64,000 bases of DNA from Armatimonadota bacterium (GCA_016125185.1 WGMG01000001.1:62001-126000), one strand, 5' to 3'. Positions 1 to 64,000 are shown, counted from the stretch's first letter. Numbers and translations are program-made. Notes: generated by a model not told the origin, from the letters alone.

Positions 1-2805
1 GCTTATGCAGACGAAGATTCAAATGTCTCCAATACGGCGAACGCAACGACGTTCAACGAAAAACCAGCTATGCCTGGCAATCTGGCAGCATCGGCTCTCT
101 CCGACTCACAAATCAAATTAACTTGGACCGATAACTCGGACAATGAGGACCATTTCGTCATCCAGCGGAGCCTGAACGGTCAAAGCGGCTGGACTGACGT
201 CCAGACCACAGACCCGAGTGTGACGACATGGACGGATTCTAACCTCAATAAGAAAACAACTTACTACTATCACATTAAATCCACGAACGAAATGGGCGAT
301 CTAGGTTGGAGCGGCACAGCGTACGCAACAACCAAAGACACAAAGCCCAACGCACCAACTCTCACCTCAGTAACGGGCGTTTCATACAATGCGATCGACC
401 TAACCTGGGTTGATAATTCGGACAATGAGGATGGTTTCCGCATTGATCGTTGGACAGGAACTTCTTGGTCTCCGGTCGGCAACGCTAACGCAGACGCTAC
501 CACGTTCCACGACACATACGCCCTGAATCCCCTAACGACCTATAACTACCGCGTCGTAGCGTTCAATAATGGTGGTGAGTCGCCGAGCAATGAGTTAAGC
601 GGTTCGACGCTTACTCCCCCTGCCCCAAATGCCCCGACAAACCTCTCGGCAACGATGGTTTCCGATACCGAAATTCAGCTTGCCTGGACGGATAACTCGA
701 CTATCGAACAAGGCTTTAGGGTCGAACGCCGGGTAGACGGCTCAAACACTTGGGACTTCCTGACGAACACAGGAGTGAATCAGACCAGTTTCAAGGACTC
801 AACCTGCTTAGCAAATACTAAGTACTGGTATCACGTCCGCGCTTACAACCAAGGAGGAAACTCAACTTGGAGTAACGAAGCTTCGGCCACTACAGAGTCC
901 GTGCCTCCTCCTGGCATAGACTCGTATCTCCAGGACGTCATCCTCGGTGACGACGTGCTTGTCTCGTCGGGTGGCGTCGTCACCACTTCGGTAACCGTAA
1001 AGTTACGATCAAGACCTACGACGAACCAACGGGTTTACCTTTCGGCCAGCACGTCTAGTATTGCGCTTCCACCCTTCATCGATGTCCAAGCAGGGCAGCG
1101 AACGGCAACCGCAACTGCAACGGTGTACGGCCAACTCGCCGACACCGAAGCGATTCTTGCGAAGTCGGGCGACTGGACCCAACGAGCAAGTTTGGTCACC
1201 GTTTCTAGTTCATCTGGAATGTCCGTAGTTTCGGCGCAGGCCGTTTCATCAGGACATGCCCGCATCGTGACATGGCAACCAATGAACAACCTCGTCTTTA
1301 GACAATCGCTCAAGGGATATCAAATTCTGCGTAGCGTCGACAATGGACCGTTTACTGTGGTTTCGCCGACCCTGACCTCAAGTCGAACATTTGTCGACCT
1401 CGACTCATTATCGGATGGCGCGAATGTCAGGTATCAGGTTCAGGTCATTGGAAGGTCAGGTGCAGCCACCGGCTCCACCACCTCACCAGCCATTGCGAAT
1501 ACGAACATGGTTCTAAACGGGACGCTGTCCGTTCAAGACATCGGTGACTCCTATTCCGTGGAAATGAGCGGAGTTCCAAACGCGCTTACGTACCACCTCG
1601 TTCTTGGGAATCAGGTGCTTTGTGATCTGTCTACGGATGTCGAATCAGGCATTGTCAGGGGTGAAATCAAGAAGTCGAACTTGTCCAGTGCCTTGACCAG
1701 TCCAAACCTGGAAATAATTTCGGACCCAGATGACACCGGTTTCGCCGTTCAGAGTAACGCGGTTTCCATTCAGCTTCAGCAGGTTCCCTCGCTGGATGAA
1801 GGTGATCGAATCCTGGATTCGGATGCCGGAGTGATGGCAGGTTTTAGGTACTCAACGAACCTGCCTGATTCGACCGTTACATTCCAAGTTAAGAACAGTT
1901 TAGGATCAGTAATCAAGCAAGTTACAGGCTATGATCACGCTCTGAGTTGGGTATGGGATGGCAAGGATACCTTGGGCAATGATGCTCCTGAGGGCGACTA
2001 TGACCTGACCATCTCCCAAGGTTCGTCGAGTACGCAGACGAAGCGAAAAGTCGTGGTTGTTCGCCAAGGCGCTAAGTTCCTGGTCCTTTACAACACGAAC
2101 ATCGTGTTCAATGGTAACTCATTTAGCGAACGGTATGAGAATACGGTAAGGGCCAACGTAAGCAGCATCTGTTCGTCTGGTGTCGTCAAGATGGTGTTCA
2201 TACCTTTCGAAGATACCGACGCTTACTCGGATGCCATGAAGAAGACCCTGATCAGCTTGTTCAAAAAGTCCCAGTACTTCTATTACTATGGCCATGGACG
2301 ACACCCACACACGCCGACGACGGTACACCAAACCTTGGACATGGGAAGCTATGCCATCAGAAACTATACGGTCTGGTATTACGGAAGCTCGACGATGGAC
2401 GGAATATGCATTCCAGCCATAGCACCTTACTTCCAGAGCCAATACAAGTTCATTTGGGTCGATGCATGCTTCTCCGCGGGCTACGACGCGTCTAAGCCGC
2501 TTCCCCACATGACAAGCACCCCAAACCAGGGTTGGCTTGAGGCGTTCAACATGACTCAGCAAGGTGCTTCGTTAACCTGGAACGGTCTAATCCCGGGTGT
2601 TTCTTCGGGTGGTATTCTTGCCTCATGGCTGGGTCAGGGAACTTACCGCGAACAGTTGTGGATTGCGCTTGCAAGTGGACGGGATATGGATGCTTCTCTC
2701 ACCTACGCCCTCATCCACACTCCAGGCGGCGCTGACTTTCAGGGATATGGACCGCCATGGAATCAAATAAAACTGTATGGAGATCCGTTGGTTTCGCTGC
2801 CGTAG
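1..2805 (+). CDS. Secreted FN3-repeat protein with FlgD-like Ig domain and C25 (gingipain-like) peptidase end; 5' partial
   Basis: The frame is open from base 1, so the true start lies upstream of the window. At least three fibronectin type III repeats fill roughly bases 70-900, each with the LTW.DNSDNEDGF.I.R pattern. A middle region I cannot assign follows. Near 1880-2030 there is a FlgD-type Ig module (WVWDGKDTLGNDAPEG). The C-terminal domain has a Gly-His-Gly (His codon 2293-2295) and a VDACFSAG block (Cys codon 2467-2469), and the protein ends in IKLYGDPLVSLP. A His-Gly plus Asp-Ala-Cys pair with a terminal 'GDP' motif is the signature of clan CD peptidases of the C25/gingipain group. 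It is probably exported and works at the cell surface, with the FN3 repeats as a stalk. Base composition is less GC-rich than the downstream housekeeping genes. The peptidase call rests on motifs only; activity is inferred. Confidence 0.75.
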   Translation, partial: AYADEDSNVSNTANATTFNEKPAMPGNLAASALSDSQIKLTWTDNSDNEDHFVIQRSLNGQSGWTDVQTTDPSVTTWTDSNLNKKTTYYYHIKSTNEMGDLGWSGTAYATTKDTKPNAPTLTSVTGVSYNAIDLTWVDNSDNEDGFRIDRWTGTSWSPVGNANADATTFHDTYALNPLTTYNYRVVAFNNGGESPSNELSGSTLTPPAPNAPTNLSATMVSDTEIQLAWTDNSTIEQGFRVERRVDGSNTWDFLTNTGVNQTSFKDSTCLANTKYWYHVRAYNQGGNSTWSNEASATTESVPPPGIDSYLQDVILGDDVLVSSGGVVTTSVTVKLRSRPTTNQRVYLSASTSSIALPPFIDVQAGQRTATATATVYGQLADTEAILAKSGDWTQRASLVTVSSSSGMSVVSAQAVSSGHARIVTWQPMNNLVFRQSLKGYQILRSVDNGPFTVVSPTLTSSRTFVDLDSLSDGANVRYQVQVIGRSGAATGSTTSPAIANTNMVLNGTLSVQDIGDSYSVEMSGVPNALTYHLVLGNQVLCDLSTDVESGIVRGEIKKSNLSSALTSPNLEIISDPDDTGFAVQSNAVSIQLQQVPSLDEGDRILDSDAGVMAGFRYSTNLPDSTVTFQVKNSLGSVIKQVTGYDHALSWVWDGKDTLGNDAPEGDYDLTISQGSSSTQTKRKVVVVRQGAKFLVLYNTNIVFNGNSFSERYENTVRANVSSICSSGVVKMVFIPFEDTDAYSDAMKKTLISLFKKSQYFYYYGHGRHPHTPTTVHQTLDMGSYAIRNYTVWYYGSSTMDGICIPAIAPYFQSQYKFIWVDACFSAGYDASKPLPHMTSTPNQGWLEAFNMTQQGASLTWNGLIPGVSSGGILASWLGQGTYREQLWIALASGRDMDASLTYALIHTPGGADFQGYGPPWNQIKLYGDPLVSLP

Positions 2806-3209
2806 CGATCATAGTCGTCATCTGCCTCGTTAGAACGGGATGGATAAATCCATTCCGTGCTGCGAGGCAGTTCCCAAGCGGCAACAATGGCAGTTCAAAC
2901 GCTGACATAGACTACATTGAAAGTCATCTGGGTCAAATTGAGAAACTCACAGTCATGACCCAATCCGGCGGCGAGGATGCCCTCTCTAAAGAGGATCAGG
3001 AAGCATTGAAGAGCATACTTCAAACCCTCGGACCCTACAAGACGCCGCCGCCATCCATGGAGGCAAGGGATTCGATCATCGTTTACTTTTCTGGCTCGTC
3101 AAAGCCCGCACAGTTCTGGCTGAGTGGATGTTCGGAAAAGGATCAGGAAGCGATCCGGAAGGTAGTGGGAACCAAAATTGGCAGTGCAGATGGTTTGGAA
3201 GACCGCTAA
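2757..3209 (+). CDS. Small single-TM hypothetical protein overlapping the C25-like gene
   Basis: This 150-residue product has a hydrophobic segment at about residues 10-26 (VGFAAVAIIVVICLV), preceded by a short charged stretch, so it is either a membrane-anchored protein or carries an uncleaved signal. The remainder is soluble, acidic and polar, with one cysteine near the end. The gene starts 49 bases inside the upstream peptidase gene in another frame, which suggests translational coupling and a common transcript. I do not recognise the family. The overlap and membrane topology favour a real partner gene, perhaps an anchor or inhibitor, but nothing in the sequence shows the function. Confidence 0.5.
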   Translation: MESNKTVWRSVGFAAVAIIVVICLVRTGWINPFRAARQFPSGNNGSSNADIDYIESHLGQIEKLTVMTQSGGEDALSKEDQEALKSILQTLGPYKTPPPSMEARDSIIVYFSGSSKPAQFWLSGCSEKDQEAIRKVVGTKIGSADGLEDR

Positions 3210-3338
3210 TCAACTTCGATACTAATGTATGGATTGCGAGGCAATTGAGAGACCAATTGAGAGACCTGACCATTTTGTTCCGTCACACCGGTATCCAGAG
3301 AGGATTGAGAAAAGTGGAATTTGAACCTAAAAGAGGTT

Positions 3339-3424
3339 TGGTGCGCGGGAAAGGACTCGAACCTTCACGCCTTGTGAGCACTACCACCTCAAGGTAGCGT
3401 GTCTACCAATTTCACCACCCGCGC
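3339..3424 (-). tRNA. tRNA-Leu (GAG)
   Basis: Read on the minus strand, a 7-bp acceptor stem (GCGCGGG/CCCGCGC), a class II D-arm with TTGGTAGAC, an anticodon loop with GAG, a long variable arm and a TTCGAGTCC T-loop form a complete cloverleaf. The discriminator base is A and the CCA end is encoded (3339-3341). The anticodon arm closely matches the classic bacterial tRNA-Leu(GAG). Without the encoded CCA the gene spans 3342-3424. Confidence 0.95.
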
Positions 3425-3578
3425 AACTGATGGAAAATGAATGATACCACACGCGCGCGAGGCGCGTATATGGGCGCTGCGCACGCACAATGCCGCGTTT
3501 TTGTGGTGGAGAGAGCCGAACTCACAGTGCATCGGAGGTGTGGGCGGTCTGGTTGGTTTCGGAGAGACGGAATCCGGT

Positions 3579-3584
3579 TACAAT
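3579..3584 (+). promoter_or_regulatory. -10 element TACAAT before the 3594 gene
   Basis: TACAAT ends nine bases before the ATG at 3594; an overlapping TAAAAT lies at 3584-3589. This is one of a series of -10-like boxes placed so close to start codons that the mRNA has almost no leader. Confidence 0.5.
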
Positions 3585-3593
3585 AAAATCATC

Positions 3594-3959
3594 ATGAATT
3601 GGGGGCGTCGGCTTGGGTTCTACGGGCTTCCTGGGCTGGTGGGCCTGATTGCGCTCTTTGCGAGGAACGGTTTGGATTTGGGCGCGTGGATCGTGACGAT
3701 TACCACAGGTTCCCTTTTCTTGGTGGCGATTCTGATCGATCGTCAGTCGGCACCGACACGGCTCCAGTTTCATCGTCGATTGGGGACGGGTATGGCCTTG
3801 TTCCTCATCGGTTTCGTGATGGAATTTGGGAGGATGGCCGTTTGGGAGCTTTTGGCGCGGTCTTATTTCGGCTGTGGGATCGCGGTGGCGATGATGACGG
3901 TCGCGGGTTGGGTGAGCGACCGATATCGGGTACGGCGGGAGGTGGCGGATGTGGGCTAG
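3594..3959 (+). CDS. Small polytopic membrane protein, first of a four-gene overlapping operon
   Basis: A 121-residue product starting MNWGRRLGFYGLPG, with about four hydrophobic segments separated by short basic loops. The ATG at 3594 is chosen over longer in-frame starts because a TACAAT box lies just upstream and the upstream residues are not membrane-like. It resembles the 51588 product: both have an N-terminal RR..FYGLP or RRFLLYGLP motif, an 'LxDR' loop after the second helix and a following small-residue-rich helix. The stop overlaps the next start by 11 bases. The family is not one I recognise, and no catalytic residues are evident. Confidence 0.65.
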   Translation: MNWGRRLGFYGLPGLVGLIALFARNGLDLGAWIVTITTGSLFLVAILIDRQSAPTRLQFHRRLGTGMALFLIGFVMEFGRMAVWELLARSYFGCGIAVAMMTVAGWVSDRYRVRREVADVG

Positions 3960-4332
3960 CGTTCGTCGATTTGTGATGTACGCCCTGCCGCTGATTTTGC
4001 TGGCGGGGGTGGTGATGTTGCCCATGGATCTTCGTCCGGATGACTTCCGCACCTTTGGCGGCATCTTGGAACGGGCAGGACTGACGTGCTTGGTGTGTGG
4101 TGGTGGCTACCTGGTGGAGGTTCGCCAGAGGCCGATCAACTGGGTCACGACGATCGGCACGATGTTGATCTTTTTGCCGCTTCTCGTGTACGGGGAGTTC
4201 ACGAAAGGGATGACGGCGCCTCGCGTCGTGGACGTGATTCAGATCGGTTGGCTTATGCCAGCCGTTTCGGTGTGGACCGGCGATCTGGTGACGTGGCTCT
4301 TTCAGAAATTGGGGTTCCGAAGTGTGGCTTAG
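3949..4332 (+). CDS. Small membrane protein, tandem paralogue A
   Basis: A 127-residue product starting MWASVRRFVMYALPLILLAG, with four predicted membrane helices. It is clearly paralogous to the next gene: the N-terminal RRFVMYALPLILLA is identical in both, and the lengths are equal. It overlaps the upstream gene by 11 bases and the downstream gene by 11 bases. The 'RR-aromatic-YxLP' start is shared with the 3594, 51588 and 51995 products, which makes this a lineage-specific membrane family. Function is unknown. Confidence 0.65.
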   Translation: MWASVRRFVMYALPLILLAGVVMLPMDLRPDDFRTFGGILERAGLTCLVCGGGYLVEVRQRPINWVTTIGTMLIFLPLLVYGEFTKGMTAPRVVDVIQIGWLMPAVSVWTGDLVTWLFQKLGFRSVA

Positions 4333-4705
4333 TGTTCGGCGGTTCGTCATGTACGCCCTGCCGCTGATTTTGCTGGCGGTGGTGGTGATGTTGCCGATTG
4401 GATTGCGGGCGAAGGGGTTGGTGAGCGGCGCTGACCTGCTGGCGTGGACCTTGGCGAGCTTCCTCCTTTGCGTCCTGGGCTACCGCATCGAGGTTCGGAA
4501 AGTGCCGGTCGATCTGACGAATTTTGGGCGGATGACGTTGTGTTTTGCGGTCCCATTGCTCTATGCCACTTTTTCGAAGGGGATTTTGGCGTATCGGGTG
4601 GTGGGTGCGGTCTGGATTCTGTCGCTCGTGCCGGTTGCGACGCTTTGCTTGATGGCGGGGTGTCAGTGGGTTCAGCGGAAGATGGGGGTTCGGAATGCGG
4701 TCTAG
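4322..4705 (+). CDS. Small membrane protein, tandem paralogue B
   Basis: A 127-residue product, GTG start, beginning MWLSVRRFVMYALPLILLA. It has the same length and helix layout as the 3949 gene but diverges after the first helix, consistent with an old tandem duplication. The start lies 11 bases inside the preceding gene, and the next gene starts 11 bases before this stop. Function is unknown. The tight overlaps imply that the four proteins are made together and may assemble in the same membrane complex. Confidence 0.65.
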   Translation: MWLSVRRFVMYALPLILLAVVVMLPIGLRAKGLVSGADLLAWTLASFLLCVLGYRIEVRKVPVDLTNFGRMTLCFAVPLLYATFSKGILAYRVVGAVWILSLVPVATLCLMAGCQWVQRKMGVRNAV

Positions 4706-5183
4706 TGTGCAGAGCTTTTCGATTCGGTCGGCGGCGGCGATTCGCGAGGCGAAGCAGGTGTTCTATGCACCCCTTCCTGGGCTCGCTCTATTTTTGGTGG
4801 CTGGCCTTTATCGAGGCACGGTGCAGGATTGGTTCAACTTTCTTGTTGTGGCGGCGCTCTTCTTGTTAATGGCATTTCTGGGCACGTTTTTTGGACTGCG
4901 CAGGCTGGCTGGCGTCCAGAAGATCGAGGTGGACGAGGCGGAGATTCGGCATTTTGGGCAGGGTGAGGAGCCGGTTTTGGTGCGGCGCCTCGACGAGGTG
5001 GAGACGCTGAGCGCGAAGGGGCTTTTCGAGATTCCTTCGCATTATGTGGTGGAGTTTCGCGATGGCTCGCGGCTGACTTTTATGCGGACGATCGAGCGGT
5101 GCGACGAGCTGACGCGCCTGTTGTCGGCGCGGACGGGGCTGCGCTGGGGCTCGCCGAACGACGTGCTTCCGTCGGAGGCTTGA
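4695..5183 (+). CDS. Membrane protein with PH-like cytoplasmic domain, last gene of the operon
   Basis: This 162-residue protein has two membrane helices (about residues 27-60) followed by a soluble beta-rich half containing IEVDEAEIRHFG and VVEFRDGSRLTF. The 51127 product has the same design (IEIDDHEIRFYG, RVEFRDGTLIKF), and a third relative is encoded at 15636. The layout of two N-terminal helices plus a bPH-type beta domain is common in small uncharacterised bacterial membrane proteins. It shares an operon with three polytopic small proteins, and the second copy of the operon also pairs these two families. That suggests a conserved partnership of unknown role. Confidence 0.6.
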   Translation: MRSSVQSFSIRSAAAIREAKQVFYAPLPGLALFLVAGLYRGTVQDWFNFLVVAALFLLMAFLGTFFGLRRLAGVQKIEVDEAEIRHFGQGEEPVLVRRLDEVETLSAKGLFEIPSHYVVEFRDGSRLTFMRTIERCDELTRLLSARTGLRWGSPNDVLPSEA

Positions 5184-5332
5184 GGGGAGTTGTAGGCCCC
5201 GATTAGTCGGGAGAAGGCAGGTAGCACCATGCCCGGGCAGTGCGGGAGAGGAAGTGACTTGGATCATCGCGCTCCTTCGGGGCTTTCGAAGCTCGTTACC
5301 ACCCAAAGCCCAACGTCGCTTACAATACTCTC

Positions 5333-5953
5333 GTGAGTGAAAACGGCCCGCGGTCGAAGCAAGGCACGCTATTCAAGCAAATCAGGGAGACCGAGTTCGC
5401 CGATATTCCACTCCAAACCTTCATCGACTATGCAGGCTTCAAGCGGGGCATCGAGACATTCCTGAAGATCATCGAGCGAGAGAATCGAACCATCCCGACA
5501 GACTTTGATGACGAATCGACGGCCTTTTGGAACACCAAAACCCGTTACGAGACAGCAAATTTGGAAATGCTCATGTTCGCAATCGGGTCGATGAATACTC
5601 CACGCAGTTTCGAGGTCCTGATGAAGTTCGCAATCGGCGACTATCATCCGTTTGTTCGGTGCGAGGCGGTCTTTGGGCTAACCTTCGACTCTAGGAACTT
5701 CAAGGAGGTTCGGCGTCTGGCCGTTCGGCTGATCCAGTCGCCCCGCCACCAACTGGACATCTACAGCGGGCTTCTGGTCTTCGATCACTTATTCTATCGT
5801 TTCAAGGGACCTAAGGCGGTCGAGTTTCTGGCTCCGTTGCTGGATCATACCAACGGCCATGTTCGCGCTCAAACTGCTTATGTTTTGGGGTATTGGCCAG
5901 AAGGCAAAGTCCGTCTGGCTCAATACCGAGAGGGCTGGGCTAACGGTCAATAA
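5333..5953 (+). CDS. HEAT-repeat-like protein
   Basis: A 206-residue cytosolic protein with a GTG start. A TACAAT box at 5321-5326 ends six bases before the start, which supports this choice. The C-terminal two thirds contain alpha-helical repeats of HEAT/Armadillo type, such as RSFEVLMKFAIGDYHPFVRCEAVFGL and AVEFLAPLLDHTNGHVRAQTAYVLG split over two units. Such repeats normally mediate protein-protein contacts. No catalytic motif is seen. It is a single-gene unit between the membrane operon and the convergent S9 peptidase. Confidence 0.55.
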   Translation: MSENGPRSKQGTLFKQIRETEFADIPLQTFIDYAGFKRGIETFLKIIERENRTIPTDFDDESTAFWNTKTRYETANLEMLMFAIGSMNTPRSFEVLMKFAIGDYHPFVRCEAVFGLTFDSRNFKEVRRLAVRLIQSPRHQLDIYSGLLVFDHLFYRFKGPKAVEFLAPLLDHTNGHVRAQTAYVLGYWPEGKVRLAQYREGWANGQ

Positions 5954-5973
5954 AAGTCAGGCCGTCTGAGGGA

Positions 5974-8493
5974 CTACCGGCCTCCTTTCCCCTTGTCCTT
6001 CATCTCTGCCGATTTCGCATAGTCATCCCCCAGCAGGTGCTGGGCGAAGTACTCCATCAGCCGATCCTGGAAGTACGACTGCATCGGCCCATAGCCGTGC
6101 GCCTGGCCCGGCATGATCATGAAGTCGAACCGCTTGTTCGCCTTGATCAGCGCGTTCACCAGCCGAATCGTGTTTGCCGGATGCACGTTGTTGTCCACGT
6201 CGCCCGTCACCAACAGCAGGCTCCCCTGCAGGTTCGCGGCTAGCTCGACCGTGGTCGGGACCTTGATCTCGAACTTGATATTCTTCTGATCGTCGCCCGT
6301 TTTCTTGGTATCGCCCTTCTTCTGGTCGTCTTTCTTGGTGTCGTCCTTCTTTTGGTCGCCCTGCTTCTGGTTCTGCTCGAACAGCATCGAATCCAGCGGA
6401 TCGGTGGTCACGTCGGACACCCACGCCTCTTCGGGCGAGGGCTTCTTGGACCCTGAGCCATCATCGAAGATCGACGTCACGACCTTGAGCCCGTGGTGCT
6501 GCTCGCTCCAATTACTGTTGTAGATGTTGTTGTCGTGGTTGCCTGAACTCGAGACGCCGACCTTGAAGAACTCGTTGTACGGGGGCAGGAGCATGGCCGC
6601 CGCGGTCATGAATCCACCGCCGGAGTGGCCATAAATTCCCACGCGATCGATGTCGATCCACGGGTACTTCGACGCCAGTTGCTCCACGCCCGCCTTCTTA
6701 TCGGCCAGGCCGTAGTCGCGCAGGTTGTAGTAGCCGTAGCTGTGGTACGCGTTCGAACGTTGCGGGCTGCCGCCGCGGTTGCCGATCTGGATAACGATGA
6801 ACCCAAGCTGAGCCAGCGTCATCTGCGAGGTGACCGGGTTAAACGTGTCATTGACTGCCTCGGTCTGCGGGCCGGGATACACGTAAAGGATGATCGGATA
6901 CTTCTTCTTGGGGTCGAAGTCGAACGGCTTCCACATGTTGCCGTAGATGTCCACCACGCCATCGTCCGACTTCACGGTGAACGTCTCTGGCATCTTCCAG
7001 CCCATCGCCTCCAGGCGCGAGAGGTCCTGCTTTTCGAGGTCCAAAACCTTGTGGCCTGCGTCGTCCCACACCGCGTTGGTGTAGGCCATATCCACCCGCG
7101 AGGCGGCGTCAATTTCGAACTTCTTGCTGGTGCTGAGCGTGACCGCGTGGTCGGCGTTGCCGGGCGTCAGCATGCGAAAATCGCTGCCATCCAGCTTCAC
7201 CCGGTACGTGTGGTTGTAGTAAAGGTCCTCGCCAGGCTCACGGCCCACGCCGGTCACCCATGCATAGCCCTTATCCGCATCCACGTCCGTCAGCCCGTCG
7301 GCGCGCCACGGACCGCTGGTAACGGCGTTCAGGAGCTTGCCGTCGTACGAGTAGCGGTAGTAATGGCCCCAACCGGTGCGCTCGGAGAACCACAAAAAGT
7401 CGCCGCCGTCCTTCACGTACTTGATCGGGCGAATCTCGAGATAGGCGTTCTCCACCGCCTCCGTCAGCAGGACCTTGATCTGGTCTGTATTGAGGTCGTA
7501 GTCGCACACCTCGAGGTGGCGCTGAAGGCGATCGCGCCGCACAAACCGAACGTGGTCCGAGTTGCCCGGGAAGTGGACGTCCAGCAGAAGCTGGTCCTTG
7601 TAGCGGTCGGTTTTCAGCTTTTTGAACTGGTGTGTGGAGCGAGTGAAGACCCACAGCTCCTGCTGCGGAACGTACTCCTCGCCCGGCATGGCGTACTTGT
7701 ACGTCATCAGCGTCGGGCGCGGGTCGGCCAGGTTGTTGACGAGGTATAGGTCCTTCACCTTGCGCGAGTCGAACCGCGAGATGAAGAACCGCTTGGAATC
7801 CTCGGACCACGTTGCGCCCGGGCGAGTTTTACCGTTGTTGTCGGCGTTCTGCGTGTCGTCCTGCTGTTGGTTGCCACGGTTGCGTCCGCCGCCGCCTCGA
7901 CCGCCACGGCCGAAGCTGTAGTTCTCTTCGCCGTCGAACGTAATTTGGAACGCGGTGTCGTCCTTGTCGCCTTCGTTTACGTATAGGTTATCGTCCTGAG
8001 CATAGACATAAATCTTGCCGTCTTTGGCTTTGTTCTTATAGTCTCGGGGCTCGGGCTTGGGCGTGTCGGGACCCTTTTCCGACTTCTCCAGGTGCTCCTT
8101 GGCGCGGTCGTACAGGTACCACTTGTTCTCCACATTGATGTAGAACTTGCTGGGCTCGGTCATGGTGACGGTGTCGAACGGCAGGGCGATGGCATCGTAC
8201 GGCTTCTCGTGCAATTCGGATAGCTGAGCGGCCATCTTGATCGGGTCGAAAAGCGGTTCTTTGACGCGCTTTGCTGGGTCAACGTACATGAACCGCTTGC
8301 CGCTGGCCTCACGCCAAACGTACCAAAAGGCGTCGGAGTCTTTGAGGAAGTTGGGAACGACTCGCGAGCTGTAGATGTAGGGCCGGAGCGCGGCGGTGTT
8401 GAACTTGTCCGCCAGCTTCCAGTTCGCCTGGTTTTGCGCCAAGCCGATGCCGGCGAGAGAACCGGCGATGAATAAGGAAAGAAAACGTCCCAC
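5974..8493 (-). CDS. Exported S9 prolyl oligopeptidase / dipeptidyl peptidase IV-like
   Basis: An 839-residue serine peptidase with an N-terminal signal peptide (MGRFLSLFIAGSLAGIGLAQ), a beta-propeller-like region and a C-terminal alpha/beta hydrolase. The nucleophile lies in GIYGHSGGGF (Ser near residue 624), the Asp in TGDVDNNV (near 765) and the His in PGQAHGYGP (near 797), so the triad is complete. Two unusual insertions are visible: a Gly/Arg/Asn-rich stretch near residues 193-212 and a Lys/Asp/Gln repeat near 706-738 between Ser and Asp. The GTG start is preceded, with a six-base gap, by TAAAAC (8500-8505), fitting a leaderless transcript. It probably degrades peptides in the periplasm. 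Confidence 0.88.
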   Translation of the reverse strand: MGRFLSLFIAGSLAGIGLAQNQANWKLADKFNTAALRPYIYSSRVVPNFLKDSDAFWYVWREASGKRFMYVDPAKRVKEPLFDPIKMAAQLSELHEKPYDAIALPFDTVTMTEPSKFYINVENKWYLYDRAKEHLEKSEKGPDTPKPEPRDYKNKAKDGKIYVYAQDDNLYVNEGDKDDTAFQITFDGEENYSFGRGGRGGGGRNRGNQQQDDTQNADNNGKTRPGATWSEDSKRFFISRFDSRKVKDLYLVNNLADPRPTLMTYKYAMPGEEYVPQQELWVFTRSTHQFKKLKTDRYKDQLLLDVHFPGNSDHVRFVRRDRLQRHLEVCDYDLNTDQIKVLLTEAVENAYLEIRPIKYVKDGGDFLWFSERTGWGHYYRYSYDGKLLNAVTSGPWRADGLTDVDADKGYAWVTGVGREPGEDLYYNHTYRVKLDGSDFRMLTPGNADHAVTLSTSKKFEIDAASRVDMAYTNAVWDDAGHKVLDLEKQDLSRLEAMGWKMPETFTVKSDDGVVDIYGNMWKPFDFDPKKKYPIILYVYPGPQTEAVNDTFNPVTSQMTLAQLGFIVIQIGNRGGSPQRSNAYHSYGYYNLRDYGLADKKAGVEQLASKYPWIDIDRVGIYGHSGGGFMTAAAMLLPPYNEFFKVGVSSSGNHDNNIYNSNWSEQHHGLKVVTSIFDDGSGSKKPSPEEAWVSDVTTDPLDSMLFEQNQKQGDQKKDDTKKDDQKKGDTKKTGDDQKNIKFEIKVPTTVELAANLQGSLLLVTGDVDNNVHPANTIRLVNALIKANKRFDFMIMPGQAHGYGPMQSYFQDRLMEYFAQHLLGDDYAKSAEMKDKGKGGR

Positions 8494-8763
8494 ATCGGCG
8501 TTTTACCGAAAGTTAAGAGAAAATTACGCCATTTGGACGGAGGAAAGAGCGATGAATGGAAGGGCGGACTTCACGAGGTTCCCGCCATAGGGAAATATCA
8601 ACGATTCCGAATGGCGAAGCTGAGTCGGAAAGCAAAGCGAATCGGAGCAGCCCACCGTAAGTGTTCGGCGAGGGGCAACGCAAATCAGTAAGAAACCACC
8701 CACGCTACCCCACTGAGGGTCGGTAAGCGAGCAACACGAAGCGACTGGGGGAGGTTCGGCCAC

Positions 8764-9270
8764 CTACGCCAACTCCGCAAGCGCATCCCGAAAGACCTCA
8801 AATTCCGACGCCCCAAACATCGCAAATGTCACCGCCTCGAACCGATCCGCAAATGGAGCTACCTCCCGAAGAGCGATGGGCGCGGCCAACTCGATCGGAA
8901 AGCCATACACGCCGGTCGAGATGGAGCAAAAGCCGACACTCTGCACGCCGATCTCCGCCGCTTTTTCGACCGCATTACGGTAGCACGCCCCCAACTGGTC
9001 GGCCTCGCCGTGACTGCCACCGCGCCAGATGGGACCGGGCACGTGGAGAATCCACTTCTGCTTCAATTCGAAGCCCGGCGTGATCACGACCTGGCCAACC
9101 TCGCACCGCCTCGGGGCCACGCGCTGAAGCTCCAGCAAGAGCTTATGTCCCGCTCGCTGATGGATCAGCCCGTCGATGCCCCCTCCCCCGCGCATGAGGG
9201 TGTTGGCGGCGTTGACGATCGCCTCGGCATCGAGGTCGAGCAGCGATTGTCGGACGACGGCAATGGGCAT
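8764..9270 (-). CDS. Macrodomain protein (ADP-ribose / O-acetyl-ADP-ribose family)
   Basis: The 168 residues make up one complete macrodomain. The conserved N-terminal block is AEAIVNAANTLMRGGGGIDG, in which the NAAN and GGGGIDG loops bind ADP-ribose. SISTGVYGFP supplies the phosphate-binding loop. Family members bind or hydrolyse ADP-ribose derivatives such as O-acetyl-ADP-ribose or ADP-ribosylated side chains. The residues needed for de-acylation in the YmdB type (the Asn-Asp/Gly loop) appear present, but the substrate cannot be deduced. The upstream neighbours are small membrane proteins on the same strand, so the gene may be co-transcribed with them. Confidence 0.9.
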   Translation of the reverse strand: MPIAVVRQSLLDLDAEAIVNAANTLMRGGGGIDGLIHQRAGHKLLLELQRVAPRRCEVGQVVITPGFELKQKWILHVPGPIWRGGSHGEADQLGACYRNAVEKAAEIGVQSVGFCSISTGVYGFPIELAAPIALREVAPFADRFEAVTFAMFGASEFEVFRDALAELA

Positions 9271-9390
9271 CCGCCTGGTTTACCTGGAATTCTCGGGAGA
9301 AGCCATTTCGGTTAAGTCGATCAATGAAGGTCTGCCAACCGGGAGCGTCACCAAGTTCCTGCCGTCCAAAGCGCAGATAGGTCTGCCCGA

Positions 9391-9528
9391 TCACCGTGCC
9401 ACATCGTTTGCGGAGCTGACTGTTGGGTGCTCCGTGTCGACCTGTCGGACCTTTGCCAGAGCGCAAAGGGCGATGATGCCGAAGACAATCGCGACAATGA
9501 GGGTGAAGTTGCGGCTGAGTCGATCCAC
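9391..9528 (-). CDS. Tiny single-TM protein (45 aa)
   Basis: Starting at a GTG at 9528, four bases after the upstream stop, a short frame encodes a basic N-terminus, one membrane helix (FTLIVAIVFGIIALCALA) and a polar tail ending before the TGA at 9391-9393. The spacing after the 9533-9964 gene and the clean helix make it a plausible translationally coupled mini-protein. There is no homology I can name. Confidence 0.4.
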   Translation of the reverse strand: MDRLSRNFTLIVAIVFGIIALCALAKVRQVDTEHPTVSSANDVAR

Positions 9529-9532
9529 CTGG

Positions 9533-9964
9533 CTACCTGCCCTGCGGTTTGGCCGTCGGCACCTCGTGCTGGACCAGCGTAAACGATGCGAAACCGAAGG
9601 CGACCGCGACGAGGATCCCGTAGAGGACCGACGGACTCAGGCTGACCCGCTGCAGAAAGGGCTGCGATGTGAAGAAGAACGCGACCGGAATCATGAACAG
9701 ATTTCCCGCCTTTGGCAGGATTCGAAAGCCGCGGCGGCGCACCGCGCGGACGACCGAGATAGCATAGCTGATGGCCAGGAGGGCTAGGAAGCACAGCACA
9801 ATGGTGCGAATCTGCGGCGAAAAGTGGAGGAAAAACGCGGCTCGGCCCACGAGATAAAAGCCCACGAGGGGAACGGCGAGATCGACGATGTCGAGGGCGA
9901 TGTTGAACCAATGGCGCGCCGGAAGGTCCGGTTCGGACATGAATGGGTGCCTTGGCTCGATCAC
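9533..9964 (-). CDS. Small four-helix membrane protein, paralogue of the 9961 gene
   Basis: A 143-residue product with about four hydrophobic helices and a basic loop (VVRAVRRRGFRI). The 9961 product aligns along its length: VVRAVRRRGF matches MVRVVRQHGF, and both have an SPSxLY or SPLTLY motif before the last helix. The two genes overlap by four bases (ATGA type), so they are a translationally coupled tandem pair from a duplication. An alternative start is the internal Met at residue 9. Family and function are unknown. Confidence 0.6.
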   Translation of the reverse strand: MIEPRHPFMSEPDLPARHWFNIALDIVDLAVPLVGFYLVGRAAFFLHFSPQIRTIVLCFLALLAISYAISVVRAVRRRGFRILPKAGNLFMIPVAFFFTSQPFLQRVSLSPSVLYGILVAVAFGFASFTLVQHEVPTAKPQGR

Positions 9965-10383
9965 GATGACTCCATGGTAGCGGCGGTTGGCTGAACGCGA
10001 CTCTGTCGGCGAGCTATAAGGAAGGCAAGGAACAATGTGAAGGCGATCAGGGTGGCGTAAAGGGTCAGCGGAGACGGGAACATGTGGTTCCCGTTATGCT
10101 TGACCAATATGAAAAGTTCGATGGCTGACAGGACAGGAAGGTACAGGTCGATCGGGTTTATTCGAATGAATCCATGCTGGCGTACGACTCTGACCATCAT
10201 GGCGATGTAGAGAAGGGACACGACGGCCATCACAGCGAGGATGACACCCCGGAGGGACGACTCGAACTGGATGGAAAAACTCGCAATGGCGAGGAGGGTT
10301 ACCGGCATCGCCATGGATGCGAGATTGCAGACGACGTGAAGCCGGGTGGTCGCTGGTCCATCTCTGACTTGGCTATCCGTCAT
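9961..10383 (-). CDS. Small four-helix membrane protein, first gene of the tandem pair
   Basis: The 140-residue product starts MTDSQVRDGPATTRLHV. The ATG at 10383 is preferred over an in-frame start 219 bases further upstream because a perfect TATAAT (10393-10398 on the minus strand) ends nine bases before it. Four hydrophobic segments follow. It is the paralogue of the next gene, with which it overlaps by ATGA. Likely transcript order is 10383, 9964, 9528, perhaps continuing into the macrodomain gene. Function is unknown. Confidence 0.6.
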   Translation of the reverse strand: MTDSQVRDGPATTRLHVVCNLASMAMPVTLLAIASFSIQFESSLRGVILAVMAVVSLLYIAMMVRVVRQHGFIRINPIDLYLPVLSAIELFILVKHNGNHMFPSPLTLYATLIAFTLFLAFLIARRQSRVQPTAATMESS

Positions 10384-10392
10384 CCCAATCCC

Positions 10393-10398
10393 ATTATA
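10393..10398 (-). promoter_or_regulatory. -10 element TATAAT before the 10383 gene
   Basis: A perfect TATAAT on the minus strand ends nine bases before the ATG at 10383, which decides the start. The rest of the 10399-10747 spacer holds no gene I can support. Confidence 0.5.
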
Positions 10399-10548
10399 GG
10401 CGAGGTTTGCTTTGGGGTGGCACGTATAGGTGCGTGGCTCAATGCAGTCATTTCGAGAAGCGCTGATGTCCACCGGCGACTTTTCGAACCCGCGTGGTTG
10501 ATCGGTTTCCGTCCAAAGCCCTTCCTCGGCGCTAAGCGCCGCAACAAT

Positions 10549-10587
10549 GTGAGCGAGACGCTCACAACTCCCAATGGGCTGAACTCC
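10549..10587. repeat. Dispersed intergenic repeat, GAGCG/CGCTC hairpin type (copy 1)
   Basis: About 39 bases containing a GTGAGCG...CGCTCAC inverted repeat followed by a conserved tail. A second copy lies at 15595-15632. Both are intergenic. The spacer from 10399 to 10747 otherwise shows only further short dyads. Confidence 0.5.
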
Positions 10588-10763
10588 TATCTTTGGTTGC
10601 AAGAGCGGACCCTCCAGATTTCCTACGGATAATCTGGAGAGGGACCTAGCGCCCCCGGTAGGTTGAACTCAATGCTTCATCTTGCGGAATTCTCCCGACT
10701 GACAACGGCAAACTCCCTCCGTCCGGAAGCAGAATTCTCTCAGCGAGTAAACTTTCCTCGCCG

Positions 10764-11570
10764 ATGATCTCCAAGTCTCCCGATGCCCCGATTGGCGTTT
10801 TCGACAGTGGTCTCGGCGGGCTGACGGTCCTGAAAAGCTGTCTGCAGGCGATGCCGACCGAGCGGTTTGTATACCTGGGCGACACGGCGCGAACCCCCTA
10901 CGGATCGAAGGCGCATGAGACGATTTGCCGGTACGGCGTGGACTGCGCCGACTTCCTGGCGAGCCACGACGTGAAGTTCCTGGTGGTTGCGTGCAACACG
11001 GTTTCCGCCCATGCCATGCCCGACCTGGAGGCCCGATTCGACTGCCCGATCGTGGGAACGGTGGACCCGGCCGTGCGCGCGGCTTTGCGATCGACCCGCA
11101 ACCGGCGCGTGGGCGTGATCGGCACTGAGGCGACCATCAACCGCGGCGCATACCAGGAGGCGCTGAAGCTGGCCGACCCAGCGGTCGAAGTGGTGAGCCA
11201 GGCGTGCCCGCTGTTTGTGCCGCTGGTGGAGCAGGGAATGGTGTCGGGCGAGATCGTGGAGAAGGTCGTGGAGCTATACCTGGCCGGGCTGAAGGAGTCG
11301 GGTGTGGACTCGGTCATCTTGGGATGCACGCACTACCCGTTGCTGAGCGAGGCGATTCGCGCGTACCTGGGCGAGGATGTGTCGTTGGTGGCGTGCTCGG
11401 ACGCGGTGGCAGCGTCCGTGGTCGAAATCCTGGCGGAAAAGGACTTGGGTGCAAGGGAAAGTCGGGCGGGGGTCGAGTACTTCGTCACCGATGCGGCCGA
11501 CCGATTCGACTCGCTGGGACGGGCTCTGCTGGGCCTGGACGACGTGCACTCTCGGCACATCGACCTGTAG
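10764..11570 (+). CDS. murI: Glutamate racemase
   Basis: This 268-residue enzyme converts L- to D-glutamate for peptidoglycan. Diagnostic blocks are present in order: the N-terminal IGVFDSGLGGLTVL with the catalytic Asp, YLGDTARTPYG, the first catalytic cysteine in VVACNTVSA, and the second in LGCTHYPLL followed by the His. Length is normal for the family. The ATG at 10764 follows a TAAACT box (10748-10753) by ten bases, so the leader would be only a few bases. It stands alone, with the convergent sugar permease ending directly at its stop. Confidence 0.96.
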   Translation: MISKSPDAPIGVFDSGLGGLTVLKSCLQAMPTERFVYLGDTARTPYGSKAHETICRYGVDCADFLASHDVKFLVVACNTVSAHAMPDLEARFDCPIVGTVDPAVRAALRSTRNRRVGVIGTEATINRGAYQEALKLADPAVEVVSQACPLFVPLVEQGMVSGEIVEKVVELYLAGLKESGVDSVILGCTHYPLLSEAIRAYLGEDVSLVACSDAVAASVVEILAEKDLGARESRAGVEYFVTDAADRFDSLGRALLGLDDVHSRHIDL

Positions 11571-12386
11571 CTACTTGTTGGAGCCGAGCAGGATTCCCTT
11601 GACGAAGAAGCGCTGGGACAGCAGGAAGACCACGATGAGCGGGAGCATGACGATGACGGCGGCGGTCATCTGGAGCGGCCACGCGGTGGCACCGTACGAG
11701 TTTTTGAACACGCTGAGGCCGACCTCGAGGGTGCGCATCTCGGTCGAGTTGGTGTAGATGAGGGGTCCGAAGAAGTCGGTCCAGACTCCGAAAAAGGTGA
11801 AGACGCTGGCGGTGGCGAGCGCGGCTTTGCTGAGAGGCAGGATCACGCGGGCGTAGATTTGCAAGTCGGACGCGCCGTCGAGCTTGGCCGCCTCGTCCAG
11901 CTCTCTCGGGATGGAGATCATGAACTGGCGAAGCAGAAACACGCTGAACGACGAGCTGACGCCGGGCACAATCAGCGCCCAATAGCTATCTAGCCAGCCG
12001 AGATTTTTGATGAGCAGGTAGACCGGGATCTGCATGACGCTCCCGGCGAACATCATGGAGCCGAGGAAGAGCGCGAAGAGCGGGCCCGAGCCACGAAAGC
12101 GCAGGCGCGCGAAGGCGTAGGCGGCCATCGACGTGAAGAGAATTTGGAAGAAGACCACCGCGCTGGTGACGAAAACCGAGTTCCAAAAGAACCGCGCGAC
12201 CGGGAGCGAGGGGTTGAACAGCACCCACGAGTAGTTCTCGAAATGCCACTGGGTCGGGACGGTGTCCTTGAGGTCGGGGATCGCCTCCTTGGGGCCGTGG
12301 AGCGAGATGAGCACCATCCAGACGAACGGCGCGGCGAGGAACAGCGCGAGCGCCCAAAGGATGATGGCGGTGAGGAGGCGTTTCAT
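11571..12386 (-). CDS. Carbohydrate ABC transporter permease, MalG/UgpE-like
   Basis: A 271-residue inner-membrane permease with six predicted helices. The cytoplasmic EAA loop that docks on the ATPase is ELDEAAKLDGASDLQIYARVILPLSK (given as one loop near residues 150-175). The family imports sugars or glycerol-phosphate type solutes as one half of a heterodimeric channel with a MalF-like partner. Here it stands alone: the nearest MalF-like permease and binding protein in the window are at 52.5-54.7 kb, and no ATPase is visible. A TAAAAT box (12402-12407) precedes the ATG with a 15-base gap. The substrate is unknown. Confidence 0.9.
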   Translation of the reverse strand: MKRLLTAIILWALALFLAAPFVWMVLISLHGPKEAIPDLKDTVPTQWHFENYSWVLFNPSLPVARFFWNSVFVTSAVVFFQILFTSMAAYAFARLRFRGSGPLFALFLGSMMFAGSVMQIPVYLLIKNLGWLDSYWALIVPGVSSSFSVFLLRQFMISIPRELDEAAKLDGASDLQIYARVILPLSKAALATASVFTFFGVWTDFFGPLIYTNSTEMRTLEVGLSVFKNSYGATAWPLQMTAAVIVMLPLIVVFLLSQRFFVKGILLGSNK

Positions 12387-12486
12387 CGTCGTTCCGTCTC
12401 CATTTTAGTCTGGTTGGCGGGACTTGTGGGTGGTAAAAGGACAGACTGACTTCGTCAAAGACCGGACAAGACCACAATCAGGCCGA

Positions 12487-15400
12487 TTACCAATGAAGTC
12501 CGCTTGAACTACTAAGAACGAATTCCTTTAATCGGAATATCCTGTTTTTAAAGCGAATCTGTGGGTGCAGATATTTAATGCGGCTATCGTAGACGCTATC
12601 TGCAGACATCTCCCTCAGCCTTGGCAACCGATTCAAGAAGCGAAAGTTCGACAAATTGATTCCGTTTAGTTCCAATGTAATCAGATTTGGAAGAACCGGA
12701 AGACTATCTATCTCCAAGTTGCCACAGTCTATAAGCATGAGATGCTCTAGTTTTCTATAGTTCCTCAAGTGGCTTAAATCGTAGATCGGACAAAAGGATA
12801 AATCAAGAATCTTTACATTTTCGAGTCTGGCCAACGGAGAAATATCTTCTAATGGCAATGATCGAAGGCATAATTCATTCAAATTAGTTAGGTCTCCAAT
12901 CGCATCTATATCGGTTATTTTTGTACCGGATAACGTAATGCACTTTAATTGCTTAAGTGATCTTATCCATTCGATCGAAGAAACATTCGAATCAGATAAG
13001 TCAAGAAATTGGCAATTCGTGAAGCTGGACAGACCCGAATAGTCAAAAAGAGGACAGCCAGCCAAATTTAGTGACTCAAGTAACGGGTAAGACAATAATG
13101 GATCGAGGCTCGTTATGGCTGACGCGATTTTGTCGAGTGAGGAAGGTCTATCACCTCTTGTCAGCTCCTCCACCACCAATGGAATCTCCAATATATTGCG
13201 AAAAACTCCAAATACTAGTAGTCCGACTGCTTTGGCTATTTCATTGATTTCGACTGGCGACTGAGCTGATTCAACATATGGCCTACAGGCCAAAACTGCT
13301 TCTCCGGTGCTGATCCTGGAAAGTGCACGAGCCTTAGCCATTTGCACTATATGTTTTTGAATAGGCTCGTATAAAAGGTGACGAACAGCGCTTGGTCCAA
13401 TTTGCCCCATTATGACTGCCTTTGCCTTTGTGTTAACTGGTAGATATCTGCTTTCGACTTTGGCGACAGCATCTTCAATGTCCACGGGCAATGTTCGACG
13501 GTACAGTTTAGCGAGACGAAGAGCAAGTAGATCGCAAGCCGCCTTTTGGCCCTTCGTATCCATGTTCATCGAAATAAGTGCTCTCAGCACCTCCAGAGCA
13601 AAATCGGACTCCGATCGAGAGGCAACAATAAATGTAAACAATGGTTCCCATCGGTTGATCGGATCCGGCCCGTTCTTGCCCCTGCCGTATAGCAACTGGG
13701 TTAGGAATTCCGGATCGCCAACTTCAGCGATGGGGTGCGCGCCTAAGTAATCTCGGAGCGTATTGTGAACGAACTCAACATCGTCTGCACCAACTGCACG
13801 AAGCAAGTTGCTCCGTTCAATTATGCCCTGCAGTATTCCTTCCGCTTCCTCCTCCGTCCTTCGTCCATACAGTGAGCGAATCGTATGGCTAACCACTTTT
13901 CGAGAACGCACTTCCGTCCGATGCTCAATGAAGTCGAAGGCGATCTTTTCGATAATCTCTCGCCTTTTTTCGACTCTATCCAGGTCTCTGTAAGCCTTTG
14001 GAGCAGGATCGCAGGAACCTAACTGCAGAAAGTCTCGATCCCACAGGAGCATCGTTACGGCACTCTCACAAAGGTCATCGAGAGACGTCGGGAGGTTGCC
14101 GCGATACACTCGGTTGATTGCGCAGAGAAGGGCACAAAGGAGGGGATTTCGAGCAAGTCGAGCTAACTCTGGCTTATTTTGTAGTTCTGCGTGAAGAATC
14201 CCCTTGACGACTTCGAGATTTGCCCGTTCTATTTCGTCCAGCTCTAATTTCCTAGCCACGGCTTCGTGCCACCTATCTAGAAATAAATCTTGAGTCACTG
14301 GAGTTAGCTCGCAAATTTCGAACTCGTCGAACCCCTCAGGAACTTGGTCATCTACCGCCTGAGGGCGCGACGAAATCACGATGATATTTCGACGATCCGA
14401 AGTGTAGTTTCGAAACCAGTCCATGGCTTTCTTCCGCTCAGCGATCGGTAACTCGTCTAGGCCATCAACAAGTAACAAAGCGCGTCCGGAATCGAAGACC
14501 CGCTGGGCCCAGTTGCTGTCAGGTGGCGTGTCGGATAGGATGCGATTGGTAAGCTCCGCTTTGGTAGGAAATGTGCCACTTGAACAATCTCGCAGGCGGA
14601 CAAAGAACGGAACATAACCAGTCCACCAAACGCCTGTGTCTCCCTCCACTTTCGATCTGGCAGTGGCAATCCAGTTAGATATTTGCCCTCCCGCTCCTGG
14701 AGTTTCAGGTCGCCGATTCAGCTGAGACTGGAGGCCGAACCAAGCCAAGAGGGTTGACTTCCCACTGCCCGCCATACCTTTGATGTACTTTCTAGCCGGA
14801 CCTGATTTCGGCAGGCTTAGAACGTTTTGGGCATCGATAACTTCACCATCCGAACCAAGCTGTAGCGTCACGTAAGCGACTGAAAGCTCTAGGCGATTAT
14901 CTTCTGGGGTGACGTTGCGAGTCGGGCCAGGCTTCTGCTCGATGAATAGCTGAACTTCATTGAACTTCTGACAGAAGGCTTGACAGTAGATTTCTTCAAA
15001 TTCGGCGTCGGCACGCGCTTGCTTGCCAAAATTGTAGGCGGTGATTCGCGCTTCGAACTCTTGAGGATCGACCGAGCTCTTGGTTATCTGAAGGAGCCAG
15101 CGAAAGAAGCCAGGGAAACGGTCGACACGGTCAATGATCTGCCTGACGATCTCCGTGAGGAGTATGCGGATGTACGCGAGCTCGGACGACCACTGACTTT
15201 CGTTCATGGCCCCTCGAGCCATTATGACGTCCGCAACTTGCTCCGGATGATCGAGGCCCTGAAGCAGTTCCGCATATGTGAAACCTCGATCGAAACAGTA
15301 TGATACCTCGAGAAGCACCTGGTCGGGAAATTCGTACTCAGACAGGTTATCTGCGGCCGCAGTGAGTATTTCCGTTCGAAGGGAAATCGTTGCTTTGTCC

Positions 15401-15540
15401 TTGACCCAAGCGTCGAGTCGTTCGGCACCAATACCTGATGCTTCCAGTAACCCACCTAGCCGGTCACCCTGAGCCAGTTTGATGATCGCCTTTGTTAGGG
15501 CTAGGCTTAGCTTTGCGGTCCACTTCGGCTGGCTTGACAC
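12487..15540 (-). CDS. NACHT-domain NTPase with C-terminal leucine-rich repeats (bacterial NLR-like)
   Basis: A 1017-residue STAND-type protein. The first ~230 residues are alpha-helical with no assigned motif and are probably the effector or N-terminal helical domain. The NACHT core has a P-loop GMAGSGKST near residue 257, a Walker B LLLVDGLDEL near 357 and a VISSRP sensor. A helical region follows, and from about residue 850 leucine-rich repeats such as LKCITLSGTKITDIDAIGDL occur. Bacterial NACHT proteins include antiphage factors, with the C-terminal repeats as sensor. Composition is clearly more AT-rich than the flanking genes, suggesting transfer. A TAAAAT box sits six bases before the GTG start. 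No partner gene adjoins it. A defence role is an inference. Confidence 0.85.
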   Translation of the reverse strand: MSSQPKWTAKLSLALTKAIIKLAQGDRLGGLLEASGIGAERLDAWVKDKATISLRTEILTAAADNLSEYEFPDQVLLEVSYCFDRGFTYAELLQGLDHPEQVADVIMARGAMNESQWSSELAYIRILLTEIVRQIIDRVDRFPGFFRWLLQITKSSVDPQEFEARITAYNFGKQARADAEFEEIYCQAFCQKFNEVQLFIEQKPGPTRNVTPEDNRLELSVAYVTLQLGSDGEVIDAQNVLSLPKSGPARKYIKGMAGSGKSTLLAWFGLQSQLNRRPETPGAGGQISNWIATARSKVEGDTGVWWTGYVPFFVRLRDCSSGTFPTKAELTNRILSDTPPDSNWAQRVFDSGRALLLVDGLDELPIAERKKAMDWFRNYTSDRRNIIVISSRPQAVDDQVPEGFDEFEICELTPVTQDLFLDRWHEAVARKLELDEIERANLEVVKGILHAELQNKPELARLARNPLLCALLCAINRVYRGNLPTSLDDLCESAVTMLLWDRDFLQLGSCDPAPKAYRDLDRVEKRREIIEKIAFDFIEHRTEVRSRKVVSHTIRSLYGRRTEEEAEGILQGIIERSNLLRAVGADDVEFVHNTLRDYLGAHPIAEVGDPEFLTQLLYGRGKNGPDPINRWEPLFTFIVASRSESDFALEVLRALISMNMDTKGQKAACDLLALRLAKLYRRTLPVDIEDAVAKVESRYLPVNTKAKAVIMGQIGPSAVRHLLYEPIQKHIVQMAKARALSRISTGEAVLACRPYVESAQSPVEINEIAKAVGLLVFGVFRNILEIPLVVEELTRGDRPSSLDKIASAITSLDPLLSYPLLESLNLAGCPLFDYSGLSSFTNCQFLDLSDSNVSSIEWIRSLKQLKCITLSGTKITDIDAIGDLTNLNELCLRSLPLEDISPLARLENVKILDLSFCPIYDLSHLRNYRKLEHLMLIDCGNLEIDSLPVLPNLITLELNGINLSNFRFLNRLPRLREMSADSVYDSRIKYLHPQIRFKNRIFRLKEFVLSSSSGLHW

Positions 15541-15546
15541 GATGGC

Positions 15547-15552
15547 ATTTTA
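15547..15552 (-). promoter_or_regulatory. -10 element TAAAAT of the NACHT-LRR gene
   Basis: TAAAAT on the minus strand with exactly six bases to the GTG start at 15540, predicting a leaderless mRNA. The same spacing is seen at 18771, 20052, 20862 and 23575. Confidence 0.6.
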
Positions 15553-15594
15553 TCAGGATGTGTCCCAATTATGAGGCTTTCTGTTCGTAGGTTT

Positions 15595-15632
15595 GTGTGA
15601 GCGGGACGCTCACTGCCCCCAGTGGGCGACTC
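15595..15632. repeat. Dispersed intergenic repeat, GAGCG/CGCTC hairpin type (copy 2)
   Basis: Second copy of the element at 10549-10587, with the same inverted repeat (GTGAGCG...CGCTCAC) and the same tail with a few substitutions. It lies just beyond the stop of the 15636 gene. Confidence 0.5.
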
Positions 15633-15635
15633 TGC

Positions 15636-16130
15636 TTAACCTCGAATCAAGCGCTTGGCTTTGTCAGGCGATTCGAACTCGAATCTCAATCCGGTTTTGT
15701 GTTCGACGGTCTCGATGAACCGTCGGCGATTGGCGAGCCACCAATGGAACTTGACGTCGAAAAACCGACCGGGCAGGTGGATGATGTAAGCCGTTGGGAA
15801 GCCCAGGAATGTGGTGTAGGTGAGGGCGACGACGCTGGAGAACGGGCACTCGATCATCGGCTTCTCGTGGCGCTTATAGTAGCGGAACATGTTGCCCTCG
15901 ACCTCGATCCGCTGTCGGCGATTGCGCACCACGCTGACCATGACGGAGATGGCCATGAGGGCGGCGCACAACCCGAAGCCAATCGATCCCCATTCCTCAA
16001 TTCCTGAGCGACCACCTTTCGAGAAGCTCCCTAGGGCGATGGCGACAAACGTGTGGACCTCACCCAGCCAGGCGACGTAACCCCAAAACCCCCAGAAAGA
16101 ATAGACGGCGCACTCGCCCACGAGGAACAT
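15636..16130 (-). CDS. Membrane protein with PH-like domain (relative of the 4695 and 51127 products)
   Basis: A 164-residue product with two membrane regions in the first 65 residues and a soluble beta-rich C-terminal half that begins RQRIEVEGNMFRYY. This matches the position and pattern of QKIEVDEAEIRHF and RKIEIDDHEIRFY in the proteins encoded at 4695 and 51127. It stands alone, without the small polytopic partners that accompany the other two. Function is unknown; a scaffold or lipid-facing role is only a guess from the fold. Confidence 0.55.
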   Translation of the reverse strand: MFLVGECAVYSFWGFWGYVAWLGEVHTFVAIALGSFSKGGRSGIEEWGSIGFGLCAALMAISVMVSVVRNRRQRIEVEGNMFRYYKRHEKPMIECPFSSVVALTYTTFLGFPTAYIIHLPGRFFDVKFHWWLANRRRFIETVEHKTGLRFEFESPDKAKRLIRG

Positions 16131-16252
16131 GATAACTCAATCTTCGCGCCACGGACCACCTGATCGCTCGAAATTAGCCTGCGGCCACTGTTCCATTTCG
16201 TCGGTAATTGTCGAGATTTACCTACTTTATGCAACACATTGTCTGCTCAAAC

Positions 16253-16281
16253 CAAAAAAAGCCCCCTCTTGCGAGGGGGGA
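16253..16281 (-). terminator. Rho-independent terminator of the 16284 gene
   Basis: On the minus strand CCCCCTC-GCAA-GAGGGGG is followed by C and a run of seven T. A strong GC stem, tetraloop and U-tract lie directly after the stop of the glycosidase-like gene. Confidence 0.9.
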
Positions 16282-16283
16282 AG

Positions 16284-17351
16284 CTAGTTGCGGATGGCCG
16301 ATGCCTTCTGCTTGGCCAGCCATTGGGGCCAGACGCCGTAGTACAGCCAGCGATTGTTGGGCGCGTCGGCCTCTCCGGCGCGGGTGCCCCACACGATGAT
16401 GGTGGGCACGACGGCGCGAAAGGCGTCGATTTCGGCTTGGCAGATGTCGGAAACGTCGGTGTTGAACGAGCCATCGGGCGCGAGGTCGAGGCCGAAGCGG
16501 GCGGGGCCGCCATAGAACTCGGCGATGATGACGCGCTTGCCGGCAAAGACCGAGTTGCCCGCGATCACCTGACGTAGAGTCTCAGCGTTGTGGCGGAACC
16601 CAAACTTGAGCTGACCCATCCGCGCGGAGGCGTCGGGAAAGTCCTTGGCCGTGGCCCACGAGGCCGAGCCGCCGATGTTGACGGCGATGGTGCCGACCTT
16701 CGACCAATCGAACGTGTTGGCCGAGGCAAGCTCGGTGACGGAGCGAATGTTGCCGTCGAGGATGCAGGAAATGGAGGGCGAAACGATGCGCGAGGGCCGG
16801 ACCCCGAGTTTAGACAGCACGGCGATCTCGGCGCTCATTAGCTTGAAGAGGTCGGGGTGCCACTCGCCTTGGCTCGTGCGGTTGCTCCCGCCCGGCTTGG
16901 GGTCCAGCGGCGGGTTGGTGCACCGCCCGGCGGGCTCGTTGAGGAGTTGGTAATAGGGGGTCAGGTGGAGGTCGAGGGCGCGAGCTTCGATATGCCGAAC
17001 GATGCCTTCCATCGTCTTCATGCGGTCGGGGATCGACCACACCGGCGGCACCCAGCGGTCCGGGTCGGTCCAATGGATGGGCTCCAGCAGGATGAACGGA
17101 ACGACGTGATATTGCGCGCAGAGGTCGAGCTGGGCGTCGATTCCACGGTAGTCGTCGCCATATTCGACCTCCCACTGGATGGTGCCCCACCGGGCAAACG
17201 AACCCGGCGTGAGCAGACCGTATGCCTCGACTGCGTTGGCGTAGTCCTTCGACGTGTAGGCCGGGCGCAAGGCGGGAATGTTCCCCCCGACGGGCATGGT
17301 GGAACCAGCCGTTTGGGCAAGGGAAAGGAGTGCGCTGAGGGTGCCGATCAT
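16284..17351 (-). CDS. Secreted TIM-barrel glycoside hydrolase-like protein (clan GH-A type)
   Basis: The 355 residues start with a probable signal peptide (MIGTLSALLSLAQTAGS). Two acidic motifs in clan GH-A order are visible: YYQLLNEPAG (near residues 133-142, putative acid/base Glu after Asn) and RVIIAEFYGG (near 275-284, putative nucleophile Glu). Clan GH-A includes GH5, GH39 and related retaining glycosidases. The family and substrate cannot be fixed from motifs. The start lies two bases after the stop of the upstream SGNH-like gene, so both were probably one transcription unit, closed by the terminator at 16253-16281. Confidence 0.65.
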   Translation of the reverse strand: MIGTLSALLSLAQTAGSTMPVGGNIPALRPAYTSKDYANAVEAYGLLTPGSFARWGTIQWEVEYGDDYRGIDAQLDLCAQYHVVPFILLEPIHWTDPDRWVPPVWSIPDRMKTMEGIVRHIEARALDLHLTPYYQLLNEPAGRCTNPPLDPKPGGSNRTSQGEWHPDLFKLMSAEIAVLSKLGVRPSRIVSPSISCILDGNIRSVTELASANTFDWSKVGTIAVNIGGSASWATAKDFPDASARMGQLKFGFRHNAETLRQVIAGNSVFAGKRVIIAEFYGGPARFGLDLAPDGSFNTDVSDICQAEIDAFRAVVPTIIVWGTRAGEADAPNNRWLYYGVWPQWLAKQKASAIRN

Positions 17352-17353
17352 GG

Positions 17354-18128
17354 TTATTGGGTTCTGGTGAAGTAAGGAATAGTTTCGAGCTTGTCGATCT
17401 CAGCTTTGAAATTTGCGGCAAGGCGAAGCTGGCCGACGCGGTTGGGATGCAGACCGTCCGACGACGTGTTTCCGCCGATCGAATAGCTTACGCCCGATCC
17501 AACGGCGGCCAACATAGTTGCAAACGTTAATTGGGTGCGGGTGTTTCCCGAAATCGCCTTGGTTTGGACTCCGACCGTGACGAACGACCCAACCCACTGG
17601 TTCTTGGTCCAGGTGGCAGTCGAGTCGTTGAGGGTGGTCATGGTGCCCGCCGAATCCGTTGTGCCGGTAGCTTGAACGCCGAGATTTTGGTACTCCTTTC
17701 CGGCGGACTCCTGCAGGTTAAGGATTCCGTGGGTATAGCCGCTTGCGAGAGCCGCATCGTACACGGCATATTTGGGATCGAGATTGCCCGCGTCGTAGGC
17801 GGTCAGTGCGCCAGATTCGTTGGTATAGCCGTTCGGGACCTTGATGGTGTAAAGCCTCAGCTTCGGATTAGCAGATCGCATGGCCGAACTGAAGTTGGCG
17901 ATACATTCTGGCAGGGTCGATAGCGAGTCGTTGTTGGGGTCATAGGCAATGCAAATGTCGCAGTAGGTCATGAGCCTCGCCAATGTGCCTTTTTGGAGAG
18001 CGATATCCTCGGCATTCGTCGTCCAATCTGGACTGGTACCGCTCGATGAAGATCGACGGCTCAATGCAGTAAACGTCGGGCGTGTCGATGGTCACGACTG
18101 TGGTTCGATCGGGAGTTAAAGGGTTCAT
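17354..18128 (-). pseudogene. SGNH-hydrolase-like gene with apparent frameshift near 18015-18035
   Basis: From the ATG at 18128 a well-biased frame (MNPLTPDRTTVVTID...) runs to about 18020, where coding character shifts to another frame that continues to the stop at 17354. The long frame contains DICIAYDPNND, resembling the SGNH block III region, and a C-terminal SDGLHPNRVGQ carrying the Asp-x-x-His of block V. A block I GDS serine is not seen, so the N-terminus is missing or damaged. Between them is an inserted module (LNDSTATWTKNQWVG...ISGNTRTQLTF) of a type common in phage tail-fibre proteins. The second frame alone is open from 18064. Decay is my reading; a sequencing error is possible. 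Confidence 0.5.
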
Positions 18129-18166
18129 ATGGGAAAGGCTCGCTTGCGCAAGGTAAAAATGATTTC

Positions 18167-18712
18167 GTGTCGTACAACGATTGGCTCAAGATGATTCGAC
18201 ACGCGGGAGCCGATCCGCGTCAGGCCGATCCAAACTGGCTGAAGAGCCAATTTCAAGCCGGGGCGCTACCCGTCCTCATCGCCAATGACATCATCGCCGG
18301 GCGCTTTCCGCGCCGAAAATCGGTGGTGCCGCGCCAAACCCGACGACCCGTTTCTGCTGTGGGGAAGCTGGGTATCGGGTGCGCGACCATCTTCCTGCTC
18401 CTTGGTCTCTGGTTCATGCTTACGACCGGTCTGCGGATGATCGCACAGCCGCGCTTGGCTGCCTACTGGACCTACAACGGCTCCAAATACTCGATTGTCA
18501 AAATCACGAATGAGTCGGGGCAGAAGCTGACCGGCCTGCAGGTCTGGTTCGATACGCCTTCGGATGACCGGGTCTTTGGCGATCTCGTCACCAAAACGCT
18601 CGCGCCTGGCCAGTCCACCAAGGCCTCCTTCGACTACGAGGACATTCCGGCCTACACGACACTCGATGGCCGCTGTAGCTCGGGCGGGGTATTCATCTTC
18701 ACGACGAACTAG
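18167..18712 (+). CDS. SYNDWL-family single-TM protein, member 1
   Basis: A 181-residue product, GTG start, with TAAAAAT (18154-18160) six bases upstream. Three parts are visible: a helical head (MSYNDWLKMIRHAGADPRQA with conserved ADPNWLKSQF, residues 1-48), one membrane helix (about 63-88) and a C-terminal beta-type domain beginning LAAYWTYNGSKYSIVKITN and ending in CSSGGVFIFTTN. The same three-part plan recurs in genes at 18783, 20064 and (head only) 20874. The head lies on the N-terminal side, probably cytoplasmic, and the beta domain outside. I know of no described family with this head. Confidence 0.7.
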   Translation: MSYNDWLKMIRHAGADPRQADPNWLKSQFQAGALPVLIANDIIAGRFPRRKSVVPRQTRRPVSAVGKLGIGCATIFLLLGLWFMLTTGLRMIAQPRLAAYWTYNGSKYSIVKITNESGQKLTGLQVWFDTPSDDRVFGDLVTKTLAPGQSTKASFDYEDIPAYTTLDGRCSSGGVFIFTTN

Positions 18713-18770
18713 CCGAAGAGTCGGTGGATCGTTCGTTCCAAACTATCTTTCTAGTCCAGCGTCGCGGTGC

Positions 18771-18776
18771 TAAAAT
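18771..18776 (+). promoter_or_regulatory. -10 element TAAAAT of the 18783 gene
   Basis: TAAAAT with exactly six bases to the GTG start. It belongs to a set of near-identical leaderless promoters in the paralogue array (also 20052-20057, 20862-20867 and 23575-23580). Confidence 0.6.
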
Positions 18777-18782
18777 TGCCGC

Positions 18783-19421
18783 GTGTCGTACAACGACTGG
18801 CTTCAAGCGATCCGAAGGGGAGGCGTCGATCCGCGAGTGGCAGATCAGGCGTGGCTTCGGAGTCAGTTCGGGTCGGGGACGCCGCCGTCCGTGGTCATCA
18901 ACGCGATGGTCACCGACCGGTTTCCGAGGGCTCCGTTGAGTCCGATGGTCTTCACGCCACCGCAGGCGCCCGGTTCTCGGCCCTCGCCAAACCCACCGCC
19001 GGTGGGTGGCTACATCCCCCGCCGTTATCCCCCGTCCGGCATCGAGCGGTGGTTCACCCGCATCGGGATCGTCCTCGCCATTTTGGGCGCCATCTTCCTT
19101 GGACCCATCGTTTGGAAAGTCATCACGTGCCCTCACTTTTCGTATCGGTGGATGTCAACTGGGAACGGCTACTGCACGGCTCGCGTGACCAACAAATCCA
19201 AGAAGCGGATAACGGGCCTGACGGTCTGGCATACATCCCACGAGTACACCGATAGAGAAGGCTTTGTGGAGCATAAGTACTACGGAGACCTGGATGCGAC
19301 CTCGCTCGATCCCGGCGAGTCGACCACGGCCACCTTCCACTTCACCAAACCGGATGACTTTACGGACGTCAATGGCTCCTACAGCTCGGGTGATATCTTA
19401 ATTCTTCCCGAGGACAACTAA
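18783..19421 (+). CDS. SYNDWL-family single-TM protein, member 2
   Basis: A 212-residue protein with the head MSYNDWLQAIRRGGVDPRVA and ADQAWLRSQF, a Pro-rich linker, a membrane helix near residues 92-114 and a C-terminal domain with SYRWMSTGNGYCTARVTNKS and a terminal YSSGDILILPEDN. The C-terminal domain aligns with member 1 (YNGSKYSIVKITN) and member 3 (YNGSEYALLKIKN). The stop TAA (19419-19421) overlaps the stop of a convergent minus-strand frame. It has its own leaderless promoter, so the copies are transcribed individually. Confidence 0.7.
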   Translation: MSYNDWLQAIRRGGVDPRVADQAWLRSQFGSGTPPSVVINAMVTDRFPRAPLSPMVFTPPQAPGSRPSPNPPPVGGYIPRRYPPSGIERWFTRIGIVLAILGAIFLGPIVWKVITCPHFSYRWMSTGNGYCTARVTNKSKKRITGLTVWHTSHEYTDREGFVEHKYYGDLDATSLDPGESTTATFHFTKPDDFTDVNGSYSSGDILILPEDN

Positions 19422-19794
19422 GCCGTATAGGCGCCCAGTTTGAAGGCGTGGCCTTCCAGCGCGGCGGTGATGATCTCCTGCTTCCAACCCGGCGGGAACG
19501 CGCCCTTAGCTCGCGATCCGCCGCCGCGGTAACCACATAGTCGGCGTGCCAGGGACACGAAAAGGTGATCGTGTACAGCCCGGTGTCACCCAAGATCATC
19601 GGGTTGGCGCTACGCGAATAGATTGCGACTTTGAACCCGTGCGTGCTGGAAAAAGCGTTGCCGTATGTGACGGTCGTGTTCGCAGTCTCGATGGCGGCAG
19701 GCGGGCTAAAGCTCGTCACCAGCGAGTAGCTCGCCGAAAAGTCTCCGCGCCAGACATAGTTCGCCGCGCCGAGGGGGTCGTTCTTAAGGATCAT
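19418..19794 (-). pseudogene. Decayed small gene, possibly phage-tail-like
   Basis: From the ATG at 19794 a frame encodes MILKNDPLGAANYVWRGDF... to HADYVVTAAAD near 19520. Convincing coding character then continues in a different frame as KGAFPPGWKQEIITAALEG and stops at TAG 19420-19418, which overlaps the convergent gene's stop. The total length is not a multiple of three, so one or two bases have been gained or lost near 19508-19540. The HGFKVAIYS and HAFKLGAYTA patterns resemble short phage tail proteins, but I cannot name a family. In the unshifted frame the ORF ends at 19369. Confidence 0.45.
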
Positions 19795-19992
19795 TTAGTC
19801 TCCACACCCGCATGGCCGTTTGACTGGCTGGCCCTGGGCGCGCTTTTGACCTTCGGTCACAATGCGGCGGATGGCAGGAAAGATGCGGGTGCGAATCTCG
19901 GTCATCGTGACCTCGTCGCAACCTTCGAGGGTGATGACGCAGTTGCGCCCCTCGCCGACCTTGAGCCGGTATTCGTCGGGTGGGTTCGTCAT
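19795..19992 (-). CDS. Small hypothetical protein (65 aa)
   Basis: The product begins MTNPPDEYRLKVGEGRNCVI and ends with a Cys-rich tail (KRPCGCGD). It is hydrophilic, has no membrane segment and sits immediately upstream (zero-base spacing) of the decayed 19794 gene, so they formed one unit. Its cysteine tail might bind a metal. No family is recognised. It may be a relic of the same minus-strand element as the genes at 16284-18128. Confidence 0.4.
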   Translation of the reverse strand: MTNPPDEYRLKVGEGRNCVITLEGCDEVTMTEIRTRIFPAIRRIVTEGQKRAQGQPVKRPCGCGD

Positions 19993-20051
19993 TGGAAGGC
20001 TTCAGTGGGGCAGGATTCAGAAAGATGAGTCACGACGGACAGGCGCGATGT

Positions 20052-20057
20052 TAAAAT
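20052..20057 (+). promoter_or_regulatory. -10 element TAAAAT of the 20064 gene
   Basis: TAAAAT with six bases to the GTG start, as in the neighbouring paralogues. Confidence 0.6.
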
Positions 20058-20063
20058 AGTCCA

Positions 20064-20813
20064 GTGTCGTACAACGACTGGCTAAAGCTGATCAAAAACA
20101 CGGGCGCCGATCCTCGCCTGGCCGATCAGGCTTGGCTTCAGAGTCAGTTCCGGTCCGGCACGTCTCCGGCGATGGTGGCAAACGCCATCAAAATCAATCA
20201 GTTTCCAAGGCCTCAGGCACCCATGATGCAGGTGCCGATCCAGCAACCAATCTACCAACAACCGGTCCAATCGTCGATGCAGCAACCGGTCCAGCAACCG
20301 ATTTACCAACAGCCGAATTATCAGCAACCGATGCCGCCGCAGGGGTTCCAGCAGCCCATGGCTCAGCCTGGCTACCAGCAGATTCCGTACCCGGGACCCG
20401 GATACGCCTATCGGCCCGGAATGTCGACGGGCACCAAGGTGCTTCTCGCCATCGTCGGAGTCATCGGAATCTTCTTTCTTGCGATCCTTGGGGCAGGGCT
20501 GAAGGGACTGGGTCAACCGCACCTTTCGGCACGGTGGGTGTACAACGGTTCGGAGTACGCGCTCCTCAAAATCAAGAACCGGTCGAGCTCCACCATCAGC
20601 GATATCCGGCTATGGCTGGAAACCGACATCGCCACCACCGATCACGGCATCGAAACCGTCTCGCATGGCAAGGTTTACGGCCAAGATTTCTCGAGAACGC
20701 TCCGTCCCGATCAGACTCAAACCGTCACGTTTTGGCTTGGCAATATCCCCGATTGGGCGTCCGTCCAGGGCACCTGTAGCTCGGGCGATCTGTACATCAC
20801 CAACGATTTTTAG
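20064..20813 (+). CDS. SYNDWL-family single-TM protein with Gln/Pro-rich linker, member 3
   Basis: A 249-residue product. The head (MSYNDWLKLIKNTGADPRLA, ADQAWLQSQF) is followed by a long low-complexity linker built from QQP(I/V)YQQP repeats (residues ~55-120), a membrane helix (VLLAIVGVIGIFFLAILGAG) and a C-terminal domain starting ARWVYNGSEYALLKIKN and ending CSSGDLYITNDF. The linker is the same kind of Gln/Pro/Tyr-rich tract found in the zinc-ribbon proteins encoded at 23587 and 43692, which links the two head types into one architectural group. Function is unknown. Confidence 0.7.
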   Translation: MSYNDWLKLIKNTGADPRLADQAWLQSQFRSGTSPAMVANAIKINQFPRPQAPMMQVPIQQPIYQQPVQSSMQQPVQQPIYQQPNYQQPMPPQGFQQPMAQPGYQQIPYPGPGYAYRPGMSTGTKVLLAIVGVIGIFFLAILGAGLKGLGQPHLSARWVYNGSEYALLKIKNRSSSTISDIRLWLETDIATTDHGIETVSHGKVYGQDFSRTLRPDQTQTVTFWLGNIPDWASVQGTCSSGDLYITNDF

Positions 20814-20861
20814 GTTAGCCACCTTCAGAACCAAAGTACCAAAACGAAGTAAGCGCCATGC

Positions 20862-20867
20862 TAAAAT
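20862..20867 (+). promoter_or_regulatory. -10 element TAAAAT of the 20874 gene
   Basis: TAAAAT with six bases to the ATG start. Confidence 0.6.
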
Positions 20868-20873
20868 TCCCGC

Positions 20874-21413
20874 ATGGATTTCGCTCGGTGGCAACAAATG
20901 GTACGCCAGGCGGGTGGGGATACAAGGATGGCGGATCAGAACTGGCTCTACAGTCAGTACCAGATGCAACAAGCCCCCATCGTCGTGGCGCGCATGATCC
21001 AGGCGGGAGCCTTCGTCCCCGCCCAGCCGACTCAACGCCGGATGCCAACGCCGGTCATGCCGTCCATTCAACTCGGCGACCCGCGCGCGATGCGATTTCC
21101 CACCGACTACACCGAGTGGCGATGGACCCTGTACCTTACGTCGGTCGGCTTCCTGCTCCTCTTCTTCTACGCCGCGTTCTCCCTGGCAACGGTTAACGAT
21201 CTCGCCCAGCGATTCGCGTCGATGAGTACTTCACCCATCGAATACTTCGTTAAGAAGGCCTGGTGGGCGGTCCTTCTGGTTATCGGTTTGTGCATCTTTA
21301 TTAGGCGATTATTCCTCTTTTCGCCGTTCCCGTCGATCCACTCTCGCACATACCTAACGTGGATGGCGGTGCTTTGCGCGCTTGTCGCCCTCGCCGTGCA
21401 GTTCACGGTTTAG
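20874..21413 (+). CDS. SYNDWL-like head fused to a multi-TM region, member 4
   Basis: A 179-residue product. The head is divergent but alignable (MDFARWQQMVRQAGGDTRMA, ADQNWLYSQY versus ADQAWLQSQF). Instead of one helix and a beta domain it has about three membrane helices (near residues 84-106, 130-148 and 158-176) and no C-terminal soluble domain. This shows that the head is a mobile module combined with different membrane parts. It is the last plus-strand gene before the zinc-ribbon members on the minus strand. Confidence 0.65.
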   Translation: MDFARWQQMVRQAGGDTRMADQNWLYSQYQMQQAPIVVARMIQAGAFVPAQPTQRRMPTPVMPSIQLGDPRAMRFPTDYTEWRWTLYLTSVGFLLLFFYAAFSLATVNDLAQRFASMSTSPIEYFVKKAWWAVLLVIGLCIFIRRLFLFSPFPSIHSRTYLTWMAVLCALVALAVQFTV

Positions 21414-21527
21414 ACCAGCCAGTTATCGCCCAAGCCGACCAGAAACTTCAGTTTGCCGAATGTCTCCGACGTCGGGTCAGGTCGAAGCCATTCGGAAGGG
21501 AATTGGGAAGAGGTGGCGACGAACGCC

Positions 21528-22220
21528 CTATTTCATCTCGGGGAACACGGTCGGGTCCCACTTGTTAAATATGTGCACGTCTTTTCCGTTGCCTATGCTG
21601 AAGTCGATCCCATAAAGTTCGTAGTCGTACCGCATGGTGATGGTCCACTTATCGCCAGGGTAGATTCGAATTACGGGGCTGTCATAGAAGCGATGATAAG
21701 AGAGGCGAGGATCTGGTCCAGGGCGACCTTGCTGACTGTCCAAAGTTAACTTGGGTGTTACTGTGCACGTGGCTGGATTTCCAGTCGAAGTCTCGTGAAA
21801 TATCCTATCCCCGAAGAGGTCGATCTGCATCACATGGCCAGTCGTGTTGGTGAGCTCCCCGACAATCTCGTCGCCGTTTCGTCGATTCCAGCTTACAGTG
21901 AGGGGCGGTACGTCTCGCTGGACTGGTCGGGACGCGGATTGCCCATCTCGCTGATCGCCGGGCCGAAATCCAGGGCGAGTTACGAAATAGATTGCAAGCC
22001 CAGCAAGTCCGAGCAGGAGAATCATGCCGATGATCCAACCGAAGTTGGATCGTCGAGGACGCGGCACTGGCGTACCAACTAAAATAAGGCTCCCCTGGGC
22101 GTATCCAGGGTTCGAAGGTTGAATGCTGAAAATGTGTCCGCACGAACCACAGGCCGTGGCATTCAAAGGGCTCGTCATCCTGCACCTTGGACATACGATA
22201 TGCGGCACATTCGGGTCCAT
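21528..22220 (-). CDS. Zinc-ribbon single-TM protein (array member)
   Basis: The 230-residue product opens with a four-cysteine ribbon (CPRCRM...CGSCGHIF, residues 10-30), then a membrane helix (near 60-82) and a C-terminal beta-type domain containing YPGDKWTITMRYDYELYGI. Short 'CxxC...CxxCG' heads of this kind are typical zinc ribbons. The plan (small N-terminal module, linker, one helix, outer beta domain) repeats that of the SYNDWL proteins. A relic of the PGDKW motif also occurs in the pseudogene at 24508, so that gene belonged to this group. Confidence 0.65.
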   Translation of the reverse strand: MDPNVPHIVCPRCRMTSPLNATACGSCGHIFSIQPSNPGYAQGSLILVGTPVPRPRRSNFGWIIGMILLLGLAGLAIYFVTRPGFRPGDQRDGQSASRPVQRDVPPLTVSWNRRNGDEIVGELTNTTGHVMQIDLFGDRIFHETSTGNPATCTVTPKLTLDSQQGRPGPDPRLSYHRFYDSPVIRIYPGDKWTITMRYDYELYGIDFSIGNGKDVHIFNKWDPTVFPEMK

Positions 22221-22259
22221 TTGGATATCTTACGTCGCTCTATCCTCTGGACCTCAATC

Positions 22260-23183
22260 CTATGGCCAAGCGGGAAAGCTGAAGTTTGGATCGTATTTGT
22301 TCTTCAGGTCGACATCGAACACCGCATGGACTTCGTCTGACCCAGTTGCCGTGAGTGTGATTGGACCATCAGCCCCAATAGAGTAGGCCGTCTCGCCCAT
22401 CAGAGAAATATCCATTTCGCCGTTAGAATCGCTTTCTATTGTGGGTCCGAGATCGCTTCGACGATTCTCCTCTGGCGCGTAGTTCTGCACCCGTCGAAGA
22501 CGCCATTTGTATGTATGACCGTCGTCAGACTGACTGTCGATGGTTAAAAGAACGGATCGCTTGGAGTAATTGAGGAGGACACCTTGCTGTTGGCCGCCGC
22601 CGAGACGGTGAGTCCACACGACTTGGATATCACCATCCTGAATTTGCCCCTTCGATGCTTCGCCAACGGGAGCCACACCGCGGTCTTGTTCGGTCGGGCT
22701 CGGGCCGCTTTGCGTCGGGTCACCCTGAGTTGCCTGATTGTCCGACGAACTGTAGGTCTTGGGCGGAGGAATCGCCTGCGCCTGCTGGGGCTGAGGCTGC
22801 TCGTCGCTTCGCTCGTTGGAGCTCGAGCTCGGCACCACAGATTTGAAAATGAACGCGCCAACGATGACCACCGCCAGGGCCATGATCGCCAGGTAAGGCT
22901 TGCGACTCACGGGCGCCTGCGCTGTCTGTACCGGACCGGTCTGCATTGGGCCAGCCATCGGGTTTGACCCGCTAAACATCTGAGTCTGATTCGGAGTCGG
23001 ACTACCGCCACCGAACATTTGCGTTTGGTTCGGGGTGGGCGAAATCGGTGCCGCGCCGAATGCCTGCGTCTGATGAATCGGCGTCCCGACGAAGGACATT
23101 CCGCACTTCGGACACGCCGCCGAGCCAAGTACAACCGGGGTTTTACACCTCGGACAAGGCGATGTCGGCGAACCAGGATTCAC
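22260..23183 (-). CDS. Zinc-ribbon single-TM protein with Gln/Pro-rich linkers; source of the 24508 duplicate
   Basis: The 307-residue product (GTG start) begins MNPGSPTSPCPRCKTPVVLG with a second CPKCG, then repeated PTPNQTQMF(G/S)G linker units, a membrane helix (LAIMALAVVIVGAFIF), a long Gln/Pro/Ser tract and a C-terminal beta domain. The start is fixed by TACAAT (23191-23196 on the minus strand) with a seven-base gap, and by the duplicate at 24508 whose similarity begins at that promoter. The frame is open for another 100 codons upstream, but those codons have no counterpart in the duplicate. Confidence 0.65.
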   Translation of the reverse strand: MNPGSPTSPCPRCKTPVVLGSAACPKCGMSFVGTPIHQTQAFGAAPISPTPNQTQMFGGGSPTPNQTQMFSGSNPMAGPMQTGPVQTAQAPVSRKPYLAIMALAVVIVGAFIFKSVVPSSSSNERSDEQPQPQQAQAIPPPKTYSSSDNQATQGDPTQSGPSPTEQDRGVAPVGEASKGQIQDGDIQVVWTHRLGGGQQQGVLLNYSKRSVLLTIDSQSDDGHTYKWRLRRVQNYAPEENRRSDLGPTIESDSNGEMDISLMGETAYSIGADGPITLTATGSDEVHAVFDVDLKNKYDPNFSFPAWP

Positions 23184-23196
23184 GATGGTTATTGTA

Positions 23197-23574
23197 CGAC
23201 AACAAAGGGCCTCAACCTTCGGTCTGCTGTCAACTCGAATGAAGGCTTTAGCTTCAATCCTTAAGTTTTGGCGGGCGAGACGCACACCTTCCAAGTTCAG
23301 CAAATTCACGTCGTAAACGTGCCCTGAGGTGTCTTTGCACTGGGACTCCTCCTTCGGTGGGTACTTTGCTATGCCTATGAAATAGGCGAGATAAGTCTGG
23401 CTAACGAAAACGCAGATGAATCCTGCGCACTTGTATAGTTGAGTTGCCAGAACGGAAGCATCTGGACCTGCCAGAGCCCTCATGGTCGTGGATGGTCGAC
23501 CTCTTTCCGGACGAGCCCGAAGAAAAGGACGAAGATAATGGTTTGGGTGCCTTGATGATGCTCGATTCGCATCG
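23197..23574. other. Intergenic region between divergent array genes
   Basis: 378 bases between the promoters of the 23183 (minus) and 23587 (plus) genes. It contains a short GAAGGCTTTAGCTTCA dyad and a minus-strand frame open up to 23483 that could extend the 23183 gene with a hydrophobic segment. I see no other gene. Confidence 0.4.
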
Positions 23575-23580
23575 TAAAAT
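23575..23580 (+). promoter_or_regulatory. -10 element TAAAAT of the 23587 gene
   Basis: TAAAAT with six bases to the ATG start. Confidence 0.6.
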
Positions 23581-23586
23581 GGACGA

Positions 23587-24321
23587 ATGATCCCGTCCGC
23601 GCCCTATAAGGAGTGCCCGCGATGCCGGATGAAATGCACCTTGGACGCCCAAGTCTGTGGGACCTGCGGGCATTTGTTCAGCACGAAGTTCGTGCCGAAT
23701 GCGGCTCAGCCGATGGCGGGGCAACCCCAGATGGGCCAAACCCAGATGAATCAGCCGTACCAGGCGCCGATGCAGCCTGGACCGGCGTACGGATACGGCC
23801 GCGAGGCGTGGCATCAGCGGCCGAGTACGCGGTCGCTGATCACGTGGCTGGTGGTGATTTTGGCGCTGTCCGGTTTGGGCTACCTTGGCTACAAGCTGGT
23901 GGCGGTGAACAACGGCCTGGTGATGACGTGGTCAGGCTCAGCCGATAAGGGTGATTCAACGGTGGGTTGGCTGGAAAACAACTCGTCACACCCCTTCGCT
24001 GTGAGCCTCAGCAGTGAGATCGACGTTCCGCCGGAGAAGCGGTCTCCGCTGGTTCCCGGCCCAACGATGGGAGCCTACATCTATGTTCGGTTTCATGGCG
24101 ACGACCAAGACCCGGGCTTGGGCGGTTGGGCCAACGTGAAGCTCCAGCCAGGCGAGGCCGCGCACGTGAAGATCTCTGCCGGTGGTCGGCTGATCATTAA
24201 GGCGATCGACGACTTTGGCCAGAAGTCGCAGATCGACTTTAAGCAGCGATGGGAGAAGGGTTATGCGCCGGCGGATGACGGCGGCGGTGGCGGCGGCCAG
24301 TCGGATAGAAATGGGTGGTGA
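23587..24321 (+). CDS. Zinc-ribbon single-TM protein with Met/Gln/Pro-rich linker (array member)
   Basis: A 244-residue product beginning MIPSAPYKECPRCRMKCTLD with a second CGTCG (ribbon, residues 10-29). A Met/Gln/Pro linker (MGQTQMNQPYQAPMQPG), a membrane helix (LITWLVVILALSGLGYLGY) and a C-terminal beta domain (VMTWSGSADKGDSTVGWLEN...) follow. The tail is Gly-rich. The ribbon head is nearly the same as that of the 43692 product (KECPRCRMRSDVSVQVCASCG). The gene is preceded by a leaderless-type promoter. Confidence 0.65.
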   Translation: MIPSAPYKECPRCRMKCTLDAQVCGTCGHLFSTKFVPNAAQPMAGQPQMGQTQMNQPYQAPMQPGPAYGYGREAWHQRPSTRSLITWLVVILALSGLGYLGYKLVAVNNGLVMTWSGSADKGDSTVGWLENNSSHPFAVSLSSEIDVPPEKRSPLVPGPTMGAYIYVRFHGDDQDPGLGGWANVKLQPGEAAHVKISAGGRLIIKAIDDFGQKSQIDFKQRWEKGYAPADDGGGGGGQSDRNGW

Positions 24322-24324
24322 GCT

Positions 24325-24475
24325 TTTAGCTTCTAGTTGGCAGTTGGGAGTTGGGAGAGGGCACAGAGCAGTGTGCAAGTGCAGAGTGCAGAGCGCCCTG
24401 TGAAACGCACTTCTCAAAGAGGCTGAACCTCTCTTGCGGCTTGAAGCTTGTGGCTTGAGGCTCAAGGCTCATGGC
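24325..24475. repeat. Degenerate 7-bp period repeat array
   Basis: Two blocks with strict seven-base periodicity: TGGCAGT, TGGGAGT, TGGGAGA near 24340, and CTTGCGG, CTTGAAG, CTTGTGG, CTTGAGG near 24437-24465. Units drift in sequence but not in length. The array lies between the 23587 gene and the duplicated pseudogene. Confidence 0.65.
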
Positions 24476-24507
24476 CCTTTGCCCTTCGTTGTCGTACAAT
24501 ATCCACC

Positions 24508-24920
24508 GTGAATCCTGGTTCGCCGATTCATCAGACCCAGGCTTTTGGCGCGGCACCGATTTCGCCCACCCCGAACCAAACGCAAATGTTCGGTGGCGGT
24601 AGTCCGACTCCGAATCAGACGCAGATGTTTAGCGGGGGGAACCCGATGGCCGGCCAAATGCAGACCGGTCCGGCGCAGACAGCGCAGGCACCCGCGAATC
24701 GCAAGCCTTACCTGGCGATCATGGCCTTGGCGGTGGTCATCATTGGCGCGTTCATTTTCAAATCCGTCGTTCCCAGTTCGAAGACTTTGTCGGACGATGC
24801 CAGGACCGAGTCTCTTCGTCGGCACCCGGCGATAAGTGGCGGATTTATTGCGATTTCGACTTTGCGCTGACGGGATGGCTCCACGAACCGAACGGCGAGC
24901 GGACTCGTGCTCAATCATGA
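24508..24920 (+). pseudogene. Truncated inverted duplicate of the 22260-23183 zinc-ribbon gene
   Basis: Similarity to the minus-strand gene begins upstream of the TACAAT box (24495-24500) and continues through MNPGSP, the PTPNQTQMFGGG linker and the membrane helix. The zinc-ribbon segment is missing: the copy jumps from NPGSP to IHQTQAF. In the intact gene the deleted stretch is bounded by two copies of CGCCGA, of which one remains here, so a slippage or recombination deletion is likely. After the helix the frame is lost. It reads to a stop at 24870, while a remnant of the C-terminal domain (PGDKWRIYCDFDFAL) lies in another frame up to 24920. Expression may persist because the promoter is intact. 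Confidence 0.75.
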
Positions 24921-25015
24921 ATCGGTGGAATCTGCGGGTTTTTGCCGGAGATGAAGCAGAATTGAGGTTATGGACTCTAGCTGGGAGTTGTGAGCGTGAC
25001 GCAATGGAGCCCAAA

Positions 25016-25054
25016 CAAAAAAAGAGGGTCAGGCGAAAATCGCCTGACCCTCTT
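25016..25054 (-). terminator. Rho-independent terminator of the SLH outer-membrane protein gene
   Basis: On the minus strand a 14-bp perfect stem (AGAGGGTCAGGCGA paired with its complement) closes a three-base loop and is followed by a run of T. It lies just after the stop at 25068. Confidence 0.9.
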
Positions 25055-25067
25055 GATCTGATCCCGC

Positions 25068-27017
25068 TTAGAACTTGACCGAGAACTGCGCGCCGTAGAA
25101 GGAGCCCTTCTGCGCGTTTCCGATGCCGTTCACCGTGGTGATGATGTTGTTGAGGTCGCCGTTCTGCCAGAACAGGTTGAACATCGTGTGCTCGCCCATG
25201 TCGTAGCCAAGGTTGACCGTCGTGAACTTGCTTTCAGCGCCATCGGCGATGCCCTGGAAGCCGCTCTTGAACTTCGTATCTTCGTACGAAGCCATCATGC
25301 CCCACTTCTGGGTCAGTTCGTAGCCGAAGCCCGCCTTCCACATCTTGTAGTCGCCGGTACCGGTGATCGCGTCACCCTTCTCGTACGAACCGTGGATGTG
25401 CAGCTTGTCCGACAGCTTGGCCATACCATAGGCGGAGAGCGCCTTGGTGTTGGTCAGGTTGCGGAAGACCGACACGCGGCCCCAGTCACCCGGAGCGACG
25501 TAGTTGGTTTCGACGTTTCGGTAGCCGAGCTTCAGGCCGTAGCTGTCCGAGTGCGTGCTCAGTGCAACGTTCCATCGACCGTTGGCGGTATCCACCAGCG
25601 TGTCGAGGTTCTGCGTATCCGAGCCGGAGCCCGAAGACGTCAGATCGTTGTTGTTTGCGGCGATGCCGTAAGCGACCGACTTGCCCGCGCCGCCTTCCAG
25701 CATGAAGCTGCCCGCATTGAAGTGCAGATCAGCGCCGTAGACGTTGTATCGGGTGATGCCAGACTGCTGAACGATGCCCTGCGGCTGAGCCGTGCCATCC
25801 TGCAGGAAGTTGACGTTTACGCCAAGCGAACCGTCGAAGTCCACGTAGGAAGCGGTGACGCCGCCCTTGTCCTCGGCAAACTTGAAGTCATAGGATCCAC
25901 CCATGACTCGCTGAACGCCAAGCGTGGTGAGCTGCATCGGCTGGACGTTGAATCCGCCGGTGGTCGTCGTGTTGTTCAGGGTTCCCCAGAACAGCTTGCC
26001 GCCCTGACCGAAGGCCAGAACGCCGCCATCCATTCGCCACGTGTGGTCATCCCACCGGCTGTTCTTGTAGAACGAGGTGGTGTCCGGTCGGCTGAGGATG
26101 TAGTTGCCAAGCTTCAGGCCCTGTCGGCCAACGGAGAGGTTCCACTGCGGGAGCGTCGCCGTCAGTTCGTGCAGGTACACCGAAGTGCCGCTGGACGAGA
26201 TGACAGAACCAGCGCCCGTCGGGTTGTACGACTGCACGCCGAAGCCCGTACCGGTGGACGAGTTGAGCATATTCGTCGCCACGACTTCCGCCTTGTACGG
26301 AATCTTGGAGGACGGATCGGTGATCTTCACACCGAACTCGTGCATCGTGATGAGGTTGTCGAAGCCACCGCCCGTGCCGAAGCTCTGCAGGTATTGGCCG
26401 TCTTGGTTCACCACCGCAGTCGAGCCGGTAGCCTGCGAAGCCATCGCCATGAAGAAGTTGGCATCGCCGGTGATCTGGATGCCGCCGCCAGCCTGCTCGA
26501 GCTTGGAAACTCGCGCGGCGAGGTCGGAAATGTTCTTCTTCATCGACTCGACGTCGACGCCTAGCGACTTCAGTTCGTTGGAGTAAGCCGAGGCCATCTT
26601 CTTGAGCTGAGCCAAGTCGCTGCTCCACTCCTTCATGCCGCCAACCTGCTTCTGCAGATCGGCCAGGCCGGTCTTGATGTCCGAAAGGTCAACGGTTTTG
26701 CCGCTGCCGCCGTCTCCGACGGAGTTGATCTTGGCTTCCAGCGCCTTGAGATTCTTCTCAACGTCGCTATTGAAACCGACGAGCTTGGCGTAAACCGCGT
26801 AAACGATCGACGCGACCTCGTAACGGGTCATGGTGCGGGTGCCGTTGAAGTTCCCGTCGCTGTCGCCGTGGATCAATCCCTCAAGCTTCAGCTTGTTCAC
26901 GCTGTCGGCCGCCCAATGTGTATCCTTTACATCCGGAAAGCCATCTTGGGCGAAGGCAGGAACAGCCATACCGAGCCCAAGGACTACCGAAAGAGCGTAC
27001 TTATAAGTTCGCTTCAT
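25068..27017 (-). CDS. SLH-domain outer-membrane porin (OmpM/Slp-like)
   Basis: The 649 residues comprise a signal peptide (to AFAQ, residue ~24), one SLH domain (FPDVKDTHWAADSVNKLKLEG, then DGNFNGTRTMTRYEVASIVY), a coiled coil (residues ~85-175) and a long beta-barrel region ending in the aromatic-rich GAQFSVKF, a BAM-type C-terminal signal. In diderm Terrabacteria and Deinococcus-Thermus such SLH-coiled-coil-barrel proteins tether the outer membrane to pyruvylated or polyamine-modified cell wall. This is probably a major envelope protein. It is monocistronic, with a strong terminator. Confidence 0.88.
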   Translation of the reverse strand: MKRTYKYALSVVLGLGMAVPAFAQDGFPDVKDTHWAADSVNKLKLEGLIHGDSDGNFNGTRTMTRYEVASIVYAVYAKLVGFNSDVEKNLKALEAKINSVGDGGSGKTVDLSDIKTGLADLQKQVGGMKEWSSDLAQLKKMASAYSNELKSLGVDVESMKKNISDLAARVSKLEQAGGGIQITGDANFFMAMASQATGSTAVVNQDGQYLQSFGTGGGFDNLITMHEFGVKITDPSSKIPYKAEVVATNMLNSSTGTGFGVQSYNPTGAGSVISSSGTSVYLHELTATLPQWNLSVGRQGLKLGNYILSRPDTTSFYKNSRWDDHTWRMDGGVLAFGQGGKLFWGTLNNTTTTGGFNVQPMQLTTLGVQRVMGGSYDFKFAEDKGGVTASYVDFDGSLGVNVNFLQDGTAQPQGIVQQSGITRYNVYGADLHFNAGSFMLEGGAGKSVAYGIAANNNDLTSSGSGSDTQNLDTLVDTANGRWNVALSTHSDSYGLKLGYRNVETNYVAPGDWGRVSVFRNLTNTKALSAYGMAKLSDKLHIHGSYEKGDAITGTGDYKMWKAGFGYELTQKWGMMASYEDTKFKSGFQGIADGAESKFTTVNLGYDMGEHTMFNLFWQNGDLNNIITTVNGIGNAQKGSFYGAQFSVKF

Positions 27018-27259
27018 GCTGCTTTTTCAGTTCTCCTCTATTTCCTATTTCGGGGAACCTTTCTTTCGCGCAGGCTGGGCCGTTTCTCACACTTTCCTAA
27101 GTTTCTTATGAGACTCGATCCGACCTATTCGAATTCCAATATTCCCCTGTGGCACAATGCCACAGGCTCATTATTACCTTTCGAGGCTCGCTCTGGCAAG
27201 GGTGCAAGGCCGATATCAAGCGCGACATTTCGGTTTTAGAAAGCGTTATAGGGGAAAAG

Positions 27260-28429
27260 ATGTGGAAAAGGCGGATAGCGTGTGGATTGTTTTTCGCCGC
27301 TTCGGCGTGGTCCTCGGCTTGCTTGTGGGATTACGACACGCTCTCCAACGAGGCTCGGGGACTGCCCGATGTGCTCGACGCTATCGTGGGGCGAGTACCC
27401 GTTTACCCGAAAGAGTATTACGAGTTTCGCGTTCGCCGTTCCTCGGCGATTGTCGCCAAAGACCCCGACAACCTGGACGAGCTGGACAACCTGATCGTGG
27501 CTTACGACAAATTGGGGGATGACGCGTCGGCTTTTCATTACGCGGCGATGAAGGCCAAGGCGCTGGCCCTGCAACCCAACGCCGACCACGAGTATCGATA
27601 TTACGCTAACCTCGGCACCATCGAGGCGCACTCCTGGGTTCGCGGCAAGGACCATAAAGACAGGTCCCTGCTGGATAAGTCCATCGCCCACCTGAAGAAG
27701 TGCCTTGAACTGAACCCTAACGCCCACTTTGGCCGCGAGATCGTCCAATTAAAGCTGATCGAGATGGTGCGGGCATCCAAGGGCCCCTACGATGACACGG
27801 AGAAGAGGGGTCCATATGGTGATATCTATGTCGTTTCTCGCGATGTGAGCGAAGCGGCTTACTCCGAATGGCAGAAATTCATCGAAAAGAACGGGATCGA
27901 TAAGACTCAAAAGGGAATCATCGGCATGATGATGATGGGTGGCGGACCCGATTCGCCCGATCTTCTTTTCGCTTTATACGGCACCTTCGATCTGAAGAGT
28001 GGGTACCTTCTGGACTTCGCCGGAAGGCGTGCCGAGGAGACTTGGAAAACCCACCCGAACTTCGTTGGCTTTAATAAGGTGGATTTCGCCTATATTCCTT
28101 TCGATGTGAAAGTCGCCAATCGGCAATATGCCGCCCTGGTCGAGAATGCCAAGCAGTACCGAGGAGCGATGGCTGAGTACATTCGAAACAAGGTCGCTCA
28201 GGGTAAACACCCCGACGTCGATCCGCACTTTTGGGATGATTGGCGGGAACCGCCGCACGTTGACTTACGCGCCTTTGAGCCGCTCTTGTCCCAGAGGCAG
28301 GTAATGAACCTTCAGATTCTTGGGTTGGGGTTTACGTGCTGTGGCTTGCCGTCACTGGGTTTCGCTACTATTCTGTGGGTCATCGTGCGAAAAGGAAGAT
28401 TATGCAGTCATCCGACGGACACGAAATAA
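27260..28429 (+). CDS. TPR-like exported protein with C-terminal membrane helix
   Basis: A 389-residue product. The ATG at 27260 follows a purine-rich GGGGAAAAG and is followed by a signal-type segment with a lipobox-like SSAC. Residues ~70-170 resemble tetratricopeptide repeats (DELDNLIVAYDKLGDDASAF and LDKSIAHLKKCLELNPNAHF). A hydrophobic helix (LGLGFTCCGLPSLGFATILWVIV) precedes the charged C-terminus. An upstream in-frame start at 27149 is less likely because its residues are not signal-like. Probably an envelope-located adaptor; the partner is unknown. Confidence 0.6.
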   Translation: MWKRRIACGLFFAASAWSSACLWDYDTLSNEARGLPDVLDAIVGRVPVYPKEYYEFRVRRSSAIVAKDPDNLDELDNLIVAYDKLGDDASAFHYAAMKAKALALQPNADHEYRYYANLGTIEAHSWVRGKDHKDRSLLDKSIAHLKKCLELNPNAHFGREIVQLKLIEMVRASKGPYDDTEKRGPYGDIYVVSRDVSEAAYSEWQKFIEKNGIDKTQKGIIGMMMMGGGPDSPDLLFALYGTFDLKSGYLLDFAGRRAEETWKTHPNFVGFNKVDFAYIPFDVKVANRQYAALVENAKQYRGAMAEYIRNKVAQGKHPDVDPHFWDDWREPPHVDLRAFEPLLSQRQVMNLQILGLGFTCCGLPSLGFATILWVIVRKGRLCSHPTDTK

Positions 28430-28856
28430 GAAAGTCCGACGAGCGATCTCCCTCTTCGGTTTCTCGCAGAGCGGATTCCGGGCAACCATTTCTCCTCTCC
28501 TCTTAGAGCCCGTCGCACGGCAGCTCTTCCAAACATTTGACACCCCATTTGTCGCCGCCATAATGGCGGGGTCGTCCCGAATGTCGGGACTCCTCGGACC
28601 ATTTCAGGTTAGAAGTCGTCCGGGGGTCTACGCTCGTACCTCGCTTCGACCGCCCGGCTACCAGCTGTGATCCCTCCGGGATCAGGTTTTCGCTTGCGAT
28701 GCGACGGGCTCTAAGAGGAGAGGGGCTTCGTGCGACAGTAGGAGCATGTCGTTGGACCCCGCCGAGCAAAGCGAGGGAAATGGAGCAAAGCGGAATCGGG
28801 GCGAAGAGGTGAGGTAGGGATTCCCCAAAAGCATCGAGTACAGCATGCAAATCAGC
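28430..28856. repeat. Intergenic repeat mosaic upstream of serS
   Basis: About 430 bases without a supported gene. Bases 28511-28610 are similar to 43501-43586 (shared tracts such as TTTGTCGCC and TCGGACCA-TTCAGGTT). The flanks contain CTCCTCTTAGAGCC and its inverse GGCTCTAAGAGGAG (28676-28725), making a large imperfect inverted repeat. Confidence 0.5.
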
Positions 28857-28862
28857 TAAAAT
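28857..28862 (+). promoter_or_regulatory. -10 element TAAAAT of serS
   Basis: TAAAAT nine bases before the serS ATG, predicting a leader of two or three bases at most. Confidence 0.5.
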
Positions 28863-28871
28863 TGAGCTTCT

Positions 28872-30143
28872 ATGCTCGACCGAGAACTCATTCGAAAACA
28901 GCCGGATTTAGTCCGGACCGGAATCCAACGCAAGCGTCTGGATTCGTCGATCGTCGATGAGTTCCTGTCGGTGGACGCCGAATTCCGGCGGATCGCCACC
29001 GAGACCGGCAACGCGCAGGCCGAGATGAACCAGGTTTCCAAAAGCATCGGCATGTTGATGGGCCAGGGCAAAAAGGACGAGGCAGAGGCCGCGAAAGCAA
29101 AGGCCGGCGAGCTGAAGAAGCGCGTGGGCGAGTTGGAAGACCAACAGCGCGAGATCGAGGCCAAGCTTCACGACGTCGAATTGCAGTTCCCCAACCTGCC
29201 GCACGACTCCGCGCCGGATGGCGACGACGAAACCCAAAATCCGGTCATCCGCGACTGGGGCCAAAAGCCGAGCTTCGAGTTTGAGCCGAAACCGCACTGG
29301 GACCTGGCCGACCAGCATAACATGTTAGACCTGGCGCGTGGCGCCAAGATCACCGGCAGCGGCTGGGTGGTTTACCGCGGCGTCGGGGCCAAGCTCCAGC
29401 GAGCGCTGTTCAATTTCATGGTCGACCACCAGACCGGCGCGAACGGCTACGAAGAAATCTATCCGCCGTTCGTGGTCAACCGCGAGTCGCTGATCGGCAC
29501 CGGTAACCTTCCAAAGTTTGAAGACGATCTGTATAAGACTCAGGACGATTTCTTCCTTATTCCGACCGCCGAAGTGCCGGTAACCAACCTGTACCGCGAC
29601 GAGATTTTGGATGCCAGCCAGTTGCCAATCAAGCACGCCGCTTTCTCGGGATGCTTCCGCCGCGAGGCAGGCGCGGCGGGCAAGGACACGCGCGGCCTGC
29701 TCCGCATCCACCAGTTCGATAAGGTGGAAATGGTGAAGTTTGTGGAGCCCTCGACCAGCTACGACGAGCTCGAATCGCTGGTGAAGGACGCCGAATCGAT
29801 CCTCCAGGCGCTGGGCCTGCACTACCGGGTCATCGAACTGTGTACCGGCGACATGGGCGCAAAGGCGACTAAGATTTATGACCTCGAAGTGTGGGCGCCA
29901 GGCGTGCAGAAGTACCTCGAAGTGTCCTCGTGCGGCAACTTTGGCGACTATCAGGCGCGGCGAGCGAACATCCGCTTCCGCCCAGAGGCGGGAGCCAAGC
30001 CGGAGTTCGTGCATATCCTCAACGGCTCGGGTGTGGCGGTGCCGCGACTGTTTGCGGCGCTGATGGAAACGTACCAGCAGGCGGATGGATCGGTGAAAAT
30101 TCCGCCCGCTCTGGCCCCGTATTTCGGCCGAGATTCGATTTAG
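28872..30143 (+). CDS. serS: Seryl-tRNA synthetase
   Basis: A 423-residue class II synthetase that charges tRNA-Ser (one such tRNA lies at 63187). The N-terminal ~110 residues form the tRNA-binding helical arm (coiled-coil, EAAKAKAGELKKRVGELEDQ). The catalytic domain has motif 2 (GCFRREAGAAG), TAEVPVTNLYRDE and motif 3 with its terminal arginine (SGVAVPRLFAALMET). Length and start are normal for the family. The gene is monocistronic, with a TAAAAT promoter upstream and a hairpin at 30158 downstream. Confidence 0.97.
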   Translation: MLDRELIRKQPDLVRTGIQRKRLDSSIVDEFLSVDAEFRRIATETGNAQAEMNQVSKSIGMLMGQGKKDEAEAAKAKAGELKKRVGELEDQQREIEAKLHDVELQFPNLPHDSAPDGDDETQNPVIRDWGQKPSFEFEPKPHWDLADQHNMLDLARGAKITGSGWVVYRGVGAKLQRALFNFMVDHQTGANGYEEIYPPFVVNRESLIGTGNLPKFEDDLYKTQDDFFLIPTAEVPVTNLYRDEILDASQLPIKHAAFSGCFRREAGAAGKDTRGLLRIHQFDKVEMVKFVEPSTSYDELESLVKDAESILQALGLHYRVIELCTGDMGAKATKIYDLEVWAPGVQKYLEVSSCGNFGDYQARRANIRFRPEAGAKPEFVHILNGSGVAVPRLFAALMETYQQADGSVKIPPALAPYFGRDSI

Positions 30144-30157
30144 GTTCCTGAGACCTT

Positions 30158-30186
30158 GCTTAGGTGGGTTTCTAGCCCACCTAAGC
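30158..30186. terminator. Perfect hairpin after serS (AGCCCACC family)
   Basis: GCTTAGGTGGG, a seven-base loop and CCCACCTAAGC lie 15 bases after the serS stop. There is no T-run, so it may be a bidirectional or RNA-end-protecting hairpin rather than a classical terminator. Similar hairpins follow genes at 43413, 52472 and 58874. Confidence 0.55.
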
Positions 30187-30232
30187 ACCCCCAAAGAATG
30201 ATCGGCCACTCGACGACGTCTATCCCTATAAG

Positions 30233-31506
30233 GTGGAGGTAATCGACAAGCCAAGGTCGAAGTGGGGTGTCGTGGGCAAGGTGTCCCTCGTCGTTTTTTC
30301 CATCCTGCTCGGATTGGTGGCCATCGCCTACCTGCTCACCGACGTGCCCAAGGCCGCCGGAGCCTACAACCGCAACCACGCCGCCGCGCTCCGCGCAAAG
30401 CTTCCCATGTCGGACGCCGAGTTGGAGCGGATGCGAGCGGTACCCGATGCCGATAACGCGGCGTTGACCCTTGGGCCCGTGATCCAAGACCTTGTGACCA
30501 TCCGCAAGGCCGACACTTTCAACTACAACGACAAGACCGAGGACATTGCCCGCAAGGCTTGCCGAAGTTCGCGGCCGACCTTCCGGTCGTCGAGCGCGCG
30601 AGCCGCCAGTCCAATTTCTCGCAGAAATTCATCTTTCGGTCCGGCGAGGCTTCGCCATACGTCAGCACCTTGCCCTATCGTGATCTGGTCGTGATTCTGG
30701 CTGGTCATTTGGAGTTATCGGCTAAAGAAGACAACCGCGAGGAGACGCGACGCACCGCCGGTGTATTGGCCCGACTGGTGGTACTGATTGGCTATGATCC
30801 CAGTGTAGAGTTCACGCTAGTGAGGATGACGGGGGGAATGGTGGCTGAACGAGCCCTTCAGGCCATTTTGAACCTCCACGGTCAGGACACCGCTTATCGC
30901 AAGATCGTGTCCGATGCCGCCACGATCATGGACATTCCGATCGACTTGCGGCCCATGCTTCGCCAAAACTACTGGGAAGCGTTTAACTACGTGCAGCAAG
31001 CACTGAAGCCAAGACAAGGGGTTCCGGGAGCGCCCAGCAGCCCGGCTCGATTCATCCCGAGTTTTGAGCGAGCAAGCATGTCGAGGCTGGACGAATATTA
31101 TGCATACGCCATGGCCAACTACCCAGCCAATCTTTGGGATGACCAAGCGCTATGGCAGTATCATCTGCGATTGCAATCGCTCCAAAACCTCAGCGACGTT
31201 AGCATGACGGTTGTGAACTCTGTGACGCCTGGAATCGAGGGGTTGGTCAAATCAATCTGCCGATATCACGCCCAGATCGGCACGCTTCTGCAGGCGGTCC
31301 GAGCCCTCGATGGAGCCGATCTGAATAATGGTCTTCCGCTCCAAGATCGACACCGGCTCGACGCCGACGGCAGCCCATTGCGCCTCCGAAGAACGCCCGA
31401 TGGCTGGATCATCTACTCCATCGGCTACAACCTGACCGATGACGACGGCGTGTTCGATTCGAAAAAGGGGAAGGATGATTTTGCCGTGAGGATACCAACG
31501 CGATGA
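30233..31506 (+). pseudogene. Membrane-anchored hypothetical protein gene with a single-base frameshift near 30558
   Basis: The first frame encodes a membrane helix (VSLVVFSILLGLVAIAYLL) and about 85 further residues to DIARKA. Coding character then moves to another frame (LPKFAADLPVVERASRQSNF) that runs to 31506. Restoring one base at about 30558 joins them into a product of about 424 residues. The second frame alone starts at a TTG at 30559 and would lack the anchor. The 40006 product has the same layout (N-terminal helix, then a helical extracytoplasmic region with a matching LVVILAGHLE / ILVLATHIAS block), so an intact paralogue exists. Mutation and sequencing error cannot be distinguished here. 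Confidence 0.6.
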
Positions 31507-31528
31507 AGTGGGGCCAATGAGCCCCACT
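31507..31528. terminator. Hairpin between convergent genes
   Basis: AGTGGGGC, a six-base loop and GCCCCACT lie directly after the 31506 stop and 18 bases before the end of pdxS, so the hairpin can serve both convergent units. Confidence 0.5.
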
Positions 31529-31545
31529 CTGTATATCGCAATCCG

Positions 31546-32448
31546 TTACCAGCCGCGGGTGGCCAGTAGTTCCTTGTCTTCCAGGCTGTCGCAGTTGATG
31601 CCGACCATCGGCTCACCGAGGTTTCGCGAAATCTCCGCCAGCTTCTTGGGGTCCTGGTAGAACAGCACCGCTTCGACGATCGCGCGGGCGCGCTTGGCCG
31701 GGTTGCCGGACTTGAAGATGCCCGAGCCGACGAACACCGTTTCGGCTCCGAGCTTCATCATCAGTGCGGCGTCGGCCGGGGTGGCAATTCCGCCTGCCGA
31801 GAAGTTCGGCACTGGGAGCTTGCCCAGAGCTTTGACCTCGCGAATCAGCTCTAGCGGAGCCTGATGATCCTTGGCCAGCACGTACAACTCGTCCTCACGG
31901 GCGTTCTGAACGATCTTCATTTCCGACTGGATGGTCCGCATGTGTCGCACCGCTTCGATGACGTCGCCGGTGCCGGCCTCGCCCTTGGTTCGGATCATGG
32001 CCGCACCTTCGGCGATGCGTCGAAGCGCTTCGCCCAGGTTCCGCGCGCCACAGACAAACGGCACGGTGAACGCGTGCTTGTCCACGTGGTTGTGGTGGTC
32101 GGCCGGGGTCAAAACTTCGGATTCATCGACGAAATCGACCTCCAGCGCCTCCAAAATTTCGGCTTCGACGAAGTGCCCAATTCGGCATTTGGCCATGACG
32201 GGGATCGTCACCGCCTCCTTGATGCCGATGATCAGCTCGGGGTCGCTCATTCGCGCCACGCCGCCGTCCTTTCGAATGTCGGCCGGTACGCGCTCTAGGG
32301 CCATGACGGCCACCGCGCCCGCGTCCTCGGCGATCTTGGCCTGCTCGGCGTTAACCACGTCCATGATCACGCCACCCTTCAGCATTTCGGCCAAACCTAC
32401 TTTCTCACGCCACGTCTTCTTCGCCGCAATCTGCTTTTCGATGCTCAT
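31546..32448 (-). CDS. pdxS: Pyridoxal 5'-phosphate synthase lyase subunit
   Basis: A 300-residue (beta/alpha)8 enzyme that makes PLP from ribose 5-phosphate, glyceraldehyde 3-phosphate and ammonia. Hallmarks seen are [20 protein letters not shown], the [10 protein letters not shown] block, [15 protein letters not shown] with the active-site-region lysines, and the phosphate-binding [17 protein letters not shown]. The ATG at 32448 (MSIEKQI) is preferred over a TTG nine bases upstream. The glutaminase partner PdxT is not in the window, so it must lie elsewhere. Monocistronic here. Confidence 0.96.
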
Positions 32449-32855
32449 TGAATTCAACCTAAGTTGGCTCGCCGGATCGGGAAACGAAATGGAAAGGGGC
32501 GAGCCTATCTCTTTCTCTTAAGGATACCTTTTCAGGTTCAATCGGCCCGTGCCTTGGACCGTCTCCCTAACTTAATTACGTAGATTGGGCACGCGGGATT
32601 TCGAAGATTCGGACGGGAGAGAGTCTGGGCTTTTGAAGAGCTATCGGCTTAAGCGGATCCCCAGTAATTCCCCGCTTCTCAGACATCCTTACCGGCGCCA
32701 CCCGAGATTCCTGTCCTCGCCTTGCTTGGCAATTCCTCGTGATTTGAGTTGCTAACGAACGTGCATAGTCGATTCGAGCCCGCTAGTTGATAGCATCGAT
32801 GTTCCGACCGACCAGGCGACTTATCCAGGGATTGGCGTGGTCGATCACCCCCGTC
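32449..32855. other. Long intergenic region upstream of pdxS
   Basis: About 400 bases with no supported coding frame. I find no standard riboswitch and no repeat shared with the rest of the window. It lies between the 3' end of the metzincin gene and pdxS on the same strand and could hold a small RNA or a pdxS leader. Confidence 0.35.
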
Positions 32856-35621
32856 CTATTCTCTTCCCAACACCGGAATGCTGTTCGCCAACCCAAAACC
32901 CCGTACGTACGAAATGTCGTCGAAGTCCGTCAGGGTTGCCCGCTGAAGCCCGGTGCCGCGATACGCCACGTGCAGGATATTGTCGCCCTCGCCTTGCCCG
33001 CCGTCGACCCAGCGGTACGCATACAGCATGTCGCCGTCGAACCAGCACGCCGCTGGGGCCGAGCGGCTTTGCGTCCACTCGTCGTAGTACCGCTTTACCA
33101 GCCAGCCTCCGTGGAAGTTCGGATCGGCGATTTCGTGTGCCATGTAGCAGCACGACCACGGCGTCTTCTCGTCCGTTAGGCCCTTCGCGATGATCGTCAC
33201 GCGGCCCTTCGGACCCGCGTCCTTGCTCGCATCGAACAGCACGATCATTCGTCCGGTCCCACGACTTCCGCCCTTCTCGCCTTCCACCCAAAACGGCCCC
33301 GACGCCTGCACCAAAGTTCCATCGGTCCTTGCCGTCAGGCGGCGATATTGCCACCGGTGGGTGCGCCCCTCCGGCTGGTCTTGGGCCAGCGCCAAAATCG
33401 CCTCGCCCGTCTTTGTGTCGGTACACAGCCCGACCGGGTTCGTGCTTGCAAACTCGAGTGTTTTCGCCTCGGGTAGCAAGTTTCCACGCTCAAAGATGCG
33501 GTAGCTGACCTTGCCGTCGACCGGATTCGTGAGGAACACGTACGCGCGGCTTTGATACACGCCGATCGTCGGCGTCAGGTTCGGATCGCCGTCCAATACG
33601 ATCGGGCTCGACATCTGGTACCCGTCACGAGTTTCCCAAACCCAGCGGGAAACGACGCCATCTTGGGTCGGGTATGCCACCAAAATCTTGCCGTCGTAGC
33701 TGGTCGCCACCGGGTCTCCGGCCAGGCCACCCGACTCGATCACCGTCTCGGGCTCCCACTTCTTGCGCCGGTCGGTGCGGCTCGAAAGCAGGCGGCGGAT
33801 CACCAGCCGCCCGGGCCGGTCGGGCGAGATCGTCGGGTCCACCGTCTTATCCGGGTGCAGGTCGTTCATGCCATAAAGCAGGTAGGCGTCGCCACGATGC
33901 TCTAACAGCCACGGGGCCGTCTTCAGGCGCGATCGCCCGAGGTCGTCGCGCGTGCCGCCCGAGATCGAATAGGCGTACGTGATGCTCGCCTTCACGTGTT
34001 TTTCGCCAAAGATTCCGTTCCGGTTCCAGTCCACCAGCGTCTTGTCACCGTCATCCTTCAGCGGGAAGTGATATGGCCCCTTGCCGAGGAAACTGACCTT
34101 CTCCATCGGGAACGGCAGTGTCTCATCGAGGTCGTCCTCGCGGAGCTTGAGGCTGCTGAACGAGCCGTCGCTGTAATGGACGTTCTCCAAGCTATCATTG
34201 AACCGATAGCTGTAGGTGTAGTTCATCAAACTGGTATAGATCGGCGAAGCGTAGCCGGGCGAAAAGCCTTCGTGGTTAAGCCCAAGCTGATGCCCAAACT
34301 CGTGGACGAAGACCGCCCACAGCGCGTTTTGGCCGCACGTTCCGCCGTCCGAAAGCTCGTTCGATTGTCCGCCACCGCCGGGCGTGACCTGCATCCAGTG
34401 AACGATGCCTCGCCACTTTTCGGGCAGGTACTTGGCGCGGTTGGACTGCCACGCGTGCCGCTCGTCGTCGCCTTTGATCGGGTCGATGAGCAGCGGGTGA
34501 AAATGAATGCCCGTCGTGCCGTCGGCGTTCTTGCACGGCAGGCCGGTGTAAAACGATTCGATCCGCTTGATCCCTGCGTCGAGGGTTTCCGGTTTCACGC
34601 CGTCGAAGCGGGAGATCAGGCAGACGACGTCCGCCTGGCCCGGCTTGCACCCCATCGCCTTCAGATCGAGCCCGCGGTAGCCGTACAGCTTCCACCCATC
34701 GAGGAGGCCATCGTTGCCGGAACAGCGATTGTAAGCATCGGACTCAGGATCGCTGTCGGGCAGGCTCTTATCCTGCTCGATGATGCCACGCCGAAGCTCG
34801 ACGAGAGTGCCGGTGCCGAGTTCCTTACCGCGCCGCCATTCGTAGATGATGGGTCGATTGAACTTGCCACTGGTACCTACCGCGCGCTGGACGTCGGCAG
34901 CAGGCAGACCATCGGGCGCGAGGTCGAACAGACCCTTGGGAGTCCAGGCTTTATCGCCAAAGACCACCAGCCCCGGCATCGCCGCCGGTTGAGAACCGGG
35001 CGATTCGTGCCCGAGCGTGCCCTTACGGCGCATATTGGCTCGATCTAGCCAAAATAGTTCGCCCTTCGTGTCTTTGCCCACCAGGTCCGCCCCGGCATCG
35101 CCGACCCAGACTGTGCCCCGTGGCACGCTGACCGCCGTCGGGCTCGCCGGATTTTCGGGATCGACCATGTAGCCGTCGCCATCGCGAGTCGAAAACACCA
35201 ATACATGACCCTCGATGACCGCCATCGCTGGATTGCCGACCTTGTGCGGAAGCTTGGCCCAGGTCGCCTGCACTTTCAGCGGATAGTCGCCGTCCTTTTT
35301 GGCTAGCCGCACCGTTTGCCCATCGAATACGCCCACCAGCACGGGCGATTGTCCGGGCGTGAGGATGCCCACTGCCGCCGCTTGGCAGTTCTTGCCGAAC
35401 TCGGGCAGAATCTGCATGCCATCGGAGGGCTTAAAGCCATCGACCGTAGGAAGAATGTGGAGGCTTCCGTTACCGCGCGGGTCGAAGGCCACCATGTCGG
35501 CGCGGCCATCACCGCTAAAGTCGGCGGCGAACGTGAGGTCGGGAGCGGCACCCCACCCAGCGATCCACGCGCGGGCGGGCGCAAAGCCGGTCAAAGCGGA
35601 TGCGGCGAAGAGGGAAAGCAC
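32856..35621 (-). CDS. Secreted metzincin-like metalloprotease with repeat-rich flanks
   Basis: The 921-residue product starts with a signal peptide (MLSLFAASALTGFAPARA) followed by FG-GAP/VCBS-like sequence (FAADFSGDGRADMVAFDPRG). Near residue 440 is the zinc motif HEFGHQLGLNH, followed about 22 residues later by a Met-turn candidate (SLMNYTY); together they define a metzincin. The C-terminal half is beta-rich and may be a propeller. The GTG start has a TATACT box (35631-35636) nine bases upstream. It follows lpxC by 25 bases on the same strand but has its own promoter. Likely a surface or extracellular protease. Confidence 0.75.
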   Translation of the reverse strand: MLSLFAASALTGFAPARAWIAGWGAAPDLTFAADFSGDGRADMVAFDPRGNGSLHILPTVDGFKPSDGMQILPEFGKNCQAAAVGILTPGQSPVLVGVFDGQTVRLAKKDGDYPLKVQATWAKLPHKVGNPAMAVIEGHVLVFSTRDGDGYMVDPENPASPTAVSVPRGTVWVGDAGADLVGKDTKGELFWLDRANMRRKGTLGHESPGSQPAAMPGLVVFGDKAWTPKGLFDLAPDGLPAADVQRAVGTSGKFNRPIIYEWRRGKELGTGTLVELRRGIIEQDKSLPDSDPESDAYNRCSGNDGLLDGWKLYGYRGLDLKAMGCKPGQADVVCLISRFDGVKPETLDAGIKRIESFYTGLPCKNADGTTGIHFHPLLIDPIKGDDERHAWQSNRAKYLPEKWRGIVHWMQVTPGGGGQSNELSDGGTCGQNALWAVFVHEFGHQLGLNHEGFSPGYASPIYTSLMNYTYSYRFNDSLENVHYSDGSFSSLKLREDDLDETLPFPMEKVSFLGKGPYHFPLKDDGDKTLVDWNRNGIFGEKHVKASITYAYSISGGTRDDLGRSRLKTAPWLLEHRGDAYLLYGMNDLHPDKTVDPTISPDRPGRLVIRRLLSSRTDRRKKWEPETVIESGGLAGDPVATSYDGKILVAYPTQDGVVSRWVWETRDGYQMSSPIVLDGDPNLTPTIGVYQSRAYVFLTNPVDGKVSYRIFERGNLLPEAKTLEFASTNPVGLCTDTKTGEAILALAQDQPEGRTHRWQYRRLTARTDGTLVQASGPFWVEGEKGGSRGTGRMIVLFDASKDAGPKGRVTIIAKGLTDEKTPWSCCYMAHEIADPNFHGGWLVKRYYDEWTQSRSAPAACWFDGDMLYAYRWVDGGQGEGDNILHVAYRGTGLQRATLTDFDDISYVRGFGLANSIPVLGRE

Positions 35622-35630
35622 CTTGGCGTG

Positions 35631-35636
35631 AGTATA
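35631..35636 (-). promoter_or_regulatory. -10 element TATACT of the metzincin gene
   Basis: It lies inside the 25-base gap between the lpxC stop and the GTG at 35621, nine bases from the start. This suggests separate, nearly leaderless transcription. Confidence 0.45.
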
Positions 35637-35645
35637 TGCGAAAGT

Positions 35646-36449
35646 CTAGGCTTTGCGCGTGGCTTCGACCATGCGGCGCGCCATCTCGACGTTCCAGCGG
35701 TGCCCGCTCCGCGTTCCGACCACGTTCAGATGATCGATGGGCACGCCGGAAAGGTACAAATCGCCGATCAGATCCAGCAGTTTGTGCCGGGCCGGTTCGT
35801 CGGCAAAGCGCGCCTCATTTTCGTACCCCTGAGCGCCCAAAATCAGCACCGACGACTCGTCGAGCCCACGCCCCAGCCCCGCCTTTTGAGCCATTTCGAT
35901 CTCTTCGGCGAAGACGGTGGTGCGGGCCGGAGCCACCTCGGTACCGTACGACGAAACGATCGTCGGACAGTCGTACGACTGCTCGCCCGGCCATCGCTCG
36001 CCGGTGATGAAGTCGAACCGCCAATGCCCGGTCCCTTTGCCGACCGCGATCTTGATGTCGCCTTCTTGTAGAAAGATTCGCGTGTAGATGTCTTCGATCT
36101 CCCGCTCGCCGATCTCGACCAATCCCGCCGCCGACAGGCTTTGGTAGTAGGCGACCGAACTGCCATCGAGGCCGGGAAGCTCGGGATAGGTGAGCTCGAC
36201 CACCGCGTCGGTGATCCCGGTTGCGGCAAACGCCGACATCAGATGCTCAATCGTGCGAATCTCGCCGAGCGTCGTGCATCGCGACGTGTCCGTGACGTTG
36301 GCGGGCTCGGCCACGACCGAAGTCATGCCATGCCGAAAGACAATGCCTCCCTCGCCGGGCAAGACTCGCACGGTTGTCGGCTCGCCCGAATGGAGGCCCA
36401 AGCCTTCGAACACGCATTCCTGCACCACAGTCCGACGAACGAACGTCAT
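35646..36449 (-). CDS. lpxC: UDP-3-O-acyl-N-acetylglucosamine deacetylase
   Basis: A 267-residue zinc enzyme of the committed lipid A step. Zinc-ligand motifs are visible: TIEHLMSAF (His), and ARHKLLDLIGDLYLSG (His and Asp); the catalytic His is in GTRSGHRWN. The length is slightly short compared with proteobacterial LpxC (~300). The ATG overlaps the lpxD stop by four bases, so the two are coupled. Its presence shows that the organism makes lipid A. Confidence 0.95.
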   Translation of the reverse strand: MTFVRRTVVQECVFEGLGLHSGEPTTVRVLPGEGGIVFRHGMTSVVAEPANVTDTSRCTTLGEIRTIEHLMSAFAATGITDAVVELTYPELPGLDGSSVAYYQSLSAAGLVEIGEREIEDIYTRIFLQEGDIKIAVGKGTGHWRFDFITGERWPGEQSYDCPTIVSSYGTEVAPARTTVFAEEIEMAQKAGLGRGLDESSVLILGAQGYENEARFADEPARHKLLDLIGDLYLSGVPIDHLNVVGTRSGHRWNVEMARRMVEATRKA

Positions 36450-37486
36450 TCGCCCCCTTCCAGCTCTTGAATCTTCTTCTCCAGTGCCTTCAGGCGCTTC
36501 ACCAGGTTCGGCAGGTCGCTCATCAGCGAGAAAACTCGGTGGAATTGGCGAATCGGCATGCTCGGCGCACCGCCGTACATGCCAGGCTCTTGGATGTCGT
36601 TCATGACGCCCGCCCGCCCGCTCAGCGCGACGTTGTCGGTGACGGTCACTTGGTCGGCAAAGCCGCTTTGCCCGCCTGCGGTCAGGCGAGCGCCGATGCG
36701 TGTGCTGCCCGCAATGCCCACTTGGCTCGCAACCACGCCATGCGGCCCCATCTTCACGTTGTGCGCGATCTGCACCAAGTTGTCAAACTTATTTCCGCTA
36801 TCGATGAACGTATCGTCGGCCGTCGCTCGGTCGATAGCCGTCAGCGCGCCGACATCGACCGCATCGCCGAGAGTCACACCGCCCACCTGCGGAATCGCCA
36901 CGTGCTTGGTGCCGTCCCAGTAGTAACCAAACCCCGAGTGTCCCAGCACTGCGCCCGGACCGATTTCGCAGTTTTCGCCCAGCGTCACATCGCGCAGCAG
37001 GACCGCGTGGGGCAACAGACGTGAGCCCTCGCCGACGGTGCAGTTCTCGCCCACATAGGCAAACGGCATCACCAGCACACTAGCTGATATCGTCGCGCCC
37101 GACTCGATAACGGCATAGGCTCCAATGGACGCGGTCGGATCGACCGTCGCCGCCGGGGAAACTACTGCGGTTGGATGCACACCGCTGACGAAAGGATAGG
37201 GCCGATTGAAGAGATGAAGAAGATGCCCAAACGCGGCCCGAGGGGCCGGATGCCGCAGGATCGGCTTCGAAAAGGATTCGACCGACATCGGCACGATGAC
37301 AGCGCCAACGCCGCTCGCCGCGGCTTCATCGAGGTACTCTTGCGACTCGGCAAAAGCGAGCCCGTTGGGGTTGGCCGAGGACGACGTAGCCGGGGCCGAA
37401 ATCACCAAGTCTGCGGGGCCGACTATTTCGGCTTGGAGGGTTTTTGCCAGTTCTCCCAGTGTCCAGACTTGAGGTTGGTTCTCCAT
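36446..37486 (-). CDS. lpxD: UDP-3-O-acylglucosamine N-acyltransferase
   Basis: A 346-residue trimeric acyltransferase adding the second acyl chain to the lipid A precursor. The N-terminal uridine-binding domain (WTLGELAKTLQAEIVG) is followed by a left-handed beta-helix of hexapeptide repeats (VVSPAATVDPTASIGAYAVI). The catalytic His region is FDNLVQIAHNVKMG, and a C-terminal coiled coil (LVKRLKALEKKIQEL) completes the family layout. It overlaps both neighbours (64 bases with the Skp-like gene, 4 with lpxC), so the three form one operon. Confidence 0.95.
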   Translation of the reverse strand: MENQPQVWTLGELAKTLQAEIVGPADLVISAPATSSSANPNGLAFAESQEYLDEAAASGVGAVIVPMSVESFSKPILRHPAPRAAFGHLLHLFNRPYPFVSGVHPTAVVSPAATVDPTASIGAYAVIESGATISASVLVMPFAYVGENCTVGEGSRLLPHAVLLRDVTLGENCEIGPGAVLGHSGFGYYWDGTKHVAIPQVGGVTLGDAVDVGALTAIDRATADDTFIDSGNKFDNLVQIAHNVKMGPHGVVASQVGIAGSTRIGARLTAGGQSGFADQVTVTDNVALSGRAGVMNDIQEPGMYGGAPSMPIRQFHRVFSLMSDLPNLVKRLKALEKKIQELEGGE

Positions 37487-38460
37487 TCGATAAATTCCGC
37501 CGTCACGTCCCGCGAGTCCGCCGGATTGGGAGACCGCTCGTAGTGATTCAGGCTGAGAAAGGCTTCGAGTTCCTTCGTCAGCGCGAGCTTGTCATCCTGG
37601 TCGATCTGCGCTCTGTCAAAAGGTACCCCCGGAACCCCCGGCTGGGCTCCGATTTGAGGGAAGTTCACGGTTTTTGTGGGTATTTCTCGTAGTTGAAATG
37701 TGTAGCGACTGAAGATGCGCTCCGACAGGCCAGAACTGAACCGGCGGACCAGTTGGGTTGCCTCCTTGGCCGCCTTGTCGTCGATCTCCTTTTGCTTGGC
37801 CTTGAGCAGGTCCTGCAGGCGGGTGGCTTCCTTTAGTAGAGCCTCGACGTTACCGCCGTCCAGCTTCGACACTGCATCGTCGTACTCGCGGTCGATCTGG
37901 GCCATTTGCCGCTGGAGGTCACGAATCTCTTCCCGCTTCGCCTTTTCGCGCTTGGTCAGGTCTTCGCCCTCGATCGGCACCAGCTTTTCGGGAGGGGGAA
38001 ACTCGGTCAGGAACGACAGTCGCGTCAGCACTGGGCCGCGCTTCTTTGCCGACTCCTCGAAGATCGCCCGCAGTTTGTCCAGATAGTCCTGATCCAGCTT
38101 CTCTTTGAATGGAGCCAGCGCCTTCTGCTGGTCGGCGTAAAAATCGTCCACTTCGCGCTGATAGTAGTCACGTAGACGCTCGGTGATGGTCGCAATGGCG
38201 GAACGAGTCTCCCGCTCGACTTCGTCCCGAATCGCCTGCTTCTGCTCGCCGCGCAAGTTTTCGACCTCGGTCGCCGGCTCTCCGGGAATGGTTTTGGGTG
38301 CCGAGGAGGACGCGGACGACACCGACGGCTGGATCGCCTGAAACTTCGGCTTAACGGGGATCGTGACCGCGACCTTATCGAGGTCCACGAACACCCGCTC
38401 CGGCTTCGAACCGCAACCGACGGCCAAGATGGAGATCAGGAGGACGCTAAGGTTTCGCAT
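37423..38460 (-). CDS. Skp/OmpH-like coiled-coil lipoprotein
   Basis: The 345-residue protein has a lipoprotein signal (SILAVGCGS, lipobox Cys at residue 16), a Pro/Ser linker and a long charged coiled coil (residues ~70-245). Position and character match Skp/OmpH, the periplasmic chaperone for outer-membrane proteins, whose gene lies next to lpxD in many diderms. Here it is larger than classic Skp (~160 residues) and is lipid-anchored, so the assignment is by context. It is the first gene of the lpxD-lpxC operon and divergent from rpoN. Confidence 0.6.
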   Translation of the reverse strand: MRNLSVLLISILAVGCGSKPERVFVDLDKVAVTIPVKPKFQAIQPSVSSASSSAPKTIPGEPATEVENLRGEQKQAIRDEVERETRSAIATITERLRDYYQREVDDFYADQQKALAPFKEKLDQDYLDKLRAIFEESAKKRGPVLTRLSFLTEFPPPEKLVPIEGEDLTKREKAKREEIRDLQRQMAQIDREYDDAVSKLDGGNVEALLKEATRLQDLLKAKQKEIDDKAAKEATQLVRRFSSGLSERIFSRYTFQLREIPTKTVNFPQIGAQPGVPGVPFDRAQIDQDDKLALTKELEAFLSLNHYERSPNPADSRDVTAEFIEWRTNLKSGHWENWQKPSKPK

Positions 38461-38581
38461 GCACCTTTGGATTCATTGTACATCCGCTTTCGACTCCCCC
38501 GGGAATCTCAGAGCTAGCAACTCTACCAGTCACAAGTTCACCGGACTGTGGCAAGAGACTAACCGAAGGGAAGCATTTCCC

Positions 38582-39967
38582 GTGGGTGGGCATTTGAATA
38601 TCGGTTACCGAAATAGTCAGAGACTCGAAACTGGACTCCGAGTCGATCCGAAGCTCCTGCTGGCCAGTCAGATTCTGCAACTGACCCAGCAAGAACTCGA
38701 GCAGATGATCCAGACGGAGTTGAACGAAAACCCAGCTTTGGAGCGTATCGCGCCGGAAGAGGAGCCGATGACCGATCGAATGATCGAGAAGAGCGTCGCC
38801 GGTCGCGACCTCAAGCCGCGTGGCGACGACCGCGAGCTTTGGCGAAGCCTTCCAACCGACGACGACACCCCATCGTGGATCGAGCTTGCCCCATCCGATG
38901 TGACGCTTGGCGACCATGTGAGCGGCCAGCTTCTGCCTAATCTGCCTTCGGCCTTGCGTGGAGTCGGCGAGTATGTGGTGGGATGCCTCAACGATAACGG
39001 CTACCTGTACGAGCCGATCGAGGAGATCGCTCTGGGAGCTAACTGCTCCATCGAAGAGGCCGAGTTCGTAGTCGGCCAACTGAAGAAGTGTGAGCCTGCC
39101 GGTGTCGGCGCGAGTGGCATTCAGGAATCGCTGCTACTTCAGCTTCGTCATGTCGATACTCTCGAAGGCAAGATTGCTCGTCGCATCGTCCGCGACCACC
39201 TCGACCTGTTCACGAACGGCAAGCACATGAAGCTCGCCAAGAAGTTCAGCGTCACGCCCGACGTCATCGACCAAGTTTTCGACCTTATTCTTGGCTGTAC
39301 TCCGTTCCCGGGCGAGTCCTTCCAGTCGTCCTCGGCGACCTCCGAAGCCCGCCTACCCGCCGTTCAACCCGACCTCGTCCTCATCCGCTCCGAGCAGGGC
39401 TGGGAAGTGGCGGTCAAGGGTCCGGTCAGTATCGAGTTTTCGCTCAACGGCTACTACAAAAAACGCCTGGAGGAACTGCAGGAAGACCGCCGCAAGGACA
39501 AGGATGAGCGCCGCCACGTGGCCCACTTCGTCGAGCGCGCATCGAACTTCATCGAGTGCCTGGAACAGCGGTACAAAACGATGATGAAGATCGGCCAGTA
39601 TCTGATCGAGCATCAGCCCGGCTTCATTTCCACCGGTGACGCCACGTTCCTGCTTCCGCTGACTCGGACCCAGCTTGCCCACGACATTGGCCTGCACGAA
39701 AGCACGATCAGCCGGGCGACGCAGGGCAAATTCGTGCAATTGGCGACCGGCGAGACCGTCTCATTCGACGTATTCTTCAAGCCCGCGCTTCGCATCCAAA
39801 AGATGATCGAGGAGATCTTAGCGACCGAGAACCCGGACAATCCGCTTTCCGACGAGCGCATCGCCCAGATTCTCGCTAGCAAGGGCGTGCAGGTGGCGCG
39901 GCGAACCGTCAACAAGTACCGAGACCGCACGAAACTGCTCAGCTCGCGCAAACGACGCACCGCCTAA
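38582..39967 (+). CDS. rpoN: RNA polymerase sigma-54 factor
   Basis: About 461 residues. Region I is Gln/Leu-rich (KLLLASQILQLTQQELEQMI) and contacts enhancer-binding activators. The core-binding region follows, then the HTH (IGLHESTISRATQGKFVQL) and the C-terminal RpoN box ARRTVNKYRDR, which reads the -24 promoter element. The start is uncertain: GTG 38582 or TTG 38593 fit the family better than an in-frame start at 38363, which would run into the divergent gene. Sigma-54 in this genome implies AAA+ activators elsewhere. Confidence 0.93.
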   Translation: MGGHLNIGYRNSQRLETGLRVDPKLLLASQILQLTQQELEQMIQTELNENPALERIAPEEEPMTDRMIEKSVAGRDLKPRGDDRELWRSLPTDDDTPSWIELAPSDVTLGDHVSGQLLPNLPSALRGVGEYVVGCLNDNGYLYEPIEEIALGANCSIEEAEFVVGQLKKCEPAGVGASGIQESLLLQLRHVDTLEGKIARRIVRDHLDLFTNGKHMKLAKKFSVTPDVIDQVFDLILGCTPFPGESFQSSSATSEARLPAVQPDLVLIRSEQGWEVAVKGPVSIEFSLNGYYKKRLEELQEDRRKDKDERRHVAHFVERASNFIECLEQRYKTMMKIGQYLIEHQPGFISTGDATFLLPLTRTQLAHDIGLHESTISRATQGKFVQLATGETVSFDVFFKPALRIQKMIEEILATENPDNPLSDERIAQILASKGVQVARRTVNKYRDRTKLLSSRKRRTA

Positions 39968-39992
39968 GCCCAAATTAGCGGCCGGATTGGAC

Positions 39993-39998
39993 GATAAT
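39993..39998 (+). promoter_or_regulatory. -10 element GATAAT of the 40006 gene
   Basis: GATAAT with seven bases to the GTG start. Confidence 0.4.
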
Positions 39999-40005
39999 CT
40001 TTGGA

Positions 40006-41154
40006 GTGAAGAAATTCCTCCGCAGGATCAAGGTCTTTACCGAAAACCGTACGGTCAAGATCGGCATCGCCCTGGTAGCGATTGCCAGCGTGGCGGTCTT
40101 GCTGGTGGGAATCTTCTATACACGCAACAGTACGAGCACATACTCTGGTGACCTCGAAACGAATAAACTTCGCGCCAGAAAGCTAGGCGCGTATCCCACC
40201 GAAGCCGACTACAACGTCGCGCGGATGAATGACGGCTCTGCCCAAGCGGACGAGAAGTACCTCATCCTGGCGTATCAGGTAGCGTCGGAAAAAAGCCTGA
40301 TTGCGAGTAACGCCAAGGGCTTGCCGGACCTCGATGGCTTTGTCCGGGCGATGGCCAAAAATCCCGATTCCAAGCCGCTGGCCTATACCGAACAGCAGAT
40401 CGATCAGATGGCAACCGATATGAGATCGGCAGTCATTCAACTGGTGGGAAGGTCGCGCGAGGTTCCTCTCGGAATAGACGGCCAACGCAAAAAGGACATT
40501 CTTGTTTTGGCGACCCATATTGCTTCGACTCTCGACTGCCGGTATTCGTGGTCGGCATTCATCGATCGAAATTCCGCTTGCCTAGCCATTGCCGACGAAT
40601 TGGTTGATTTGCTTCGCTCGAAGACGCAAAGTAAGGTGATTCGATCTGTGATCGATGCCTGTATGCCCAACCTGAGCAAGCCTCTTCGACTCGAACCCAT
40701 GCTGAGGAAGGAGCTCCTTCGGATGACGCTCAACTACGACATGCTGCTCGGCGAACGACAGCTTGATCCAAACTCCATCGCCTACCGCCATCCGCAGGAC
40801 TTTTCGGTGTCATCGAAGTTCCTCCAAAAACTTCCAAACGTTACGAATGCCCTCCGATCTCGCATGTATGAATTGTTCTCCGACGCGTTGGATATGGCCG
40901 CCTTTATTAAGCACTTCGGAACGCCGAACTATGTATCTGGTGCGGACCCCAATACCATTTTTGCCATGCAGCAAAAGGTTCAGACGAATCCGGCGAGTTC
41001 TGATCTCATCGTCCACTTAGCCCCGGAGATGCTCGGACAGCACGTCTCGACGCCCCTTTTCTTGTTTGGGTCCGACATGCGCGAACTAACCGGTCGGAAA
41101 TCCAAAATGAAGCCGATGGACAAAGACTGGGTCCCGCCCGGAGCCGCGCATTAG
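40006..41154 (+). CDS. Single-TM hypothetical protein, intact paralogue of the 30233 pseudogene
   Basis: A 382-residue product (GTG start) with a basic N-terminus, one membrane helix (IGIALVAIASVAVLLVGIFY, residues ~18-38) and a large, mostly helical, probably extracytoplasmic domain without cysteine-based or catalytic motifs. The layout and several blocks match the broken gene at 30233-31506. It lies between rpoN and the methyltransferase on the same strand, with its own near-leaderless promoter. Function unknown. Confidence 0.6.
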   Translation: MKKFLRRIKVFTENRTVKIGIALVAIASVAVLLVGIFYTRNSTSTYSGDLETNKLRARKLGAYPTEADYNVARMNDGSAQADEKYLILAYQVASEKSLIASNAKGLPDLDGFVRAMAKNPDSKPLAYTEQQIDQMATDMRSAVIQLVGRSREVPLGIDGQRKKDILVLATHIASTLDCRYSWSAFIDRNSACLAIADELVDLLRSKTQSKVIRSVIDACMPNLSKPLRLEPMLRKELLRMTLNYDMLLGERQLDPNSIAYRHPQDFSVSSKFLQKLPNVTNALRSRMYELFSDALDMAAFIKHFGTPNYVSGADPNTIFAMQQKVQTNPASSDLIVHLAPEMLGQHVSTPLFLFGSDMRELTGRKSKMKPMDKDWVPPGAAH

Positions 41155-41195
41155 TCAGAACCTGAATCACCGAAAAAGGTACCCTTAACACTAAT

Positions 41196-41930
41196 ATGAG
41201 TTCGATGTGGAGGGACTTCTTCGATGGCGAAGCCGCGACCTACGAAGAAAATCCGTTCACCAAGAACACCGTCGCCGAGGTGGACTTTCTTCTCTCGCTT
41301 TACCCGTTAAAGCCGGGCGCGACAATCCTCGATATCGGGTGCGGCACGGGCCGCCACAGCATCGAACTGGCCAAGCGCGGATTCAAAATGACCGGCCTAG
41401 ACCTGAGCGAGAAGATGCTGGAGCAGGCCAAAGCCAACTCCGAAGGACTTGATGTCGAGTGGATCAACGGCAACGCCCTGGACTTTGCCCTCGACCAGAT
41501 GTTCGAAGGGGCGATCTGCCTTTGCGAAGGTGGGCTTGGCCTCATCGAGAAGGGCGAGAACCCAGTCGCGCACGACAGCGCGATCTACCGAAACATCGCC
41601 AAACACCTGAAACCCAACGCGCCGCTGATCGTAACCTGTCTCAACGGGTATTCGGTCATCCGGCAGATGAAGGACGAGTTCATCGCCGATGGCCGATTCA
41701 ACCCGGCAACGATGGTGAGCAACTACATGGACGAATGGAACCTCCCCTCGGGAACCAAACAGGTTCAGGTTTACGAAAGACTTTTTATTGCGCCCGAAGT
41801 GGTGAATTTGCTTGAGCAGGCTGGATTCGTGGTCGATGCCGTCTATGGCGGCACCGCTGGCTATTGGGGGAGGAGACCCCTCAGCCTCGACGAAGTAGAA
41901 GCGATGTTCTGCACCCGCAAGAAGCCCTGA
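41196..41930 (+). CDS. Class I SAM-dependent methyltransferase
   Basis: A 244-residue Rossmann-fold methyltransferase. Motif I is ILDIGCGTGRHSIEL, followed by the acidic end of strand 2 in TGLDLSEKML and an INGNALDF motif. It resembles small-molecule methyltransferases of the Methyltransf_25/11 group. Its stop overlaps the start of the next gene (TGATG), so they are translationally coupled, though no obvious functional link exists. The substrate is unknown. Confidence 0.85.
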   Translation: MSSMWRDFFDGEAATYEENPFTKNTVAEVDFLLSLYPLKPGATILDIGCGTGRHSIELAKRGFKMTGLDLSEKMLEQAKANSEGLDVEWINGNALDFALDQMFEGAICLCEGGLGLIEKGENPVAHDSAIYRNIAKHLKPNAPLIVTCLNGYSVIRQMKDEFIADGRFNPATMVSNYMDEWNLPSGTKQVQVYERLFIAPEVVNLLEQAGFVVDAVYGGTAGYWGRRPLSLDEVEAMFCTRKKP

Positions 41931-43393
41931 TGCACCCGAAAAAATTTGCGCTTTGGTTCCTGCTCGCTTGGGTCGTGGCCTCAATTCCGCTCGTCATGCT
42001 CCACGGTGTGCCCGGCGTCGACACCCCCAACCACGTCGCGCGCCTGCACGTGCTTGCTTCGCTGGAAGAGAACCATTCTCTGTGGCTGTTCTACCGCGTG
42101 CATTGGGCGTTGCTGCCCAACCTGGCGGTGGACCTTTTCGTCACGCCGATGGTCTATCTTTTCAACCTGAGCGCCCTCACGCTGATGAAGATTTTCCTCA
42201 TCAACATGGTGGGAGTCACCGGCCTCGGCTTTGCGATTTTGAACCGGGCGTTGACCGGAAAATGGAGCGCGTACGGCCTCTTCGGCCTGCTGTTTGCCTA
42301 CAGCTACGTGCTCGGATTCGGGTTCATCAACTACCTTTTCGGCATCGGTCTGGCCTTGCTGTTCGTCGGCGTCCAATTGTGGCTGAAGGATTTTCCCAAA
42401 TGGCGTGGAGCGGTGGTGGCGATCGGCTTTCCCATCCTGCTTTTGAACCATCTGCTCGCCCTCGTATTGGGGGCCATGACCCTGCTCGCCATCGCTTGGT
42501 GGCAACGCGACCGCAGCAAGGGGCTGTGGGTCGGATTCGCCATTGGGAGCGTGCTGTCGCTGGTGTACATGAAGATGTGCACCACCGCGCCAGTCACCGC
42601 CGGGTTCCGCTACGACCGCCTGGGCCAGCACCTGCGCAACGTCTTCTTTCCACTCTACTTCTCCGACCTGGTGCGCGACCTTCTATTTTGGGTGGTGGTG
42701 GTGGGCGTGGCACTGTGGCTGATGCGCCGATCCGGCAAAAAGCACTCATTGGGTCTGGCCTTATTGGGTGGCTTTTTGGCCCTCGGATTGGTGTTGCCGC
42801 ACATGGCCATGACGAGCGCGTTTTTGTCGGGTCGTATCTCGATTTGGGCGATCTTGGTCGGGGGCGCGGCCCTCGAAGAAGTGACGATCGCGCCGCTGGT
42901 GGTTCTCGGCTTGCTGGGGGTTCGCACCGTCGACTTGTGCCAGCGATTCGTAGGATGGAACACCACGTTCGATCAGCTTCAGGCCGACCTGCGTGTCATT
43001 CCCGACAAGTCGCTGGTGTACCAAATGGTGTCGATGCGTGCTAACCCGCTTGATCCCGCCGGGTGGTCGCCGTCGCTCATTCATGCCGACTGCCTCCTGC
43101 TCCTGAAGGAGAGTTGTTACATCAATAATCTCTTCTCGATGCCGTATCAGCAGCCCCTGGAAAACGCACCGGAAATCGGCCCCGATCTTCGTGATTTGTA
43201 TAATTTTGGAACGCCAAAGACTATCGAACGAAGCCGCCAATGGATGCTCTGGCAGTTGGGTTTGATGGCCCCAACGCTGCACCACCGACCGGTATATATC
43301 TACTTCATTAAGTCCGCGCAGGAGACGCCCTCGCCGATCCTTGGCACCGTCCTCGTCGACCGCCCGCGGTACGTGATCTATCGGTATAAGTGA
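41930..43393 (+). CDS. Polytopic membrane protein of unknown function
   Basis: A 487-residue product with about ten predicted helices in the first ~350 residues and a soluble C-terminal part of about 130 residues. The ATG at 41930 (MHPKKFALWFLLAWVV) overlaps the methyltransferase stop; a longer frame from 41864 would begin inside that gene. The topology, with a short polar segment after the first helix (HGVPGVDTPNHVARL), resembles membrane glycosyltransferases of the GT-C/PMT type, where an Asp in the first loop is typical. The similarity is structural only. Confidence 0.6.
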   Translation: MHPKKFALWFLLAWVVASIPLVMLHGVPGVDTPNHVARLHVLASLEENHSLWLFYRVHWALLPNLAVDLFVTPMVYLFNLSALTLMKIFLINMVGVTGLGFAILNRALTGKWSAYGLFGLLFAYSYVLGFGFINYLFGIGLALLFVGVQLWLKDFPKWRGAVVAIGFPILLLNHLLALVLGAMTLLAIAWWQRDRSKGLWVGFAIGSVLSLVYMKMCTTAPVTAGFRYDRLGQHLRNVFFPLYFSDLVRDLLFWVVVVGVALWLMRRSGKKHSLGLALLGGFLALGLVLPHMAMTSAFLSGRISIWAILVGGAALEEVTIAPLVVLGLLGVRTVDLCQRFVGWNTTFDQLQADLRVIPDKSLVYQMVSMRANPLDPAGWSPSLIHADCLLLLKESCYINNLFSMPYQQPLENAPEIGPDLRDLYNFGTPKTIERSRQWMLWQLGLMAPTLHHRPVYIYFIKSAQETPSPILGTVLVDRPRYVIYRYK

Positions 43394-43412
43394 GTTGGGC
43401 TTCAGGCTTTAT

Positions 43413-43600
43413 GGGAGGGTGGGCTTCTAGCCCACTCTAAAGTCGCTCCCATCGCTCTCTACCTCACCTCTTCGCAAAGATATCCTCCTAGGAGAGCCTA
43501 TCGTACGGCAGGTTTCCAAATATTGGTGACCCTTTTGTCGCCATCATAATGAGCAGGGTCGCTTTGCTCTTCGGACCACTTCAGGTTCGAATTCATCTGA
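43413..43600. repeat. Hairpin and dispersed intergenic repeat
   Basis: 43413-43436 is a GGTGGGCT/AGCCCAC-type hairpin 20 bases after a gene end. 43501-43586 is similar to 28511-28610. No gene is supported in 43394-43691. Confidence 0.5.
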
Positions 43601-43691
43601 GGTTTGCCAGTGATGCGTCAAACTTCTTGGCCTCACTCCGCTGCAAAACCATGCACCTAAACCCCATGCCTACGGCGTATCATGAGGAGTT

Positions 43692-44258
43692 GTGGGGCCG
43701 CAGTTTCCGACCAAAGAGTGTCCGCGATGTCGGATGAGGAGTGATGTGTCCGTCCAAGTATGCGCGTCGTGCGGACTGATGTTTGCGCCTTCGACGATTC
43801 CCCAACCTCAGAACATCCAGGTTCCGAGCCAACCCAATCCGACGCAAGTCGTCTATCCCCAGCAAAACTACCAACAGCCTAACTACCACCAACAGAACTA
43901 CGATCAGCCGGGTTACGAGCCACAAAACTATGGGCAGCAGCCGGGCTACGGACAGCAGCCCTACGGCTACAGCCAATACCCGCGTCCGGGTTATGGCTAC
44001 CACCCAGGCATGATCTATAAGCCAGGGCAAAGTGTCGGCTTAGCGGCCCTATTTTCGATTCTGTTGACCGGCGGCGGGCAGATGTACAACGGCCAAGTGG
44101 CGAAAGGGTTAACCATCCTTTTCGGCGGGATATTTATCTCGTGCCTCACGGGTGGCTACATGGCCTTGCCGGTCATCATCTTCGCTCTCGTGGACGCCAT
44201 TGTTGTGGCCCAAAGGCTGTACCGCGGCGAGTGCATCGACGCCTGGAAATTCTTCTAA
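43692..44258 (+). CDS. Zinc-ribbon / Gln-Tyr-rich linker / TM2-like membrane protein
   Basis: The 188-residue product starts (GTG) MGPQFPTKECPRCRMRSDVS with a second CASCG, then a Tyr/Gln/Pro/Asn-rich linker with NYQQPNYHQQNYDQPGY repeats and a C-terminal pair of helices. LLTGGGQMYNGQVAKGL marks the helices as a TM2-type domain (G.G.hY.G....G). The ribbon head is nearly the same as in the 23587 product, 20 kb away. So the same head and linker are joined to different membrane domains. Confidence 0.7.
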   Translation: MGPQFPTKECPRCRMRSDVSVQVCASCGLMFAPSTIPQPQNIQVPSQPNPTQVVYPQQNYQQPNYHQQNYDQPGYEPQNYGQQPGYGQQPYGYSQYPRPGYGYHPGMIYKPGQSVGLAALFSILLTGGGQMYNGQVAKGLTILFGGIFISCLTGGYMALPVIIFALVDAIVVAQRLYRGECIDAWKFF

Positions 44259-44311
44259 CACGCTTCCCGGAACTATCGCACCTGCGTAGCCGGTAAGATG
44301 TTCGAAATTCC

Positions 44312-45775
44312 ATGAAACGACTCGGAACCTTCGCTCTAGCCGCTGTCGCGCTGGTGGGCTTCACCTCGGCCCCCGACAAGACCCTCTCCAACGAGGCCGC
44401 CAAATCCGCCGCCAACGACATTTCCAGCGGACGCCTGAAGGATTTTCTGACGTTCATTGCCGCCGACGCTCTGCTGGGCCGCGACACGCCGTCGCCGGGC
44501 TTGGACGCCGCAGCGAACTTCATCGCCTATAACCTCAAGAGCTGGGGAGCAAAGCCGGCGGGCGACGACGGAACCTTTTTCCAGAAGATCAAGCTGGAGA
44601 AGGCGACCATCAACGAAGCGACGAGCAGTCTGACCGTCGGTGACACCATGCTGGCGTACAAGACGGACTTCGTGGCGTTCGGCGGGTCGGGCAAGGTGTC
44701 GGGCGAGATGGTGTACATCGAGAAGGCGGGCCAGCAGGTGGACGTCAAGAATAAGGTCGTTTTGCTGGCCGCCGATGCGCGTTCCGAAATGCGCACCCTG
44801 CGCGGAAGCGGCGCGTTGGCAATCATCTCCGACTCGGGCCAAGCGCGAGCATCGTTTCCGGCGTTTGTGGACGGCATGCGACGCTTCGGCGGTGGCTATC
44901 GACCGGCGGACGAGGGCAACGGCCAAGGTCCAGCGCAGACCCTGTCGGTGACGATGAATTCGGATTCGTTCAAGGATTTGGTCGGAAAGGTGGGCCAAAC
45001 CGCATCGCTGAACCTGGAGGCGACAATGGACGTGGCCTACACGCAGAACATCGTGGCGATCGTCGAGGGGAGCGACCCCAAGCTGAAGAGCGAGTACGTG
45101 GCCTTCGGCGCGCATTACGACCACATCGGCTGGAACCCCAACCTCAAGGGTGATCAGATCTTCAACGGCGCGGACGACGACGGCTCGGGCACCTGCTCGA
45201 TTCTGAACATCGCCGAAGCCGCACTGAAGGCCCCGGCTCGACCTAAGCGGTCCCTGCTGTTTGTGTGGCACTGCGGCGAGGAGAAGGGTCTGTGGGGCTC
45301 GGCGTACTTCAACCAGCATCCGACGGTGCCTAAAGAGAACATCGTCGCCCAACTCAATATCGACATGATCGGGCGGAGCAAGCCGGCGGGCAATACGAAC
45401 CCACTGAACAAAACCCTGACCGGGCCGAACGCGGTGTACGTGATCGGCACGACCATGATGTCGACTCGCCTGGGCGAGATCGTGCATGGCGTCAATGCCA
45501 AGTACCTGAAGATCGACTACGACAAGCAGTACGACGACCCGAAGGACCCGAACCGATTCTTCTACCGAAGCGACCACTACAATTACGCCAAGAACGGCAT
45601 TCCGATCTGCTTCTGGTTCGACGGCGAACACGAGGACTACCACCGCGTGGGCGATGAGGTGTCGAAGATCGACTTTAACAAGATGCAGAATGTGGCGCGA
45701 ACGGTGTTCGTGACCGGCGTGACGGTTGCGAATGAGGCGACTCGACCGAAGGTGGACAAGCCGCTGGATCGGTGA
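44312..45775 (+). CDS. Exported M28-family zinc aminopeptidase
   Basis: The 487-residue product has a signal peptide (MKRLGTFALAAVALVGFTSA) and an M28 catalytic domain. The metal ligands sit in AFGAHYDHIG (His), NGADDDGSG (bridging Asp), HCGEEKGLWGS (catalytic and ligand Glu), NIDMIGR (Asp) and EHEDYHRVGD (His). A protease-associated-type insertion lies between about residues 130 and 250. Likely removes N-terminal amino acids from peptides outside the inner membrane, complementing the S9 peptidase. A TAAGAT box lies 12 bases before the ATG. Confidence 0.92.
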   Translation: MKRLGTFALAAVALVGFTSAPDKTLSNEAAKSAANDISSGRLKDFLTFIAADALLGRDTPSPGLDAAANFIAYNLKSWGAKPAGDDGTFFQKIKLEKATINEATSSLTVGDTMLAYKTDFVAFGGSGKVSGEMVYIEKAGQQVDVKNKVVLLAADARSEMRTLRGSGALAIISDSGQARASFPAFVDGMRRFGGGYRPADEGNGQGPAQTLSVTMNSDSFKDLVGKVGQTASLNLEATMDVAYTQNIVAIVEGSDPKLKSEYVAFGAHYDHIGWNPNLKGDQIFNGADDDGSGTCSILNIAEAALKAPARPKRSLLFVWHCGEEKGLWGSAYFNQHPTVPKENIVAQLNIDMIGRSKPAGNTNPLNKTLTGPNAVYVIGTTMMSTRLGEIVHGVNAKYLKIDYDKQYDDPKDPNRFFYRSDHYNYAKNGIPICFWFDGEHEDYHRVGDEVSKIDFNKMQNVARTVFVTGVTVANEATRPKVDKPLDR

Positions 45776-45955
45776 GCATTAGGTTTCAGTTGGGGAGCTT
45801 TCAAGTTTAGGCAGGACGGCTCGGAGTTCCCCGCATTCACACCTCCCTCGCCCCTGTACTGATCGCCCACGGAAATATGATACGCGGCGAACCTGCACCA
45901 ACCAAAATCGTCCGTTTTAGCAGACGGAATTCCACATAAAAATCTGGAATCAGGT

Positions 45956-46729
45956 TCAGCGGTCGATCTCGATGCCTGGGAACTTCGACTTCACACGCCC
46001 CAACATCTCCTTCGAAACGTCGTTGCCGCGCACCTGAATGTATTCCAGCTTAGGAAAGCCCTTGGAGTCCGCCAAGGTTCGAATGTCCGCATCTTTCAGG
46101 CCGCACTCATGCAAGTTCAGAGCTCGAAGCTCGCCAAAATTCGCCGAGTTGGCGATACTGGCCATGCCGCTCGTCTCAACCCCGTTCTGGGCCAAGCCCA
46201 GCCGCTCAAGGTTCTTCAGGTAAGCCGAACTCGCCAAGAACCCAACCCCCGCGGGCGTCAACCCGCAGTCGGTCAGCCACAACAGAGACAGGTTCGAAAG
46301 CCGCGCCGAGCCCGCCAGGATTTCGACCCCCGCGTCGCCGATCTTGTTGTACTCGAGGTGGAGCCGCTTCAGGTTGCGGAACCGCGTCGCGAGCGCCCGC
46401 ATATCCTCGGTACCCAACCCCACCGAAGCCAGTTTCAGCTCCTCGATATCGTCGCAATGAGCCTGAGAAACCACAATATCTTCACCTAGCCTCAGCGCCC
46501 GACGAACCTCGATCTCGATCTCGGGATGGAGCGAAAGCGCCGCTGCCACCACCTGGCTCGCCGCCACTCGGCGCACCGCCTTTCGCTTGCCGCCGTCGGT
46601 GAACCAGTTGTCCTTGGAGTGCTCCGACAGCGCATCAACCAAAGGCTTAAGGGCTGGGTCGGACAACATGCGAACCACGCGCGTCATCAACGCCAGACGC
46701 GAGTCAGCCGCGCTACCTTCCGAATCCAC
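45956..46729 (-). CDS. Leucine-rich-repeat (RNase-inhibitor type) protein coupled to a KAP NTPase
   Basis: The GTG at 46729 starts one base after the KAP stop, giving 257 residues; an in-frame start at 46771 would overlap KAP. The first ~90 residues are helical, then about six LRRs of the 28-residue type occur (FRNLKRLHLEYNKIGDAGVE, LKNLERLGLAQNGVETSGMA). LRR surfaces bind ligands or proteins. The tight coupling to the NTPase suggests that it is the sensor or regulator of that protein, as a separate polypeptide rather than a fused domain as in the NACHT gene. Confidence 0.75.
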   Translation of the reverse strand: MDSEGSAADSRLALMTRVVRMLSDPALKPLVDALSEHSKDNWFTDGGKRKAVRRVAASQVVAAALSLHPEIEIEVRRALRLGEDIVVSQAHCDDIEELKLASVGLGTEDMRALATRFRNLKRLHLEYNKIGDAGVEILAGSARLSNLSLLWLTDCGLTPAGVGFLASSAYLKNLERLGLAQNGVETSGMASIANSANFGELRALNLHECGLKDADIRTLADSKGFPKLEYIQVRGNDVSKEMLGRVKSKFPGIEIDR

Positions 46730-46730
46730 G

Positions 46731-48044
46731 TTAGACCGCGCCACCGTCCGAATCCGCCTTAGGAAGTTCAATGATACCTCGCAAAGCCTTAAATATTTGC
46801 ACGCAAAGCTCGTCGTCGTCCGCCAACGTCTGCATTTCGTCGGGAGTCAGGCGAGCCTCCAAAATCGCGTCCGTCGCCAGGATCAAAGCGTCTGAACCGT
46901 CCAACTTCTGCTGACTCTGCCACAGCCGCGCCTTCACCAAGTAGCTGTTGGCCAAACGCACAAACTGCCGCGGATTGTAGTTCGCTCCCGAGGCCAAAGG
47001 CTCGTAAATCGACGCTAGGGTAAACAGCTCCGGCGAGAATTCGCCCGCCTTAGCCGTGTTCGCCACCAGTTGGCCCCCAGGCAAATCGCTCTCGATAAAC
47101 AGGCTCCCGCGAACCTGCTCCTCAGTTTCCACCAGCGTCCGATTTCCGAGTGCAGGCTTCCAAAGCTCGTGCCGCGCCGCCAGCTTCACCACCTGCTCGC
47201 GCGCGTACTTCACAAACACCGCCCGGTGCGACGGCACCCGCACCGGCAGGTTCACGATCTTCTCCAGATACGACTCGCCCCACTGCCGCTCGGGGTCCAG
47301 TTTGAATTTATCCGTGTAAACGTACTGCAGGTACTTCGTCACCACGTTGTCCGCCAGCGCCAGCACAAACACAAACCCGCGCTGGTTCAAAATCAGCTTG
47401 ATCGACTCCAGCAGATGCACCGCCTTCTCTGGGTCGCACCGGTCCAGGTCGTCGATGAACACGACGATCTTGAACTGCCCATTCTTCGAAACTGTGGTTA
47501 GAGTCTCGTAAGCATCAGCATAGGCCAACTCGAACGGGAGAACCAGCTCGGCGTCGACCAACTCCTGGTAGGCATCGATGAGCCTGGCAAAGTCCATCTC
47601 GATGCCGGTCTTCAGCACTTTCGAGACCCCAAACTCCCCCTTGATCTTCATCGACTTGGCGATCGCCACGATCGCCGCCTTGATCTGACCTAAAATCTCG
47701 GTTTTAGTCTGCGCCTTCGAGTCGCTGTTCCGAATGGCGTTGACCATCGCCGCGATCAGCGCAAACAACGGCTCCGGCTCCCGCTCGTGTTGCCAGGCGT
47801 TGAACCAAACCGTGACGGTGGAATTCTGCCCGTACCCATCCACCATCTCCCGCGCCAGGTTCAAAAGCGACGTCTTGCCCGTCCCCCACGGCCCAAACAC
47901 CCCGATCGTAAACGGCCCCTCGTTGCCCACCGCCGCCCCGGCCACCGTGTCCGCCACATCCTGCAGACGCAACCCGTCGCCCAGCCGATTCGGACACGGA
48001 TTGTCCTGCATCAGGATCAATGGCCGCAAATTGTACGTCCCCAC
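46731..48044 (-). CDS. KAP-family P-loop NTPase
   Basis: The 437-residue product has Walker A FGPWGTGKTS near residue 50, the KAP signature VWFNAWQHEREPEP after it, and Walker B VVFIDDLDRCDPEKAV near 196, which is diagnostic. Many KAP proteins carry two membrane helices between Walker A and B; here that segment is a charged, mostly soluble stretch (KSMKIKGEFGVSKVLK), so this version is probably cytosolic. KAP NTPases occur in phage-defence and membrane-signalling contexts. A TAGGAT box (48051-48056) six bases before the GTG suggests a leaderless transcript for the two-gene operon. Confidence 0.88.
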   Translation of the reverse strand: MGTYNLRPLILMQDNPCPNRLGDGLRLQDVADTVAGAAVGNEGPFTIGVFGPWGTGKTSLLNLAREMVDGYGQNSTVTVWFNAWQHEREPEPLFALIAAMVNAIRNSDSKAQTKTEILGQIKAAIVAIAKSMKIKGEFGVSKVLKTGIEMDFARLIDAYQELVDAELVLPFELAYADAYETLTTVSKNGQFKIVVFIDDLDRCDPEKAVHLLESIKLILNQRGFVFVLALADNVVTKYLQYVYTDKFKLDPERQWGESYLEKIVNLPVRVPSHRAVFVKYAREQVVKLAARHELWKPALGNRTLVETEEQVRGSLFIESDLPGGQLVANTAKAGEFSPELFTLASIYEPLASGANYNPRQFVRLANSYLVKARLWQSQQKLDGSDALILATDAILEARLTPDEMQTLADDDELCVQIFKALRGIIELPKADSDGGAV

Positions 48045-48050
48045 ACCGCC

Positions 48051-48056
48051 ATCCTA
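48051..48056 (-). promoter_or_regulatory. -10 element TAGGAT of the KAP-LRR operon
   Basis: TAGGAT on the minus strand with six bases to the GTG at 48044. The divergent pentapeptide gene starts 126 bases away at 48170. Confidence 0.45.
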
Positions 48057-48169
48057 CCCCCGAACTTGGGACCCAAAACACACAAGACTATGCTAGGCTT
48101 TTATCACGCCGGAGAAGCGATGCGCCGATTCAAACCAAAATCCAGTCCAAGCCGTTTCTTCCCCGCTTC

Positions 48170-49321
48170 ATGCGCAAGCCCGAGCCGCCCAAAAGCGACA
48201 CGCCAAAGCTCCCCGACGACCTGGTCCAGATCGCCTCATCCGTCAACGAAGCGTCCAAGCACGTGGCCGGGTTCTTTGCCGCCTTCCTCCTGGTCACCAC
48301 CTACCTCGTGATCTCCGCCGCCGGAACCACCGACCTCGACCTCCTCTACGAAAGCCCCCTCCAACTCCCCATCCTCAATGTTCAAGTTCCGCTCAAGTTC
48401 TTTTACATTTGGTTCCCGGTCATCTACGTCATCCTCCACTTCAATCTCTTCGTTCATGTGCGAATGCTCGAGAGCCAGGTCAACCAGCTCGTCGCCGCCA
48501 TCGACCGCCATCAAGAAAAAGACCCCTCGTTCAAGGAAGGCGAGCTCGGCCGACGCACCGAGGAGCTCGTTTTTCCGTTCTTTATCAACCGAATCTTCTT
48601 CCCCAACCGAGGCGAGGTCGCCTGGTTCCAAACGATGATCCGCCTGATGTTCACCGTCACCGCCATCTGGATTCCGCTCATCGCCCTCGGCTTCACCCAG
48701 TACAAATTCCTCCCGTACCACTCGCCGGAAGTCACCTGGATACACCGCGGCCTCATCTTCCTCGACTGCCTCGTCCTCTTTATCGGGTGGGTCGTTGATG
48801 TTCGAAAGCGAAGGCGGACATTCTTCCTGTATCGGCTCAGCCAAATAGCCTTGAGTTGGTCCCTCGCACTCGCAATCTATGTTTCCTTCTTCGGCCTCAC
48901 GTTTCTGGACGGAGCCTTCGATTCACTGATGCCAGACTGGTGGAGGCCTCATCACAATCTCTTCATCGAGGGAGCTGTGATTGGAAAAGACCTTCCCAGC
49001 TTCCGCGACTTTGCCTCGTCGGACGACTTTGAGCAGCGTTGGCTAAAGAAAGCCTCAAGGCTCTCGCTGGGAGGTCGCGACCTCTCCCATGCCACTTTCT
49101 ATGGGTGCACTTTTCTCAAAGTCTCATTCGTTGGTGCCAACACTTCTAAGATCTATTTCCGTGGGAACACCTTTCGCAACTCTGATTTCTTTCTTTCTGT
49201 GAGTGCAAGTGAATATAGCGGCGACAACAGGTGGTTTCAATGTCGTTTGGATGGCCAAAGCCTTAATGAGGACCGATTTCAAGGATGCACTATCTCTAAT
49301 TTTGGAGGCAAAAAAAAATGA
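48170..49321 (+). CDS. Four-TM protein with pentapeptide-repeat end, divergent from the KAP operon
   Basis: A 383-residue product starting MRKPEPPKSDTPKLPDDLVQ. Four membrane helices in two hairpins (about residues 25-85 and 150-255) are followed by a soluble region and pentapeptide repeats (LGGRDLSHATFYGCTFLKVS FVGAN in consecutive units). The frame stops in GGKKK immediately at a nine-A run, and the pentapeptide-like pattern continues in the next frame. An earlier in-frame start at 48020 is unlikely because it overlaps the KAP promoter. Divergence from KAP-LRR suggests a membrane effector partner. Confidence 0.7.
   Translation: MRKPEPPKSDTPKLPDDLVQIASSVNEASKHVAGFFAAFLLVTTYLVISAAGTTDLDLLYESPLQLPILNVQVPLKFFYIWFPVIYVILHFNLFVHVRMLESQVNQLVAAIDRHQEKDPSFKEGELGRRTEELVFPFFINRIFFPNRGEVAWFQTMIRLMFTVTAIWIPLIALGFTQYKFLPYHSPEVTWIHRGLIFLDCLVLFIGWVVDVRKRRRTFFLYRLSQIALSWSLALAIYVSFFGLTFLDGAFDSLMPDWWRPHHNLFIEGAVIGKDLPSFRDFASSDDFEQRWLKKASRLSLGGRDLSHATFYGCTFLKVSFVGANTSKIYFRGNTFRNSDFFLSVSASEYSGDNRWFQCRLDGQSLNEDRFQGCTISNFGGKKK
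49310..49318 (+). other. Nine-A homopolymer at the junction of two pentapeptide frames (possible slippage site)
   Basis: The run A9 is followed by TGACA. With nine A the first frame ends at TGA 49319-49321; with ten A (or seven) it continues without a break into the 49318 frame. RNA polymerase and DNA polymerase both slip readily on runs of this length. Confidence 0.65.
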
Positions 49322-49587
49322 CAACCACCAGATGCAATTTTTTCGACTGTAGTTTTGATCTCCAGGCGAAGGAATGGGATTTATATTTATGTACTTTCTA
49401 CAAGTGCCGAGGTCAGATCGACATTCCCGTGATCGAACCAACCCTCTGTGCCTTCCTCAAACAAACAACCTGGGAGCCGGGGGGTATTACCGCTATTCGC
49501 TCGGGCGACGACCTTCGAAAACTGCCGACTCCATCGATCGATCTCCTTGACCCGGACGACCCGTTCCGCTCCGACGACTCGTGGTAA
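49318..49587 (+). CDS. Pentapeptide-repeat continuation (separate ORF or frameshifted C-terminus)
   Basis: This 89-residue frame starts at the ATG made from the last A of the A9 run and overlaps the preceding stop (ATGA). Its first part, TTTRCNFFDCSFDLQAKEWD then LYLCTFYKCRGQ, continues the pentapeptide rhythm of the upstream protein, so the two ORFs most likely encode one protein of about 472 residues. Either slippage yields two forms, or termination-reinitiation at ATGA gives two polypeptides. Confidence 0.55.
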   Translation: MTTTRCNFFDCSFDLQAKEWDLYLCTFYKCRGQIDIPVIEPTLCAFLKQTTWEPGGITAIRSGDDLRKLPTPSIDLLDPDDPFRSDDSW

Positions 49588-49599
49588 ACCATTTCCTTT

Positions 49600-50450
49600 C
49601 TTGGCTCGCCTCTTCGCTTCGACCCACTCGCCTTTCTTCCTGAAGGCGCGATGCGCCGCAAGCCCCAAGTTTCCTCTCCTCCCAGGAGAGGACGTTGCCG
49701 CGACGATAGGAGCTCGGCAACAGGTGAGGTAGAGATTGGCCCCGACCCACGCCTCAATCTCGACAAGTCAGCCCTGAAGGGGCGATCCAAGTTAGCCCAG
49801 TCCGCCAGGGCTGGGTACCGAGACACCGAGAAAAGCGGTCTGAAGGACCGCGCCAAGCCAGCCCTCTCCCGCATCACCCACGCTGCGCCGCAAGCCCAAA
49901 TTCCTCTCCTCCCAGAGCCTGCGTACAGCAACAGAAAGCCCTATCTCGGAGAAGGAGGGCCAACCAATGCCAGTCGTGGCACTGGTCATATGCTTGGGCA
50001 CAAGACGCAACCATCTCCCCTCCGAAGATCGGAGGGGTGGCGCGAAGCGACGGGGTGGATGATGACAGACACACGCATCTTGCTCCTTTGCGGAGAAAGG
50101 AAGGTCTGCGAATTGGGCACCACAAGAGGGCGCAATTCGTGCGGGGATGAAAAAGGGCTTCGCCCAAGGAGTCCCGAGCATCGGGACGACCCCCAATTCT
50201 AATTGCGAAGAGAGCCAGCCGCATACCCAAACGGCATGGCAGAGCGGAAAAGCCCGGGACTGCTACCTCAGGGCCGAGGCTTACGGCAAACACACGAATC
50301 AGTAATCAGAGGTTCTGAGGTTCAAAAGTCTTCAGTAGGCAGGATGACTTCCCAAGGAAGAAACATTGCCCCACCCACGTCTCGCCCATATAGAAGTCTG
50401 CTTTGTTGGCAGCCGACCAAAACAAGGAATGACGGGTGAAGCAGTGGCTG
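49600..50450. repeat. Intergenic repeat mosaic
   Basis: About 850 bases without a supported gene, assembled from several dispersed elements: a 36-base element at 49781-49816 identical to 55030-55065; an AGCGGTC-TGAA-GGACCGC hairpin (49834-49851) also at 55085-55102; CGCCGCAAGCCC...CCTCTCCTCCC twice (near 49650 and 49890); and a 49-base element at 50015-50063 recurring at 50965-51013. Confidence 0.65.
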
Positions 50451-50513
50451 AAGCTCTGCCCCGATTCGCAAAAGCCGGGTCAGAGCCTCGGCCTCAATCC
50501 TCCTGGTCGGAGG

Positions 50514-50717
50514 CTATTTCAGGACTACGAACCGCTGCATCGGCGATGGGCCGATCTCATTCGAGTAGGCGATTGGCGGGTTTTCTGGGCTCAACTTGTA
50601 CTGGTACGTCCCGTAGGACGCAGCCGCACAGTCGTTCGCTTCGACGATCTCGAGCTGCTTGCCCGTGGATTTCTCCTCGAGCATCGTGCCGACGGCTAGT
50701 TTGATTTGTTGTGCCAT
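50514..50717 (-). CDS. Small basic/polar protein (67 aa), possibly SH3-like
   Basis: The product starts MAQQIKLAVGTMLEEKSTGK and ends PSPMQRFVVLK. It has no signal or helix, and alternating hydrophobic residues suggest a small beta barrel. A TAGGAT box (50727-50732) lies nine bases before the ATG, as for other genes here. It stands alone between repeat mosaics. The 'VGTMLEEKSTGKQLEIVEAN' spacing resembles KOW/SH3 strands, but I cannot name the family. Confidence 0.55.
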   Translation of the reverse strand: MAQQIKLAVGTMLEEKSTGKQLEIVEANDCAAASYGTYQYKLSPENPPIAYSNEIGPSPMQRFVVLK

Positions 50718-50887
50718 AACAAACCCATCCTACGCCCATTAGCTCCGTCCAAACCCCTTTTGGGCCATAAAGTCGGGGACTTTTGTACCAAAAAGTCGAA
50801 TATTCTCCCGGTTTTCAGCATTTGGCCCATGTTCTCGTTCGGCGAAGCCCCAAACTCTCGTAGCGAAGCGAAGACCCCGATGGATCA

Positions 50888-51106
50888 TAGCCAACTCCCA
50901 ACTCCCAACTCCAAACTCCAAACTGAAAGGCTAAACATCTCTCACGCCCGTTTCTCAAAAACCTCTCCCCTCCAAAGATTGGAGGGGTGGCGCGTAGCGA
51001 CGGGGTGGATGATCCTTCCTTGGAGCGAGAAGCTTGGCGTCACAAAGGCCCCGCTACAGGATCTTCTGCCCTCTGCCAACTGCCGACTGTCAACTCCAAA
51101 CTCCCC
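50888..51106. repeat. Heptamer arrays and a dispersed 49-base element
   Basis: Period-7 tracts occur near 50892-50930 (CCAACTC, CCAACTC, CAAACTC, CAAACTG) and 51063-51103 (TCTGCCA, ACTGCCG, ACTGTCA, ACTCCAA). Between them 50965-51013 repeats the element at 50015-50063 with about three differences. No gene is seen in 50718-51106. Confidence 0.6.
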
Positions 51107-51126
51107 TATAATAAAACCCAAGCGCC

Positions 51127-51591
51127 ATGGCCAAGACCTTCTCGATCCGAACCTGGAAAGACTACATGTCCGTCTCCTTTCCCGTTCTGGCGCTGGTCAA
51201 CGCCATGCTCTTCTTCTTTCTCGACCGCAGCTCGATCGACAATCGCATCATCCTCGGCGTGGCCTGGCTCTTCATCGCTCTCCTCTCGGCGAGCACGCAG
51301 CTCCCCCGCTTCCTAAGCTCCCGCAAAATCGAGATCGACGACCACGAAATTCGCTTCTACGGACAATCCGATCGGCCCACCCTCACTCAAAACTTGGCCG
51401 ACGTCGTCCTCCTCTCGGAGGATCGTTCCAACAACTTCGACAAAGCCTACCGAGTCGAGTTTCGCGACGGAACCCTCATCAAATTCCGAGGAACAGCCGA
51501 ACGCAACCGCGACCTCGTCGCCCTCATCGAGGTCCGCTCCGGCAAGCAGTTCCTTCCCCGCCAGGAAGTCCGCCAACCCGCCACCTCATGA
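51127..51591 (+). CDS. Membrane protein with PH-like domain, first gene of the second small-membrane operon
   Basis: A 154-residue product with two helices (residues ~17-60) and a beta-rich half (SSRKIEIDDHEIRFYG, YRVEFRDGTLIKFRG). It is the counterpart of the 4695 gene product; there it is the last gene of its operon, here the first. TATAAT (51107-51112) and TAAAAC (51112-51117) precede the ATG. The stop overlaps the next ATG by four bases. Function unknown. Confidence 0.65.
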   Translation: MAKTFSIRTWKDYMSVSFPVLALVNAMLFFFLDRSSIDNRIILGVAWLFIALLSASTQLPRFLSSRKIEIDDHEIRFYGQSDRPTLTQNLADVVLLSEDRSNNFDKAYRVEFRDGTLIKFRGTAERNRDLVALIEVRSGKQFLPRQEVRQPATS

Positions 51592-51998
51592 ACCCCGCCC
51601 TTCGCCGATTCCTGCTCTACGGACTCCCATCCGTCATCATTGGCGTCATATTGGGAAGAGAAGTCTTGCACCCCGACGGGCGCTTCGTTTTCGGGCACGT
51701 CGATGCGTCCATCGTGTGGATCATCTTCGAGGGGAGCGTTCTCGCCGCCTACCTCCTCGACCGCAAGCACGGCCCCAACAACCATGTCTTGGCTTCGGCC
51801 CTTGGCGGGATGCTCGCCTACGTCTTCATCTATTCCATCGAGTTTGCGTGGCACACCTGGCACGACGGCCAACCGTTCGATTGGATGCGGGCGGGCACCA
51901 AAGTCGTCTTCGTCGCGGTGCTGCCCTCATTCTGTTCGGTTGGCTATAAGGTCCTTCGACTCGACAAGCGAAAACCCACGTCGGAGCCCACGCCATGA
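51588..51998 (+). CDS. Small polytopic membrane protein (counterpart of the 3594 product)
   Basis: The 136-residue product starts MNPALRRFLLYGLPSVIIG, with four helices. Relatives at 3594, 3949, 4322 and 51995 share the RR-aromatic-YxLP start; the loop YLLDRKHGPNN matches ILIDRQSAPTR of the 3594 protein. It is coupled by ATGA overlaps to both neighbours. The frame is open far upstream, but the ATG at 51588 is supported by the overlap and by homology. Confidence 0.65.
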   Translation: MNPALRRFLLYGLPSVIIGVILGREVLHPDGRFVFGHVDASIVWIIFEGSVLAAYLLDRKHGPNNHVLASALGGMLAYVFIYSIEFAWHTWHDGQPFDWMRAGTKVVFVAVLPSFCSVGYKVLRLDKRKPTSEPTP

Positions 51999-52426
51999 AC
52001 CCAACCCTCCGTCGATTCCTTCTATACGGACTGCCGACCTTCGCGTCTATCGCCCTCTTCACCTGCCTCGCCTTCTTCGCCCACGGACAACTCACCTTCC
52101 TGCGCGACGGCCAGCTCCACGTCATCAACCCGACCGCCATCTACGTCGGCGGAGCGTTCACCCTGCTGTTCATCGCCGCCTACGCCGTCGACCGACGACA
52201 CGGCTTTCCCAAATGCGTGAACGCCGTCAGCGCGGTCATCGCGATCATTCCCGCCACCGCCCTCATCGTCCCCGACCTCTGGCGAGCCGCGCACACCGGC
52301 CAAGTCGGCGATTGGCTAGCTGCTGTCATCGCCGTCGTCGTGGTGATGGAGCTCCTCGCCATCTTCGTCATCCTCTTTCCCGTCGTCACCAGCCTCAAAA
52401 TGCCCCACGAAACGAGCATCCCCTAG
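51995..52426 (+). CDS. Small polytopic membrane protein, last gene of the second operon
   Basis: The 143-residue product starts MNPTLRRFLLYGLPTFASIA and has four helices. Its first 14 residues are almost identical to those of the preceding gene, showing a tandem duplication inside the operon just as in the 3949/4322 pair. The AAYAVDRRHGFP loop matches AAYLLDRKHGPN. Followed by a GGTGGGCT-type hairpin. Function unknown. Confidence 0.65.
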   Translation: MNPTLRRFLLYGLPTFASIALFTCLAFFAHGQLTFLRDGQLHVINPTAIYVGGAFTLLFIAAYAVDRRHGFPKCVNAVSAVIAIIPATALIVPDLWRAAHTGQVGDWLAAVIAVVVVMELLAIFVILFPVVTSLKMPHETSIP

Positions 52427-52471
52427 GCTCATCTCCGCATCTTCGGAAGATCGAGGGAGTTCAGCCGCTTG

Positions 52472-52495
52472 GGAGGGTGGGCTTCCAGCCCACCA
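52472..52495. terminator. Hairpin between convergent operons (AGCCCACC family)
   Basis: GGTGGGCT, a short loop and AGCCCACC lie 46 bases after the 52426 stop and 13 bases before the end of the convergent permease gene. There is no T-run. Confidence 0.5.
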
Positions 52496-52507
52496 AAGGG
52501 CGCAAAG

Positions 52508-53401
52508 CTAAAAAGTGCTATGCCCTTCCAACTGCTTCTGCGTCATCCGGAACTGCGCCGCCGCCACCACCGCGATGATCACGAACAGCACGAACGACTT
52601 CGCCGATGCGAGCCCGGTGTTGAACGACACCCACGCTTCCGAGTAGATGTGGTACCCGGCCATGTCCGTCGAGTCCTCCGGCCCGCCCTTCGTCATCATA
52701 TACACCGGCGTGAAAATCTGGATCGCCGAGATCGTCGAGGTCACCGTCACGAACAGCGTCGTGGGCACCAACATCGGCAAGGTGATGTGCCGAAAAGCCC
52801 GCCAGCCGACCGCGCCATCCAGCGACGCCGCCTCATACAGCGTCTGCGGAACCCCGATCAATCCCGCCAAGAAAAGAATCATTTTCGGACCTAAACCTGT
52901 CCATATCGACATAAAGGCCAACGCCCACAGCGCTGTTTCCGACTTGCCCAAAAAGTCGATACTGCTAAACCCGAGGTGCCCCAACAGCACGTTCAACAGG
53001 CCCTTCTCCGGCAGGTAGATATAGATCCAGATCATCGAGATCGCGACCCCGCTGGAGATCGCCGGGAGGTAGTACAGCGTGCGGAAAAACGGGCTCAGGC
53101 GCATCTTCTGGTTCAGCAAAATCGCCACCCCCAGCGCGACCACGATGCCCGCCGGGACCGCCACCGCCGTGTACCGCAGCGAGTTCCAAATCGAGTTCAG
53201 AAACGCCGAATCCGACGCCAAATATTGGTAGTTCCGCGCCCCCACAAACGTCTTGTCCGGCTGGTACAGCTTCCATCGAAACAGGCTGAGGACCAGCGTC
53301 ACACCGATCGGCAACAGCGCAAAAAGAAACAGATGCAGGGTCGCCGGAGCCACAAAAAGCCACCCGGCGCGGTTCTCTTTCTGCCGCAGCGACGAGCTCA
53401 T
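52508..53401 (-). CDS. Carbohydrate ABC transporter permease, MalF/UgpA-like
   Basis: A 297-residue, six-helix permease with the EAA loop TLYEAASLDGAVGWRAFRHI followed by TLPML (residues ~195-220). It is the natural heterodimer partner for a MalG-type permease. The upstream gene encodes the binding lipoprotein, with a four-base overlap. The only MalG-like permease in the window is 40 kb away at 11571, and no ATPase is visible, as often happens when one MsmK-type ATPase serves several sugar transporters. Confidence 0.9.
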   Translation of the reverse strand: MSSSLRQKENRAGWLFVAPATLHLFLFALLPIGVTLVLSLFRWKLYQPDKTFVGARNYQYLASDSAFLNSIWNSLRYTAVAVPAGIVVALGVAILLNQKMRLSPFFRTLYYLPAISSGVAISMIWIYIYLPEKGLLNVLLGHLGFSSIDFLGKSETALWALAFMSIWTGLGPKMILFLAGLIGVPQTLYEAASLDGAVGWRAFRHITLPMLVPTTLFVTVTSTISAIQIFTPVYMMTKGGPEDSTDMAGYHIYSEAWVSFNTGLASAKSFVLFVIIAVVAAAQFRMTQKQLEGHSTF

Positions 53402-54657
53402 TTGCTGAACTCCCGATCCACGCGCTGGGCCATCTCGCGCAGGGCGTCGGCGGGCTTTCGCCGCCCGTTTAGCACGCTTTCCATCATCTTTTCGCCCTGC
53501 TGCTCCACAAACGCATACCCCTCGACTTGCGTCCCCGTGGGCGGACGAGCGCCCGGAATCAGGTTCAAAAAGTCGCGCTCGATCGGGTCCTTAGCCCGCT
53601 CGGTGGCCACGTCCTTGCGCGCGCACACCGCGATGCCCGACGAGTTGTACCGCATCTGGTTTTGGTAGCTGGTGAAGTGCTTGATGAACTTCCACGCCGC
53701 CTCGGGGTGCTTGCACCCATGCCCGATTCCCAGCCCGGATTCGTAGTAAACCGTCGCGGGCGAAGGCAGTTCGGTCGGCATGGAAACGATGCCCAGATGC
53801 CGCCAATCGATCTTCTTCGCGCTCTTATAGCCGATGATCGACCAGTGCCCGCTAACCGCCATCGCGACGTCGCCGTTGGCAAACGGGTCCACGCCCGTCG
53901 CCGCCACTTCGCTGAGCTTGGGCGCGTAGCCCTGGTCCACCAGCTCCTTCAAAAACTCAACCGTCGTGGCGTTCTGCGGCGAGTCCAGCGTGCCGCTCGC
54001 GCGCGTACCGGTGGGGTCCAGCACCGCGCCGCCGTTGTTCCACAGCCACATCACCCAGCCCGGCATCCATGTGGACATCACAAACGCCTTCTGACCCTTC
54101 TTCGCCAGCGCCGCACAGGTGTCGTGGAACTGCTGATACGTCCATCCGTTGCGCGGGTACGGCACCCCTGCCCGGTCGAAAAGGTCCTTGTTGTAGTACA
54201 TCACCATCGGCGTGAAATCGACCGGAATCGAGTACAAATGGCCGTTGTAGGTGCCCGCCTGCAGGGTGTTTTCGTAAAAGTCGCTTTCGTGAAAGCGAGG
54301 ATCGTTGCGGATGAACGGCGTCAGGTCCTCCAGCACCCCGTTTTTGACGAAAAGCGCCGAGCTCGAGGCGTCCAAAACCGTCACGTCCGGCACCACTCCG
54401 GCGATGTGGCTCAGCATCACCTTCGACACGTAGTCGCCCGGCATGTTCTCCACCACGAGCTGAATGTCCGGGTTCTGCTTCTCGAAATCTTTATAGATTT
54501 GCTCGACAAGCTTATCGAAATCGTTACCCTCGCCTGCCCCCGCCCAGGTGGCGATGCGAAGAACGATCTTGCCGTCGCCCGGCGGCTTGGCGCAACTGAG
54601 GAGGGATAGGGCCGCTAGCCCCAGTACCGCAAACCTCGTCGTCCGCCGTGTGGTCAC
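53398..54657 (-). CDS. Sugar-binding lipoprotein of an ABC importer (family 1 SBP)
   Basis: A 419-residue product with a lipoprotein signal (AALSLLSCAKP, lipobox Cys near residue 22). The mature part has features of family 1 solute-binding proteins: an N-terminal IVLRIATWAG strand, the DVTVLDASSSALFVKNGVLE and NKDLFDRAGVPYPRNGWTYQ blocks, and a C-terminal helical lobe with HPEAAWKFIKHF. It captures a sugar and delivers it to the co-encoded permease. The GTG start has TAAACT (54665-54670) seven bases upstream. Confidence 0.9.
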   Translation of the reverse strand: MTTRRTTRFAVLGLAALSLLSCAKPPGDGKIVLRIATWAGAGEGNDFDKLVEQIYKDFEKQNPDIQLVVENMPGDYVSKVMLSHIAGVVPDVTVLDASSSALFVKNGVLEDLTPFIRNDPRFHESDFYENTLQAGTYNGHLYSIPVDFTPMVMYYNKDLFDRAGVPYPRNGWTYQQFHDTCAALAKKGQKAFVMSTWMPGWVMWLWNNGGAVLDPTGTRASGTLDSPQNATTVEFLKELVDQGYAPKLSEVAATGVDPFANGDVAMAVSGHWSIIGYKSAKKIDWRHLGIVSMPTELPSPATVYYESGLGIGHGCKHPEAAWKFIKHFTSYQNQMRYNSSGIAVCARKDVATERAKDPIERDFLNLIPGARPPTGTQVEGYAFVEQQGEKMMESVLNGRRKPADALREMAQRVDREFSK

Positions 54658-54664
54658 GAGTGGT

Positions 54665-54670
54665 AGTTTA
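54665..54670 (-). promoter_or_regulatory. -10 element TAAACT of the binding-protein/permease operon
   Basis: TAAACT on the minus strand with seven bases to the GTG at 54657. Confidence 0.45.
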
Positions 54671-54679
54671 CGTCTTTAG

Positions 54680-55010
54680 GCTCCAGGATTCAGGCTTCTG
54701 GCCTCAGCTTTTGAGGTTCTCGCGTTTTGGCTTTCTGCCTTCTGCCTCCTGCTCGCGGCTCACGGCTTTCGGTTCTCGGTTCTCGGTTCTCGGTTCTCGG
54801 TTCCCGGTTCCCGGTTCCCGGTTCTCGGTTCTCGGTTCTCGGTTCTCGGCTTTCGGCCTTCTGCTCTCCACTCCGCGCTCTGCGCTCTGCGCCCTGTGCT
54901 CTCTGCTCTGTCCTCCGCGCTCTGCACTCCGCGCCCTGTGCTCTGTTCTCTGTGCTCTCTGCTCTCTGCCCTGTGCTCTCTGCTCTCGGCCGTCTACTCC
55001 GAGCCATATC
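54680..55010. repeat. Large 7-bp tandem repeat array
   Basis: The core (54770-54849) is about eleven consecutive GGTTCTC/GGTTCCC units. It is followed at ~54870-54990 by drifting GCTCTGC, GCCCTGT, GCTCTCT, ACTCCGC units in the same seven-base phase, and preceded by TTCTGCC-type units. Open frames across it are by-products of the repeat and not genes. Confidence 0.85.
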
Positions 55011-55029
55011 CCCCACGGAGCCCCAACGG

Positions 55030-55102
55030 GGCGATCCAAGTTAGCCCAGTCCGCCAGGGCTGGGTCCAGAGGAACCCAATAGACAGCGGTCTGAAGGACC
55101 GC
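55030..55102. repeat. Dispersed 36-base element plus GGTC/GACC hairpin (second copy)
   Basis: 55030-55065 is identical to 49781-49816, and 55085-55102 is identical to 49834-49851; only the spacer between the two parts differs. A diverged third copy of the 36-base part lies at 62111-62145. Confidence 0.8.
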
Positions 55103-55235
55103 CCCAATCCACCTCCTCATCAGCGAAGCGAGGAATGGGGCGTCAACAGACTTCCAAACGAGCCAAATAACCACGCTACTCCACAGGGGGAAGGGTCGTT
55201 AGTCAGTGATGGTCGAAGAGCTACCATCACTGCCA

Positions 55236-55316
55236 AGGCAGAAGGCAGAAGGCAGAAGGCCGAAAGCAGATGGCTTTCGGCTCACGGCTAAAGGCTAAAA
55301 GCTAAAAGCTAAAAAA
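55236..55316. repeat. 7-bp repeat array (AAGGCAG to AAAGCTA)
   Basis: Consecutive seven-base units AAGGCAG x3, AAGGCCG, AAAGCAG, ATGGCTT, TCGGCTC, ACGGCTA, AAGGCTA, AAAGCTA x2 run up to the end of the 55319 gene. Confidence 0.8.
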
Positions 55317-55318
55317 GG

Positions 55319-55882
55319 CTAATCCCCCGCCTTCCGATGCACGGACGGCTTCGTCGGCTTCGTCTGCTGACTCACCCATGCGATCGCGGCGTCGCGCTCC
55401 TTAAAATAAAAGCCTTTCTCGGTCAGAGCCTTCACCGGGTCCTTGGCGTACTGCGCGGCAAACACCGGGTCGTGCTTGATCGCGTCCTTGATCAGCGAGG
55501 CCTGAAACCCTTCCAGGTCCGCCAATTGCTGCGCCGCCTTGGGGTCGCGAGCCAGCGATTTGGCCGCGTCGCCGTAGTGACCCAGCGCGCGCAGAGCCAT
55601 GCCCCGCAGGCCGTAGTAGCCCGGCTCGAACGGGTTGAGGGCGATCAGCTTGTTGGTGGTCTGCACCAGGGCGCGAAAGTCTTCCTGCTTCCACAGCAAG
55701 CGAGCCTGCAATTCCAGGGCTCCCAAATGGTCGTGAGTCTCGGCCAGCACCGTCTGAATGACGGATGCCGCCTCATTGAATTCGTTCTTCCCCAGATGGC
55801 GCTCCGCCTTGGCCACTTGCAGGGCGATTCTTCTTCGCCGGGAAGTTTCCGTTTTGGATGTGGGGTGGGGAGATCTGATCAT
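55319..55882 (-). CDS. TPR-like protein
   Basis: A 187-residue, highly charged product without signal or membrane helix. The sequence from about residue 20 to 115 fits tetratricopeptide helices (ALQVAKAERHLGKNEFNEAA, LIALNPFEPGYYGLRGMALR followed by ALGHYGDAAK). Such repeats act as protein-docking scaffolds. The C-terminus is Lys/Pro-rich. The stop abuts a heptamer array. The partner is unknown. Confidence 0.6.
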   Translation of the reverse strand: MIRSPHPTSKTETSRRRRIALQVAKAERHLGKNEFNEAASVIQTVLAETHDHLGALELQARLLWKQEDFRALVQTTNKLIALNPFEPGYYGLRGMALRALGHYGDAAKSLARDPKAAQQLADLEGFQASLIKDAIKHDPVFAAQYAKDPVKALTEKGFYFKERDAAIAWVSQQTKPTKPSVHRKAGD

Positions 55883-55955
55883 ACGACCTACGATAAATCA
55901 TAGGATAGCAATCGGAGCCCCGAAAAGAACCTGGTAAAAGTATGGATTGAGGACT

Positions 55956-57896
55956 TTAGGCCGCGCTGGGTACCAAAAACTGGTTTAATTGCGGGCTCAA
56001 ACTGGCAACCTTCACCCGTAGCTGAAGGGGTATTTTCGCCGATCCATCCGGGGTGCGCAGGTCGTTGCCCAAACCCTTCGATGTCACATCATTCGCCCAC
56101 ACCGACGCAGAATCTTTATCGGTCCCTTTCAGGAACACCATGATCAGTCCGTCGGGGTGTTTGCACATCAGCGCGCCGGACGGCGTATGGGGCCGAACCC
56201 GCATGGTCAGCGACCGCAAGGCATGGCTCATCGCCGGTTTGCCGTACTTGCGCTCAAATTCCTTGTACTGAAGCGGAACCAGGGTCACCATCGTACCTTC
56301 GCTCTTGCCCACCGCCTCGATGAACTTGCGCGGAGACAGGATGCCTTCGTCGTCGAACTCGGGCGTTTCTGGCTTCATGAACAGGCGCGAAAGCTCGGCC
56401 GCCGCGCTTCGCAGGGTGCCAAGGTCGCTGGTGTCGATGCCGCCGATGCGGCCCGACGCGGCCGTGATGTAGCCGTACGCACCCGACTCGCCGTTAACGG
56501 GAATCACCACGTAGCTACCGATGCGGCTCCGCACGATCGCCTCGCTGGGCAGGAGACTGCTGGTGCGCGCGTCGTTCACCACGATCTCGGGCGAGCCGGA
56601 GTTCAGCCAGCCCACCGCGCCACTGCCGTTGGGGAACGTCATCGAACCCAGCAGGTTCATCGCTCGTCCCTCGTTGGCCAGGAGCAGAGGCTCGTCGTCG
56701 ACGATGGAGTAAATCGAAAGGTGCTCGATCTGGAGCACGGACTGGAAGTCGCGAGCGATGCGAGCGGCGACCTCGGAACGCGTGGTCGCGCCCTCGGCGT
56801 TGCTCACCACGGCATACAGAACCTCGACCTCGGTCAGGCGTCGGCGCATGCTCTCCTTGTCCTGCTCTTCCAGCACGATGCTGGCGATCAGCGGCGCGCA
56901 TGGCTGAAGAGCCTCCAGCGCCTCGAACATCTGGTCGCGGTCGCGAGCGGTGACGGTGAGCACGCCCACTACCTTGCCTTCGTGCTGAAGAACCACGTTG
57001 CTACACGGCTTTTCGGGTTCGAGAATCTGCGAAAGATGGTCGGCCTGTTCGCGCACCAAAGCAATGGCTTGCTTGGCGTTCACGCTCAGCGATTCGGAAA
57101 GCTGAACCTCGTTCACTTCGCCGGCCGCACCGCGCACGATGAACTGGTCGCCCACGTTGGAAACGGTGTACAAAAGCACGCCGGCGGCGCCGGTCGCTTC
57201 CGTGATTTTCTCACACAGCGAGAAGTAGCCAGATCGCTGCGAGGTGCCGTGGATGTCGGCCAGCATGGCCGCCACGCGGTCCTTTCGGCTCTTGCGGTCC
57301 AGGTCGCGGTAGGCGTCCTTCAGTTGGCGATAGTTGTTGCGAAGCTCTTCGTTGTGCGACTCGGCCAGGCTCAGCTTGTGCAGCTCCACCATCGGCATGT
57401 CGTCGGTCACGGTCTCGTCCTCGTCTTCGGTCTCCATCACGGAAACCTTGCCGAACGGCTTCACCAGGCATCCGATGAGCAGGAAGGTGCAGGCGGCGCC
57501 CAAAATGTTGAGGTTGGCGAGGTGCCAGCCGTGGTTGGCCATGTGGGCCAGGACCATGCCTGCGCTGGCCACCGGCGTCATCAGGAACGGGTTGGAATTG
57601 TGGCGGGCGGCGGCGAGGATGATCGGGGCGAGCGAGAGAAATCCGAACGTTTCGAGGGCGGGGTGCGTGGTGATCGAGCCCAGCGCGAACTGGATCATGA
57701 GCGCATCGGCGCACGCAATGAGGGCGCTGACGGCGGGCAGGCGCAGGTTTTTCCGATCGAGAGTGAAGGCGAAAACAGCCAGGGCGCTCTGAATCAGCGA
57801 GATCTTCGTCATCGCAATGAACGGTGGCACGCCGGTCGCTCCGGCGATGAAAACCATCAACCCGGCAAGGACCAATCGAACGGAAAGCTCAACCAT
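55956..57896 (-). CDS. Membrane GAF-domain sensor with degenerate GGDEF-like end
   Basis: The 646-residue product starts MVELSVRLVLAGLMVFIAGA with about six helices (residues 1-145). An acidic linker and a short coiled coil follow, then two GAF-like domains (roughly residues 215-340 and 355-500). The last ~140 residues have the helix-strand layout of a diguanylate cyclase (MSHALRSLTMRVRP, GALMCKHPDGLIMVFLKG), but HPDGL occupies the place of GGDEF, so it is predicted to be inactive as a cyclase. The frame is open another 837 bases upstream, but that part is antisense to two real genes; the ATG at 57896 is the likely start. Confidence 0.7.
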   Translation of the reverse strand: MVELSVRLVLAGLMVFIAGATGVPPFIAMTKISLIQSALAVFAFTLDRKNLRLPAVSALIACADALMIQFALGSITTHPALETFGFLSLAPIILAAARHNSNPFLMTPVASAGMVLAHMANHGWHLANLNILGAACTFLLIGCLVKPFGKVSVMETEDEDETVTDDMPMVELHKLSLAESHNEELRNNYRQLKDAYRDLDRKSRKDRVAAMLADIHGTSQRSGYFSLCEKITEATGAAGVLLYTVSNVGDQFIVRGAAGEVNEVQLSESLSVNAKQAIALVREQADHLSQILEPEKPCSNVVLQHEGKVVGVLTVTARDRDQMFEALEALQPCAPLIASIVLEEQDKESMRRRLTEVEVLYAVVSNAEGATTRSEVAARIARDFQSVLQIEHLSIYSIVDDEPLLLANEGRAMNLLGSMTFPNGSGAVGWLNSGSPEIVVNDARTSSLLPSEAIVRSRIGSYVVIPVNGESGAYGYITAASGRIGGIDTSDLGTLRSAAAELSRLFMKPETPEFDDEGILSPRKFIEAVGKSEGTMVTLVPLQYKEFERKYGKPAMSHALRSLTMRVRPHTPSGALMCKHPDGLIMVFLKGTDKDSASVWANDVTSKGLGNDLRTPDGSAKIPLQLRVKVASLSPQLNQFLVPSAA

Positions 57897-58001
57897 TACT
57901 AAAGGTTTCGGATTTCCCGGCAATTTTTTTAGGGTCGCCGGGACACGAATTCCTGCAACGCAACCCAAAAAACTATGATATAGAAGATTGGGAGACCCTG
58001 C

Positions 58002-58376
58002 ATGCAGAACATGAACCACGTGACCGCACAAACCGAGCTGAGCGAAACCGAAACTCGCGAACTCATCGAACGCATGTCGAGCGAGCACAAAACCACGGTT
58101 CAGGACCTCGCCGAGGCGATGGATGTCGACGTCGAGGTCGTGATCGCGCGCCTCAACCAGATGCGGGCCGAAAAGGCTCCGCCCGCCCCGCCGATTTTTG
58201 CCGAACCGCCGATGGTTCAGCCGGTCTACCAGCGTGGATTCTATGGCCGTCCGCGCCCGCGCAGGCTCGGGTTCATTCTGTGCACGTTCGTATTCGTGGT
58301 CGCGCTGAGCAAGGTGATGCACGCCAGCGCGCGCCCTACGCTCGTAAACCCTAGCACGGTCATCCATGGACGCTAG
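58002..58376 (+). CDS. Helical (HTH-like) head plus single-TM protein, tandem copy 1
   Basis: The 124-residue product has a helical head (residues ~12-60: TRELIERMSSEHKTTVQDLA then EAMDVDVEVVIARLNQMRAE), a Pro-rich linker and one membrane helix (LGFILCTFVFVVALSKV). The next gene repeats the plan: LIARLADDHRPRIRDIAETM, DVEPAVVLEELRRIRAEKE. The 'DLAEAMDVDVEVV' stretch resembles a helix-turn-helix, so membrane-tethered DNA binding is possible. A GGGAGA ribosome-binding site precedes the start, unlike the leaderless genes. An alternative start is Met4. Confidence 0.6.
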   Translation: MQNMNHVTAQTELSETETRELIERMSSEHKTTVQDLAEAMDVDVEVVIARLNQMRAEKAPPAPPIFAEPPMVQPVYQRGFYGRPRPRRLGFILCTFVFVVALSKVMHASARPTLVNPSTVIHGR

Positions 58377-58839
58377 GCACACGCTCGACGAAGACACTCC
58401 CGTCGAGTCGGGCGAGCTCCGACAACTCATCGCGCGCCTCGCCGACGACCATCGCCCGCGCATCCGTGACATCGCCGAGACCATGGACGTCGAACCGGCC
58501 GTCGTGCTGGAAGAACTGCGCCGCATCCGCGCCGAGAAGGAGCAGGCCGCGCCACTACAGGCGCAAAAATTGGCCGAAGTGCTTGAGATCGCCAAGACGC
58601 CGGTCCGGCGCAAGATTTCGATGGCCCCCACCCGCCGCCTCGTGGCGGCGACGGTGACGCTCTTCTCGCTGATGCTGATCGCTAGCTGGATGATCATCCA
58701 ATCCGCCTCCGCCAAAGCCCCCGAAATTCGCAAGAAGATGGAGCAGGTGAACTATGCCAAGCACTCCGCCGAGATGTCACCGAAAGACCGCGCGGCGTAC
58801 GAGGCGAAGATGAACGCGGACCGGGCAAAGAGCCATTAG
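58366..58839 (+). CDS. Helical (HTH-like) head plus single-TM protein, tandem copy 2
   Basis: A 157-residue paralogue of the preceding gene, starting 11 bases before its stop. The helical head is at residues ~17-65, a basic stretch follows, then a membrane helix (VAATVTLFSLMLIASWMIIQ) and a charged C-terminal tail (MEQVNYAKHSAEMSPKDRAA). The pair looks like a duplication that kept the head and changed the tail. Coupled expression is expected. Function unknown. Confidence 0.6.
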   Translation: MDARHTLDEDTPVESGELRQLIARLADDHRPRIRDIAETMDVEPAVVLEELRRIRAEKEQAAPLQAQKLAEVLEIAKTPVRRKISMAPTRRLVAATVTLFSLMLIASWMIIQSASAKAPEIRKKMEQVNYAKHSAEMSPKDRAAYEAKMNADRAKSH

Positions 58840-58845
58840 CTCTCT

Positions 58846-58897
58846 GCTTTCTGCCAACTGCCAATCGCCGACTGGGAGGGTGGGCTTCCAGCCCACT
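58846..58897. repeat. Short heptamer tract joined to an AGCCCACT hairpin
   Basis: 58846-58873 has seven-base units (CTCTCTG, CTTTCTG, CCAACTG, CCAATCG, CCGACTG). It is followed directly by the GGTGGGCT...AGCCCACT hairpin at 58874-58897. The rest of the gap to 59093 shows no gene. Confidence 0.65.
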
Positions 58898-59093
58898 AAG
58901 AACTGACCAAAGGAGTTTTGCCCGTTGGGGACTGCCCGAATTTATTCGCGCTTTATCGACCAGAATTGTCTCGCCGGGTCACCCGAACGAATCACTGGAA
59001 ATCCCCAGCCAAGCGGACGTCATTACGAGTGCCACCCTAAATCCGCTCCCGCATATCCTTCGGCTATACAGGCCACCCGAGTTGGCAATGAGT

Positions 59094-61553
59094 TTACAAC
59101 GGCGAGCGAGTCATGCGCGTCGGGTGCTCGCCAGCGAGCGACCGAGCCTCGAAATGCGTGATCGGCTGGTTCACTTGAATCTCGTAGACGCCAGGACTAT
59201 GGAACGTTTCAAAATTCCGAAGGAACGGCTTGGTGTCGCCGTCGACCGTCAGCATCAGATCGACGACCGGATGGTCAATTTCGATCTCGAAGCGCGGGCC
59301 AACGTTCGCGTCGTGCTGCGAACTGTAATGAGCGGGCTGGCTTGAGCCGAGGATCCTTCCCGGTTTGGCGAAATTCATATCTTTCGGCTCGCCGAGCAGG
59401 TGCCATGCGTGTCCTCCCGAGCCTAAGACGGATATGAGTGTGTCTGGCACCGAGAGACCTGTGAGGTCGAGTTCCGCGATGACCCCACGAAAGCCAGGAC
59501 CTGCCTCGAATGGCTGATATTCCCACTCACGCACGATATCGCCAGTCGGGAGATCGATCGCCACAGCCCCAAACATATATGTGGATTGGATCGGTTCTAA
59601 CTCGTCATTAATGTAGTGAATCTTAATCTTCTCTTTCACTCGCTCTAACGAAAGAAGGTCTTGGGCGTAAAGCCGCCGCTGCAGTTCATACGCCGCCGCC
59701 TTGTAGCGACCGCTACTGTCAATTACCGCCCAACTCTGCACCGGCCAAATGTCGTTCAACTGCCAAATCAATGACCCTCGGCAGAACGGCGATCGGCGGA
59801 AATGCTCGACCCCCATCCGCAACGCATCGCGCTGATTCAGTTGCGAGAAATACACCCAATCCTCTAGCGATTCCGACTTTGGATAGTGCAATTCGGTGTA
59901 GCCCACGAAGGTCTCATAGCCCTTGCGCGTCTTGTCGTGCCAACGCACGGCCGGGCTCTTGTAGTCCCAATCCTCCTCGGCCAAAGTCTCCTCCCACAGC
60001 GCCAACGAGCATGACGACGCAAAGCCGTACTCACTGCTGAACCGTGCCTCGGAGTCGAGGTAGTACTTCCAGTCGCCGCGGCCATGCCAGGCGTCCCAGT
60101 AGTGCGAATCGCCGACTTTGCCCGCGTTGCAGTCCTTTTCGAGGTCGCCGCAGGGTGAGGTATGGATGTACGACCGCTCCGGGTCGAGCTCCCGCACCAG
60201 GCTGGGGTAGAGGTCGTCGTACAGCTTTTCGCCGTACAAACGCGGCGGGTGGGGGTGCCCCATCCAGTTCCATTTGCCCTGCCACATGGTCAGGTTTTCG
60301 TTGTTGCCACACCACAGCGCGAGGCTGGCCCGGTGGCGCAGACGCTTCAGATGGTATGTCGCCTCGGTGCGCGCCACGTCCTGCCACTCGTCGGTATCCG
60401 GGTAGTACGCGCAGGCGTGCATAAAGTCTTGCCAGACCAAAATCCCAAGCTCGTCGCATAGGTCGTAGAAGTCGTCGGACTCGTACATGCCGCCGCCCCA
60501 GATGCGTAGCATGTTCGACCCGAGATCGTACGCCTGCCACAGTCTTTCTTCGTAGCGTGCGCGACTAATAGCGGCCGGAAAAGAGAAATCAGGGATCCAG
60601 TTAAAGCCCTTACAATAGACCTTTTTGCCGTTAACCTCGAACTCGAACGACTCGCCGATTTCGTCCTTCTCGCGAAGGAGCTTGACTTGGCGCAAACCGA
60701 ACTTGATAAACGCCGAGCTTTCATAATTCGGGAGTTCGGCTCTCAAAGTGTAAAGCGGCTGGTCGCCACATCCTGCTGGCCACCATAATTCTGGGCATGG
60801 GATCCGAATCACGCCCGTTGAGCTTTCGGCAATGTAATCCCCATACTGGATTGTAAATTTCGGTTTAGCGTCACCGTCGACTTCGCAAATGGCATGTACG
60901 GTCACTGACCCATCTTCGTGCCACTCTTGCCGAGCCGACAGATGCGTGATCAGCTTCCCATACTCCACCAGTTTCACTGGCCGCCACACACCGCACGAGA
61001 TGAGCCGGGGTCCCCAATCCCACCCGAACATGCACTGAATCTTGCGTACGAACGACCGCTCTTCGAACCGCTCGACCGCCTCGGGCAGACCCTGGCTCTG
61101 GAAGTACGCCGCCATGCGCTCGGCCCCGGTGTTCAGCGCCGATTTGAAGTCGATTCGAAGCTGATTTTCGGCCTTTAGCTTGCCCGTGACCACGACCTCT
61201 AGCGGCACGAACATGTTGTCGTGGCGGGCGATTTCCTCGCCGTTCAGGAAGACGGTACAGACCGTGTCGAGCCCCTCGAACACGAGCTTCTGGTTCGGTT
61301 TGTCCTCTTCGGCCTCCCACGTAAAGGTGCATCGGTAGCTCCAGTCGGTCTGGTCGACCCATTGCGCCCCGATTTCGTGCATCCGCTCGTGCGGGTCGGG
61401 GATGATGCCGTGCTCCATCAGGTCCAGGTGCACGTGGCCGGGGACCGTGGCCGATAGCCATTCGGCGTCGGAATAGCCGATGACCGCGCCCGGCTTATCC
61501 AGCCGCGTCTCGATGAACTCCCACCCGTCGCTGAGGTAGAACGATGAACTCAT
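59094..61553 (-). CDS. Beta-mannosidase (GH2)
   Basis: The 819 residues follow the GH2 plan: an N-terminal sugar-binding jelly roll (WSYRCTFTWEAEEDKPNQKL), an Ig-like domain and a TIM barrel. The acid/base Glu is in LALWCGNNENLTMW (near residue 418) and the nucleophile Glu in ARFSSEYGFASS (near 507). WGGGMYESDDFYDLCDELGI is a strong beta-mannosidase signature. It hydrolyses terminal beta-mannose from manno-oligosaccharides. No signal peptide is seen, so it acts in the cytoplasm after uptake, perhaps via the sugar ABC transporters encoded in this window. Confidence 0.92.
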   Translation of the reverse strand: MSSSFYLSDGWEFIETRLDKPGAVIGYSDAEWLSATVPGHVHLDLMEHGIIPDPHERMHEIGAQWVDQTDWSYRCTFTWEAEEDKPNQKLVFEGLDTVCTVFLNGEEIARHDNMFVPLEVVVTGKLKAENQLRIDFKSALNTGAERMAAYFQSQGLPEAVERFEERSFVRKIQCMFGWDWGPRLISCGVWRPVKLVEYGKLITHLSARQEWHEDGSVTVHAICEVDGDAKPKFTIQYGDYIAESSTGVIRIPCPELWWPAGCGDQPLYTLRAELPNYESSAFIKFGLRQVKLLREKDEIGESFEFEVNGKKVYCKGFNWIPDFSFPAAISRARYEERLWQAYDLGSNMLRIWGGGMYESDDFYDLCDELGILVWQDFMHACAYYPDTDEWQDVARTEATYHLKRLRHRASLALWCGNNENLTMWQGKWNWMGHPHPPRLYGEKLYDDLYPSLVRELDPERSYIHTSPCGDLEKDCNAGKVGDSHYWDAWHGRGDWKYYLDSEARFSSEYGFASSCSLALWEETLAEEDWDYKSPAVRWHDKTRKGYETFVGYTELHYPKSESLEDWVYFSQLNQRDALRMGVEHFRRSPFCRGSLIWQLNDIWPVQSWAVIDSSGRYKAAAYELQRRLYAQDLLSLERVKEKIKIHYINDELEPIQSTYMFGAVAIDLPTGDIVREWEYQPFEAGPGFRGVIAELDLTGLSVPDTLISVLGSGGHAWHLLGEPKDMNFAKPGRILGSSQPAHYSSQHDANVGPRFEIEIDHPVVDLMLTVDGDTKPFLRNFETFHSPGVYEIQVNQPITHFEARSLAGEHPTRMTRSPL

Positions 61554-61677
61554 TTGCTGACGAGTTTACCGGTGTATCGTGGGCGATCTGGGAGGAGAAA
61601 GCGGAGATCGGAGATCGGGACATAAAGGACGTAGATGCGATTACGCAGGATGCGGAAGACAGCTAAACTCAAGTCAA

Positions 61678-62076
61678 ATGACTCGCCTCCTTATCCGCGT
61701 TGACAATGCTCCGACTCGATGCGAGCCGTATGGCGCAATTCGCTTGCAGCTTCAGACCAAGAAAGCGTTTGAGGAGGCCAAAGATGGCGTCTACACCGTA
61801 CCCATGAGTCAAAAGGAGAATCGCAAGGGTGAGACGCATTGGGCCGGCGACGGTGTGCACTACCACGGCGACGGACGCCGATTTATCTACCTCGCCTGGA
61901 TCGGCGAGCGAGGACAGCGGTTTCGACGCATCAAGCTCTACCTCGACCATGTGCCCAACCTTGGCGAAGGCGAAGGCGAAGGCGATGTCGAGGTCACCAT
62001 CGCCGGGACGATGAAGGACGGCACCCCCGCCTGCTCGACGGCGCGAGTTCTGGACGAGAACAGGAGTGGTTCATAG
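61678..62076 (+). CDS. Hypothetical protein, possible DUF5990 family
   Basis: The 132-residue product starts MTRLLIRVDNAPTRCEPYGA. The Met at 61678 is chosen because TAAACT (61664-61669) lies eight bases upstream; the frame is open 33 codons further but without coding character. The central FIYLAWIGERGQRFRRIKLYL matches my memory of the DUF5990 pattern (a tyrosine/glycine-rich strand followed by RR.K), which I hold with modest confidence. Soluble, mostly beta. Function unknown. Confidence 0.55.
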   Translation: MTRLLIRVDNAPTRCEPYGAIRLQLQTKKAFEEAKDGVYTVPMSQKENRKGETHWAGDGVHYHGDGRRFIYLAWIGERGQRFRRIKLYLDHVPNLGEGEGEGDVEVTIAGTMKDGTPACSTARVLDENRSGS

Positions 62077-62110
62077 GGCGGCTCCCACCTCTCGCTTGAG
62101 TTCCAACGGA

Positions 62111-62190
62111 GTGATCCAAGCTTGCCCAGTCCGCAAGGGCTGGGTATCGTTCGACCCTCTTCGTTCAGAAGGCAGAAGGCTCGAAAGCGA
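62111..62190. repeat. Diverged copy of the 36-base element and short AAGGCAG heptamers
   Basis: 62111-62145 aligns with 49781-49816 and 55030-55065 with several substitutions. CAGAAGG units follow near 62166-62180, just before the end of the transglycosylase gene. Confidence 0.6.
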
Positions 62191-62191
62191 A

Positions 62192-63172
62192 CTAGTCGCC
62201 GCTGCACAACTGCTTGTACCGCGTAAAGACTCGCTTGATGTAGTCCTTGGTCTCGCGATACGGCGGGATGCCGCCATACTTCTTCACCGCGCCCGGACCG
62301 GCGTTGTACGCCGCCAGGGCCAGTGCCAACTTTTCAGGATCGTTGTCGCTTCCTCGATAGCGATCGAGGTGCTCGCGAAGCTGTCGAACCGTGCCGTACA
62401 GGTTCTGGTTCGTGTCAAAAACGTCGGTGATGCCGTACTCTTCGCAGTTCTCGTCCATCAACTGGCCGAGGCCCTTTGCCCCTGCGCCGGAGATACAGCC
62501 GGGTCGGAAGTCGCTTTCGGTGATGAGCACCGCCACGACGAGCCGGGCGTCCACATCGTACGTGAGGCTCCAGCGGATGACCGCGTCGGCGATTTCGTAC
62601 GCTTCCGAGTTGCTGAGCTTCTTGTTGTGGTTCTTGATGAACGACGCGTAGATCGAGATAATGCGCGGATCGCCCTTCACACGGCTGACCTTTCCGCCGC
62701 GCGAGGCAGTGGTGCCGCGCTTAGCGCCCGTGGTCACGGTTCGCTTGGCCGGGGCCGGTTTGGGTGCGTGGGCGGCTTCGTAGGCCGCGATATCGGCTTC
62801 GGGAGCCGCGCCGAGCAGAGTGACTTCGCAGACCGCCAGAGGTTCGGATCGGGTGGCTTTGACCAACAATCGAGCGGCAACGCTTCCGCCCTGAAGCCAA
62901 TCGGGGATTTCGGTAGCGTCGATGGCTTGCTCGCCCCGGTTGTCCGGGTACTCGACGTAGATGCTGGCCTTGCCGTCGAGCTCCAGCGAACCCTTGACGA
63001 CGCATTTGAGTTCGAGGACTTTTTCGCCCACAAAGTTGTCGAGCGATTCGACGGGCGAGAATTTCGTTATTTTGTTGGCCTGGCGTAGCGAAAGATACTG
63101 GTCCAGCGATTGCGCGGACGCAGACCCAACGATGCTAAGCACCGCAACAATTGTCAACCACTTTCTAATCAC
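62192..63172 (-). CDS. Lytic transglycosylase (SLT domain), exported
   Basis: About 326 residues from GTG 63172 (a TTG at 63178 is the alternative). A signal peptide (KWLTIVAVLSIVGSASAQ) is followed by a ~120-residue N-terminal region, a basic Pro/Ala linker and a C-terminal SLT domain. The catalytic Glu is in LVVAVLITESDFRPG (near residue 219), with GAKGLGQLM and ALAAYNAGPGAVKKYGG as the classic family-1 motifs. It cleaves peptidoglycan with formation of 1,6-anhydro-muramic acid. Confidence 0.92.
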   Translation of the reverse strand: MIRKWLTIVAVLSIVGSASAQSLDQYLSLRQANKITKFSPVESLDNFVGEKVLELKCVVKGSLELDGKASIYVEYPDNRGEQAIDATEIPDWLQGGSVAARLLVKATRSEPLAVCEVTLLGAAPEADIAAYEAAHAPKPAPAKRTVTTGAKRGTTASRGGKVSRVKGDPRIISIYASFIKNHNKKLSNSEAYEIADAVIRWSLTYDVDARLVVAVLITESDFRPGCISGAGAKGLGQLMDENCEEYGITDVFDTNQNLYGTVRQLREHLDRYRGSDNDPEKLALALAAYNAGPGAVKKYGGIPPYRETKDYIKRVFTRYKQLCSGD

Positions 63173-63186
63173 AATCAAAAGTTTTC

Positions 63187-63277
63187 TGGCGGACAGATCG
63201 GGATTCGAACCCGAGAAGAGATATTATCCCTTACCCACTTAGCAGGCGGGCGCTTTCGTCCACTCAGCCATCTGTCC
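63187..63277 (-). tRNA. tRNA-Ser (GCU)
   Basis: On the minus strand: acceptor GGACAGA/TCTGTCC, D-arm with GGCTGAGTGG, anticodon loop CTGCTAA carrying GCT, a long variable arm and a GGTTCGAATCC T-arm. The discriminator is G and the CCA is encoded (63187-63189). The class II structure and anticodon make it tRNA-Ser for AGC/AGU codons. Confidence 0.96.
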
Positions 63278-63390
63278 ACTTCGCGGCTCCCTTATTATAT
63301 CTTATCGGCTAAACGGCGTGCACAGAAGAGAGTTCGCCTGTATCATGGGGATAAGTAGATTTACCGGGGTCGGGGTTGATTGGGGACGAA

Positions 63391-64000
63391 ATGGAAGCAC
63401 AGCAAGAACTGTTCGAGCGGCGCTACGCGCAAATCGCGGGCACGGACCGAGTTGGATGGTCCGACGAAGTCACGAGTGCCTTTGCCATCGGCATGTTTCA
63501 AAAGCAACTGACGGCCGTCGGGCTTAGTGGCGGAGACTTGGTCGAGTTGGGATGCGGGCGTGGCAACATCGCCCTGGCGTTTGCGCGCCTGGGTTGGAGG
63601 TCGATCGGCGTGGATTTTGCGCCCACCGCCGTGCGCTGGGCTCAAGAGTTTGCAACCGAACAGGGCTTGGAGGCTGAATTTCGGGTCGCCGACCTGCGCG
63701 AGCCGTGGCCGTTCGACACCGAGTCGTTCGACGCCGTGCTCGATGCCAACTGCCTACACTTCTTCCACGGCGACAACCGTCGTCGCTTCCTCGACGAGGC
63801 GCATCGCGTGTTGCGGCCGAGCGGCTACTTCCTCGTCAGCACCATCGTCAACCAACCCGATCCCGAGCATTGGGAGATGCTTCGCTACGACCCGGACGCA
63901 CGGATAACGCGGCAGGACGGCGTGCCGCTGAATTGCTATGTCGACACGCCGGACCTGATTGGTGAACTCGCCGAAGCGGGCTTTCGGGTGGTGTCGTCGG
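63391..64000 (+). CDS. SAM-dependent methyltransferase, 3' partial
   Basis: The frame starts MEAQQELFERRYAQIAGTDR and runs open to the window end (203 codons). Motif I is LVELGCGRGNIALAFARLG, the strand 2 acidic end is SIGVDFAPTAV, and the post-motif region DANCLHFFHGDNRRRFLDEA plus HRVLRPSGYFLVS matches class I methyltransferases of the Methyltransf_11/25 type. The substrate is unknown. The C-terminus lies beyond the window. Confidence 0.85.
   Translation, partial: MEAQQELFERRYAQIAGTDRVGWSDEVTSAFAIGMFQKQLTAVGLSGGDLVELGCGRGNIALAFARLGWRSIGVDFAPTAVRWAQEFATEQGLEAEFRVADLREPWPFDTESFDAVLDANCLHFFHGDNRRRFLDEAHRVLRPSGYFLVSTIVNQPDPEHWEMLRYDPDARITRQDGVPLNCYVDTPDLIGELAEAGFRVVSS

Follow-up and report, generated by a model that had tools for sequence, protein, structure and literature searches.

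The part of four neighbouring genes of an Armatimonadota bacterium that we call the SYNDWL head can safely be stated to be an undescribed three-helix domain, restricted to one bacterial family in searches of 291 genomes of the phylum. This cysteine-free domain of about 50 aa occupies, in the proteins that carry it, the position held by a zinc ribbon in those encoded by neighbouring genes. The novelty lies in the head itself, the overall layout of these proteins being already familiar. Outer-domain proteins of the FxLYD, DUF4352 and OB-fold types constitute a wide class whose function is mostly obscure, and the family described here provides a testable case for the role of small inner heads in envelope proteins with one transmembrane (TM) helix. 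If the heads do have one common partner, they would form a new trans-envelope module.

The genes belong to an array spanning positions 18167-24870 of the window, i.e. the whole stretch of 64,000 nucleotides that was analysed. It includes six intact genes for one-TM proteins, one gene for a protein with three TM segments and one broken copy. Eight genes had been described there by a sequence-only reading, and the ORFs are indeed present at 18167, 18783, 20064 and 20874 (+), 21528 and 22260 (-), 23587 (+) and about 24448 (+, fragment). Codon-position GC bias backs the coding status of the intact ones, their third-position GC being 0.59-0.77, in the same direction as in the neighbouring genes. 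Gene A (18167..18712, +) encodes a SYNDWL head (aa 1-50), a short linker, a TM helix (about 68-92) and an Ig-like tail (about 95-181). Genes B (18783..19421, +; TM about 96-114) and C (20064..20813, +; TM about 126-144) encode the same succession of head, linker, TM helix and tail, the three tails being homologous. The 74-aa linker of C is rich in Gln, Pro and Met (57%); such richness had been attributed to the linkers in general, but it is strong only in C, the linkers of the array ranging from 19 to 57%. Two small unassigned ORFs lie on the minus strand between B and C (19369-20060, -). Gene D (20874..21413, +) encodes a diverged head (MDFARWQQMV...) and three TM segments, without an outer domain. 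Zinc-ribbon heads are encoded by genes E (21528..22220, -; CPRC-x10-CGSC), F (22260..23183, -; CPRC-x10-CPKC) and G (23587..24321, +; CPRC-x10-CGTC), each followed by a linker, a TM helix and a C-terminal region of its own. The broken copy, fragment H, is located at 24508..24870 (+).

The heads of A, B and C are pairwise about 57-61% identical, and these three genes, which have both head and tail in common, are paralogues. Four SYNDWL-type heads had been counted in the window; this stands for A to C, whereas the head of D, although homologous to the other three (shuffle Z 14-23), departs from the literal SYNDWL sequence. Pairwise dN is 0.27-0.42 for the heads versus 0.60-0.80 for the tails, indicating that the heads are more constrained. 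No significant match to the head was found in Pfam, NCBIfam or PDB sequences, in agreement with the initial impression that it was undescribed. Two candidate relatives were treated as chance matches: DUF4287, which was matched by two of the 17 members with an E of 0.023 at best (15 bits, the cut-off being 27), and, among PDB sequences, DDX3X (an 18-residue FRSGxSP-type stretch, E 0.28).

Stepwise profile searches (E <= 0.001) of the 291 genomes retrieved 32 head matches in 16 of them, all from Fimbriimonadaceae, the family to which the bacterium of the window belongs, and distributed among six genera. Lineage specificity, which had been proposed from the window, is thus supported at the scale of the phylum. 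Seven copies are found in this genome, four of them within the window. In all 28 copies that were parsed outside the window, the head occupies the N-terminus or lies close to it and precedes a TM segment, so that A-D and these 28 copies conform to one profile-defined family. In a head tree, which is weak since it rests on about 50 positions, A-D group with another copy from their own genome, and three tandem copies from genome G022 group together with one copy from genome G130. Since A-D and the tandem G022 copies fall in separate groups, expansion of the head probably occurred more than once. On contig 15 of G022 (L105), three consecutive head genes, each with a TM bundle, form a tandem array of their own, in a genus other than that of the window.

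An AF2 model of protein A, built from six sequences, predicts three helices in the head (3-12, 22-30 and 35-44; pLDDT 88-96 over residues 1-50), helices 2 and 3 being joined by a short G-x-S/T-P turn. The head is followed in the model by a disordered linker, a TM helix (74-92) and a beta-sandwich tail, whose pLDDT is 72-78 for residues 111-160 and drops to about 50 at its end. Foldseek with this model placed the archaellum stator protein FlaG first (E 2e-3), the matches being filled by the tail. The soluble domains of FlaG/FlaF resemble it by a beta sandwich preceded by a single TM helix, but identity with FlaG is 16% and its VIA-align Z of 6.6 is equalled by many unrelated Ig-like domains, so this may be no more than a likeness of fold. 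The outer region of E was modelled as all beta with a pLDDT of 52, with FlaG again first by Foldseek (E 0.05). A common C-terminal fold had been envisaged for the array; the tails of A-C do constitute one family, but the model of the E tail is too poor to set such a fold for the rest.

The tails of A-C are clearly related by shuffle tests (Z 20-28). By the same test, the outer regions of E, F and G do not resemble one another significantly (Z 1.3-3.4), nor do they resemble the A-C tails. The strong scores of the E-G tails with their own profile were discarded as a sign of homology, since they arise by construction and pairwise tests show none. Hence, the initial attribution of a distinct outer beta domain to every protein was only partly right: it applies to the A-C family, whereas the E, F and G tails lack significant similarity and D has no outer domain. 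Comparison of profiles for the A-C tails, the E-G tails and FxLYD, with three sequences per profile, did not back a relationship (probabilities of 1-3%), and PDB sequence searches with the tail profiles returned nothing significant.

Combination of the head with varied membrane and outer parts, first noticed in the window, extends across the 16 genomes. Bundles of 2-4 TM segments follow the head in many copies. In others, it precedes an FxLYD domain above the curated cut-off (NF038353; E about 1e-12; L007, L010 and L013), a tRNA_anti-like OB fold (PF12869; two genera, E 5e-12) or DUF4352 (PF11611; two species, E 2e-15 and 1e-14), the latter two being absent from the array genes of the window. 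An unnamed C-terminal domain, seen by eye, is common to L014 and L058. The A-C tails look similar to FxLYD in their strand pattern, but none of them matches NF038353 above the cut-off. A lipoprotein-like protein from another genus (L079:1450-2115, -) bridges the two: its C-terminus reaches 19 bits against the A-C tail profile, where shuffled sequences gave 6 at best, and, weakly, 9 bits against an FxLYD-type profile. This may link the A-C tails, weakly, to FxLYD-type domains.

In E, F, G and a further gene of the window (43692..44258, +), the ribbon is N-terminal and retains all four cysteines, arranged as two CxxC knuckles with some 10 residues between them. These heads remain under the Pfam gathering cut-off, the best score being 22.5 bits vs 29 (UPF0547, gene G). 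The 43692 protein combines a ribbon like those of E and G with a long Gln/Pro linker and a hydrophobic C-terminus that looks TM2-like by eye only. A TM2 domain had been assigned to it, but Pfam TM2 gave no match up to E 5, and DUF5683 matched below its cut-off (E 0.02). Fragment H derives from F by inverted duplication, with 261 nt at 92% and 46 nt at 93% identity. The two blocks join at CGCCGA, a 6-bp repeat present twice in F, 87 nt apart, and an in-frame deletion of 87 nt between the two copies removed the ribbon from H. The outer region of H was also lost.

Every array gene, fragment H included, is preceded by a -10-like box, of the form TANNNT or, for A, TAAAAAT, located 6-7 nt upstream of the start codon. 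The distance is 6 nt for A (TAAAAAT, 18154..18160, +), for B, C, D and G (TAAAAT; 18771..18776, 20052..20057, 20862..20867 and 23575..23580, all +) and for E (TAAGAT, 22227..22232, -); it is 7 nt for F (TACAAT, 23191..23196, -) and H (TACAAT, 24495..24500, +). With heuristic gene calls, a box was found for six of the seven intact array genes vs seven of 49 other genes of the window (Fisher p 3e-4), and a stricter box occurs at 0.34% of NTG codons in general. Most head copies of the genus have a box in an identical or almost identical position. The position of the box also argues for the starts of F and H. Gene F, where conservation in copy H points the same way, most likely begins at GTG 23183, which gives a revised protein of 307 aa rather than 407; the start of H is most likely GTG 24508. 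The array boxes resemble a promoter element of Deinococcus-Thermus, where leaderless mRNAs are driven by an ORF-adjacent -10 box (PMC12340547), which suggests that the array genes could be separate leaderless transcripts, one per gene, rather than an operon. Further genes of the window have a TACAAT, TAAAAT or TAGGAT box 6 nt before their start (5258-5953, 12490-15552 and 46734-48056), and boxes placed in this way next to the ORF may be widespread in the genus.

The explanation that we tentatively prefer, at slightly less than even chances, is that bitopic envelope proteins expanded here at the level of the species, the SYNDWL head being a putative cytosolic docking module. Each protein would consist of an N-terminal cytosolic head, a flexible linker, one TM helix and a periplasmic domain, with the three-helix head replacing, in the same position, the zinc ribbon of the neighbouring genes. 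Through the head, the protein would dock to a partner in the cytosol or inner membrane, and envelope ligands or partners would be bound by the outer part, which is exchangeable (Ig-like, FxLYD, DUF4352, OB fold or TM bundle). A docking or localisation module is proposed because the domain at the inner end is constant while the outer end varies. The stronger constraint on heads than on tails also speaks for this explanation. What the sequences show directly is head homology, the N-terminal position, the TM segment after it, the varied C-terminal parts, restriction to one family of the phylum, tandem duplication and the -10-like boxes; the orientation, the docking role, binding by the outer part and the leaderless transcripts are inferred. 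Nevertheless, copies with a TM bundle alone suit a sensing role poorly.

The head is likely to face the cytosol. In protein A, seven basic residues precede the TM helix and two come after it, and the cysteine knuckles of the ribbons are compatible with a reducing cytosol. Against this orientation, the charge bias of the other proteins is slight or nil: C and F show little of it, and E has none or the opposite one. The orientation is therefore likely rather than certain.

Bacterial envelope proteins that consist of a small inner head, a linker, one TM helix and an FxLYD, DUF4352 or OB outer domain are a known kind, which elsewhere is often headed by zinc ribbons. From its partners, TM bundles included, and its restriction to one family, the SYNDWL head can be viewed as a lineage-specific head on this known kind. 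GltJ (NF033761), a gliding-motility protein with an inner ribbon and a TM helix, has a similar layout. Identity with GltJ was rejected: the match reached 17 bits vs a cut-off of 450 and involved the linker only, which points to composition. TcaA (NF053815), described as a zinc-ribbon domain protein (PMC10611510), resembles the array proteins by its small inner N-terminal head, TM helix and outer domain, and its ribbon has counterparts in E-G and the 43692 protein, whereas the head encoded by the SYNDWL genes is helical and lacks cysteines. The TcaA model matched none of the array proteins, its sole match being a weak one to the ribbon of L018 (E 0.22).

SYNDWL and ribbon genes had been taken as one family, a claim that is not supported: their heads are unrelated in all tests run and their outer regions have no demonstrated homology. 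They could form one functional system, to which only adjacency, common layout and common promoter placement point. A real but somewhat less probable alternative to the docking explanation is that two independent expansions, of SYNDWL and of ribbon genes, lie side by side at a breakpoint for small-gene duplication, with a common layout but no common partner or pathway. Besides the unrelated heads and dissimilar outer regions, the genomic setting is in favour of it. To the right of the array lies an SLH-domain protein with a coiled coil and a barrel-like C-terminal part (25071-27017, -; SLH E 4e-8), which is syntenic, together with seryl-tRNA synthetase, in two sister species. There, a second SLH/barrel protein follows on the side where the array would be expected, and to judge from these two sisters the presence of the array at this site is therefore peculiar to the species. 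This OmpM-like protein is paired with its second copy in the sisters, not here. In the 19-kb regions of the sisters, no match was obtained for any of the window genes tested that lie to the left of the array. Furthermore, the other head copies and ribbon genes of this genome lie apart from the array, and fragment H is a sign of local rearrangement. The common layout and the near-identical placement of the boxes in all array genes argue against two separate expansions.

A stronger version of the docking explanation, which we consider unlikely, would make the head a new docking domain tying varied outer or membrane domains to one cytosolic or membrane partner common to Fimbriimonadaceae, as a lineage-specific platform for trans-envelope signalling or anchoring of which the ribbon proteins would be interchangeable members. 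Less probable still, the head could be the inner domain of a transmembrane regulator, anti-sigma-like or helix-turn-helix-like, that retains or releases a transcription factor or DNA upon binding of an outer ligand. A small helical inner domain, one TM helix and an outer domain is the layout of anti-sigma factors, and the short turn between helices 2 and 3 would suit such a role, but no match to anti-sigma, FecR-type or HTH families was obtained among the 17 heads tested, although a distant homology may have been missed, and many head copies bear a TM bundle alone. That the head merely aids membrane insertion or assembly of its own protein, as a targeting or oligomerisation tag without signalling or docking, is very improbable: it is always N-terminal with TM segments next, even before bare TM bundles, but most membrane proteins have no need for such a module and its restriction to 16 of 291 genomes disfavours a general insertion role.

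A defence role was also considered for the array and rejected, PADLOC giving one weak match, to a linker, and no other for these genes. Outside the array, a gene at 12493-15549 (-) encodes a 1019-aa protein with NACHT (PF05729, E 1.6e-9) and leucine-rich-repeat (PF12799, E 2.8e-13) domains; its start is preceded, at 6 nt, by a TAAAAT box, and it has no PADLOC match. Some NLR-like proteins with such an architecture are involved in defence. Finally, the window harbors an Acido-Lenti-1 RNA (RF01687) at 49770-49815 (-), with a score of 40.8 bits, over the gathering score.
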